The notes beneath the pieces are model-generated. The model made no database searches. It saw only the letters and a program-made list of their open reading frames with translations, and had not been told where the DNA came from. A stretch of 42,951 nt of DNA from Minisyncoccota bacterium (GTDB lineage Bacteria > Patescibacteriota > Minisyncoccia > Phycocordibacterales > Zambryskibacteraceae): the NCBI GenBank assembly GCA_025450175.1, contig JANWHY010000011.1, positions 1 to 42,951 of the forward strand. The letters are read 5' to 3'. The first letter of the stretch is position 1. Every line of letters starts with the position of its first letter. Shown in pieces: positions 1-42,951 of the stretch. A program made the position numbers and the translations under genes.

Positions 1-846
1 GGCCTCTGTCAGAGCGTGCTTAGTGCGAGAGGAGATGTCTATAGACTCGATACGAGTCTTAAGAACTTCTGGATCTACTTCTGATCTTCCGAGAGTTTGG
101 CTCTCTGGCATAACACCCATCTCAGCTACCACCGGCTCCTCTTCTTTGAAGCCCACAATCGACTTCAGTTGGTTGATCATGACCTCAATAGCTGTAGAGA
201 GAGCTACCGAGGGAGAGATGGTGCCATCGGTCTCAATATTCATGCGAAGTTTGTTGAAGTCTGTTCGGTCTCCCACACGCATATTCTCTACTTCGTAAGA
301 AGCACGCCTAATAGGAGTGAAAATCGCGTCGAGGGCGATGGTGCCAATTTCGACGCGATTCTTATCGAGGTTATCCTTATCGACGAAGCCGAGACCCTTC
401 TCTGCACGAACTTCCATCTCACGAGTAGTGCTCTTGTCGGTAATCGTGGCGATAACAGCCTCAGGTGTGAGTATCTCTACTTGTCCAGGCACCTCTAGAT
501 CAGCAGCAGTAACCACTCGTTCCTCGCCAGCATTGCCTTTGATCTTGAGAGTAAGAGTCTGAGCCTCATCAGTAGAGAAGCGCATGCGGATCTTCTTAAG
601 ATTGAGGAGGATAGAGATGACGTCTTCCTTCACTCCCTCTATAACAGAAAACTCATGCTCTACTCCGCTTATCTTAACTGAGGTAATAGCTACTCCCGGA
701 AGAGACGAGAGGATGATGCGACGAAGACTGTTGCCCAGGGTGTGGCCATAGCCCGGATAGAGACCCTCTATCTCGAAGATGCCGCTCTCTCCTTCTTCGG
801 AGATGACCCTTGGTTTTGATGGTAGAAGTATTGTGTAGTCAGCCAT
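1..846 (-). CDS. rpoA: DNA-directed RNA polymerase subunit alpha (partial, runs off left edge)
   Basis: Reverse-strand translation from ATG at 846: MADYTILLPSKPRVISEEGESGIFEIEGLYPGYGHTLGNSLRRIILSSLPGVAITSVKI..., a classic RpoA N-terminus; lies next to rpsD/rpsK/rpsM. Missing from the ORF track because it is truncated by the window edge. Confidence 0.95.
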   Translation of the reverse strand, partial: MADYTILLPSKPRVISEEGESGIFEIEGLYPGYGHTLGNSLRRIILSSLPGVAITSVKISGVEHEFSVIEGVKEDVISILLNLKKIRMRFSTDEAQTLTLKIKGNAGEERVVTAADLEVPGQVEILTPEAVIATITDKSTTREMEVRAEKGLGFVDKDNLDKNRVEIGTIALDAIFTPIRRASYEVENMRVGDRTDFNKLRMNIETDGTISPSVALSTAIEVMINQLKSIVGFKEEEPVVAEMGVMPESQTLGRSEVDPEVLKTRIESIDISSRTKHALTEA

Positions 847-877
847 AAAAATAAAAATTGAGTGGATAATTATAACA

Positions 878-1483
878 CTAACGGTTGTAAAATTCAATAA
901 CCACACGGAGATCGAAGACCTCCCCACCTGGTGCGTATACCGGCTCTCCTACGACCTTAAGCTCTCGGGCTTCCGGATCTACCTCGAGCCACGCCGGTAC
1001 CGTGAGGCTCTTAGCACGCTCAGTAAGGTCGGCGAAGAGCGGACTCGTAGCCGAGGTCGGTCGGAGAGAGACCTTGTCTCCCACCTTGAGAGCGATGGAG
1101 GGGATGGTCACTCTCTTACCATTGAGCATGAGGTGGCCGTGACTTGCAGCTTGACGAGCCTGCCCACGAGTCTTCGCAAAACCTGCTCGGTAGAGTGCAT
1201 TATCGAGACGAGTCTCGAGTTGACTGAAGAGCTTCTGAGCAGGAGATGCGACCTTGAGAGACTTCAACACATAGTTACGGAGTTGCCTCTCGGTGATACC
1301 GTAGTTGAAGCGGCTCTTCTGCTTCTCGGTAAGTTCCTTACCGTACTCGCTCTTGGGCTTAGTCCAACCCTTGCTACTCTTCTCCTTACGCGCGAGAGAT
1401 TGTGCGTACTTAGGACTTTGAGTTTTCTCAAATATTGGGGCGCCAAGACGGCGAGCTAATTTATATTTTGGTCCTATACGCAT
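878..1483 (-). CDS. rpsD: 30S ribosomal protein S4
   Basis: ORF 201 aa; MRIGPKYKLARRLG... and S4 domain (ETRLDNALYRAGFAKTRGQARQAASHGHLMLNGKRV). Confidence 0.97.
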   Translation of the reverse strand: MRIGPKYKLARRLGAPIFEKTQSPKYAQSLARKEKSSKGWTKPKSEYGKELTEKQKSRFNYGITERQLRNYVLKSLKVASPAQKLFSQLETRLDNALYRAGFAKTRGQARQAASHGHLMLNGKRVTIPSIALKVGDKVSLRPTSATSPLFADLTERAKSLTVPAWLEVDPEARELKVVGEPVYAPGGEVFDLRVVIEFYNR

Positions 1484-1498
1484 AAATTTAAAATTTAA

Positions 1499-1966
1499 CT
1501 ATGTCCTACGAGGCTTAGGGGGCTTGGGGCCGTTATGAGGAACCGGAGTTTTATCCTGAATCGTAGTTAAGTTGATACCCTTTGATATAAAGCCGCGGAT
1601 AGCCGACTCACGACCGGAGCCTACCCCCTTAACTACGACCTTGATCTCTTTAATACCTAATGTCTGAGCCTTTTCTGCTAACTTCTCCCCTACCTTAGCG
1701 GCAGCGAAGGGGGTGCCCTTCTTTGCGCCCTTGAAGCCTAGAGAACCCGATGAGGACCAGGCGAGCGTATTAAATTTTGGATCCGTGAGGGTCAGCTTGG
1801 TGTTGTTGTAAGTCGACTCTACATACAAGACTCCTGAGTCGACACGCTTCTTGGAAGACTTAGACGAAGAAGCTTCCGGAGACTTCTCCGCCCCGCCCGA
1901 ACGACCGTCCGGTCGGGCGGGCTTGTCGTTCTCTGCTTGTACTGTTGCGATTTTTTTCTTACCCAT
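1499..1966 (-). CDS. rpsK: 30S ribosomal protein S11 with N-terminal extension carrying PARPDGRSGG element
   Basis: ORF 155 aa; YVESTYNNTKLTLTD...GVGSGRESAIRGF...DKTPVPHNGPKPPKPRRT is S11; N-terminus contains KPARPDGRSGGAEKS. Confidence 0.96.
   Translation of the reverse strand: MGKKKIATVQAENDKPARPDGRSGGAEKSPEASSSKSSKKRVDSGVLYVESTYNNTKLTLTDPKFNTLAWSSSGSLGFKGAKKGTPFAAAKVGEKLAEKAQTLGIKEIKVVVKGVGSGRESAIRGFISKGINLTTIQDKTPVPHNGPKPPKPRRT
1892..1921 (-). repeat. 30-bp palindromic coding element, copy 1 (rpsK)
   Basis: cccgcccgaacgaccgtccggtcgggcggg; minus strand encodes PARPDGRSGG. Confidence 0.9.
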
Positions 1967-2009
1967 AATAAATATAATTTAAAATTTTGAATTTAAAATT
2001 TAAAATTGT

Positions 2010-2387
2010 TTATGTTTTCTCGGCAATTTTCCTACCGGTACCCATAGTCTTCCTTACACCACGCTTAGTACGAGCATTGGTCTTGGTACGCTGACCTCGC
2101 ACAGGAAGGTTCCTCATATGGCGCATCCCTCGGTAACTCTTCAAGTCTTTCAATCTCCTAATATTAGAAGTCACTTCGCGGCGGAGGTCACCCTCGAGAG
2201 TAAGCGCCTCGATGATAGCGCGGATCTTGTTCTCATCCTCGATCGAGGCGTCCTTGGCCTTTTTGCCATATTCGATCCCAGCTTCCTTAAGTATCGACTG
2301 AGCTCGAGATCTCCCAACACCAAAGAGGGTCGTTAGACCGATTTCAAGACGCTTATCATCTGGGATGGTAATACCAAGAAGTCTCAT
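2010..2387 (-). CDS. rpsM: 30S ribosomal protein S13
   Basis: ORF 125 aa; [33 protein letters not shown]...SYRGMRHMRNLPVRGQRTKTNARTKRG. Confidence 0.97.
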   Translation of the reverse strand: MRLLGITIPDDKRLEIGLTTLFGVGRSRAQSILKEAGIEYGKKAKDASIEDENKIRAIIEALTLEGDLRREVTSNIRRLKDLKSYRGMRHMRNLPVRGQRTKTNARTKRGVRKTMGTGRKIAEKT

Positions 2388-2503
2388 TAACCTTGTCGTT
2401 GCTTATGTCTAGGATTAGCTTTGCAAATTACGTAAACATAGCCCTTTCTGCGGACTATCTGGCACTTACTACACATTTTCCTTACGGCCGCCTTGACTTT
2501 CAT
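2387..2503 (-). CDS. rpmJ: 50S ribosomal protein L36 (too short for the ORF track)
   Basis: Manual reverse-strand translation: [38 protein letters not shown], the L36 zinc-ribbon signature; stop overlaps the rpsM start. Confidence 0.95.
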
Positions 2504-2555
2504 AGCAAGATTGCATTGTAACCTAAGCTACTTCGAGTGTCTAGCCTTGGCTAGG

Positions 2556-2804
2556 TTAGAGCCTTTTTATGATCCGGGCTTTGCCACCATAGGGCTCAAG
2601 CTCCATAACTACCTTATCTCCCACCAATACACGAATCCTATGTAGACGCATCTTACCAGAGAGATAAGCCAAGATCTCTTTAGGCTCATCTTGACTTACT
2701 CCTTCAGTCCCGCTCTCATCCAAGCGCACCCTAAACATAATATTTGGCAAGGATTCTGTGATAATACCTACCCTCTCTAGGGTCTCTCTCTTTTCAATAT
2801 TCAT
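2556..2804 (-). CDS. infA: translation initiation factor IF-1
   Basis: ORF 82 aa; [16 protein letters not shown]...[41 protein letters not shown]-1 OB fold, next to rpmJ. Confidence 0.9.
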
Positions 2805-2806
2805 TA

Positions 2807-4123
2807 TTACTTATTATCTGTTGACTCTCTTTCTACCATAATCTTCGAAGCATCACTAGGGAAGGAGCTCTTCCAGAAGGGTCGGATGATTGGCCTCGCC
2901 GACACTATACTTGGGTAGTTGTTGAGGATCAGAGGCAGATCCTTCTTGTTGTGACCAACAAGATCTGCCTTGAGAGCCACCTCGTCTGAAGACCAGACGG
3001 CAAGACCCGTACCAGAGACGGAGAAGTTAATCTCAGAAACGCTCGCAAGATCAACCTGGGGGTTAGTGAAGGCAAAAGTGAGGTTAGCGAGATCTAGATC
3101 TACAGACTCATCCTTATTGATAGTGACCTTCTTCTTCGTAAGACTATTGGAGAGTTCCTTAGTTTTAAACATTACGCCGTAGAAGTTGCCCTTCTTATTG
3201 ATAGTGACCTTGTCGGCCCCAGCAGCCTGACTTTGCGGTAGGTCCTCATACACGACACTCGAGAGTGCGGGGATCAAGACGAATCCATCGGGTACTTGTG
3301 AGAGAGCCTCAGAGGTGAGATCGGTCTTGAGAGTAGTCTCGAGCTCGCCAGAGACCCGTGTCTTATCTTCCTCACTCACACCCTTCTCCTTACCTACGAA
3401 GCCTCCTGCCATCGCGGTCTTAGATCGTGCATATATAGTGTTGTAGCGTTCGCTCCCCTTGAGACCCGGGAGAGTAAAGTCTGAGAGTCCCATGTTGTAT
3501 GTCTCTCCCGCTTCGTCGGCATATATGAGAGTCTCAAGAGTACCTGGCTTCACCACTCCGCCAACAGTCATCTTGCCTGGCACCACTATGTCCTTGGCCA
3601 CTCGATAAACTTTGCCATTCGCTGCTTCGAAGCGGGTAGTAGCAATAAGCCTCTGAGGTTCGGCTGAAGCGTTGTTGTAGACCACTATGGTACCCGAGGC
3701 CTTGCGATTTACTTCTGTCTCACCTGAAGCGGCCACCTCTTTACCAAGATCTCGAGATAGTTTGACGACGCTGAAAAGCAGACTGCCCTCCCCCTCTCTC
3801 TTGGCGGTGAAGTTATCTCGAGAGAAGGCCACACTCGTAGACTTGGGTGTGTAGACCAGAGATGAGCTATTGAAGAATGCGAGAAGGGCGAAGACCAGAA
3901 CGAAAATACTTAAGAAGGTAACAATCCATACCTTAGCTCGTGATCTCCTTCGTCTCACAGGAGGCATACCAGGAGATACGCTTGTCTGTGTGGTGGAGCG
4001 CTCGACCCTGTCAATTGTAGGTGGGGGTACAGAAGTGGCGCGGCGACGGTTGGCAGGGATAGGGATATCTCGGATGCTTCGGCGCTTCTCTGGTACGATC
4101 ATGTCTTCTACGCTTTTTGCCAT
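2807..4123 (-). CDS. hypothetical membrane-anchored protein (one N-terminal TM, baseplate-J-like style extracytoplasmic region)
   Basis: ORF 438 aa; Arg-rich N-terminus, [22 protein letters not shown], then a beta-rich region with [23 protein letters not shown] and [10 protein letters not shown]. Confidence 0.6.
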
Positions 4124-4157
4124 TTGTATTTTAGTGAACTTATTAAACTATTATAAC

Positions 4158-5369
4158 TTAATTAGAGAATTTTTGGCTACTACTCTGGCGCGAAAGTTCT
4201 TGATGCTTCTTCATCTCTTCTTTAAACTTTTCTTCGTCGAGATTGGGCACAACTTCTTTTATTATTTCTAATGGTAGTCCATAACTCGTGAAGAGGGTGA
4301 ACGGGTCTGCACCTTTCTCTACTTGCTTCAATCCTGCACTTAATGCTTTCTCAAACTTGGCTAGTTCGTCATGAATTATTTCTTTAGTGTTAGGTGCGAA
4401 TGTATAGAGACCCTGGTAACTTGGATGATTGATTACAGCATCTACTATTGGATCAATATTCTTATCACTGACATAAGCGCGGCGCAAAAGTCTTCGTAGA
4501 ATATATCCCCTATCAGTATTGGAGGGGGTCACTCCATCTGCGATCATAAAGACGGAGGTGCGGATGTGGTCTGCCGCGATCCGCGAGCTTGTGACCCCCA
4601 TAAGAGGTGCAAACAAATCTGTTTCGAAAATATTATTCTTACCTTGAAGTGCCATAGTTAAACGCTCAAGTCCTGCCCCCGTATCCACATTTTTTTGTGA
4701 AAGTTTGCCTACAACCTTTCCACCTTTCTTGAGATACTCCATGAACACATCATTCCAAACCTCTACGACTTCCTGCCTCTCATCGGCCACCATGTATTCT
4801 TCTTTAGTCATGTCTCCCAACTTGCCCGTGACATCATAAAACATCTCAGTATCTGGACCACAAGGGCCATCTTCTCCCATACTCCACCAATTCGACTTTG
4901 CCCCCATAAAGTAAATACGATTTTCTGGCATGTACTTCTTCCAGATTTCAAATGCTTCTTCGTCACGAGGAGCATTCTCATCCCCTTCAAAAACAGTTAT
5001 ATAGAGACGCTTTGGATCTAAGCCAAAACCTTCTTCCTTACTCGTGAGAAGTTCAAAGCTCCATTTAATAGCCTCTTCTTTGAAATAATCACCCAATGAC
5101 CAATTGCCAAGCATTTCGAAAAAAGTGTCATGTGTATTGTCTCCAACTTCTTCAATGTCTTGGGTTCGCACACATTTCTGAATATTTACCAAACGCTTCC
5201 CCTGAGGATGCTCATTGCCCATGAGATATGGAACGAGAGGTTGCATACCTGCTGTAGTAAAGAGGACTGACTTATCTCCCTCTGGTATTAGAGAGGCCGA
5301 AGGAATTTTAGTATGTCCTCGTTCTTCAAAAAATTTAAGAAATTTCTCTCGGATTTCTCTGGATTGCAT
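4158..5369 (-). CDS. alaS: alanyl-tRNA synthetase, short form (catalytic and tRNA-recognition regions only)
   Basis: ORF 403 aa; MQSREIREKFLKFFEERGHTKIPSASLIP...FTTAGMQPLVPYLMG...NDVFMEYL...NVDTGAGLERL...RGYILRRLLRRA. Ends EEMKKHQELSRQSSSQKFSN; no editing or C-Ala domain follows. Confidence 0.93.
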   Translation of the reverse strand: MQSREIREKFLKFFEERGHTKIPSASLIPEGDKSVLFTTAGMQPLVPYLMGNEHPQGKRLVNIQKCVRTQDIEEVGDNTHDTFFEMLGNWSLGDYFKEEAIKWSFELLTSKEEGFGLDPKRLYITVFEGDENAPRDEEAFEIWKKYMPENRIYFMGAKSNWWSMGEDGPCGPDTEMFYDVTGKLGDMTKEEYMVADERQEVVEVWNDVFMEYLKKGGKVVGKLSQKNVDTGAGLERLTMALQGKNNIFETDLFAPLMGVTSSRIAADHIRTSVFMIADGVTPSNTDRGYILRRLLRRAYVSDKNIDPIVDAVINHPSYQGLYTFAPNTKEIIHDELAKFEKALSAGLKQVEKGADPFTLFTSYGLPLEIIKEVVPNLDEEKFKEEMKKHQELSRQSSSQKFSN

Positions 5370-5396
5370 GCAAATGAATATAGCACAAAAAGACGA

Positions 5397-5420
5397 AGGG
5401 CGACGCGTAAGCGTCGCCCT
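5397..5420 (-). terminator. intrinsic terminator hairpin downstream of the 5430-5666 gene
   Basis: agggcgacgc-gtaa-gcgtcgccct, 10-bp perfect stem; minus-strand tail ...tcgtctttttg. Confidence 0.75.
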
Positions 5421-5429
5421 GGCACAAAG

Positions 5430-5666
5430 TCACGCGGCAACAGAGAGTAGTACCTGGAATTTCTCGCTCGGATACCATCTCACCTGATTATTCTGGTCCA
5501 CCATGGGGCCCAAACCCTCTTCTTTCGAAAGAGCGATGAACCCCGGGCAAGAACCAGAGACATGGAAAGGCCCATCCAGCGGCGCAAGTCCAATTGGTGC
5601 CACCTGCCGGACAACCTCACCTATCACACGCTGACCGCCTGTTCCCATCGAAAAATGATCGGACAT
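5430..5666 (-). CDS. small orphan protein (78 aa), unknown function
   Basis: Start taken at MSDHFSMGTGGQ (5666), preceded by aggtGGAGGagtaagagcATG; longer ORF to 5699 less likely. TATAAT upstream (5688-5693 on minus), terminator downstream. Confidence 0.6.
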   Translation of the reverse strand: MSDHFSMGTGGQRVIGEVVRQVAPIGLAPLDGPFHVSGSCPGFIALSKEEGLGPMVDQNNQVRWYPSEKFQVLLSVAA

Positions 5667-5687
5667 GCTCTTACTCCTCCACCTAGT

Positions 5688-5693
5688 ATTATA
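5688..5693 (-). promoter_or_regulatory. -10 box (TATAAT) of the 5430-5666 gene
   Basis: Minus strand reads gtggTATAATactaggtggaggag; the box overlaps the 3' end of the UDG gene. Confidence 0.5.
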
Positions 5694-6273
5694 CCACACT
5701 TTTCAAAACTTTAAAATCTTCTTGGAGAGTACTTAAGAGATGTTGATTATATATAGCGGCGGCGGGATGGTAGAGCGGCACGTATTTAAATTGATTTGCC
5801 TCGAATACTTTCCCATGCAAAGTGCTGATAGGGCCCACCTCCCACTCAAGTCCGTATCGATTCATGATGTAAACCATTGAGAAGCGGCCGAGAGTGGCCA
5901 CCACTTTCGGTTTAATTATCTCGATCTGCCTATCTAGAAAGGGTGCATAGATAGATATCTCCTCCGGTAATGGATCCCTGTTTCCTTGTGGTCGGTCTTT
6001 TACAATGTTTGTGACATAAACATCTTTTCTCTCGATGCCGACAGATGCCAGTAGATCATCCAATACTTTCCCTGCGCGTCCGCAGAAGGGTCGACCCGTC
6101 TTGGCCTCATTCTCTCCCGGAGCTTCGCCTATAAACATGATGTCCGCAGAGTGACTCCCCTCTCCAATCACTGGGAAATATTTGTTCTCAATTCTGTATC
6201 GATAAAGGGGTGATGACGAGAGAGCTACTACCTCGTCTTTAATCTTCTTCAGCTCACTTGTCGCATCCGCCAT
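5689..6273 (-). CDS. uracil-DNA glycosylase family 4-like protein
   Basis: ORF 194 aa; motif GEAPGENEAKTGRPFCGRAGKVLDDLL, TNIVKDRPQGNRDPLPEE, C-terminal LYHPAAAIYNQ. Confidence 0.88.
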   Translation of the reverse strand: MADATSELKKIKDEVVALSSSPLYRYRIENKYFPVIGEGSHSADIMFIGEAPGENEAKTGRPFCGRAGKVLDDLLASVGIERKDVYVTNIVKDRPQGNRDPLPEEISIYAPFLDRQIEIIKPKVVATLGRFSMVYIMNRYGLEWEVGPISTLHGKVFEANQFKYVPLYHPAAAIYNQHLLSTLQEDFKVLKSVV

Positions 6274-6277
6274 TCTC

Positions 6278-7108
6278 TTAGAGTTCGTTTATCTCGTCTA
6301 TAACAGGGATAATGTTGAAGTTCTCTCCTAAGAACTTGGTAAGAGGTGTTGGATCGTTCTTCACATCGGAGCAGAGCACCACCCTGGAGGCAAGTAAGAT
6401 CTTTTTGTCTTGGTTACTTAGAGTTGTAAGACAAGTTATAGGGTGTAGACCTTCCGTCTCGATCATGCTGCGCAAGTTCCCCTCATCAGGATAATTCCAA
6501 CCAATCATTTTCAAATCTTTGCAGACACCGTAGTGGATCGCCGTACTCGAGAACTTAGTATTAGTGATAAGCCAACTGTCAGTAATCTTACGATCCTTAC
6601 CTCCGTAGTTAAAAACATTTTCTCGCAGATCATCAAAACGCGCTTTCATATATAAGACCACCTTGAGGTCCGACTTAGTCCCGAGTTCGTTGTGGAACTT
6701 GGCCTCAATCATTACGAGCTCCTTATCGGTGTAGGCGACGACATCTACTTCGTGAGGTACACAAGCGCCCAAGACAGTCTGTCTAGTCTCACACTTGTAA
6801 CCCTTAGCCTCCAAGATCTTGGCTACGAAGTCTTCGAAGGGAAATCCTGAAGGTCCGAGATCCATGACGGCGCGGCGGAGAGAGTAGCTACGAGCTACCG
6901 GCTTAGAGATAGTCTCGAGTATAGAGAAGGCGTGTCGATAGATCTCGCTCGTGCTCATGTCGTTGTGGAGTTCTGGCAAGAGATGCTCCAACACCTTCGC
7001 GCTCGCCGCCTCACTTGCACCGGAGTGTAGGAGAGAAGCACGAAGCTTCGCGGGATCGAAGAACTCCTTCTGGCCATTTGCCTTGATGAGAGTAACCTGG
7101 TTAGTCAT
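6278..7108 (-). CDS. ATP-cone domain fused to PD-(D/E)XK/Mrr-like restriction-endonuclease-fold domain
   Basis: ORF 276 aa; N-term VTLIKANGQKEFFDPAKLRASLLHSGAS (ATP-cone), then FEDFVAKILEAKGYKCETRQTVLGACVPHEVDVVAYTDKELVMIEAKFH (E..D...EAK core). Confidence 0.75.
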   Translation of the reverse strand: MTNQVTLIKANGQKEFFDPAKLRASLLHSGASEAASAKVLEHLLPELHNDMSTSEIYRHAFSILETISKPVARSYSLRRAVMDLGPSGFPFEDFVAKILEAKGYKCETRQTVLGACVPHEVDVVAYTDKELVMIEAKFHNELGTKSDLKVVLYMKARFDDLRENVFNYGGKDRKITDSWLITNTKFSSTAIHYGVCKDLKMIGWNYPDEGNLRSMIETEGLHPITCLTTLSNQDKKILLASRVVLCSDVKNDPTPLTKFLGENFNIIPVIDEINEL

Positions 7109-7124
7109 AGGTTAAGTATATCAA

Positions 7125-8219
7125 CTAAGAAACCACTTTATCCATCAGAGCACCGCCGAGACATTCTTCATCGCGATAAAAGACGATTGACTGTCCAAGT
7201 GAGAGACCTCGCACTGGGGTACGGAAGGTTACGGCCAAGCGCTTGCCCTCAAGAGAAAGCGTGGCAGGGATCTTATCTCCTCGATAACGTACACGAGCAC
7301 TCAAGGTAGGTATGGTGGGCTCACTGATCCAGTTGGGCTTCTTCACCACAATCTTGGTCGGTGAGAGAGCGATAATCTCTGGCTCTTCTTTCGAGACAGT
7401 GAGAGTATTGGCCTTCACATCTTTCGACACGACATAGTATGGCTTATCCTCCGGCGACTTCTCCGTAATCTCGAAGCCATGCCGCTCACCAATAGTATAA
7501 AAGACGGTGCCATTATGAGTGCCAATCACCCTGCCCTCTGTATCTAGTACCTTACCTGGCTTCGTCTCAATATAATGAGATAAGAATTTCTCAATACTGA
7601 CCTCCCCGATGAAGCAGATACCCTGACTATCCTTCTTTTCTGCAACAGGAATCTTGTACTTAGCGGCGAGCTTACGCGTTTCTTCCTTCTCTAAATTGCC
7701 AACAGGAAAAAGTACGTGGGGCAAATCCTCCGGAGTAAGCGTCCAGAGAAAGTAACTTTGATCCTTCTCTTTATCTTTCCCTTCTAATAATGCAGCCTGC
7801 TTCACCTGTGCATAATGTCCCGTAGCAATGAAGTCTGCTCCCATCTCTCTAGCCTTCTTAGAGAAGGCTCCGAACTTAATCTCCCTATTGCACAATATAT
7901 CTGGGTTGGGTGTACGACCCGCCTTATATTCTAGAATCATCTCATCTACTACGCCCTTCTTATATTCTTCCTCGAAGTCGAAGGATAGGAATGGGATATC
8001 GAGAGCCGCCGCCACCCTCATGGCATCCCGCCTCTCATCGCGCCAGGCACAAGGTAAGAAGTCAGGCTGCCACACCTTGATAAAGACTCCGGTGACATCA
8101 TACCCTCTTTCCTTAAGCAGAGCTGCTGAGACAGCACTATCTACCCCACCCGAAAGCCCGACAAAAACTTTTTGCTTTTTCTTCCTCTTACTTGATGTAT
8201 TTCCTTTTGTTGGCCACAT
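7125..8219 (-). CDS. mnmA: tRNA-specific 2-thiouridylase MnmA
   Basis: VFVGLSGGVDSAVSAALLKERGYDVTGVFIKVWQ...TPNPDILCNREIKFGAF...ATGHYAQ...KDQSYFLW...DSQGICFIG. Start revised from 8258 to ATG 8219 to limit overlap with mltG. Confidence 0.95.
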   Translation of the reverse strand: MWPTKGNTSSKRKKKQKVFVGLSGGVDSAVSAALLKERGYDVTGVFIKVWQPDFLPCAWRDERRDAMRVAAALDIPFLSFDFEEEYKKGVVDEMILEYKAGRTPNPDILCNREIKFGAFSKKAREMGADFIATGHYAQVKQAALLEGKDKEKDQSYFLWTLTPEDLPHVLFPVGNLEKEETRKLAAKYKIPVAEKKDSQGICFIGEVSIEKFLSHYIETKPGKVLDTEGRVIGTHNGTVFYTIGERHGFEITEKSPEDKPYYVVSKDVKANTLTVSKEEPEIIALSPTKIVVKKPNWISEPTIPTLSARVRYRGDKIPATLSLEGKRLAVTFRTPVRGLSLGQSIVFYRDEECLGGALMDKVVS

Positions 8220-9078
8220 GCTCGTCGAAGGTACGAGAATAATGCATGTTACCGTCATCTCCTGTCAAATAATAGAGATAGGGTGTGGTAGTGGGATGGA
8301 TAGCCGCTCGTATGGAGTCTAGTCCAGGATTGTTGATGGGGTTGTCTGGCAAACCTTGGAATTCGTAAGTTTTCTTCTCCACATCTACTTGGAGTGGCAT
8401 ACCTATCTCTAACCTCTTCCACAAAACATCGGAAATCATGACTCGATCTACCTGACTCTTCGCCTCTCCTTCGATGAGCGAAGCCATGGTAATTATTTCT
8501 TCCAGAGTTTTGTCAGCAGCTTCTATCTCTGGGAGTATGGCGGCAATCTGCTTGTTGAAGTTGTCGTTCATAATCTTGATCGTTGAAGAAGCAGTGGCAG
8601 TGATGGGTATAAAGTAAGTATCTGGGAAGAGATAACCCTCCGGCGCAAGGGCTAAGAACTTATTGTGATCAAAGGAACTAAACTTAGTATCGAAGAGTTT
8701 AGAAATTTTTACCTTAGTAAAGCCTTCTGGCACAGTGACCTTCACCGTCTCAATGTCATGCTTGCCGTAGAAGACTCTCCAGGCCACTACAAAAACATTC
8801 TGAGGTTGTGACATATAGTAATCCCCCGCCATCATCCTCCGCTCACCCCCGAGGAGAATAGCCGCAGCTCTAAAGAGGAATGTGGACTTGATCACCCTGT
8901 CCTTTTCAAGCTCTTGGGCAAGGTCGTAGAGTCCCCGACCAGAGGCTACAGTCACAATAGAGTAGGTAGGAAAATTAGACGGAGGCATAATGCGCGAGAC
9001 AAAAAGGAGAAGTAACACCACAATAACGAGTGCAACAAGAAAGGAGATTTTTCTATAGCGACGGGTCGGGTTCTCCAT
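8188..9078 (-). CDS. mltG: endolytic transglycosylase MltG
   Basis: ORF 296 aa; N-term TM, VPEGFTKVKISKLF, PEGYLFPDTYFIP, EIITMASLIEGEAK, NPGLDSIRAAIHPTTTPYLYYL. Confidence 0.92.
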   Translation of the reverse strand: MENPTRRYRKISFLVALVIVVLLLLFVSRIMPPSNFPTYSIVTVASGRGLYDLAQELEKDRVIKSTFLFRAAAILLGGERRMMAGDYYMSQPQNVFVVAWRVFYGKHDIETVKVTVPEGFTKVKISKLFDTKFSSFDHNKFLALAPEGYLFPDTYFIPITATASSTIKIMNDNFNKQIAAILPEIEAADKTLEEIITMASLIEGEAKSQVDRVMISDVLWKRLEIGMPLQVDVEKKTYEFQGLPDNPINNPGLDSIRAAIHPTTTPYLYYLTGDDGNMHYSRTFDEHVANKRKYIK

Positions 9079-9081
9079 AGT

Positions 9082-10326
9082 TTATATAGGTAAGTTGGCG
9101 GGAGCGTCGGCCTTCTTGGAAGAGACGCGAGTGAGAGTGGGAGTAGTAGCAGCCTTGCCGGGGATGTGGAAGAGAGTCGCCACTTCTTCTGTAGAAAGTA
9201 CGTAAGGTTCGCCGAACAAGTGTTTGAAGGGCACATCGAAGAAGGACCGCCTCTTAAAGGACTCTACGAACTCCGTGAGCCTCCTCTTCTTCACTATGTC
9301 GTGGAAGTCCTGCCAAGGATGCGTGGTGCTAAAGAATTCTGGCTTGATGCCATTAAGATTTTTAGAAGCGAACTGACGGGTACTGCCTATGATACCCATA
9401 CCACGCGTCCTTTCGTAGTTGTCTTGAGGAGCAGTATAGAAGAAGCGCACCATAGAGTCGAAGGCGAGCTTACCAGAATTGCGTTGCATGGCTTTGATAG
9501 TGTTTTGCTGTTCGTCAGTGAGACCGAGCATCGAGGGTTGCCTATCCTTCTCAGGTTTTATGAGTTGTTCTGTCTCAATAATCTTTTTGATATCCTCTTT
9601 AATCTTCCCGGTCCAATCCTTCTTAGGTCTAAGTCTTCCGTACAAATAGTTCTCGCTGGCATGCGCACGGATCAATATCTGGATCACTCCTATTTCGTGA
9701 GGACCGAATGTGCCTAGATATTCGAGTACCGGAGTAAGAGGGTCCACAATCTCTTCTGGGACATCACCCCTCTGTTTATCTAACTCGTATTCAATATAAG
9801 TCTTGATGGGATATGAGTCACCCTTCACGAGCGAAGTTGTAACACCCCAGACATAAGTCTCTCCATAACGGTAATGTATATCTCGAGCATAGTCCTCCAC
9901 TTCGCGAACCTCCGCTCCCGGGAATTGCCCATAGATCCTCGTCTCGATAATCTTCTTCCACCTGGGGAAGGCCCAGATGAAGAACCGCACCTCACCACCT
10001 ATGGCCACGATCTCGAGTGAGAACCACTCTCGGAGCTTACCTGTCCAGAAGGCATCTTCGGGAGTAGATATATTAGCGTTCTCCCAAATACCTTCGAGGA
10101 CAAACTCCATAGCCGCTGGCGACTTGGGTTGGTCTTGAGGTAACTTGATCTCTAAGAGGATACTTCCCTGCTCCTTGATCCAAGAACGGCGCACATAAGA
10201 GAGCCAGGTATGCCACCATGTCCAGATGAAAAGACCTGGCACCCACACCGGCCATAATAGAAAAATATAATGCAATACGGAAAAGTAAAAATCCTTACTT
10301 AGGAGAGTATCTAAGCTTTCAAACAT
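9082..10326 (-). CDS. membrane-anchored protein resembling the N-terminal region of CPR HerA/TraG-type ATPases, without the ATPase domain
   Basis: ORF 414 aa; N-term TM (IFLLWPVWVPGLFIWTWW); C-terminus FEPYVLSTEEVATLFHIPGKAATTPTLTRVSSKKADAPANLPI-like linker; no Walker A/B in the ORF. Confidence 0.55.
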   Translation of the reverse strand: MFESLDTLLSKDFYFSVLHYIFLLWPVWVPGLFIWTWWHTWLSYVRRSWIKEQGSILLEIKLPQDQPKSPAAMEFVLEGIWENANISTPEDAFWTGKLREWFSLEIVAIGGEVRFFIWAFPRWKKIIETRIYGQFPGAEVREVEDYARDIHYRYGETYVWGVTTSLVKGDSYPIKTYIEYELDKQRGDVPEEIVDPLTPVLEYLGTFGPHEIGVIQILIRAHASENYLYGRLRPKKDWTGKIKEDIKKIIETEQLIKPEKDRQPSMLGLTDEQQNTIKAMQRNSGKLAFDSMVRFFYTAPQDNYERTRGMGIIGSTRQFASKNLNGIKPEFFSTTHPWQDFHDIVKKRRLTEFVESFKRRSFFDVPFKHLFGEPYVLSTEEVATLFHIPGKAATTPTLTRVSSKKADAPANLPI

Positions 10327-10346
10327 TATTTTATTTTACCCCACCC

Positions 10347-11384
10347 TTAAGCGTTATGGTAGCGATTCTCTCTATCCTTGCGGAAGTATTTGGAGTTCTG
10401 GAGATTGACCAGGATAGTGTTCTCCTTGACATAGCGCTCCTTGAGCACCTTGCTGATGATCTTCTCCTTGGAGAGAGGGCCCTCCTTCTCTAGGATCTTC
10501 TTGATAACATCTTTCACAACCCCAGACATGTAACCCCATTCGGCGAGAGCATAGAGTCCTCGACCTACGAGGACGAAACGCGGGTCCTTGATAAGCTCGT
10601 TGTGAGTAGTAGCCACATGAGCCTTCTTATTGAAATAGGTATTGATAGCCTTAGCTACCTCCTTGAAGTGGATAGGAGAACCGTGCTTCCTTATGACCAA
10701 GAAGGCATAATCTCTCATACCCTTAGCATTAACATTGGGCGAAGAACTCTTACCCCACTCCCCTAATGGGTTCTTGCCGATCTTCTGGGAGATCGAGAGC
10801 CAGCGCTTGATCACCTCCTCATTTTTATACTTCTCGTTAAGATCTTTGACCTCATCGAGGAAGGAAGCGATGATGTCGCTCTCAAATACTAGCTCATCGT
10901 CAGAGAGCTTGGAGTATAACTTCCTTAAGGTGCCTTTAATCTTAGTGGCGAGCTGTGGATCGACATGCCAATGATGCTTGAACTCTTCGTCCTCCTTCTC
11001 ACGCTCGAAGGCTTCTCCAATAGTGAGGAGGAAGTGGAAGTGGTTCTGAGTATTAATATCTTTGCTGAAGTGACCTAAAAGATCTTTCTCTGCGACGATA
11101 CCACCGAGGGAAAGGATGATCTCCTTAAGCTCAGTGAAGATGGGCTCGGCATCTTTGTAGTTCTTCGACTTACGAATAGTGAGGAGAGAGTGGTTCTCGA
11201 TCTGGCGCACACGCTCACGAGTGATGTTGTACTTCTTACCAATAGCATCTAGGGTCAACTTCTCCGATTTACTGCCCAATCCATAGCGACTAGTGAGAAC
11301 ATCTTGTCCCCGCTTATTGAGGCTCGACAATAGGCGTTTTGTTATCTCTTTAGGTTTGAAGCTGGTGGTTATCTTTTCAGCCAT
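10347..11384 (-). CDS. sigma-70 region 4-like HTH protein with HARE-HTH/RpoE-delta-like domain
   Basis: ORF 345 aa; LLSSLNKRGQDVLTSRYGLG...LDAIGKKYNITRERVRQIENHSL (sigma4); later HGSPIHFKEVAKAINTYF...RFVLVGRGLYALAEWGY (HARE-HTH). No sigma region 2. Confidence 0.82.
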   Translation of the reverse strand: MAEKITTSFKPKEITKRLLSSLNKRGQDVLTSRYGLGSKSEKLTLDAIGKKYNITRERVRQIENHSLLTIRKSKNYKDAEPIFTELKEIILSLGGIVAEKDLLGHFSKDINTQNHFHFLLTIGEAFEREKEDEEFKHHWHVDPQLATKIKGTLRKLYSKLSDDELVFESDIIASFLDEVKDLNEKYKNEEVIKRWLSISQKIGKNPLGEWGKSSSPNVNAKGMRDYAFLVIRKHGSPIHFKEVAKAINTYFNKKAHVATTHNELIKDPRFVLVGRGLYALAEWGYMSGVVKDVIKKILEKEGPLSKEKIISKVLKERYVKENTILVNLQNSKYFRKDRENRYHNA

Positions 11385-11439
11385 CTTATTCTATTGTCCT
11401 ATTTCTATCACCCCCTATAGGTAATGTCAAGAGGCCAAG

Positions 11440-13620
11440 TCAAGTGACGATACTTATGACCTTATTGGGTACTACTATCACCTTCTTAGGCTCTTTGTCT
11501 AACCACTTTTTCACCTCTGGTAGTCCTAGAGCAAGGCTTTTTATCTCCTCTTCGCTCTGACCCTTCTCTATCTTGAGCGTGGCTCTTAGCTTGCCGTTGA
11601 CCTGGACAGTCATAACAATCTCATCATCCACGAGTTTACCTTCATCATATGTTGGCCACGACTCAAGATGGATAGAATCTTTGTGTCCAAGCTCCGCCCA
11701 AATCTCTTCTGTAATGTGTGGAGCAAAAGGTGCAAGGAGCTTTAGAAGTGTCTTGTATTCTTCTTGTGAAATTTTCTCTTGCTTTTCAAGATTGTTCGCT
11801 AGAATCATCATACTTGAGATGGCAGTATTGAATCCAAGTTTCTCTATATCATCAGAAACCTTTCTTACAGTCTGGTGTAAAATTGCAGGGATTTCGACAT
11901 TGGAATCCGCAATTTTCTCCTTCAATCTCCAAACTCTCTCAAGGAACCGGCGGGGGCCTGCGAGAGCCTCATCGCTCCACGCAATAGCTTGTTCGAAGGG
12001 GCCCATGAACATTTCATATAGGCGTAGAGTGTCAGCGCCGAACTGATCTACAATCTTGTCTGGATTTATCACATTGCCCTTCGACTTACTCATTTTCTCT
12101 CCGCCTTCCGCCAGAATAATACCGTGAGAAGTACGCTTCTTGTAAGGCTCGCTAGTTGGCACTAACTTGAGATCATATAGAAATTTATTCCAGAATCTCG
12201 AATAGAGTAAGTGGAGTACGGTGTGTTCCATACCGCCGTTGTACCAATCGACTCCCATCCAATATTTTAATTTTTCTTTAGAAGCAAATTCTTTATCATT
12301 TTTGTCATCACAATATCTATAGAAGTACCACGAGGAGCCGGCCCAGTTGGGCATAACATCGGTCTCACGTTTAGCATCACCGCCACAGCTGGGGCACTTC
12401 ACACGGACCCACTCACTAATATTGGCTAGTGGAGACTCGCCATCGGGCCCGGGCTCATACTTCTCAACCACTGGGAGTTCTACTGGTAGATCCTTCTCCG
12501 GTACCGGTACCACTCCACACCCGCCCGAACGACCGTCCGGTCGGGCGGGCTTCTCACAATGTATAACCGGAATAGGCTCCCCCCAATAGCGTTGTCGCGA
12601 AAACACCCAATCCCGAAGTTTGTACTTCACCACCTTCTTTCCAAATTCTTCAAAGTCTGCTTTTTTATAATCTATAACAATTGGCAGATTGTACTTCTCA
12701 GCAAAAACTCTATCTCGTTCATCATCAGCTGGCACTCCCATAATTGCACCCGTGCCGTAATCTGAATAAACATATTCAGCTTCCCAAACAGGAATCTTTT
12801 CTTTCGTTGCCGGATTCGTCACGAACTTCCCAGTGAACTTGTCTTCCTTCCCTGAAACCACCAGAAAAGTTGCCCCACGAATAGTATCTGGTCGAGTGGT
12901 AAAAATTTCTATGTCATCAAACTTTATCAACACACCCTCGCTTCTCCCAATCCAGTTTCTCTGCTCTATCTTCACTCTCTCGGGATAATCAACTTCGTCT
13001 AAATCTTTATCCAACCTGTCTGCATACTTGGTTATAGCAAGCATCCACTGCTCTTTCTCCTTCTCTACCACTTCTGTACCACAACGTTCGCACTTACCAT
13101 CGACCACCTCCTCATTGGCCAAACCAATTTTATCCTTCGGACACCAGTTAATTGGCATCTTGGCCTTATAGGCTAGACCGTTTTCAAGAAATTTTAAAAA
13201 GATCCACTGAGTCCACTTATAATACTTGGGATCTGTAGTATTGGTCTCCCTCGCCCAGTCAAAAGAGATGCCAAGAGACTGGATCTGCTTGCGGAAGGTA
13301 TCTGTATTTTCTTTTGTAACTACACGCGGATCCTTGCCTGTCTTCAAGGCATAGTTTTCTGTCGGGAGACCAAAGGCGTCCCAACCTATTGGGTACAAAA
13401 CATTCTTGCCTTCCATTCGACGCTTGCGCGCAATGATATCGAGACCAATATAGGGACGAGGGTGACCCACATGGAGACCGTCACCAGATGGGTAAGGAAA
13501 TTCTATGAGAGCGTAATACTTCTCCTTCTTAGAATCATCTTCTGCATGATAAATTCCCGACTTCTCCCATTCCTCCTGCCACTTAGATTCTATTTCTTTA
13601 GGGTTATACTCATCAGCCAT
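11440..13620 (-). CDS. leuS: leucyl-tRNA synthetase, compact, with in-frame PARPDGRSGG insertion
   Basis: ORF 726 aa; FPYPSGDGLHVGHPRPYIGLDIIARKRRMEGKNVLYPIGWDAFGLP, RQRYWGEPIPVIHCEK, EKMSKSKGNVINPD. Confidence 0.97.
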   Translation of the reverse strand: MADEYNPKEIESKWQEEWEKSGIYHAEDDSKKEKYYALIEFPYPSGDGLHVGHPRPYIGLDIIARKRRMEGKNVLYPIGWDAFGLPTENYALKTGKDPRVVTKENTDTFRKQIQSLGISFDWARETNTTDPKYYKWTQWIFLKFLENGLAYKAKMPINWCPKDKIGLANEEVVDGKCERCGTEVVEKEKEQWMLAITKYADRLDKDLDEVDYPERVKIEQRNWIGRSEGVLIKFDDIEIFTTRPDTIRGATFLVVSGKEDKFTGKFVTNPATKEKIPVWEAEYVYSDYGTGAIMGVPADDERDRVFAEKYNLPIVIDYKKADFEEFGKKVVKYKLRDWVFSRQRYWGEPIPVIHCEKPARPDGRSGGCGVVPVPEKDLPVELPVVEKYEPGPDGESPLANISEWVRVKCPSCGGDAKRETDVMPNWAGSSWYFYRYCDDKNDKEFASKEKLKYWMGVDWYNGGMEHTVLHLLYSRFWNKFLYDLKLVPTSEPYKKRTSHGIILAEGGEKMSKSKGNVINPDKIVDQFGADTLRLYEMFMGPFEQAIAWSDEALAGPRRFLERVWRLKEKIADSNVEIPAILHQTVRKVSDDIEKLGFNTAISSMMILANNLEKQEKISQEEYKTLLKLLAPFAPHITEEIWAELGHKDSIHLESWPTYDEGKLVDDEIVMTVQVNGKLRATLKIEKGQSEEEIKSLALGLPEVKKWLDKEPKKVIVVPNKVISIVT
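12520..12549 (-). repeat. 30-bp palindromic coding element, copy 2 (leuS)
   Basis: Identical 30 nt to copy 1; minus strand encodes PARPDGRSGG. Confidence 0.92.
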
Positions 13621-13638
13621 AGAGGCTAGTATAACAAA

Positions 13639-14577
13639 CTACCTTACTGGTCTTACAGGATAGAGTTGCGGGTCGATACTTCGAGAGAAGCACTCGTGGC
13701 CGGCTTCATGTTGCCAATTCTCACTTACTCCCTTCACACCCATATCCACTGGCATAGGATAGGCTATAGAGCTACTCCCCAACCCTTCCGAAACTCGATC
13801 GAAGGTGGCGCAGAGTTCGAAGGCCTTAGCAGACTGCCCGATAAGTTTGTACTCATAAGACGCGCTTGTCTTAGGATCACGAGGTAAGGTGAAGCCGGAG
13901 ATAGGATCTGCTATCTGGGAGAGGTTGTCTGGAATACTTCCCTTACTCTGATAATAATTTACAATCTGCCACTGAATATTCTGTAGATCAGAAACTCTTT
14001 GAGAGTCGTAACGACGTTCACGCTGAGAAACTGGTGAGCCAATAACCATAAAGCCGAGAATGATAGAAGCTAGGATAAATACGATAGCGACAATTCTCCA
14101 GATATTTCTCTCCCCTGCCATAATGAGATTCCTAATCTCACGCAGATAGTACAAGAAGATGCCTCCTGCGACGATGATGAGCGTCAGCACCTTGAGTAGG
14201 AAGCCGGTAGTAAGATCTTGACCATCGAGGAACATGTAGATCACAGTGATGAGATCCCCAGCAATCACTCCCCCAGCCACGAATAGGGTGATGTATGAGA
14301 GCCACTTGCGTAGCCAAGATTCACGAAGTCCGGGATCTGCCATATAACTCTTCTGCAAAAGCCACGAGAGGAAGAGAAAGAGTGGGAAGGCTACGATCAG
14401 GGTAGCGACTTGGAAGCTGATCGAAGGGTAGTTGTAATACTGATAGGTAGTAACCTTCGGATAAGCGAAGTTGATCACCTCGAAGAGGAGGGTGATAAGG
14501 GCAATAGCGCTAGCGTAGAAGGTCACGATCACTCCGAGGTTCAAGAAGAAGTCCTTTGCAGTTATTTTTGTATTCAT
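13639..14577 (-). CDS. DUF5671-like multi-pass membrane protein
   Basis: ORF 312 aa; five or more TMs; SYMADPGLRESWLRKWLSYITLFVAGGVIAGDLITVIYMFLDGQDLTTGFLLKVLTLIIVAGGIFLYYLREIR. Confidence 0.75.
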   Translation of the reverse strand: MNTKITAKDFFLNLGVIVTFYASAIALITLLFEVINFAYPKVTTYQYYNYPSISFQVATLIVAFPLFLFLSWLLQKSYMADPGLRESWLRKWLSYITLFVAGGVIAGDLITVIYMFLDGQDLTTGFLLKVLTLIIVAGGIFLYYLREIRNLIMAGERNIWRIVAIVFILASIILGFMVIGSPVSQRERRYDSQRVSDLQNIQWQIVNYYQSKGSIPDNLSQIADPISGFTLPRDPKTSASYEYKLIGQSAKAFELCATFDRVSEGLGSSSIAYPMPVDMGVKGVSENWQHEAGHECFSRSIDPQLYPVRPVR

Positions 14578-14622
14578 ATTTGGATTATACCATAAAAATG
14601 AACGCCGCGCAGGTCTACACTC

Positions 14623-15432
14623 TTATATCAAAAACTCTATAACATCTCCATCCTTCACCACATACTCTTTGCCTTCTGTTCTCACCAAGCCCTTCTCGCG
14701 AGCCTTCACCATCGAGCCATTATTTATAAGGTCTTCGTAGGCGACCACTTGAGCACGGATAAACTTATCTTGGAAGTCGGTATGTATAGACTTACCCGCC
14801 TCGGGTGCTGTCGCTCCCCTCTTAGTCGTCCATGCTCGTGACTCATCCTCGCCAGTAGTGAGGAAGGTGATGAGGTTGAGAAGTTTATAAGACTCGGTGA
14901 TGAGTTGGTCTAAGCCAGTACCAAAGATTGGATCTATCTTTACATACGGTCCCGGCACATTGAAATCTAGATTTTCTGCCGCCTCAGACATATTGAGTAC
15001 ATAGAGTGTTGGCTTCTTAATCCCGGCCTTCTCGAGTTCCAGATTAATAATTTCTATATCGAACAAGGGATCCACCTTCTCATGTACATGGATAATATCT
15101 TTATCTTCGAAAATTCTTACCACTTCGATAATTGCATCAACCTCGCGAATGTGAGATAGGAACTTGTTTCCTAAACCCTCCCCTTCTGCTGCACCCTTCA
15201 CCAGTCCAGCAATGTCTACAAACTCCACAACTGCTGGGATAGTCTTCTTCGACTTACTCATCTCCGAGAGTTTAGTAAGTCGCTCATCCGGCACCGGCAC
15301 GATCCCGACGGATGGGTCGATAGTACAGAAAGGATAATTCTCCGCCGGCACCCCCTTCTTTGTAAGCGCGTTAAAGAGTGTCGACTTCCCGACGTTTGGC
15401 AGCCCTACGATGCCAACAGAAAGCTTGGACAT
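14623..15432 (-). CDS. ychF: YchF/OLA1-type GTPase lacking the coiled-coil (helical) domain
   Basis: ORF 269 aa; VGIVGLPNVGKSTLFNALTKKGVPAENYPFCTIDPSVGIVPVPDERL...DIAGLVKGAAEGEGLGNKFL...LYVLNMSE...C-terminal TGS domain. Confidence 0.92.
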   Translation of the reverse strand: MSKLSVGIVGLPNVGKSTLFNALTKKGVPAENYPFCTIDPSVGIVPVPDERLTKLSEMSKSKKTIPAVVEFVDIAGLVKGAAEGEGLGNKFLSHIREVDAIIEVVRIFEDKDIIHVHEKVDPLFDIEIINLELEKAGIKKPTLYVLNMSEAAENLDFNVPGPYVKIDPIFGTGLDQLITESYKLLNLITFLTTGEDESRAWTTKRGATAPEAGKSIHTDFQDKFIRAQVVAYEDLINNGSMVKAREKGLVRTEGKEYVVKDGDVIEFLI

Positions 15433-15475
15433 AAGAATCTAAAATTACCTTATTTTTAAGCATTTTTCTATGGCT

Positions 15476-15504
15476 TGACAAGTCAAATGCTTTATGCTAG
15501 GATA
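15476..15504 (+). promoter_or_regulatory. consensus-like sigma70 promoter with inverted repeat over the -35
   Basis: TTGACA (15476-15481), 17-nt spacer, TAGGAT (15499-15504); CTTGAC-AA-GTCAA inverted repeat over the -35. Same layout as 18724-18752. Confidence 0.65.
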
Positions 15505-15510
15505 GAAGAT

Positions 15511-15885
15511 AGAGAGAATAGATAGTCCAGCATGCTTATAGACATTTGCATCGCACCGGCGTCGTTGTATCGTCGCCACAGCATGTGATTGTTATAGGCA
15601 CTGGAGACGGCTCAGTTGAAGCCCCTTACGCAGACGTAAATTGGCGTCCGTGCTGGCGCCCGAGAAGTTCTGCGAGCCCAGGGTCTCTCGGCGACGATCG
15701 AGAGTAGACAGAGGTTTGCTTAGCGGAATTTGGCTACGCAGACTATCGGCGACGCACGCGCTTGCCGATAAGAGGAAGTATCTATTCCCTCGTTCTTTTA
15801 GGAAGAAGTCTAAAACAAAGTGCCGACTGCATACAAACAGGCGGACAGTGGGCCTCAGTTCATATACAAACTGAGGCCTTTTCGT
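15511..15885 (+). ncRNA. candidate structured RNA of unknown family
   Basis: Promoter upstream, terminator at 15851-15878, no convincing CDS, and several perfect hairpins: TCCAG/GCTTATA with TATAGGC/CTGGA, TTACG-caga-CGTAA, CTCTCG/CGAGAG, TATCGGC/GCCGATA. Ends approximate. Confidence 0.5.
15851..15878 (+). terminator. intrinsic terminator
   Basis: ggcctcagtt-catataca-aactgaggcc followed by ttttcgttt. Confidence 0.8.
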
Positions 15886-16172
15886 TTGTAAACAAAATAC
15901 TAGTCGCAAAAAATAAAATTTGACTTCTATACAAGCACGTATTCTAGATGAGAAAATTGCTTGTTATCCACTCGATATATCAGAAATGTTTTTATAAAAT
16001 TAGAGCGCTAAAATAACCGCTTTCGCGGTTGTCTTAGCACCCTTATTAGTGTGTCTCGGCTTCTTATGGATTCCAGAGACGCAACCGTCGGCATCTCTAA
16101 TACTAATGATAATGCTACCGAGCGACAAGTAATTGTGGGCATGATCTGTGGACAGGTGTTGGCCTCGAACGA

Positions 16173-16310
16173 ATGGTAAAAACTAAGACCTTCAGGATTG
16201 GCAGAGACCCAGAAAATGGTGAACTCGTGACAATCAAGAAAGCTGAAAGCAACCCAAAGAAATATATCATCGAAAGAATGCCTAAAAAGGGCTATGGTGA
16301 TACAAAATAA
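16173..16310 (+). CDS. possible small protein (45 aa)
   Basis: Manual translation: MVKTKTFRIGRDPENGELVTIKKAESNPKKYIIERMPKKGYGDTK*; followed by hairpin 16334-16360. Length and absence of a clear RBS keep this tentative. Confidence 0.35.
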   Translation: MVKTKTFRIGRDPENGELVTIKKAESNPKKYIIERMPKKGYGDTK

Positions 16311-16333
16311 TAACGACAATTAATCGTTAGAGA

Positions 16334-16360
16334 AAAATTGCCTTGCTCGGAGGCAATTTT
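16334..16360. terminator. bidirectional terminator hairpin
   Basis: aaaattgcct-tgctcgg-aggcaatttt; lies between the 45-aa ORF (+) and the DUF262-HNH gene (-). Confidence 0.7.
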
Positions 16361-16370
16361 CTTATTTCAT

Positions 16371-17540
16371 TTATCGATTTCCTTTTGCCCGATTGTGGGT
16401 CTTACACAACATCTCACAATTCTTCGCTGAAGTCGCACCACTCTTGCTCCACGCTGATACATGGTCCGCTTCCATTTCGCCAAAACTCCAAATCTTTTCC
16501 TTATTGGCGTCGTGCCCAATAGCACAATGTGAACAGTTTGATTTCTCTTTGGTTTCAGCTTCCTTAGTTTGTTTTTCGTAAACAGCTCTTTTAGTTGGTT
16601 CGTCAAAAATACGAATATTAAGCAATTTTGTATCGTTTTTACCATCCAATATGTACTCAAAGATTCCCTTCTTATCTTTAACAAAAAAGTCCCCGTAGAG
16701 CTTACGCACATCAGCAGATACTTTGGCTGGATTATATTTCTCTTTACGATATTCCTCGTACAATCGTCCCCATTCAAGACCGCGCATTTCGTTTTCTACA
16801 TCGGTAAATATGCTAGATACCCAATCAATGACAGTGTTAAAATACTTTTTCAACTCATCAATATTTTTGTCTTTGCGATGTTTGCTCATGTAATCGCCAA
16901 TATTACCTTTACTTGTCCAATCCAAAGCACATTCCAAAAACTCCTGCCTGTTGGCACTACCAGATACATAAGCGCTCCATTTCTGAATGTTGGCATTTTG
17001 ACTATTACTAAATTCCTCTTTGGCCTTAGTTACGAATGGACCAGAATATACGGCATTCAGTAATTCTTGATTATTGAGCGGGACACCAGCAATATTTATA
17101 GTCTTAAACCATTCTTTTATCTGGCTTTCTGTTCCCTCACATTCGTAAATAAGCAATTTCGCATCCAAAATTTTAGTTTGTTTGTCTTTCGCCATACCAC
17201 CGAAATATTGTTCCATCCCATTCTCGTCTTTGATAGCAAATTTATCGGTGACAAATCGTCCGAGACTCGTTATACGTTGCTGTCCATCTAAAACTTCAAG
17301 GTTGTCAGCAGAAACTTTATTGAAATAGATTAATCCTATTGGGTACCCCTTCAAAACTGATTCAATGACGGCCATTTCTCTTTTGCCACCGTCAGACGCA
17401 TAAATATAGTTTCGCTGATACTCCGGTTGAATAGTGAGCTTGCCAGACAAGCCAAACAAACCCTTACCCTCAAGCTCGTTATAGACAAAGCCGTCGCAAA
17501 TTTCTTTAACAGCGATGCTGGACTTTAGAGTTGTGTTCAT
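16371..17540 (-). CDS. DUF262 (GmrSD/ParB-like) plus HNH endonuclease protein
   Basis: [11 protein letters not shown]...[17 protein letters not shown] and C-terminal [53 protein letters not shown] (HNH). Start ATG at 17540, next to the methyltransferase stop. Confidence 0.9.
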
Positions 17541-17541
17541 A

Positions 17542-18645
17542 CTATTTTTTCTTCTTATGTCTAATAAAGACTCGCTTGAATGTTTCCTTGCCATTTATGT
17601 ATGACCCGTACCCGTAGACTCCATTCGAGTCTTGGCCAACACCTCGATTTGAACCAAGCAACTCAAATTGATCTGGATTATATTTATCTAGAAAACTGGC
17701 AGGGACCCCCATCACCCCATCATAATCACTAGGAATAGAATCAGTAAATGGGACCTCTATAGCATTATAATTATCATACTTGGTATAAGTTTTTTTGCCC
17801 TTAATCTCTTTGTGTTTGCTGTATTTTAAATTTTCCTCCATCGTCATAAGTGGCAACATTTCGTGACGACGGCCATGATCGAGATTAGTGAACCAACAAC
17901 AATTTCTGAATTTCACTAGACCTGTTTTTGGATCATACACCCCACCAGCATATTCTCTAGTTAAGGGAGTTGAAAAATAGGCATTGCCGGCATTAAAACC
18001 GTTTCCAAGCCACATTTTATTTTCTTTTATCAAAGGAAAAATCTCTTTGTAAATGATGGCATGCAAGTTGCCAATAATCACAAACTTTTTGTTGTAATCA
18101 AAAAGTTGTTTAACATACTCTCGAAACAAACTGAACGGAGGATTTGTTACCACAATATCAGATTGTTTAAGAAGATTTACACATTCATCACTACGGAAAT
18201 CACCCTCGTTTTCTAATGGTGTCCATTCATTGTGTTTGTTTGCCTTTAACTGCTTGGCAACGTCTTTAAGATTAAACTCACCGTCATCATCTACGTCTTT
18301 CACTTCGTTGATAATAAATTTGTTTGCGGTTATCTTAGGACGTCCTTTCGCTTTTGCAAGCGTTTTATCATCACCAAATAATCCTAATTGGGTGTTGGCT
18401 ACTGGTGAAGGCTTGTAGCTGGTGGTAATAAGCTGTTTCAACCCAAGTTTGTTAAAGTTGAGCACAAAATAGCGAAAGAAATTACTTTCGAACGGATCGT
18501 CGCAGTTACAATACACAACTTTGCCACGAAACACATCATGGTCATATTCCAAATATGCCCCGATCTCTTTTTGAATATCGCTGTATTGGGTATAAAACTC
18601 ATCGTTCTTAACCCGTTTTGCATTTGTAAGATTACTGTTTGCCAT
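17542..18645 (-). CDS. adenine-specific DNA methyltransferase, EcoRI family
   Basis: ORF 367 aa; [65 protein letters not shown], catalytic [16 protein letters not shown]. Confidence 0.9.
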
Positions 18646-18723
18646 AAAGTAATACCACGAACTCTATCATTTTTAGCTTATTTTAACAGTTTTTTATGGC
18701 TCAAACATTAGGCAATCAATAGC

Positions 18724-18752
18724 TTGACAAGTCAAGTATAGTATGATAGGAT
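18724..18752 (+). promoter_or_regulatory. consensus-like sigma70 promoter with inverted repeat over the -35
   Basis: TTGACA (18724-18729), 17-nt spacer, TAGGAT (18747-18752); CTTGAC-AA-GTCAAG perfect inverted repeat. Confidence 0.65.
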
Positions 18753-18854
18753 ATATAAAGAATCCCTACTCGTTATGGGTAGGTGGCTCGCAAGGGCAAC
18801 GGGGTCAGATTTCCTACCTTGACCAAAGGAAGTGTTCATTACAGTGAGGTCGTT

Positions 18855-19196
18855 ATGGCCAAGATCCTGATCAAGAATGGTCCGCCCGAATTCGACATGA
18901 TTCACGCCTACTTCAGGCAGAGAGGAATGGAAGGTCGTGCGTCCGAGGTCGAGATGACCTTCGGTGAAGAAGGTGATGGCGTGACCAACGTCTGCTACGT
19001 CCGCCTGGACGTCATGATCCCTTGGACCGATTCCACCAAGACGTGGAAGTTCAGGGCGACTGTCGAGACGAAGGAGAGTCGGATCGCTGGTGGCTGTCGG
19101 TGGAAGGCCTTCATTGGCACTTACAGCCTCCAGACAAGAACTGGAGAAGGAGTGTTCGTTGATGGACTTGGTCCATTGAAGGACATCAATCTCTAG
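18855..19196 (+). CDS. small orphan protein (113 aa), unknown
   Basis: Start taken at ATG 18855 after gtGAGGtcgtt: MAKILIKNGPPEFDMIHAYFRQRGMEGRASEVEMTFGEEG...; own promoter upstream, hairpin downstream. Confidence 0.6.
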   Translation: MAKILIKNGPPEFDMIHAYFRQRGMEGRASEVEMTFGEEGDGVTNVCYVRLDVMIPWTDSTKTWKFRATVETKESRIAGGCRWKAFIGTYSLQTRTGEGVFVDGLGPLKDINL

Positions 19197-19211
19197 CTCG
19201 TCAGAGTTCAC

Positions 19212-19236
19212 ACGGGGAGACTCAAAATCTCCCCGT
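19212..19236 (+). terminator. terminator-like hairpin (weak T tract)
   Basis: acggggaga-ctcaaaa-tctccccgt, 9-bp stem. Confidence 0.5.
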
Positions 19237-19309
19237 TCCATCAAAGCAATTAAATCTTTTGATTTCTTTGGTGGGACCATTTCGGTCAATGTTCTTTGAG
19301 GAGGTGGTT

Positions 19310-19609
19310 ATGGCGAGCAGCCAAAAACGCTTAGACCAGATCAACGAGGAAAAGCTGTGGCAAACTGCCCACTATTCAGAAGGTGATCGAGTTTGTGTGG
19401 ACTACCACAAGAGCGAAGTGACTGGCACTGTAGTGCAAGCTCGTAAAAATATCTACGGCCGCTATAACTACAAGGTAAAGTTCGATAAGCCCGTTATTTT
19501 TTACAAGCGGGCCGGTCGTAGCCGAACCGATAGAAAGAGAATCACTATGGAGTCTGATGAGATCCTTCTCGAATTTCTTCATCGCATCAGTGATCCCGAT
19601 ACAGTCTGA
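19310..19609 (+). CDS. small orphan protein (99 aa), possible SH3/KOW-like fold
   Basis: GAGGAGGtggttATG; MASSQKRLDQINEEKLWQTAHYSEGDRVCVDYHKSEVTGTVVQARKNIYGRYNYKVKFDKP. Confidence 0.6.
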   Translation: MASSQKRLDQINEEKLWQTAHYSEGDRVCVDYHKSEVTGTVVQARKNIYGRYNYKVKFDKPVIFYKRAGRSRTDRKRITMESDEILLEFLHRISDPDTV

Positions 19610-19614
19610 GCCCG

Positions 19615-19658
19615 TGAAAGACCCGCGATAACATCGCTAGTCTCTCGCGGGCTCTTTC
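19615..19658 (+). terminator. long terminator hairpin
   Basis: tgaaaga..cccgcga ... tcgcggg..tctttca with downstream ttttatt. Confidence 0.65.
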
Positions 19659-19696
19659 ATTTTATTATTCACAAAAATTTTTGATACAATTTATAT

Positions 19697-20116
19697 ATGA
19701 CAAAAATCACTGTTCAAACAGAAGTCTATGCTCCCGTAGAAAAAGTTTGGGAACTTTTTAATGCTCCAGAACATATTGTAAAGTGGGGCTCGACTTCAGA
19801 TGACTGGCACACAGTCCGAGCAGACAATGATCTTCGAGTGGGAGGAGAATACAGCTACCGCATGGAGGCTCGAGATGGCAGTGCCGGCTTCGACCTTACA
19901 GCCACTTACACTGAGGTAGTCTCACAAGAATTTATTGCCTACACTATGGTGGACGGGAGAAAGGTAGAAATAGCTTTCCGAAACGACGAGGGTAAGACCC
20001 ACATCACCCAAACTTTCGACGCTGAGAATGAGAATACGATAGATAAGCAGCGAGGAGGCTGGCAAGCTATCTTGGATAATTTCAAAAGTTACGTAGAGAC
20101 TTTAGAGAAGAAGTAG
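19697..20116 (+). CDS. SRPBCC/AHSA1-like (START superfamily) protein
   Basis: ORF 139 aa; TVQTEVYAPVEKVWELFNAPEHIVKWGSTSDDWHT...GGEYSYRMEARDGS...TQTFDAEN...GGWQAILDNFKSYVE. Confidence 0.88.
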   Translation: MTKITVQTEVYAPVEKVWELFNAPEHIVKWGSTSDDWHTVRADNDLRVGGEYSYRMEARDGSAGFDLTATYTEVVSQEFIAYTMVDGRKVEIAFRNDEGKTHITQTFDAENENTIDKQRGGWQAILDNFKSYVETLEKK

Positions 20117-20753
20117 CATCGAGAATCTCGACCACAGAATCCCTTAGCTTGTTTACCCTCTCCTTCTTTTCCTTCTTACTCTTACCGCTATTCTCACTCC
20201 CCTTCTCTTCCCTACTATCTTCCTTATCTTTCTTCCCTTCTACAATCCGCGCCCTCAACTCTTTCTTAAGTGAGGTAGAAGAAGCCACTTTTTCTGTAGC
20301 GATATTAAATGACTGTGAGCTCTTCTTGATACTTTCTTCGAGCTTCTTAAACTTCTTGTCATCAAGCTTATCCTTCTCCACCAGCTTCTCGGCCTCAGCT
20401 ATCCGGCGATCAATCTTGGCTTCTTCCCACACAATCTTTTCCTCCGAGCTTCTATGACTTGCTCCCACAAAGGGCTCCACAATCTTGGTCTTTATGGGAT
20501 ATAGGATATCTCCAGGCAAAGAATTACCAGAGACTTGGAGTACTCCCACCGACATGACGAGTACTAGACACGCAACAAGTCCAAAAGTTCGGATAGGAAA
20601 TACATACGGAGACTTTATCGGCGCACTAAAAATCTTCTGGAGCATCTTCTCCTTCTCAGATTGGGAAAGTCTTATACTATTCCACCCCGAACGAATCTTT
20701 TCAAGATCGTACGGGGCAGGACTCTTTATTCCTTTGTTAAATTCTTCATTCAT
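20082..20753 (-). CDS. DUF5667-like single-TM protein, candidate anti-sigma partner
   Basis: ORF 223 aa; TM FGLVACLVLVMSVGVLQVSGNSLPGDILYPIKTKIVEPFVGASHRSSEEKIVWEEAKIDRRIAEAEKL; start overlaps the sigma gene stop. Confidence 0.75.
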   Translation of the reverse strand: MNEEFNKGIKSPAPYDLEKIRSGWNSIRLSQSEKEKMLQKIFSAPIKSPYVFPIRTFGLVACLVLVMSVGVLQVSGNSLPGDILYPIKTKIVEPFVGASHRSSEEKIVWEEAKIDRRIAEAEKLVEKDKLDDKKFKKLEESIKKSSQSFNIATEKVASSTSLKKELRARIVEGKKDKEDSREEKGSENSGKSKKEKKERVNKLRDSVVEILDATSSLKSLRNF

Positions 20754-21256
20754 TCTTTGATATGTAACTTTTTCTTAAGATCTTTTAGTCCTCGAGTTAT
20801 GCGTATAGAGACCACATTAGGATTGACCCCAAGTAACTCGGCAATCTCCTGCGGTTTAAGATCTTCTACAAACCGCAGATATACAACCTCCCGAGATTCT
20901 TCCGGTAAACTCTTTAGAACTTCGAGTACTCGACTGACCTCTGCCTCCATCTCTATAGCCTCGTAAGCCCTCTCGTCTTCTATATCTGGAGCGCTCTCTT
21001 CTTCGAAGCTCGTATCGAGAGAGAGGGTCTTCTTCTTCCTATACCAATCGATGATGAGATTGCGAGCTGTTCTATATAGGAAGCCTTTTCTATTACTCAC
21101 CTCCTCGCCACTAGCCAACTTCTGCCACAGACGAGCGAAGGATTCTTGTACCAGATCTATAGCCCTCTCCCTGTCAGATACTCTAAAGAGCGAGAAGCGG
21201 AAGAGCTTATCCGCCTCCTCCTCATAAATTTGCTCGAATTGTTCTCTCCTACTCAT
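20750..21256 (-). CDS. ECF-type sigma-70 family RNA polymerase sigma factor
   Basis: ORF 168 aa; EADKLFRFSLFRVSDRERAIDLVQESFARLWQKL (sigma2) and VLKSLPEESREVVYLRFVEDLKPQEIAELLGVNPNVVSIRITRGLKDLKKKL (sigma4). Confidence 0.92.
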   Translation of the reverse strand: MSRREQFEQIYEEEADKLFRFSLFRVSDRERAIDLVQESFARLWQKLASGEEVSNRKGFLYRTARNLIIDWYRKKKTLSLDTSFEEESAPDIEDERAYEAIEMEAEVSRVLEVLKSLPEESREVVYLRFVEDLKPQEIAELLGVNPNVVSIRITRGLKDLKKKLHIKE

Positions 21257-21367
21257 GACGGTGGGGCCTCTCTATCCTTTCATAATTTGGAGTTGAAAGG
21301 AATTCGTACGTAGAACGTCTACTATATTGGCGCCTCGGCGCAAGAATAATACCTATTACTTAACCAT

Positions 21368-22285
21368 ATGACTATCCACATTATTAAAAGGTTTGCCTTA
21401 CCCCTTATCCTCGCCGTCCTAATCTTAGGCGTGGGTACCTTAGCCTATGCTAAGGAGAACGGTAATCAAGATAAGAGCGATAAGAAAGTGCAGGTTGAGA
21501 AGAACAAAGCAGAAAGAAAGCAAGATAAGAAAGAGATCAAGCTCTGCTTCCGAGCTTTCGGACACCTTATAGCTCCCGGCTTTATAAAGCATCATGGAGA
21601 AGTAGACGTAGACCTTAGTAACTGCTTCATCCCCTTCGGCATCGCTAAGAAGTTCCGTGGTGTAGCCTCTTCTACTACGCAAGATCTTATAGCTCCGACT
21701 ATTACCGATGTTAAGATCGTGACCACTACCAACAAGGCAACTATCACCTGGCATACGAGCGAACGCGCAGACACTACCCTATTCTGGAACACTTCCGCCG
21801 GCGTCAATGTAAGTAGCACTTCAACTCCGAAGATCGCTAACGCTACAGAGACCAAGGATCACAAAGTAGTTATCCCTAACCTTACCGCCAGCACCACTTA
21901 CTACTTCGTATTAAGATCCAAAGACCATTCAGGCAACGCTACCACCTCAAGCGAAATGAGCTTCACTACTAAAGGAGCACCAGTAGACACTGCGGCTCCT
22001 ACCATCTCAAGCATAGTGATCCTGACTAGCTCCTCTACCGCCACAGTAGGTTGGCATACAAGCGAGAACGCTACTTCCAAGGTTTACTTCGGCACTCTAG
22101 ACGCTCTCAATGTAAACGCTACAACCACAAGCTTCGTAGAGACTAATGCTCTTACCGAGAACCACTCTCTGCAAGTCACCAGCCTGGCCTCTTCTACTCC
22201 CTACTTCTTCGCGGTCGAATCTAAAGACGCAACAGGCAACAGAACAGTCAGTCCCATCTTCACCGCTACGACCTTAGGATTGTAA
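21368..22285 (+). CDS. secreted fibronectin type III repeat protein
   Basis: ORF 305 aa; signal peptide, two FN3-like repeats (APTITDVKIVTTTNKATITWHTSERADTTLFW...TTYYFVLRSKDHSGN; APTISSIVILTSSSTATVGWHTSENATSKVYFG...). Confidence 0.82.
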   Translation: MTIHIIKRFALPLILAVLILGVGTLAYAKENGNQDKSDKKVQVEKNKAERKQDKKEIKLCFRAFGHLIAPGFIKHHGEVDVDLSNCFIPFGIAKKFRGVASSTTQDLIAPTITDVKIVTTTNKATITWHTSERADTTLFWNTSAGVNVSSTSTPKIANATETKDHKVVIPNLTASTTYYFVLRSKDHSGNATTSSEMSFTTKGAPVDTAAPTISSIVILTSSSTATVGWHTSENATSKVYFGTLDALNVNATTTSFVETNALTENHSLQVTSLASSTPYFFAVESKDATGNRTVSPIFTATTLGL

Positions 22286-22305
22286 TAGCTCCAGCATTCA
22301 ATAAA

Positions 22306-22333
22306 ACAAAAAGAGCCTTGCGGCTCTTTTTGT
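22306..22333. terminator. bidirectional terminator
   Basis: acaaaaagagcc-ttgc-ggctctttttgt, 12-bp stem between convergent genes. Confidence 0.85.
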
Positions 22334-22336
22334 TTG

Positions 22337-22915
22337 CTATTTAGCCTGTTTCCCCATATTAAAAACTTTCTTCTTGATCCGTTCGCGGCGGCCAGTGGTG
22401 TTGAAGTGTTTGAGGTAGCCAAACTTCTTGACACGAATAGGGCCGAAGCCGGCAAACCAGAGAGCACCATTGCGTAACTCATTGGTCGTATCGCCGAAGA
22501 TTATGCGCTGAGCAAGTGGGATAGTGTCTGAGGTGACTATCATTCGCGCGCTTCTGCCCTTGAGTAACTTAATCCAGGTAAATTCGCCCGTAAACTTATA
22601 AGCAAAGCCCGGAATCCAGGCTCGATCGATGAGACCCTTGAGAAGAGCTGGCATAGTCGACCACCATGATGGATAGAAGATTACAAAGTGGTCACACCAC
22701 CTCACATTCTCTTGGAAGGATAATAGATCGGGCTCGAGCTCTTGGATCGTGCGGTAGCCATGGTGGAGGATGGGGTCAAACTTCATTTCACCCAGATTCA
22801 TCCGGCGGACTTCATGACCTCCAGTCTCCGCGCCCCTCTCATACTCACTCGCCAATGTGAAGTTGAAACTGTCGTTATCTGGGTGACCGAGAAGTATGAA
22901 AATTTTCTTCGACAT
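22337..22915 (-). CDS. NAD(P)H dehydrogenase (quinone)/flavodoxin-fold oxidoreductase
   Basis: ORF 192 aa; KIFILLGHPDNDSFNFTLASEYERGAETGGHEVRRMNLGEMKFDPILHHGY...FYPSWWSTMPALLKGLIDRAWIPGFAYKF. Confidence 0.9.
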   Translation of the reverse strand: MSKKIFILLGHPDNDSFNFTLASEYERGAETGGHEVRRMNLGEMKFDPILHHGYRTIQELEPDLLSFQENVRWCDHFVIFYPSWWSTMPALLKGLIDRAWIPGFAYKFTGEFTWIKLLKGRSARMIVTSDTIPLAQRIIFGDTTNELRNGALWFAGFGPIRVKKFGYLKHFNTTGRRERIKKKVFNMGKQAK

Positions 22916-22916
22916 A

Positions 22917-23147
22917 TTAGCGCCCCATTAGCTTCTGTAACTCCGCTTGGTTCTCTCTCATCACTACCATAGTGGCGGCCATCTCACTCTCACCATTCTT
23001 CATCCTGCGTTTGACCTCATCACCAATCTTTTTGAAAAATTCTGGATTCTTCTCTACTAGCGTAAGCATCATATCGCGCTCGGCCTCGGGCACGTCCTTC
23101 ATCTTCATCTTCAAGGCCTGCTTGAGTAAAAAGTTTTTGAATCCCAT
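22917..23147 (-). CDS. hypothetical small protein (76 aa)
   Basis: ORF in operon orientation just upstream of the quinone reductase; MGFKNFLLKQALKMKMKDVPEAERDMMLTLVEKNPEFFKKIGDEVKRRMKNG. Confidence 0.65.
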   Translation of the reverse strand: MGFKNFLLKQALKMKMKDVPEAERDMMLTLVEKNPEFFKKIGDEVKRRMKNGESEMAATMVVMRENQAELQKLMGR

Positions 23148-23168
23148 GATCGCGCTATTTTAACATTT

Positions 23169-24074
23169 TTATTCTGCCCCACAAAGAGCCTTGAGAGCAT
23201 CTATATCTGCCATAGCAAGAACTCCAGCCTCACTCTCATTGAGGTAATACATTATAGAGTCTGGGTCGCTTGTATGCTCAAGACCAAGCGCGTGCCCAAG
23301 CTCATGTGCGAGTACGCGCACAAGCTTGGCGCGGTTCTTGAACTCATAAATATCTATACCGTACTCAGTCGGATTCTGGTAGAAGAGACCCCCGGTGAAG
23401 GATTCTCCACGACTTGCCCCAATAGTGTTGTAGGTCTCTACGTTGAGGTTAAGGGCTTTTGCCAAGTGGTTAAGCGACTCTACTAGAGAGTTCAGCGCAT
23501 GAACTCTTAGATTGAGCTTGGCCTCCAGAACTTCTAGTTCAGCGGTCTGTCTCTCAAGAGTGGTGCGCTCATCCTCGAGAGCTTGCCACTCTTTCTTAGA
23601 AGTACGTGAAGACTTGTTCCAAGCTTCGACCTTACCTTGGTAAGCACTATTAGCAAGATTAAAAGCTGTAACCTTGTTATCGTAATCTCTCTTGGCTTCT
23701 TCGTAAGAGGTCTTCTCCGCTAAATAGTTGGCACGAAACTTCTTATAAGTACTCTCGTCCTGTGCTAACTCACTACCCAGGTTCTCAAGAGTCTTGGTAG
23801 TCTCTTGGCGATAATCATAAATAAGATTAATAGGTAATTTCCCCGCTACCGCATCGTAAGTGAAAAGTTCTTTGCCAAGAGCCTTCTCCCATAGACCTTC
23901 CGCCTCGCGAAGAGATAGTAAGAAATCAGGTTGAGAGATCTTAAACCTCTCGTCGAACTTGTTAATGTTATAAGTGATAGGCTCCTCACAAGGCCTCTTG
24001 GCGAAGATGACTTCGTGATACTTCCAGCCTATACCTCCTAGAATTAAAATTATGAGGAAAAGAACCTTCGTCAT
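23169..24074 (-). CDS. matrixin-like (M10) zinc metalloprotease with coiled-coil
   Basis: ORF 301 aa; RVLAHELGHALGLEHTSDPDSIMYYLNE (HExxHxxGxxH plus Met-turn), N-term signal anchor. Confidence 0.85.
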   Translation of the reverse strand: MTKVLFLIILILGGIGWKYHEVIFAKRPCEEPITYNINKFDERFKISQPDFLLSLREAEGLWEKALGKELFTYDAVAGKLPINLIYDYRQETTKTLENLGSELAQDESTYKKFRANYLAEKTSYEEAKRDYDNKVTAFNLANSAYQGKVEAWNKSSRTSKKEWQALEDERTTLERQTAELEVLEAKLNLRVHALNSLVESLNHLAKALNLNVETYNTIGASRGESFTGGLFYQNPTEYGIDIYEFKNRAKLVRVLAHELGHALGLEHTSDPDSIMYYLNESEAGVLAMADIDALKALCGAE

Positions 24075-24089
24075 TTTTTGCCCATTTGC

Positions 24090-24575
24090 TTAGTCTCCGA
24101 AGGTAATAGGGATCTCTAGCGCGTCGTCGTGTTCGGCGAGACCTGAGGGATTATCCTTACGGAAGATGATAGTGCCGCGCTTCCCAAGCTCTCCTTGGAT
24201 AGCAGGTTCAGTAAACTCGATGGTGCCTATGAAGGGTACGAACTCTTCGGTCATCCAGTCTCCTTGTGCCTCAGCGTGACCTTGGCCGATGATAAGTCCA
24301 TCCCAGTTCACTATATCTATAGGGAAGCTAGCTTCGAAGTACCAAGTCCCGCGAGCTTTGCCACGCACGACTATGGGAGAAGTGATGTTTCCAAGGGGCA
24401 CCGGGGAGTCGACTACTATCAGATTGGCCTTGGATTGGATGTGTGCGAGAACGTCGGCCGGGACTTCTGTCGTAGACGGTAGATCGTCGGTAGTGGGCAT
24501 ACGGTTCTTACCCACTACAAAAAGGAATCCAATAAGTACAGCAAGAACCACTAAGATAGAGACAATCTTCCCCAT
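24090..24575 (-). CDS. Gmad2-like immunoglobulin-fold lipo/secreted protein
   Basis: ORF 161 aa; VDSPVPLGNITSPIVVRGKARGTWYFEASFPIDIVNWDGLIIGQGHAEAQGDWMTEEFVPFIGTIEF. Confidence 0.82.
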   Translation of the reverse strand: MGKIVSILVVLAVLIGFLFVVGKNRMPTTDDLPSTTEVPADVLAHIQSKANLIVVDSPVPLGNITSPIVVRGKARGTWYFEASFPIDIVNWDGLIIGQGHAEAQGDWMTEEFVPFIGTIEFTEPAIQGELGKRGTIIFRKDNPSGLAEHDDALEIPITFGD

Positions 24576-24591
24576 TAGCTGGTCTAATTAA

Positions 24592-24750
24592 CTAGGCGTT
24601 CTTAGGAAGGATCTTGTACATGCCTGTTCCACAGACGGTACAAGTTCCCTTAGCAGCTGGGCGACCAGGCTTGATCTCAACCCTCTTAACATCCTTCATC
24701 TCCCTCTTTTGCTTACATTTAACACAGTAACCAATGACTTTTTCGTCCAT
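24592..24750 (-). CDS. DUF5679-like zinc-ribbon protein
   Basis: MDEKVIGYCVKCKQKREMKDVKRVEIKPGRPAAKGTCTVCGTGMYKILPKNA; CxxC x2; start set at 24750. Confidence 0.8.
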   Translation of the reverse strand: MDEKVIGYCVKCKQKREMKDVKRVEIKPGRPAAKGTCTVCGTGMYKILPKNA

Positions 24751-24794
24751 AATTTTATTATTAGTTATCCTATCCAACATACCATATTAATAAG

Positions 24795-24826
24795 AAAAGG
24801 CCACCCCTAGGCGGGGGTGGCCTTTT
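24795..24826. terminator. terminator hairpin
   Basis: aaaaggccacccc-taggcg-ggggtggcctttt, 13-bp stem. Confidence 0.8.
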
Positions 24827-24833
24827 AAGGATC

Positions 24834-25223
24834 CTAAGCTCCTTTCGGAACAAGATCCCTGAGCATCTCACGATAATTGATCGGATGAGGATGGTAACTA
24901 GCACCACGAACAAGGCAGAATCGACCCAGCTCGACCTTCTCACCTCTAAAAGTGGTAAAGTCCGAATCCCCCATTAGGGCAAATGGGAGAGATGCCAGGG
25001 GAGGATTCGCCCTGATGATTGCGAGAAGCTCAGGTCCACTGACCCCCGAAAGCTCCACCTCTGCGAAGATATGGTCGTACCTCATATCTCCCTCTAGAAG
25101 TATTAAGGCCCCTTCGGCACCAGGAACAGGAGTTACTCCATAACCCTCCATCATAATAATCTTCGCAACCTCGTCCCGCCTAGCGCCATCACTGTCGACG
25201 AGCATCACTCTCTTCATCTTCAT
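24834..25223 (-). CDS. stand-alone receiver-like (CheY-like) domain protein, divergent
   Basis: ORF 129 aa; RVMLVDSDGARRDEVAKIIMMEGYGVTPVPGAEGALILLEGDMRYDHIFAEVELSGVSGPELLAIIRANPPLASLPFALMGDSD. Upstream minus strand: TTGACA...TATAAT. Confidence 0.6.
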   Translation of the reverse strand: MKMKRVMLVDSDGARRDEVAKIIMMEGYGVTPVPGAEGALILLEGDMRYDHIFAEVELSGVSGPELLAIIRANPPLASLPFALMGDSDFTTFRGEKVELGRFCLVRGASYHPHPINYREMLRDLVPKGA

Positions 25224-25276
25224 CGATCACCCCTTCTTCCTATATTATATCACGTAATAGATTTATGTCAAATGTG

Positions 25277-25349
25277 TGGACCCTAGCGGATTCGAACCGC
25301 TGACCTCCTCATTGCAAATGAGGCGCTCTACCAACTAAGCTAAGGGCCC
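25277..25349 (-). tRNA. tRNA-Ala (anticodon TGC)
   Basis: Reverse strand GGGCCCTTAGCTTAGTTGGTAGAGCGCCTCATTTGCAATGAGGAGGTCAGCGGTTCGAATCCGCTAGGGTCCA; full cloverleaf, G3:U70, normal TTCGAAT loop, CCA not encoded. Confidence 0.95.
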
Positions 25350-25373
25350 GTAGCCTCAAAAGAATACAACAAA

Positions 25374-25379
25374 ATTATA
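25374..25379 (-). promoter_or_regulatory. -10 box for tRNA-Ala(TGC)
   Basis: Minus strand TTGTTT ... 18 nt ... TATAAT upstream of the tRNA 5' end. Confidence 0.45.
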
Positions 25380-25412
25380 AACCGTGCTATCTTATTTAAA
25401 CAAAAGTTTTTA

Positions 25413-25486
25413 GGGCCCATGGTATAGCAGTAACACGCGTCCATGGCATGGACGAGTCCGGGGTGCGACTCCCCGTGGGTCCACCA
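25413..25486 (+). tRNA. tRNA-Ala (anticodon GGC), atypical elbow
   Basis: GGGCCCATGGTATAGCAGTAACACGCGTCCATGGCATGGACGAGTCCGGGGTGCGACTCCCCGTGGGTCCACCA; perfect acceptor (G3:U70), anticodon and T stems, CCA encoded; D loop AGCAGTA and T loop TGCGACT. Confidence 0.85.
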
Positions 25487-25509
25487 AATAGGAGTGCTAT
25501 AATAATGTC

Positions 25510-25884
25510 ATGAAAAAAGAAGGATATGTGGATGGATTTGTACTATCTATTCCAAAAAAGAATAAGGCTAAATACCAGAAGCTTGCTCGCGAAGCCATGA
25601 AGGTTTGGATGAGATTCGGAGCTCTCGATTATAAAGAATGTATTATGGATGACCCTAAGCCCCCACTTATAACGTTTACCTTCCATAAAATGACACGGGC
25701 AAAGTCTAATGAAAATGTGTGGTTCTCCTTTATAACTTACAAATCGAAGTCGCACCGAGATATGGTTAATAAGAAGGTAATGACCTACTTCCAGAAGAAA
25801 TATGATAAAAAAGATGAACCAGGAATGCCTTTCGACATGAAGCGCATTGCCTATGCCGGATTTAAAGTAGAGGTAGGAAAATAG
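25510..25884 (+). CDS. DUF1428-like protein
   Basis: ORF 124 aa; YVDGFVLSIPKKNKAKYQKLAREAMKVWMRFGALDYKECIMDD...FDMKRIAYAGFKVEV. Confidence 0.85.
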   Translation: MKKEGYVDGFVLSIPKKNKAKYQKLAREAMKVWMRFGALDYKECIMDDPKPPLITFTFHKMTRAKSNENVWFSFITYKSKSHRDMVNKKVMTYFQKKYDKKDEPGMPFDMKRIAYAGFKVEVGK

Positions 25885-25888
25885 AGTC

Positions 25889-26602
25889 GTGAGAAAGGTA
25901 GCAATATTTGATATCGACGGAACCATCTTCCGCTCTAGCTTACTTATAGAGTTGGTAAATATTCTGATCGATCGGAAGATTTTCCCAGACAACGCTCGAC
26001 TCGAGTATGGCCGAGAGCATCTTGCCTGGCTAGACAGGAAGGGCTCTTACCACGACTACATCATGGCCGTGGTAAATGTATTTGAGAAATATATTAAGGG
26101 CGTACGCAAAGCTGAGTTAGAGAGTGCTGCCGCACTCATCGTCACCCACCAAGAGAACAGAGTCTACCGCTATACTCGAGATCTCACTCATAAGTTAAAG
26201 AACGATGGTTACTATCTCCTAGCCATCTCCCACTCCCCCAAGCTCGTGGTAGATGGATTCGCCGAGTCTCTACTCTTCGACAAAGTGTATGGGCTTAAGT
26301 ATGAGATTGATGAGAGAAGTATCTTCACCGGAGTCATCTTGGACAAAGAGCTTATCTTCCACAAAGCCAACATTCTGGAACGCGCCGTAACCAAAGAACA
26401 TCTAACTCTAGAAAATTCGGTAGGAGTGGGCGATACTGAGAGCGACATCTCCTTCTTATCCATGGTCGCTAACCCAATCGCCTTTAACCCCAATAATTTA
26501 CTCTACACTCACGCGAAGAGTAAAGGTTGGAAGGTGGTCGTCGAACGCAAAGATGTCATCTACCAACCCGCCCGACCAGACGGTCGTTCGGGCGGGCTCT
26601 AA
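25889..26602 (+). CDS. HAD-superfamily (IB-like) hydrolase, C-terminus encoded by the PARPDGRSGG element
   Basis: GTG start; VAIFDIDGTIFRSSLL...LLAISHSPKLVVDGFAESL...VGVGDTESDISFLSMVANPIAFNPN; ends YQPARPDGRSGGL*. Confidence 0.88.
   Translation: MRKVAIFDIDGTIFRSSLLIELVNILIDRKIFPDNARLEYGREHLAWLDRKGSYHDYIMAVVNVFEKYIKGVRKAELESAAALIVTHQENRVYRYTRDLTHKLKNDGYYLLAISHSPKLVVDGFAESLLFDKVYGLKYEIDERSIFTGVILDKELIFHKANILERAVTKEHLTLENSVGVGDTESDISFLSMVANPIAFNPNNLLYTHAKSKGWKVVVERKDVIYQPARPDGRSGGL
26567..26596 (+). repeat. 30-bp palindromic coding element, copy 3 (HAD gene)
   Basis: cccgcccgaccagacggtcgttcgggcggg; plus strand encodes PARPDGRSGG; 1 nt different from copies 1/2 read on their coding strand. Confidence 0.9.
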
Positions 26603-28125
26603 TTTTCCTTACAGAGATATTGATACTTATCTTCGAAGAGACTGCATCTATTACTTCTGATACTCTTATCGGCGAAGACATCCTTAAGGCGCCAGGTTAA
26701 GAGCTCATAACAAGGCTGTTTCTCTTCTTGGCTCGTTAGGAGCTTACATACTTGGACCGCCTGATCCTCAAGCTTCTCCCCCCAGAAGTCGACTATCACG
26801 TGGACCGCCCCATCGATACATTGCTTGTGAAGTTCTTTGTTTGTTGTCACAGTCGCACACCGAGTCACTATTGTTTGCGGATTCCGGAGAGCATTACCAG
26901 AGATATCCCTACCAAGACTCTTGAAACATACTGGAGTCATGTCTCCCGCTCTTAAACACTCCTTAGCTACCCGCTCATAGTCAAAGTTGAAGATTGTAAG
27001 CATCCAGCTTGTCTGCATCTGATAACAGTCGTAGCGGACTTGGTAATCGTTTTTATCTAACGCATTGCAGGGGAAGTGCGGGTCAGTATGGTTAGCCCAC
27101 TTAGTATCGTGACCAATGATAGCTCCTTGACCTTGGCCTGCCACCACATTTTCCATAAAGACTCCTCCGTAACACGAACTTATAGAGAAGCTGTCCCCTA
27201 ATAATTTACAATCTTCTAGCGACTGAGGTAGGTCATAATCCTCGTAAGCCATGAGTCCGTGCCCCACTCCATGCAAACATTCGAAGTGGCCAAAAGAAGT
27301 TGGGAAGATGCTACAAACATCTTTGATATTTTGAGTGAGATTGTCTAACCCCTTTTCAGCAAGGAAAGTCTCCATAGCCCCATGATAGAAGCCTGAGTGA
27401 CAAGACGAATCACCAAACTGGAAAGCCTCTGAACCATAGAGCTCGTAAGAGACACGACCAAGGTGGTGTGCCTGAGTATGACAGTCAACGCTCGAACCAC
27501 CTCCAGTATCACTAAGAAGTTCGATCATCATATCCTTAGGACTAAAGAGCTTAAGCCAATATCTTAGAGCTGTATCATCTCTACCCACCTCCTTCATATC
27601 GAGAGCCTTGAGTTTAGCTTCAGCCCGCTTCGACAGAAGTTTGAAATAAACTTTAGTAACAGCAAGCTCTCCCCAATTTATAAATCGCTCGAAGAAGCTC
27701 TCTTTCACTTCAGTCTCTGCCGCCTCAGATTCTAGAGATGTGCCTGTGACGACAATAGTGCCCTTCAAGTTTGGGAAGAGATGGTCATGATACTTCCAGC
27801 TACCAGCTTGAGTGAATACAAATGAATATTCTTCTCCTGTACCAATACCTCTACAAGCATCGAAAATATTTTCCTCTTTTTCTGTACCACACTTGTCGAT
27901 ATTGGAGCCTGGATATAGGGTGTGTGTGGGATGAATGTTGGAGGCTGGCCAATGCTCTTTATCTCCCTTGTTTTCGAATACTACCGTAGTCCCAGCCTCA
28001 ATAGTGATATTGGTCGGCTCATAATGATCGTCATACATATGGATAGTCACCGCGTCAGGAACCTCATGAGCAAGTAGTGTCATGGGCACTAATAAATAAG
28101 CGATGAGTAAGAGTGCGTACTTCAT
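26599..28125 (-). CDS. secreted cupredoxin-like domain fused to Cys/His-rich domain of unknown function
   Basis: Start taken at MKYALLLIAYLLVPMTLLA (signal peptide); VTIHMYDDHYEPTNITIEAGTTVVFENKGDKEHWPAS...GSWKYHDHLFPNLKGTIVV; then repeated C/H motifs (DCHTQAHHLG, CHSGFYHG, CLHGVGHG). Confidence 0.82.
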   Translation of the reverse strand: MKYALLLIAYLLVPMTLLAHEVPDAVTIHMYDDHYEPTNITIEAGTTVVFENKGDKEHWPASNIHPTHTLYPGSNIDKCGTEKEENIFDACRGIGTGEEYSFVFTQAGSWKYHDHLFPNLKGTIVVTGTSLESEAAETEVKESFFERFINWGELAVTKVYFKLLSKRAEAKLKALDMKEVGRDDTALRYWLKLFSPKDMMIELLSDTGGGSSVDCHTQAHHLGRVSYELYGSEAFQFGDSSCHSGFYHGAMETFLAEKGLDNLTQNIKDVCSIFPTSFGHFECLHGVGHGLMAYEDYDLPQSLEDCKLLGDSFSISSCYGGVFMENVVAGQGQGAIIGHDTKWANHTDPHFPCNALDKNDYQVRYDCYQMQTSWMLTIFNFDYERVAKECLRAGDMTPVCFKSLGRDISGNALRNPQTIVTRCATVTTNKELHKQCIDGAVHVIVDFWGEKLEDQAVQVCKLLTSQEEKQPCYELLTWRLKDVFADKSIRSNRCSLFEDKYQYLCKEN

Positions 28126-29105
28126 AATGCAAGACTTAATATGTGGTGGACGAAACTCTGTGGCGACCACCCTACAGAACCAATCGCCTTAGGCATGAGA
28201 GACTCTGTAGTGAATCCTGGTAGCGAATTTGTTTCTAATATATATATCTTCCCCTTGGGCGTGATGATAAAGTCAGAGCGCGAGTAGTGTCTCAAACCTA
28301 GGGTTGAGTGAGCCTGGATAGCGAGGTCCTCAAGAGCCTCTCTTTCCGTAGAGGAAAAGTTGCCTGGAGATATCTCCTCAACTTCTCCAGAATATTTATC
28401 AGTGTAGTTGAAGAATTGAGCATTTTTTGGCCTTCTTATCTCTATGGGGAGAAGAGCGTAATGACGCTTGCCCCGGAAGTCATCTACCACTCCACAAGTA
28501 GCTTCCTTACCTCTTATCAACTCTTCTACTAAAACTTTCTTAGAATGTCTGAGGGCCTCCGCCACACCCTCTCTAAGTTCTTGGTAGCTTGATGCCACCT
28601 TCATGCCAATAGAGGAACCACTAGAAGCTGGCTTAATAATCACCGGATGCAGGTAGTTCTTGAAGATAAAGAGTAGGTGGTCATCAGTGTAAGAATGAGC
28701 TCTCAGGAGTTCGTGACGAGGGGTAAGAAGGGAGTGACGCTTATAATGTTCTTTTGTAAGATGCTTATCCATAGAAAGAGCGGCCGCCATAGAAGTAGGG
28801 CCAGTGAAGGGTATCTGCATCCTCTCTAAAAGCCTTTGGACCTGGCCATCTTCTCCGTAACTCCCATGGAGAGCATTCCAAACCACATCGGTATGACGGA
28901 GAGCTTGGTGAGGCTCTTCCACTAAGCCCGAGCGGTGCCACTCCCCACTCTTAGAGATAAAGATATCTAGAGGATCATAGAGCTCGGGTCTCTCTCTAAT
29001 GATAGATAATACGTGCTGACCCGTCTTCATCGAGACATCGTACTCACTCGAAGGCCCGCCACGTATAACTGCCACTCTGATCTTGGATGGCTCGAGTATA
29101 GACAT
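28122..29105 (-). CDS. ddl: D-alanine--D-alanine ligase
   Basis: IRVAVIRGGPSSEYDVSMKTG...ALHGSYGEDGQVQRLLE...PVIIKPASSGSSIGMKV...YILETNSLPGFTTESLMPKA; start placed at 29105 (MSILEPSKIRV). Confidence 0.93.
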   Translation of the reverse strand: MSILEPSKIRVAVIRGGPSSEYDVSMKTGQHVLSIIRERPELYDPLDIFISKSGEWHRSGLVEEPHQALRHTDVVWNALHGSYGEDGQVQRLLERMQIPFTGPTSMAAALSMDKHLTKEHYKRHSLLTPRHELLRAHSYTDDHLLFIFKNYLHPVIIKPASSGSSIGMKVASSYQELREGVAEALRHSKKVLVEELIRGKEATCGVVDDFRGKRHYALLPIEIRRPKNAQFFNYTDKYSGEVEEISPGNFSSTEREALEDLAIQAHSTLGLRHYSRSDFIITPKGKIYILETNSLPGFTTESLMPKAIGSVGWSPQSFVHHILSLAL

Positions 29106-29112
29106 GCCTGAA

Positions 29113-30294
29113 TTATAACCTAAAACCTTTTGAACGTAATTTGCGATGGTACCCGATGGCAAATCTATGAGCCTCAGAATTCGCGATGAGTACTGACTTC
29201 TCTAAACTCTTATCTTCTAGACCTAGGATCTCCCGAGCCTTGTGCTTGTCATTCTTCACCACCGAAACCACTTGTACAAACTCGAGTCCCGCTTCCTTAA
29301 CAACCTTAGTTGCGACGTTGATCTGACCTTTACCACCATCCACTACGATTAAATTTGGGAAACGCCACTCAGAGTGACCAAGCCGACGAGACAGAACTTC
29401 TTTTAGATTCTTGGTGTCATTGTTCTTATCTAGTTTAATTTTGAACTTGCGATACTGACTCTTATTCACTTCCCCATCTTCCACCACTGTCATTACGCCC
29501 ACAACATTGGTCCCAGAAATATGGGCGATATCATAAGCCTCTATGCGAAATGAGCCGGAAAAAGTTTCAGCGAGATCGGCTTTTATCATTGCGATATCTT
29601 GGATATGATCAAGGGCGAAGAGTTTCCTCTTCAACATTTGGGCTTCTTCGAACTTTTGCGCCTTAGCAAGAGCCTTCATCTCCTTCTCTAGAGTCTTTAT
29701 AAGATCGGTCTTTTTCGCTTCGAAAAAGAGTTTTATATATCTAATGCTTTTCCTATAATCTCTTTTAGAAATAGAGCCCGCGCAAGGGCCAGGGCAGAGT
29801 CCAATCTGGGCGTTGAAACAAGGTTTACCCTTCGAAGTGATCTTACACTTCTCATCCCGATAAGGGAAAATTTTACGAATAATCTTTAAACCCTCTTTCA
29901 ATTCGGCACTATGGGGAAAGGGTCCATAAGTGCCAGACCCGCGAGTGATCAGGACCTTGGGGAAATCCTCTTTCGTTACAGTAACGAAGTTATAACTCTT
30001 ATCATCCTTCTCGCGCGCATTATATATAGGTTGATGCGACTTAATCTGGTTAGCTTCAAGTATCAGAGCCTCGAGTACCGAATCTGTTTGGACGAAGTCT
30101 ATCCTATCTGCCTCCTCAAGCATCTTCACAATCCGTGGACCCCGAGAGAGAAAAATATCTTTCACAAAGTAACTTTTCACTCTGTCTACAAGTGAGGTAG
30201 CTTTCCCCACGTACAAGATCTCCCCTCCCTTTCGGAAGAAGTACACCCCCGGCATATCTGGGAGATTGAATTGTGCTAAATCCTGTAACTTCAT
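29113..30294 (-). CDS. uvrC: excinuclease ABC subunit C, short form without C-terminal HhH domain
   Basis: ORF 393 aa; LPDMPGVYFFRKGGEILYVGKATSLVDRVKSYF (GIY-YIG), UVR-like LAKAQKFEEAQMLKRKLFAL, IEAYDIAHISGTNVVGVMTV, ends AIGYHRKLRSKGFRL*. Confidence 0.92.
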   Translation of the reverse strand: MKLQDLAQFNLPDMPGVYFFRKGGEILYVGKATSLVDRVKSYFVKDIFLSRGPRIVKMLEEADRIDFVQTDSVLEALILEANQIKSHQPIYNAREKDDKSYNFVTVTKEDFPKVLITRGSGTYGPFPHSAELKEGLKIIRKIFPYRDEKCKITSKGKPCFNAQIGLCPGPCAGSISKRDYRKSIRYIKLFFEAKKTDLIKTLEKEMKALAKAQKFEEAQMLKRKLFALDHIQDIAMIKADLAETFSGSFRIEAYDIAHISGTNVVGVMTVVEDGEVNKSQYRKFKIKLDKNNDTKNLKEVLSRRLGHSEWRFPNLIVVDGGKGQINVATKVVKEAGLEFVQVVSVVKNDKHKAREILGLEDKSLEKSVLIANSEAHRFAIGYHRKLRSKGFRL

Positions 30295-30296
30295 AA

Positions 30297-32834
30297 CTAT
30301 TTCTTCCTTAGAACTTTTCTTAGATACTTACCCGTATGCGTATCCGTATTGGCCACCTCCTCGGGAGTGCCCTTGGCCACAAGAGATCCGCCCTTGTCCC
30401 CCGCTTCTGGACCAATGTCGAGGACGTAGTCAGCACTTTTTACAAAATCGAGATTGTGCTCAATGACCAGTACGGTATTGCCCTTATCTACTAAGCGCTC
30501 GAGAATCTCTATCAACTTTTTCACATCGGCATAATGCAGACCGATAGTAGGCTCATCCAAGATATAAATCGTCTTATCGACGTGGGGACGATATAGTTCA
30601 GAAGCAATCTTCACCCGCTGAGCCTCTCCACCAGAAAGAGTGGTGGCAGATTGCCCCAGAGCAAGATAACCTAACCCTACATCGTTTAGAGTTTTGATAC
30701 GGTCAGAAATGGCCGGAATATCTTCGAAGAAGGTCATTGCCTCTTCTACTGTCATCTCCAAGACATCATAGATAGACTTATGTTTGTACTTCACCTCAAG
30801 AGTCTCCTTCATAAAGCGCTTACCACGACAGACATCACAGGGCACATAGACAGTAGGTAGGAAGTGCATCTCCACCTCGATCATGCCATTACCCTGGCAC
30901 GTCTCACAACGCCCACCCCGTACGTTGAAGGAGAATCTATTGGGCTTCCAACCTCGCGCTCTCGCCTCCGCCGTCTCAGCGAAAAGCTCGCGAATGAAAG
31001 TGAAGGCTCCTGTATAAGTAGCGGGGTTAGAGCGCGGCGTACGACCGATTGGTGACTGATCAATAAGGATCGCCCGACCCAAATATTCTGATCCTGAAAA
31101 AGATTGGCAGTTGAAGGTCCCTGCCCGGCGATAGCGCCTATCAAGTCTCGTCTGTAAGTTCTTGTGTAAAATCTCGTAAACGAAGGAGGACTTGCCAGAA
31201 CCCGAGACTCCGGTGACCGCGATCAGGCGACTAAGGGGAATGTCGACATTAAGATTTTTTATATTGAAGATATTTCCACCGCGAATCTTGATCTCTCCCC
31301 TCTCTTTAGTGCGACGCTCCGCCGGCACCTCAACTCTCTCCTCGCCACGTAGGTATGCAAGAGTCAGAGACTTACTCTCATTCTTCTTGGCCAAGAGAAG
31401 CGGCTCGAGATAATCTGCCACCACCACCTTACCTCCGTGAGTACCGGCACCAGGTCCAATGTCGACCAGGTAGTCAGCGGCAAAGATTGTTTCCTCATCA
31501 TGCTCAACCACGATGATAGTGTTTCCGAGATCCCTGAGATTTATAAGTGTCTTGATCAGGCGATCGTTGTCTCTAGAGTGTAAGCCAATGGTCGGCTCAT
31601 CGAGTACATAGAGCGCCCCCACTAAACCAGAACCCAGCTGACTTGCTAGGCGGATACGCTGAGACTCTCCACCCGAGAGAGTGTGGGCCTTACGGTTGAG
31701 AGCCAAGTACTCAATCCCAACATTGAGCATGAAGGAAAGTCGCGCCTCGATCTCCTTGGTCACCACTTTAGAAATACTCTTCTCTCTTATGGTGAGCTTA
31801 AGCTTACGGAAAAACTCGTCCGTCTCACCAATAGAAAGTCTGGTCAAGTCGACTATGTTTTTACCACCAATCGTCACATGGAGAGCCTCTTCGCGCAGTC
31901 GTGCCCCATGACACTTATCACACGGCTCAGAACCGAAGAGGTGCTTAGTACCCAAACCATTACACAGAGGGCATGCTCCATATGGGGAGTTGAAGGAGAA
32001 GAGCCGTGGCTCAATCTCGGGGAAGGAGAAACCATCTTTAGGACAAGACCACTTAGCGCTCATAAGATGCTCTTCACCTACTTGCGCAGGCAGGTCGGCA
32101 ATTTTTAAGAGTAGGAGTCCGTCAGACTCGTTGAGAGCACGCTCTATAGACTCGCTCAGTCGCTCCTCACCACTCGCCTCATCTAAGTTGATAGCATCTA
32201 CCAGCACAGCGATCTCGTGCTTCTTAGTCTTTGTAAGTGCTATGCGTTCCCGGAGAGAATACTTCTTACCGTCGACTGCTACAGTAGTAAAGCCCTTACC
32301 CAAGAGATCATACAGAAGTTGGTAATACTCCCCCTTCCTACCTCTCACTACCGGAGACCAGATCTCTATCTCTCTTTTGCCCTTTACTGCCTTCTCCAGG
32401 ATAAAGTTCTTGATCTCTTCGTTGGAGAGCTTCTTGATCTCTGTGCCACAGATAAGACAGTGCGGCCTGCCAATGCGCGCGTACAAAATGCGGAGATAGT
32501 CATAGATCTCAGTAATAGTGGCCACGGTCGAGCGAGGGTTATTGGAGCGTGACTTCTGATCGATAGAGATAGCTGGGGAGAGGCCGGTAATCTCATCGAC
32601 ATCGGGCTTCTGCATTTGGCGCAAGAATTGGCGAGCATAAGAAGAGAGAGACTCTACATAGCGCCTCTGCCCCTCAGCAAAGATAGTATCAAAAGCCAAT
32701 GAAGACTTGCCCGAGCCAGAAAGCCCAGTGAAGACAATCATCTTGTCGCGCGGCATCTTGACGCTCACGTTTTTCAAGTTGTGAGTACGCGCGCCACGCA
32801 CTTCTATATAAGACTCATTCTGATCCTTTTTCAT
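30297..32834 (-). CDS. uvrA: excinuclease ABC subunit A
   Basis: ORF 845 aa; two ABC modules ([50 protein letters not shown]), [27 protein letters not shown]. Confidence 0.97.
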
Positions 32835-32901
32835 AAATAGATATCGAAAGTCACCCGGGGTTCATCCCTAGGGGCGAGGTGCAATCATATCACAAAGGTG
32901 A

Positions 32902-33705
32902 TTACTTACGCGATTCTAAGATATCAGCGATCTGGTCGATGATCTCGTCGAGATTTGAGGCCGCCTTTATAAGGAAGCGTTCTGCTCCTAAAGCCTTACC
33001 CTTCTCAATATCATTCTCTTGGCTAAGATTAGAAAGAAGTACTACTGGGATGTTCTTTACCTTCTCATTAGACTTCAACTTCTCCAGAACTTCAAAACCA
33101 TTCATCCCTGGCAATAAGATATCGAGCATTATGATATCTGGCTTCTCTTGCTCTACCACCGAGAGCGCCTCTTCTCCGTTAGTATTGTGGATCAAGGTAC
33201 ACTTCTCGGTGGCAAGTTTCCTCGCAACTATCTCACTCAAGAAGTTGTCATCTTCCACCCACATAATCTTCTTGCCGGCCACTCGATCTGAGGTCGCTTT
33301 TTTATCTCCACCAATACTACTCAGGTTACCACCCTCCTTCTCAAGAAATGCTCGCACCTTCACCATCACTTCTTCGGGATCAAACTGAGCTTTTATAAAA
33401 TAGTCCTTAACTCCAAGCTCTAGAGCTCTATTGATCTCTACAGGCTGGCCAGAGTTGGAGATGATAATTACCGGAATTTTTTCTATATCGGGATCCTTAT
33501 GCTTAGCCTCTAAGATTTCATAACCATTCATAGTGGGAAGAATGATGTCTAGAAGGATGAGATCTGGCTTAAGCTCCTTCATCTTCTGGAGACCTTCGGC
33601 CCCATCCCGAGAGAGGATGGCTTCGAACCCATCCTTCTTAAACTTCTCTGTCAGAACATCCCCGAGGAAAACATCGTCCTCTACGATCAAAATCTTTTTT
33701 GCCAT
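32902..33705 (-). CDS. double receiver-domain response regulator
   Basis: ORF 267 aa; KILIVEDDVFLGDVL...PDLILLDIILPTMNGYEIL and MWVEDDNFLSEIV...PDIIMLDILLPGMNGFEVL. Confidence 0.92.
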   Translation of the reverse strand: MAKKILIVEDDVFLGDVLTEKFKKDGFEAILSRDGAEGLQKMKELKPDLILLDIILPTMNGYEILEAKHKDPDIEKIPVIIISNSGQPVEINRALELGVKDYFIKAQFDPEEVMVKVRAFLEKEGGNLSSIGGDKKATSDRVAGKKIMWVEDDNFLSEIVARKLATEKCTLIHNTNGEEALSVVEQEKPDIIMLDILLPGMNGFEVLEKLKSNEKVKNIPVVLLSNLSQENDIEKGKALGAERFLIKAASNLDEIIDQIADILESRK

Positions 33706-33723
33706 GGTAATTACTATAACACG

Positions 33724-34746
33724 TTATTTTACAGCGGGGATGCTGAAGCTGAAGGTCGAACCCTCTCCCACCTTAGACTCAAACCAGATCTTACCCCCAT
33801 GCTTTTCTACAATACCCTTGGTAATAAAGAGTCCTAAGCCCGAACCACCCGTCTCGACCTTAATAGCATTGCGTGCTCTAAAGAGACGGGTGAAGATCCT
33901 GTCCTGCTCCTCTTGGGGAATACCAATACCTGTATCTCGCACCCAGACTTCCACAAAGCTCTCTATATGCTTAAAGCCAATAGTAAGCGCCCCTCCCTCA
34001 GGGGTGTACTTAACTGAGTTCTCCAATAAGTTTTGTAGAGCGGCTCGCATCTTCTCGGTATCGATAAGGACGTGAGGAATATCATCGGTCCGATTTTCAA
34101 AAGTAAGCTTCAACTTCTTCTTACTTATCATCGGAGTCATCTCGAAGAGGATATTGTCGATAAGGTTGAAGATAGATGTAGGCACCATAGAGTACTTGAG
34201 TTTGCCAGACTCAACACGATCGGCACTAAGCATGTCATTGATCAGCACGATCAGGCGCTCATTACTCTCGTAACACTTCATGAGAAAAGACCTTTGCTCT
34301 GTAGTGAGACTTCCCAAGGTATCTTCTAGGATCATATTGAGTGTCCACTTGATGCTAGAGAGTGGGGTGCGAAGTTGGTGGGCGACAATGGAGATGAAGT
34401 TCGACTTAGCCTCATCCAGCTCGCGCAACTTGTCGTTGGCACGGTTGAGATCAAGATCGCGACGAATTAGCATTTTCGAAGCTTGAATACTATCTTCGCT
34501 AGCCTTACTTAACGCCTCCATCTGAGTCCGGAGATCTCCAATATAAGGAGAGATAGCTATCTTATATATGGTAAGCAGGAGAAGAACTAATCCAACAAAA
34601 AGGATTACTTGATCCCGTTCGCGAAGATGGTGAAGAATCGCAATAGTAAGGAAGATAATGATCACCATCAGCAATACAAACCCAATGCGTAACCTCTGTG
34701 TAAGAGATAGGAAGTATCTGGTTTGACTATTGGAGCCAGGAGGCAT
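33724..34746 (-). CDS. sensor histidine kinase
   Basis: ORF 340 aa; two TMs, FISIVAHQLRTPLSSIKWTLNMIL, LQNLLENSVKYTPEGG, VRDTGIGIPQEEQDRIF, GSGLGLFITKGIVEKHGGKIWFES. Confidence 0.94.
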   Translation of the reverse strand: MPPGSNSQTRYFLSLTQRLRIGFVLLMVIIIFLTIAILHHLRERDQVILFVGLVLLLLTIYKIAISPYIGDLRTQMEALSKASEDSIQASKMLIRRDLDLNRANDKLRELDEAKSNFISIVAHQLRTPLSSIKWTLNMILEDTLGSLTTEQRSFLMKCYESNERLIVLINDMLSADRVESGKLKYSMVPTSIFNLIDNILFEMTPMISKKKLKLTFENRTDDIPHVLIDTEKMRAALQNLLENSVKYTPEGGALTIGFKHIESFVEVWVRDTGIGIPQEEQDRIFTRLFRARNAIKVETGGSGLGLFITKGIVEKHGGKIWFESKVGEGSTFSFSIPAVK

Positions 34747-34750
34747 GAAG

Positions 34751-35947
34751 TTATTCTCCTAGGACACAGATAACGACCGTTTCGTTATGGAAGGCAGGAT
34801 TGCACTTCTCGATATTTCTTACTTCTCCACCGAGTGGAGCTTGCTCTCCATAAGTGTAGAAGCCGATGAGAGGAGTGGTCTTACCTACTGCTTCTTGGAT
34901 AGCATCAATTTCATCTCCAGAGCGCTCACCGAAGAGCTTGTTCCTCGCAATACAGTTGAAGATGATCACTGCCTTAGGAGCACTGCCATCTAGCTGGTCT
35001 ATAGCCTTCTCAGCCGCGAGCTTAGCAACCTTGACCGCCTCTTCACGAGAGCCAATCATTAGTCTGATCTCTGAGCCTTCGGGAATCTCGGCGGCACAAG
35101 TGATAGAACCATTCTTATCTACCGTAATAGGATCACGAATCAACATCTCATCGCTCCCTGCGACTGTCATACCCAAGGGGTAAGTGATAGCGAGTTTGGC
35201 CAGAGTTTCTTTCTGGAGTTTCTCGGCCTCTTCGGCTCCGAAGTAATCTTTGTAAATATTAATAGCAGGAGCGCCATTGAGCTCATGGAGTACAGCACCC
35301 GTAGAGCGAGTGACCTTCATAGGAGAGCCGACGGGGATCCAGCCATGCTTGACCCCGATACCCATTTTGAAGTTACCTACTAAGCCTAAGCCCACCACAG
35401 ATCCTGAGTATACTTTGTCATTGAGATACTGGAAGGTTTTCTCGAACTTGAAGTCATCCCCAGAAGCCCCACCCACTACTGGGAAGTGCTCTCCTAGAGC
35501 ATCGAGCACTCCACGCACAGTGTCAGCACCATTACCAGCCAGCACATCCGGGATCATCATAAAGGCCTTAAGATCTGTCCCTGCAAGCTTCTTCACCTCT
35601 TCCCCCACCCTCTTACCTGCATCACGAGGCCCATTGGCAATACCCTCTCCTACTGCGGCATAGAACTTCACATCCGGTGAAGACATGAGCATAACTGCTA
35701 CAGAATGCTTGATCGAAGGCCCATCGGTAGTAATCTCTCCAGCTGTAGAAGAACCCACGAGTAGAGCATCCTTAGTAATAGAGCGCACACCCATAAGAAG
35801 CTTCTCTTGATCATATGCCGACGAGGCAAAAACGATGGCTAAGTTCGCCTGAAATCCGAGTTTGGTCAGCGCTTCTTGGGCAGCATTGGCTCCCACAGTA
35901 TAGGCATTGTCCCCACTCGATACCCCCACCTCTGCTCTAAGTGACAT
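34751..35947 (-). CDS. FIST N/C sensory domain protein
   Basis: ORF 398 aa; FASSAYDQEKLLMGVRSITKDALLVGSSTAGEIT...GASGDDFKFEKTFQYLNDKVYSGSVVGLGL...IGFYTYGEQAPLGG. Confidence 0.88.
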   Translation of the reverse strand: MSLRAEVGVSSGDNAYTVGANAAQEALTKLGFQANLAIVFASSAYDQEKLLMGVRSITKDALLVGSSTAGEITTDGPSIKHSVAVMLMSSPDVKFYAAVGEGIANGPRDAGKRVGEEVKKLAGTDLKAFMMIPDVLAGNGADTVRGVLDALGEHFPVVGGASGDDFKFEKTFQYLNDKVYSGSVVGLGLVGNFKMGIGVKHGWIPVGSPMKVTRSTGAVLHELNGAPAINIYKDYFGAEEAEKLQKETLAKLAITYPLGMTVAGSDEMLIRDPITVDKNGSITCAAEIPEGSEIRLMIGSREEAVKVAKLAAEKAIDQLDGSAPKAVIIFNCIARNKLFGERSGDEIDAIQEAVGKTTPLIGFYTYGEQAPLGGEVRNIEKCNPAFHNETVVICVLGE

Positions 35948-35985
35948 GTTTAAATTAATTTACTTGTAAGTAAACTAATTATAGC

Positions 35986-38004
35986 CTATTTTTTGCCAAG
36001 GCGAGCCTCAAGTGCGCGGATCTCATCCCGCAGGATAGCCGCAGTCTCAAAGTCTAAGTTCTTGACCGCTTCTTCCATCTCTTCCGACTTAGCTTTTATC
36101 AATTTTTTAGGAGTTTTGGCAAATATCTTCTCATCAGTTAGAAGGAGGGTATCTACTGCCTGACGATGCTCTCGCTCGAGAGTATCCGTTATATCCTTAA
36201 TCTTCTTGATAATAGTTTTGGGTGTTATGTTGTGCTTCTTATTGTAGGCAGTCTGGATACTGCGGCGCCTCTCGGTCTCAGAGATGGCGTGTTCTATAGA
36301 GCGCGTGAGCTCGTCTGCATAGAGAATCACCCTGCCCTCCACGTTCCTCGCGGCCCGACCAATAATCTGGATAAGTGATGTCTCACTGCGCAAGAATCCT
36401 TCTTTGTCCGCATCAAGAATGCCAATAAGAGCTACCTCAGGTAGATCCAGTCCTTCTCTAAGCAAATTCACTCCCACTAGTATGTCGAACTCTCCACGGC
36501 GGAAGTTGGTTAAAATCTCGATCCTATCTATGGTCTTGATCTCGCTGTGGAGATATGTCGCCTTTATACCCTTCTCCTTGAGAAACTCAGAGAGATCCTC
36601 CGCCATCTTCTTGGTAAGAGTTGTGGCGATGACGCGGAAGCCCTTCTTCACCACTCCTTCGGCCTCGCTTATAAAGTCATGTATTTGGCCCTTATAAGAT
36701 CCTTTAGATTGAATAGGCTTTACCGATATAAGTGGGTCGACAAGACCAGTAGGACGGATGACTTGTTCGACTACTTGCCCACTCACCTCTTTCTCATATG
36801 CAGCCGGAGTAGCACTGGTAAAAATAGTTTGACCGACTCTCTCTTGGAACTCTTCAAACTGGAGCGGTCTATTGTCCCGAGCAGAAGGTAGCCGGAAACC
36901 ATGCTCGACAAGAGTCGCCTTACGCGATTGGTCTCCGGCATACATACCGCCAATCTGAGGTACCGTGACATGCGACTCGTCGATAATAGTGAGGAAGTCT
37001 GGTTTGCCCGCAGGATCTTTAGGGAAGTAGTCAAGCAAAGTGTATGGGGGCTCACCCGGAGCTTTGCCGGTGAAGTGACGGGAATAATTCTCGATCCCGT
37101 TGGTGTAGCCAACCTCGCGGATCATCGCCAAGTCATAAGTAGTACGACGTTTAAGACGCTCAGCCTCCAATATTTTCCCAGCCTTCCCTAAGTCTTCTAG
37201 GCGATCTTGGAGCTCGGACTTAATACTTTCTAGCGCGCGCTTGTTGTCTTCGTCATCTGTGATGAAGTGCTTAGCCGGGAAGATGAAGTGGGTCTCAGGC
37301 TCCGAGACAATAGTGCGGGAGACGGCGTCAATCTTTTTTATCACCTGAACCTTATCGCCCTCGAACTCGATACGATATATGTAACGCTCGGAGATTGGCA
37401 TGACCTCAATACTGTTGCCCAAAGCGCGGAAGAGGCCAGGCTTCACATCAGCATTGGTGCGAGTGTAGTGGATATCAATAAGTTCGCGGATGAGCTCAGT
37501 GCGAGTCCTACTTATACCAACCTCGATCTTGAGATTGACCTTCTCATACTCTTCTGGATTACCAAGACCATAAATACACGAGACCGAAGCCACGATGATC
37601 ACATCCTTCCTCGTGAGAAGAGCTTGAGTAGAAGCGTGGCGCAAGCGCTCAATCTCTTCATTGATCATGGCTTCCTTCTCTATATAAGTATCTGTCACCG
37701 GAAGATAAGCCTCTGGCTGATAGAAGTCGTAATAAGAGACGAAATAATGCACGGCATTGTCGGGGAAGAACTCCCGGTATTCTTGAGCCAGTTGTGCAGC
37801 CAAGGTCTTATTGTGAGCAATGACCAAAGTAGGTTTGCCGATATTGGCTATTACATTCGCGGCTGTAAAAGTTTTCCCCGAACCGGTCACACCAAGAAGG
37901 GTCTGATAGCGTAAACCCTTCTTTACTCCCTCAGTAAGATCTTTAATAGCCTTAGGCTGGTCCCCAGCAGGAGAGAATTGGTTATTAATTTTAAAAACTG
38001 ACAT
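35986..38004 (-). CDS. uvrB: excinuclease ABC subunit B
   Basis: ORF 672 aa; FSPAGDQPKAIKDLTEGVKKGLRYQTLLGVTGSGKTFT, SYYDFYQPEAYLP, LREGLDLPEVALIGILDADKEGFLRSETSLIQIIGRAARN, C-terminal UVR motif. Confidence 0.98.
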   Translation of the reverse strand: MSVFKINNQFSPAGDQPKAIKDLTEGVKKGLRYQTLLGVTGSGKTFTAANVIANIGKPTLVIAHNKTLAAQLAQEYREFFPDNAVHYFVSYYDFYQPEAYLPVTDTYIEKEAMINEEIERLRHASTQALLTRKDVIIVASVSCIYGLGNPEEYEKVNLKIEVGISRTRTELIRELIDIHYTRTNADVKPGLFRALGNSIEVMPISERYIYRIEFEGDKVQVIKKIDAVSRTIVSEPETHFIFPAKHFITDDEDNKRALESIKSELQDRLEDLGKAGKILEAERLKRRTTYDLAMIREVGYTNGIENYSRHFTGKAPGEPPYTLLDYFPKDPAGKPDFLTIIDESHVTVPQIGGMYAGDQSRKATLVEHGFRLPSARDNRPLQFEEFQERVGQTIFTSATPAAYEKEVSGQVVEQVIRPTGLVDPLISVKPIQSKGSYKGQIHDFISEAEGVVKKGFRVIATTLTKKMAEDLSEFLKEKGIKATYLHSEIKTIDRIEILTNFRRGEFDILVGVNLLREGLDLPEVALIGILDADKEGFLRSETSLIQIIGRAARNVEGRVILYADELTRSIEHAISETERRRSIQTAYNKKHNITPKTIIKKIKDITDTLEREHRQAVDTLLLTDEKIFAKTPKKLIKAKSEEMEEAVKNLDFETAAILRDEIRALEARLGKK

Positions 38005-38037
38005 TTGGCTTAGTATAATCTTTTAGATACAAAATGT

Positions 38038-38063
38038 AAGGGCGGCCGTGATAGGCCGCCCTT
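38038..38063 (-). terminator. terminator hairpin downstream of the 38073-38339 gene
   Basis: aagggcggcc-gtgata-ggccgccctt; minus tail acattttg. Confidence 0.7.
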
Positions 38064-38072
38064 GAACTTTCA

Positions 38073-38339
38073 TCACACTTGGTGAGAAGCGAAGACATCT
38101 ACTCGTGGATATCGACCTTCTTGGAGTCGTTCTTGACGCCTCTTTTCCTGTCGTCTCTTCACCAATTCCTTTTGACGAGAGGCGAACTCTTCACGAGAAA
38201 CAATTTCTCGGGAATGAAAGTCGAACTGGAATTCGGCCCCAAGAGCTCCCCATACAGATCGACCGTGCGTCTTGGGACCCTTACGAAGCAGTTCGGCGAC
38301 TGTAACTTTGCCAGCGAGTCTTCGTTTGCGATAGAACAT
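38073..38339 (-). CDS. small basic orphan protein (88 aa), unknown
   Basis: Start taken at MFYRKRRLAGKVTVAELLRKG (38339) preceded by tatGGGAGGAGaagtATG; Arg/Lys-rich C-terminus. Confidence 0.6.
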   Translation of the reverse strand: MFYRKRRLAGKVTVAELLRKGPKTHGRSVWGALGAEFQFDFHSREIVSREEFASRQKELVKRRQEKRRQERLQEGRYPRVDVFASHQV

Positions 38340-38387
38340 ACTTCTCCTCCCATACCAGTGAAAGAACAATTGACCGGACAAAAACAG

Positions 38388-38416
38388 AACAGGCCCTCGA
38401 GTCTCGAGGGCCTGTT
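38388..38416 (-). terminator. strong hairpin terminator
   Basis: aacaggccctcga-gtc-tcgagggcctgtt, 13-bp stem; minus tail ctgtttttg. Confidence 0.7.
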
Positions 38417-38500
38417 TCTGGTTTCGTCTTTGGTGGATTAGACAGTCACTAGAACAAGCCCTCTTCCAAGAAGGATGGACTTGATAAAGTTAGCGACTAG
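38388..38500 (-). ncRNA. candidate structured RNA or leader ending in terminator
   Basis: Minus RNA: AGUCGCUA (38498-38491) pairs with UAGUGACU (38451-38444); AAGUCC (38482-38477) pairs with GGGCUU (38461-38456); each stem has a pair that is G-U on minus but A-C on plus. Terminator follows. Confidence 0.4.
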
Positions 38501-38562
38501 CCAATACCTATTCATATATTTAGCTTACCACGATCTTAAAACTTCGCAATCCACAGTCGTAT

Positions 38563-38590
38563 TTGACTCTTCACCCTTAATTTATAGTAT
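38563..38590 (+). promoter_or_regulatory. candidate sigma70 promoter
   Basis: TTGACT (38563-38568) ... TAGTAT (38585-38590), 16-nt spacer. Confidence 0.4.
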
Positions 38591-38596
38591 GTGCTT

Positions 38597-38750
38597 AAGA
38601 CCTTTGTAGATGTACGGCCCTGTTGTCCACGGTCCCGATGAGGGAGACAGTGCAACATCCGAAAAAAGCACTACAAGATCTGAAGGGTGGTTGCTGTATG
38701 CCAGCTCCATGATGAAGTACTGGCCGGTCCAAAGCGGACCGGCCTTTTTT
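38597..38750 (+). ncRNA. candidate ~150-nt small RNA
   Basis: Promoter-like sequence, no convincing ORF, internal pairings (tttgtag/ctacaa, gttg/caac, tccc/ggga), ends at strong terminator 38722-38750. Confidence 0.4.
38722..38750 (+). terminator. intrinsic terminator (also at the tgt 3' end)
   Basis: ggccggtcc-aaagc-ggaccggcc-TTTTTT. Confidence 0.85.
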
Positions 38751-39999
38751 ATTTCTGATACTGTTCTAGAAATTCTTTCTTTAATTCTGAGAGGCGGCCA
38801 GTGATTATGGCCTCGCGCATTCGCTTGACCAGATTGATGATGAAATAGAGATTGTGCATAGAACCGAGAGTGCCGCCGAGCATTTCGTGAGACCGGTACA
38901 AGTGGCAGAGATAAGCGCGAGTATAGTTTTTACAAACACTACACTCGCACGACCGATCTATAGGACCAAGATCTTCTCTAAACTCGGCATTGCGAATATT
39001 GATCTTCCCTCTACTTGTATAAAGCGTGCCTCCTCGACCGTTCCTAGTGGGAGCAACGCAGTCGAAGAGATCCACTCCGTTCTCCACTCCCATAAAGAGA
39101 TCTTCTGGCTCCCCTATCCCCAAGAGATGTCGAGGCTTCTCTTTGGGCAAAATTTCGTTGACCCACCTTACGGCTGTCTCCATATCCTCTTTGGTAAAAG
39201 AACCACCAATACCGAAACCATCAAAATCAAGTGCACCGATAAACTCTGCCGAGCGTTTACGCAAGTTCTCTTCCCTCCCACCCTGCACAATTCCAAAGAG
39301 AGCTGGCCCACTTTCGCTTATGGTACCATTCGCGCGAATTAGCCGATCGTGTTGGGCGAGTGAGCGCTCTGCCCAGCGGTGGGTGCGCTCCAACGCTTCT
39401 TCTTGATACTCATAAGTTTCGTTAGGCGAAGTACATTCATCGAATGCGAAGATGATATCTGCCCCTAAGTTGTGTTGGATCTCAATCGACTTCTCCGGAT
39501 TAATATAGTGCAACGAACCATCGTGATGAGATTTGAAAGTGACACCATCTTCTGAAACTTTAGCGAGCGAGCCAATAAGTTCTTGCTCAGACCTCACCCC
39601 TTTCCCCTCTCCTTGCGCAAGGAGAGGGGTGGATGCGTTAGCAGATGGGGTGAGGTGGTCCCGAGCTACCTTACTCACCTGCTTGCCATACGCAGCTCCG
39701 AGAGAGAAGACTTGGAAGCCACCGGAGTCCGTCATCATCGGCCCAGACCAATTCATAAACTTATGGAGACCCCCAAACTTCTTGACCCTATCATCTCCCG
39801 GCTCGAGATACAGGTGGTATGTATTGGCAAGTACTACTTGAGCGCCCGTCTCTCTAATCTGCTCGGGGGTGAGAGCCTTCACTGTAGCCTTGGTCCCCAC
39901 ACTTACAAAAGCTGGAGTCTCTATCACTCCATGCTCTGTCTCGAGTCTGCCTGCTCTACCTAAGGCATTCGGAATTTCTTTTTCTATGTCAAACTTCAC
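38749..39999 (-). CDS. tgt: queuine/archaeosine tRNA-guanine transglycosylase with in-frame palindromic-repeat insertion
   Basis: ORF 416 aa; PGDDRVKKFGGLHKFMNWSGPMMTDSGGFQVFSLG, EDGVTFKSHHDGSLHYINPEKSIEIQHNLGADIIFAFDECT, RYLCHL-like zinc site (CECSVCKNYTRAYLCHL). Confidence 0.95.
   Translation of the reverse strand: MKFDIEKEIPNALGRAGRLETEHGVIETPAFVSVGTKATVKALTPEQIRETGAQVVLANTYHLYLEPGDDRVKKFGGLHKFMNWSGPMMTDSGGFQVFSLGAAYGKQVSKVARDHLTPSANASTPLLAQGEGKGVRSEQELIGSLAKVSEDGVTFKSHHDGSLHYINPEKSIEIQHNLGADIIFAFDECTSPNETYEYQEEALERTHRWAERSLAQHDRLIRANGTISESGPALFGIVQGGREENLRKRSAEFIGALDFDGFGIGGSFTKEDMETAVRWVNEILPKEKPRHLLGIGEPEDLFMGVENGVDLFDCVAPTRNGRGGTLYTSRGKINIRNAEFREDLGPIDRSCECSVCKNYTRAYLCHLYRSHEMLGGTLGSMHNLYFIINLVKRMREAIITGRLSELKKEFLEQYQK
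39591..39656. repeat. 66-bp nested palindromic element inside tgt
   Basis: Outer arms acctcacccc (39591-39600)/ggggtgaggt (39647-39656); inner 26-bp perfect palindrome cccctctccttgcgcaaggagagggg (39604-39629). Confidence 0.8.
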
Positions 40000-41003
40000 T
40001 ACCTTTTGGCAATTATCGACTTCTTATAAGTATCGAGATGGGTGAGAGCGAGGCCCGTGCCTTTAGCGACACAGAAGTAGGCATCCTTGGCGAGAGCGGC
40101 CTTGACCCCGGTGCGGCGAAGCATGAGCTCCGGGAAATTGCGGAGCTGTGAGGAGCCTCCAGTCATAATGATGCCTTTATCGATAATATCTGAGGAGAGT
40201 TCTGGTGGTGTCTCTTGCAGAACTTCTTTGACCGCCTTGATCATCTCGCGAAGCTCTTTGGATATCGCCTTCACCACCTCATTGGTTTTGAGTTCAATAG
40301 TGCGAGGTAAGCCAAGCATCGAGTCTCTCCCCTTCACCGTCATACTTAACTCCTCATCAAGAGGTACAGCCGAACCTATGGTGATCTTAATATCTTCGGC
40401 AGTCTTGTCTCCAATAATCAAATTAAAATTCTTCTTCACATAATCCATAATAGCCGCATCCATCTTGTTGCCCGCTACCTTGACAGAAGTGGAGGCTACG
40501 ATACCTCCAAGGGAAATAATAGCCACATCGGTAGTGCCTCCACCAATATCTACCACCATGTGCCCCACCGCCTCATGGATGGCAATACCAGCACCAATAG
40601 CGGCAAGTATAGGCTCCTTCATCACATAGGCATTGTTAGCACCAGCCTTCAATGCGGCCTCTATCACTGCTCGTCTCTCAGTAGACGTAACTCCTGCTGG
40701 CACCGAGATAAGCACATCAGGCTTGAAGAGTTGCCACTTACCCAGAGCCTTATCTATGTAGTAGCGAAGCATAGCCTCTGTAACTCGGTAGTCTGCTATC
40801 ACTCCATCCTTCATGGGTCGATAGGCGATGATGGATTCTGGAGTACGGCCAACCATAGTCCTAGCCTCTTGGCCAATGGCCACAATCCTATTATCCTCAC
40901 TAGAGACCGCAACTACAGAAGGCTCGTTGAGCACTATACCCTTGCCAGGAACATAGACTAAAATATTGGTAGTACCAAGATCTATGCCGAGCTTTTTTGC
41001 CAT
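39999..41003 (-). CDS. mreB: rod shape-determining protein MreB
   Basis: ORF 334 aa; KLGIDLGTTNILVYVPGKGIVLNEPSVVA, MVVDIGGGTTDVAIISLGGIV, GIIMTGGSSQLRNFPELM. Confidence 0.96.
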   Translation of the reverse strand: MAKKLGIDLGTTNILVYVPGKGIVLNEPSVVAVSSEDNRIVAIGQEARTMVGRTPESIIAYRPMKDGVIADYRVTEAMLRYYIDKALGKWQLFKPDVLISVPAGVTSTERRAVIEAALKAGANNAYVMKEPILAAIGAGIAIHEAVGHMVVDIGGGTTDVAIISLGGIVASTSVKVAGNKMDAAIMDYVKKNFNLIIGDKTAEDIKITIGSAVPLDEELSMTVKGRDSMLGLPRTIELKTNEVVKAISKELREMIKAVKEVLQETPPELSSDIIDKGIIMTGGSSQLRNFPELMLRRTGVKAALAKDAYFCVAKGTGLALTHLDTYKKSIIAKR

Positions 41004-41046
41004 TCAAGAGTTGATTAAAGCACTATGATACTATACTAAACAACAT

Positions 41047-41304
41047 ATGAAGTCTATTGACGACAGCCTCAGAAACCGCAATATTAAAGAATTTGTTAAG
41101 CACCCAAGACTCAAAATGCTTGACGAATTCGTCCGTCGTATCAATACCGAAAGAGTCGCTGATGGCCTTAAGCCTATGCCCGTAAGTGCCATAGCTGTGA
41201 AGACTAGTCACCTTTCTCTAGAAGATATGGACTACCTCTTGAAGCGCTGTTCGCAAGCAACCAACTTCTCCCGTTATTTCTTCGGCAGCCTGAAACCTAA
41301 ATGA
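41047..41304 (+). CDS. hypothetical protein (85 aa)
   Basis: ORF overlapping the def-fmt start by 4 nt, same strand: MKSIDDSLRNRNIKEFVKHPRLKMLDEFVRRINTERVADGLKPMPVSAIAVKTSHLSLEDMDYLLKRC. Confidence 0.7.
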   Translation: MKSIDDSLRNRNIKEFVKHPRLKMLDEFVRRINTERVADGLKPMPVSAIAVKTSHLSLEDMDYLLKRCSQATNFSRYFFGSLKPK

Positions 41305-42569
41305 CAGAAATCGTAGACAAAGACAATCCAATTTTAAGAAAAGTGGCTACAAGTGTCTCCCCTAGCGAGATAACTTCGCCGCGTATCCAAGAGATCATTC
41401 GTGAGATGAAAGAAGCTATGCACTCCCAAGACGACGGTGTGGCTCTAGCCGCCCCCCAGATTGGAGAGGGACTAAGAATATTTGTGGTCAAGGGTGTTGC
41501 AATTATGAAAAAGCGTGGAGCCAAGATGGATAGAGCTAAGAGTATTGAGGACCTTACCTTCGTGAATCCACAAATTATCAAGAGTTCGAAGAAGAGGAGA
41601 ATGATGGAGGAGGGCTGTCTCTCAGTACGCTGGCTCTACGGAGAAGTCTCTCGAAGCGAGAAGATTAGCATAGAAGCTTACAACGAGAAGGGAGAGAAGG
41701 TTAGCCGGGGAGCCTCGGGGCTACTAGCGCAAATCTTCCAACACGAGATAGATCACTTAGACGGAGTGCTCTTCATCGATAAAGCTGAGAATCTGCGAGA
41801 GATCCCTCCCGAAGTGCGGCCAAAAATTGTTTTCTTCGGCAATTCAAGCTTCTCTCAATATGTACTTGAGGAACTTGAGGATATGGGCTTTGTCCCCACT
41901 CTACTCGTCCCCTCTACCAAAGAGATACCCACTACCAAAGAGCTTCGGGCCTTAGAACCAGACATCTTCGTCGTCGCCTCTTTTGGTAAAATTTTGTCGC
42001 AAGAGATCCTAGACATCCCCAAGCATGGAGCACTCAATGTCCACCCCTCTCTTCTGCCTAAACTTCGCGGACCCTCCCCCATCCAACAGACGATTACAGA
42101 AGCTGGTGAGCCTGGTGTAACTATTATCAAGATGGATGAAAGAGTGGACCATGGACCGATCATCGCTCAAGCGAGAGTCGAGATGACTCCTTGGCCAGAT
42201 CATTATGCAATAGTAGAAGAGAAGCTTGGGCGTGTGGGGGGACGACTGCTTGGTACAGTACTCCCTGAGTGGCTACAAGGAAAAGTAGAGGAGCGGGCGC
42301 AAATTGATAGTGAGGCTACCTTCACTCGTCTCATTGAGAAGGAGGATGGGCTCGTAGATATGGAGGCAATGCCCGAAACCAATTTTAGAAAAGTCTTAGC
42401 TTACAGTACCTGGCCCGGTGCTTATATGATGTACAAAAACAAAAGAGGTGAAGAGGTTCGTGTAGTAGTGAAGGATGCTGAGATAAAGGATGGACACTTC
42501 CTACCTACCCGAGTAATCCCCGCAGGTAAAAAAGAGATGGATTGGCAAGACTTCCTCCGAGGTAACTAA
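41301..42569 (+). CDS. fused peptide deformylase / methionyl-tRNA formyltransferase
   Basis: ORF 422 aa; Def motifs GVALAAPQIG, EEGCLSVR, QHEIDHLDGVLF; then Fmt motifs KIVFFGNSSFSQYVLEEL, ALNVHPSLLPKLRGPSPIQQTI, DERVDHGPIIAQ in one frame. Confidence 0.93.
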   Translation: MTEIVDKDNPILRKVATSVSPSEITSPRIQEIIREMKEAMHSQDDGVALAAPQIGEGLRIFVVKGVAIMKKRGAKMDRAKSIEDLTFVNPQIIKSSKKRRMMEEGCLSVRWLYGEVSRSEKISIEAYNEKGEKVSRGASGLLAQIFQHEIDHLDGVLFIDKAENLREIPPEVRPKIVFFGNSSFSQYVLEELEDMGFVPTLLVPSTKEIPTTKELRALEPDIFVVASFGKILSQEILDIPKHGALNVHPSLLPKLRGPSPIQQTITEAGEPGVTIIKMDERVDHGPIIAQARVEMTPWPDHYAIVEEKLGRVGGRLLGTVLPEWLQGKVEERAQIDSEATFTRLIEKEDGLVDMEAMPETNFRKVLAYSTWPGAYMMYKNKRGEEVRVVVKDAEIKDGHFLPTRVIPAGKKEMDWQDFLRGN

Positions 42570-42571
42570 GA

Positions 42572-42951
42572 TTATTTAATTACCCCCTGATACGCCTTGA
42601 GTAAGAGCGCTCCCGTACCCTGCAACTGTTGAGTAAGAAGGATGATCAGTTGTCTGATAAGGGCAACCAGTTGCTGTTGAAGAGATCTGATAAGATTCTG
42701 TCTCTCTGTATCGGTCAAGACTGGTCTTGGTGTAGGTGTAGGTGAGAGTACTGGTGAGACTACAGGTGGGGTGGGAGTGGGTTGATATGTGGGTGGAGGC
42801 ACAGGAGTGGGTGTGGGTTGAGGAGAGGGAGAAGCTGTACCTACAGTTACTGTAAGAGTGATAGAAGGAGCTTGAGAGCCATCACTATTAGTAGCGGTCA
42901 TGATGTAGGTAGTGGTTAGGGCTGGGGTCACGGTCATAACTCCTGAGCAGA
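42572..42951 (-). CDS. surface protein C-terminus with Pro/Thr-rich linker (partial, runs off right edge)
   Basis: Reverse frame open to the edge: CSGVMTVTPALTTTYIMTATNSDGSQAPSITLTVTVGTASPSPQPTPTPVPPPTYQPTPTPP...LTDTERQNLIRSLQQQLVALIRQLIILLTQQL. Confidence 0.75.
   Translation of the reverse strand, partial: CSGVMTVTPALTTTYIMTATNSDGSQAPSITLTVTVGTASPSPQPTPTPVPPPTYQPTPTPPVVSPVLSPTPTPRPVLTDTERQNLIRSLQQQLVALIRQLIILLTQQLQGTGALLLKAYQGVIK

Follow-up and report, generated by a model that had tools for sequence, protein, structure and literature searches.

Can a tRNA do its work when both partners of a contact that holds its elbow together have been exchanged? The question is raised by a tRNA-Ala(GGC) gene at positions 25413–25486 (+) of the window, i.e., the whole stretch of 42,951 nucleotides analysed here, which stems from a genome of the family Zambryskibacteraceae (G000 in the following). 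The gene features A18 and G55 in place of G18 and U55, the latter known in its modified form as Ψ55, and the G18-Ψ55 contact is taught as near universal and is built into tRNA finders, models and engineering rules. Our reading, to which we would assign a probability of about 0.8, is that the gene encodes a working tRNA-Ala(GGC) with an elbow probably held by an alternative tertiary pair, A18-G55, instead of G18-Ψ55.

The tRNA-Ala(GGC) gene and its genome

ARAGORN placed the gene at the same coordinates as the first-pass annotation, whose description proved correct to the base. The RNA folds into a cloverleaf with stems of 7, 4, 5 and 5 pairs, the anticodon GGC and a single D-stem mismatch (ARAGORN, Rfam), numbered such that A14 falls at 25426, U54 at 25464, the pair G3:U70 at 25415 and 25480 and the encoded CCA end at 25484–25486. 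Both unusual bases are read directly from the sequence, A18 at 25429 in the D loop AGCAGTA (25426–25432) and G55 at 25465 in the T loop TGCGACT (25464–25470), which thereby becomes a T loop of the UGNRA type (TGCGA, 25464–25468; motif definition in PMC2258182). In terms of the canonical elbow, G18 and U55 are thus missing, while G19-C56 (25430 and 25466) and U54-A58 are retained. Compared to a canonical bacterial tRNA-Ala(GGC), with which it shares the cloverleaf, G3:U70, U8-A14, G15-C48, G19-C56, U54-A58 and the CCA end, it differs by A18/G55 instead of G18/U55, a short D loop of 7 nt and an unpaired position 12-23.

Scored on its own against RF00005, a check that the first-pass annotation had proposed, the gene reached 47.0 bits at a gathering score of 29. 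Its divergent neighbour tRNA-Ala(TGC) at 25276–25349 (−), already described as canonical, indeed carries G18/U55 and reached 73.0 bits. The RF00005 scan of the whole window did not list tRNA-Ala(GGC), presumably as a result of the fast filters. A sigma-70-like site in this region points away from tRNA-Ala(GGC) and is uninformative on it.

The assembly of G000 comprises 442 kb on 12 contigs, one of which is the window, is 96% complete and gave 42 tRNA matches. Its small size and its gene content, like the first-pass annotation, point to the Patescibacteria (CPR). According to the whole-genome tRNA list, the alanine anticodons GGC and TGC occur once each and CGC does not occur; a canonical GGC tRNA elsewhere, considered at the outset as a sign of a pseudogene, was not found in the whole-genome search, which gave no second GGC tRNA at all. 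Since 522 of the 808 alanine codons (65%) in the 36 ORFs of the window are GCC or GCU, tRNA-Ala(GGC) is needed, unless tRNA-Ala(TGC) reads all four codons. Two further tRNAs of this genome carry A18/G55: the initiator-type tRNA-Met at C4:7951 (D loop AGCAGTA, T loop TGCAAAT, A1-A72 mismatch) and the tRNA-His at C8:38589–38659 (−), with the D loop AGCAGCA, the T loop GGCAGCA and G-G at 54-58, which was overlooked by ARAGORN, a program biased toward standard T loops.

The window also encodes an alanyl-tRNA synthetase at 4158–5369 (−) of 403 aa, which comprises the catalytic/recognition part only (Pfam PF01411, positions 1–435 of 552); it is without the editing domain and too short for the elbow-binding C-Ala domain. 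In a domain search, the tRNA_SAD editing domain was not found anywhere in G000, nor in its relatives G004 and G006, and was present in G010, G014, G022, G024 and G055. Elsewhere in the window, a 36-nt palindromic repeat (CCCGCCCGAACGACCGTCCGGTCGGGCGGGC) lies at 1892–1927, 12520–12555 and 26567–26602, in frame in three ORFs (ribosomal protein S11, leucyl-tRNA synthetase and the end of a phosphatase-like ORF), encoding PARPDGRSGG. At 16371–18645 (−), reading by eye revealed a DUF262/HNH-like ORF overlapping an adenine-methyltransferase-like ORF, perhaps a restriction-modification pair.

Positions 18 and 55 in relatives and viruses

A BLAST search of 31 family genomes with tRNA-Ala(GGC) as the query gave 12 full-length orthologues, most of them adjoining a divergent tRNA-Ala(TGC). 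Seven carry A18/G55, six in the genus of the window's genome (G000, G003, G004, G007, G008 and G014) and one in another genus (G022), five carry G18/U55 (G006, G010, G024, G280 and G281), and mixed states were absent among the 12. The occurrence of A18/G55 orthologues in other genomes also disposes of a sequencing error. The tRNA body is identical to that of G000 in G007 and G014 of the same genus, and the A18/G55 orthologues of G003, G004, G008 and G022 show compensated stem changes. Across the eight distinct orthologues, pairing is kept in 94.6% of stem cells, with seven pairs changed on both sides, so that the gene is under selection for structure; the alanine identity pair G3:U70 is GU in all eight. 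The A12-C23 mismatch (25424 and 25434), which the first-pass annotation had listed alongside the elbow change, is present as described, yet position 12-23 is mismatched in all eight distinct orthologues, A18/G55 and G18/U55 alike. It is therefore a separate feature, and its role as a component of the swap was ruled out.

Other isotypes of the family point in the same direction. An initiator tRNA was found in 29 family genomes and is A18/G55 in every one of them, including the three with an altered 54-58 pair, namely G004 (G-G), G015 (A-U) and G020 (C-C). For tRNA-Pro(CGG), G000 and G014 feature AGCGGTA...TTCGA, and G004, G005 and G010 feature AGCAGTA...TGCGA; over the 43-nt stretch compared, from A14 to A58, the two groups differ at positions 18 and 55 only. 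Similarly, tRNA-His is G18/U55 in G010 and A18/G55 in G000 and G014, and further A18/G55 cases comprise tRNA-Ala(CGC) in G004, tRNA-Thr(GGT) in G022 and elongator tRNA-Met in several genomes. Altogether, the distinct parsed tRNAs of the family and related loci amount to 32 with A/G, 93 with G/U and 7 with G/C, with A/U and G/G both at zero.

The same coupling was observed across the phylum. In 240 sampled genomes, tRNAs with a short D loop were retrieved by pattern and then checked for the anticodon stem and U33, which resulted in 11 A18/G55 tRNAs (Cys, Gly, Met, initiator and Ala) from nine genomes of seven families, one G18/G55 tRNA (G156) and no clear pass for A18/U55, where one of nine matches was ambiguous. 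A reversed control pattern gave almost no matches in the 240 genomes. G18/U55 was counted in a 20-genome subset drawn from the sample and related genomes (26 tRNAs, 23 of them in 18 sampled genomes), so that these 18 genomes hold 11, 0, 1 and 23 tRNAs with A/G, A/U, G/G and G/U, respectively.

For viral contigs, the same patterns were applied to IMG/VR together with a full-cloverleaf filter, giving at least 102 distinct A18/G55 tRNAs, 7 with A18/U55, none with G18/G55 and many with G18/U55. The viral A18/G55 tRNAs are mostly tRNA-Met, many with an initiator-like 1-72 mismatch, and most isotypes are represented. ARAGORN, run on all fetched viral loci, counted 151 A/G, 8 A/U, 0 G/G and 1039 G/U; the corresponding numbers are 48, 1, 0 and 867 for viral tRNAs outside the retrieval patterns, and 6, 1, 0 and 514 for loci that were not fetched for A/G. 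Fisher tests gave p = 2.9e-8 for the 18 sampled genomes and p = 1.4e-79 for the viral tRNAs outside the retrieval patterns, values that are descriptive because the counts include related sequences, which inflate p values.

Named examples of A18/G55 include the tRNA-Met of Campylobacter phage F336 (MT863715), the tRNA-Met of EBPR siphovirus 2 (JF412297) and a tRNA of phage CBW1004C-Prop1 (MZ188970) that is without annotation in its record. The phages matched first by BLAST were rejected as carriers, featuring U55 rather than G55 (D3, GodonK, CcrSC, DSS3_MAL1 and XM05, as well as Kassivere, RHph_Y65, DSS3phi2, Philippe and POI1126).

Judged by these sequence counts, positions 18 and 55 form a tertiary pair that covaries between two accepted states, G/U and A/G, with almost no mixed ones, and the coupled change noticed at the locus itself thus holds in bacteria and viral contigs alike, with G55 accompanying A18 and almost never G18. 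The seven distinct viral A18/U55 tRNAs and the single G18/G55 tRNA of G156 are exceptions showing that mixed states are possible. As the swap recurs in the tRNAs of relatives and of phages, the G18-Ψ55 contact appears not to be universal and to have a second working form.

Further variation was noted at these and adjoining positions. G18 occurs together with C55 (T loop TCCGATT) in, e.g., the tRNA-Gly(TCC) and a tRNA-Met of G000 (L012 and L013); seven distinct tRNAs of the family and 11 distinct viral tRNAs show this combination, a third state of the contact between 18 and 55. Pairwise variation is likewise seen at 54-58, the closing pair of the T loop, which occurs besides the standard U-A as A-U (43 distinct viral tRNAs, 3 bacterial), G-G (5 viral, 3 bacterial), A-A (11 viral) and C-C (1 bacterial). 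The loci concerned are the tRNA-His of G000 (L041), the initiators L400, L404 and L407, the tRNA-Asp L383 and viral loci.

TruB and other explanations of the exchange

Evasion could have favoured A18-G55, particularly in phages, if the normal elbow is read by a modification enzyme, a tRNA-cutting defence or the like. The form is common in viral contigs and spread over most isotypes there, and it amounts to about 1% in viral loci not chosen for A/G (6 of the 521 tRNAs that have a purine at 18 together with U or G at 55). However, no elbow-reading enzyme of this kind was identified here, and the form is fixed in cellular tRNAs too, so that we regard evasion as unlikely, if the least unlikely of the alternatives. 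It is compatible with the alternative A18-G55 pair in a working tRNA, as it concerns why the exchange arose and not what it is.

Slightly less credible is a relaxed decay, in which the loss of the Ψ55 synthase TruB freed position 55 and the elbow degenerated with no new pair formed. A check for TruB had been suggested for this locus, and the profile search (TruB_N; 14 of 14 control genomes positive) found the enzyme absent from G000, though the swap occurs with TruB too. None of the seven genomes with an A18/G55 tRNA-Ala(GGC) gave a TruB_N match, and C55 in several tRNAs of G000 and the family would likewise fit such a decay. Nevertheless, an A18/G55 initiator and a TruB_N match are found together in G002, G005, G017, G019, G020, G023 and G024, and strong full-length matches coexist with A18/G55 tRNAs in G055, G227, G246 and G274. 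Within the phylum sample, five of the nine A18/G55 genomes have a TruB_N match, and the proportion lacking one is four of nine vs. 78 of 240 overall. These TruB_N-positive genomes rule out the loss of TruB as a requirement for the swap. Moreover, joint changes of the two partners and an avoidance of A/U and G/G would not result from decay, which is largely refuted by the covariation counts.

The TruB_N matches in the order of G000 are weak and cover only profile positions of about 4–135. As several other genomes feature one strong and one weak match each, the weak matches may represent a second, TruB-like paralogue.

A tRNA reserved for a non-ribosomal job, such as aminoacylation of peptidoglycan or lipids, would have a parallel in the staphylococcal tRNA-Gly set, which has altered D and T loops and has lost the standard loop contacts. 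In the present case the D/T contact is exchanged rather than lost, G000 has no other tRNA with a GGC anticodon to serve translation, and A18/G55 is also found in the initiator and in tRNAs for His, Pro, Cys, Gly and Met, which are necessarily translational; a special function is therefore very improbable. A pseudogene or a sequencing or assembly error, to which the low score of 47 bits and the A12-C23 mismatch could point, is scarcely credible for the sole GGC tRNA of a genome rich in GCC/GCU codons, given its conserved place beside tRNA-Ala(TGC) in relatives, its paired stem changes and the identical swap in the initiator tRNA.

A predicted elbow geometry, its precedents and its meaning

How could A18 and G55 replace the standard contact in a working tRNA-Ala(GGC)? 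In the normal elbow, residue 18 lies between residues 57 and 58 and touches 55, and 19 pairs with 56 (PMC4810234; PMC7912444). UGNRA loops commonly have their loop G paired by an outside A, giving a composite GNRA structure (PMC2258182), and U-turns can begin with G, as in GNRA loops (PMC5311481). On the basis of these two motifs, we consider it most likely that G55-C56-R57, complemented by A18, forms a composite turn of GNRA-like type. In this arrangement, A18 would take the usual place of G18, inserted between R57 and A58, and form a sheared-type pair with G55, a geometry suggested by the loop motifs. G55 would take over the base-to-phosphate contact that U/Ψ55 makes in the normal turn. The proposal also accounts for the joint change of A18 and G55. 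The outer face of the elbow, which is used by the ribosome, RNase P and other enzymes, would be little changed, since G19-C56 and U54-A58 stay. By removing U55, the target of TruB, and G18, the target of TrmH, the swap would leave stability to be provided by the pair itself and not by those modifications.

The resemblance to known UGNRA T loops, or type R1 lonepair triloops, is close in that TGCGA(CT) fits the motif, A18 can be taken as the outside A, covarying with the loop G55 in the family and viral counts, and a composite GNRA turn is predicted. Those described in PMC2258182, however, occur in riboswitches and other RNAs and not in tRNA elbows. A further parallel is offered by eukaryotic tRNA-Ala, for which R15/A48 and A54/A58 pairs not seen in bacteria are described in the part of PMC7566577 consulted here. 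There, too, a tertiary pair of a natural tRNA set is replaced by a purine-purine pair, but at other positions, and 18-55 variants are not mentioned in that part of the source.

The nearest precedent comes from plant viruses, as the consensus of the valine-type tRNA-like structures of tymoviruses (RF00233) features CAGU in the D loop and the T loop UGCAACU, i.e., A18 and G55. For these viral structures, de Smit et al. in 2002 reportedly described covariation of 18-55 between G-U and A-G, with only these two accepted, together with functional tests. Those structures form pseudoknots at the 3′ ends of viral RNAs; the form described here belongs to bacterial and phage tRNA genes with an ordinary cloverleaf and is spread over most isotypes, the initiator among them. 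The gene itself is not such a structure; it scored 19.8 against RF00233, below the gathering score of 40, and features an ordinary acceptor stem on a bacterial chromosome. An elbow pair familiar from viral mimics of tRNA is thus met here in true tRNAs, for which no report of A18/G55 was found in the literature searched, which covers few subscription papers. We lean towards the broader view that A18-G55 is a second widely used natural state of true tRNAs, previously unreported there, with many origins, fixed in the initiator of an apparent Patescibacteria (CPR) family, scattered through most phage isotypes and giving an elbow independent of Ψ55 and Gm18.

In practical terms, A18/G55 genes score lower and some are missed, as in the case of the tRNA-His of G000 by ARAGORN or of an unannotated phage tRNA-Met. 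A second accepted state would turn the conservation of G18-Ψ55 from a fixed sequence into a two-state pairing constraint. Furthermore, A18/G55 tRNAs represent natural material for testing the role of Ψ55, and the A18-G55 pair offers a possible clue to how some bacteria live without TruB.
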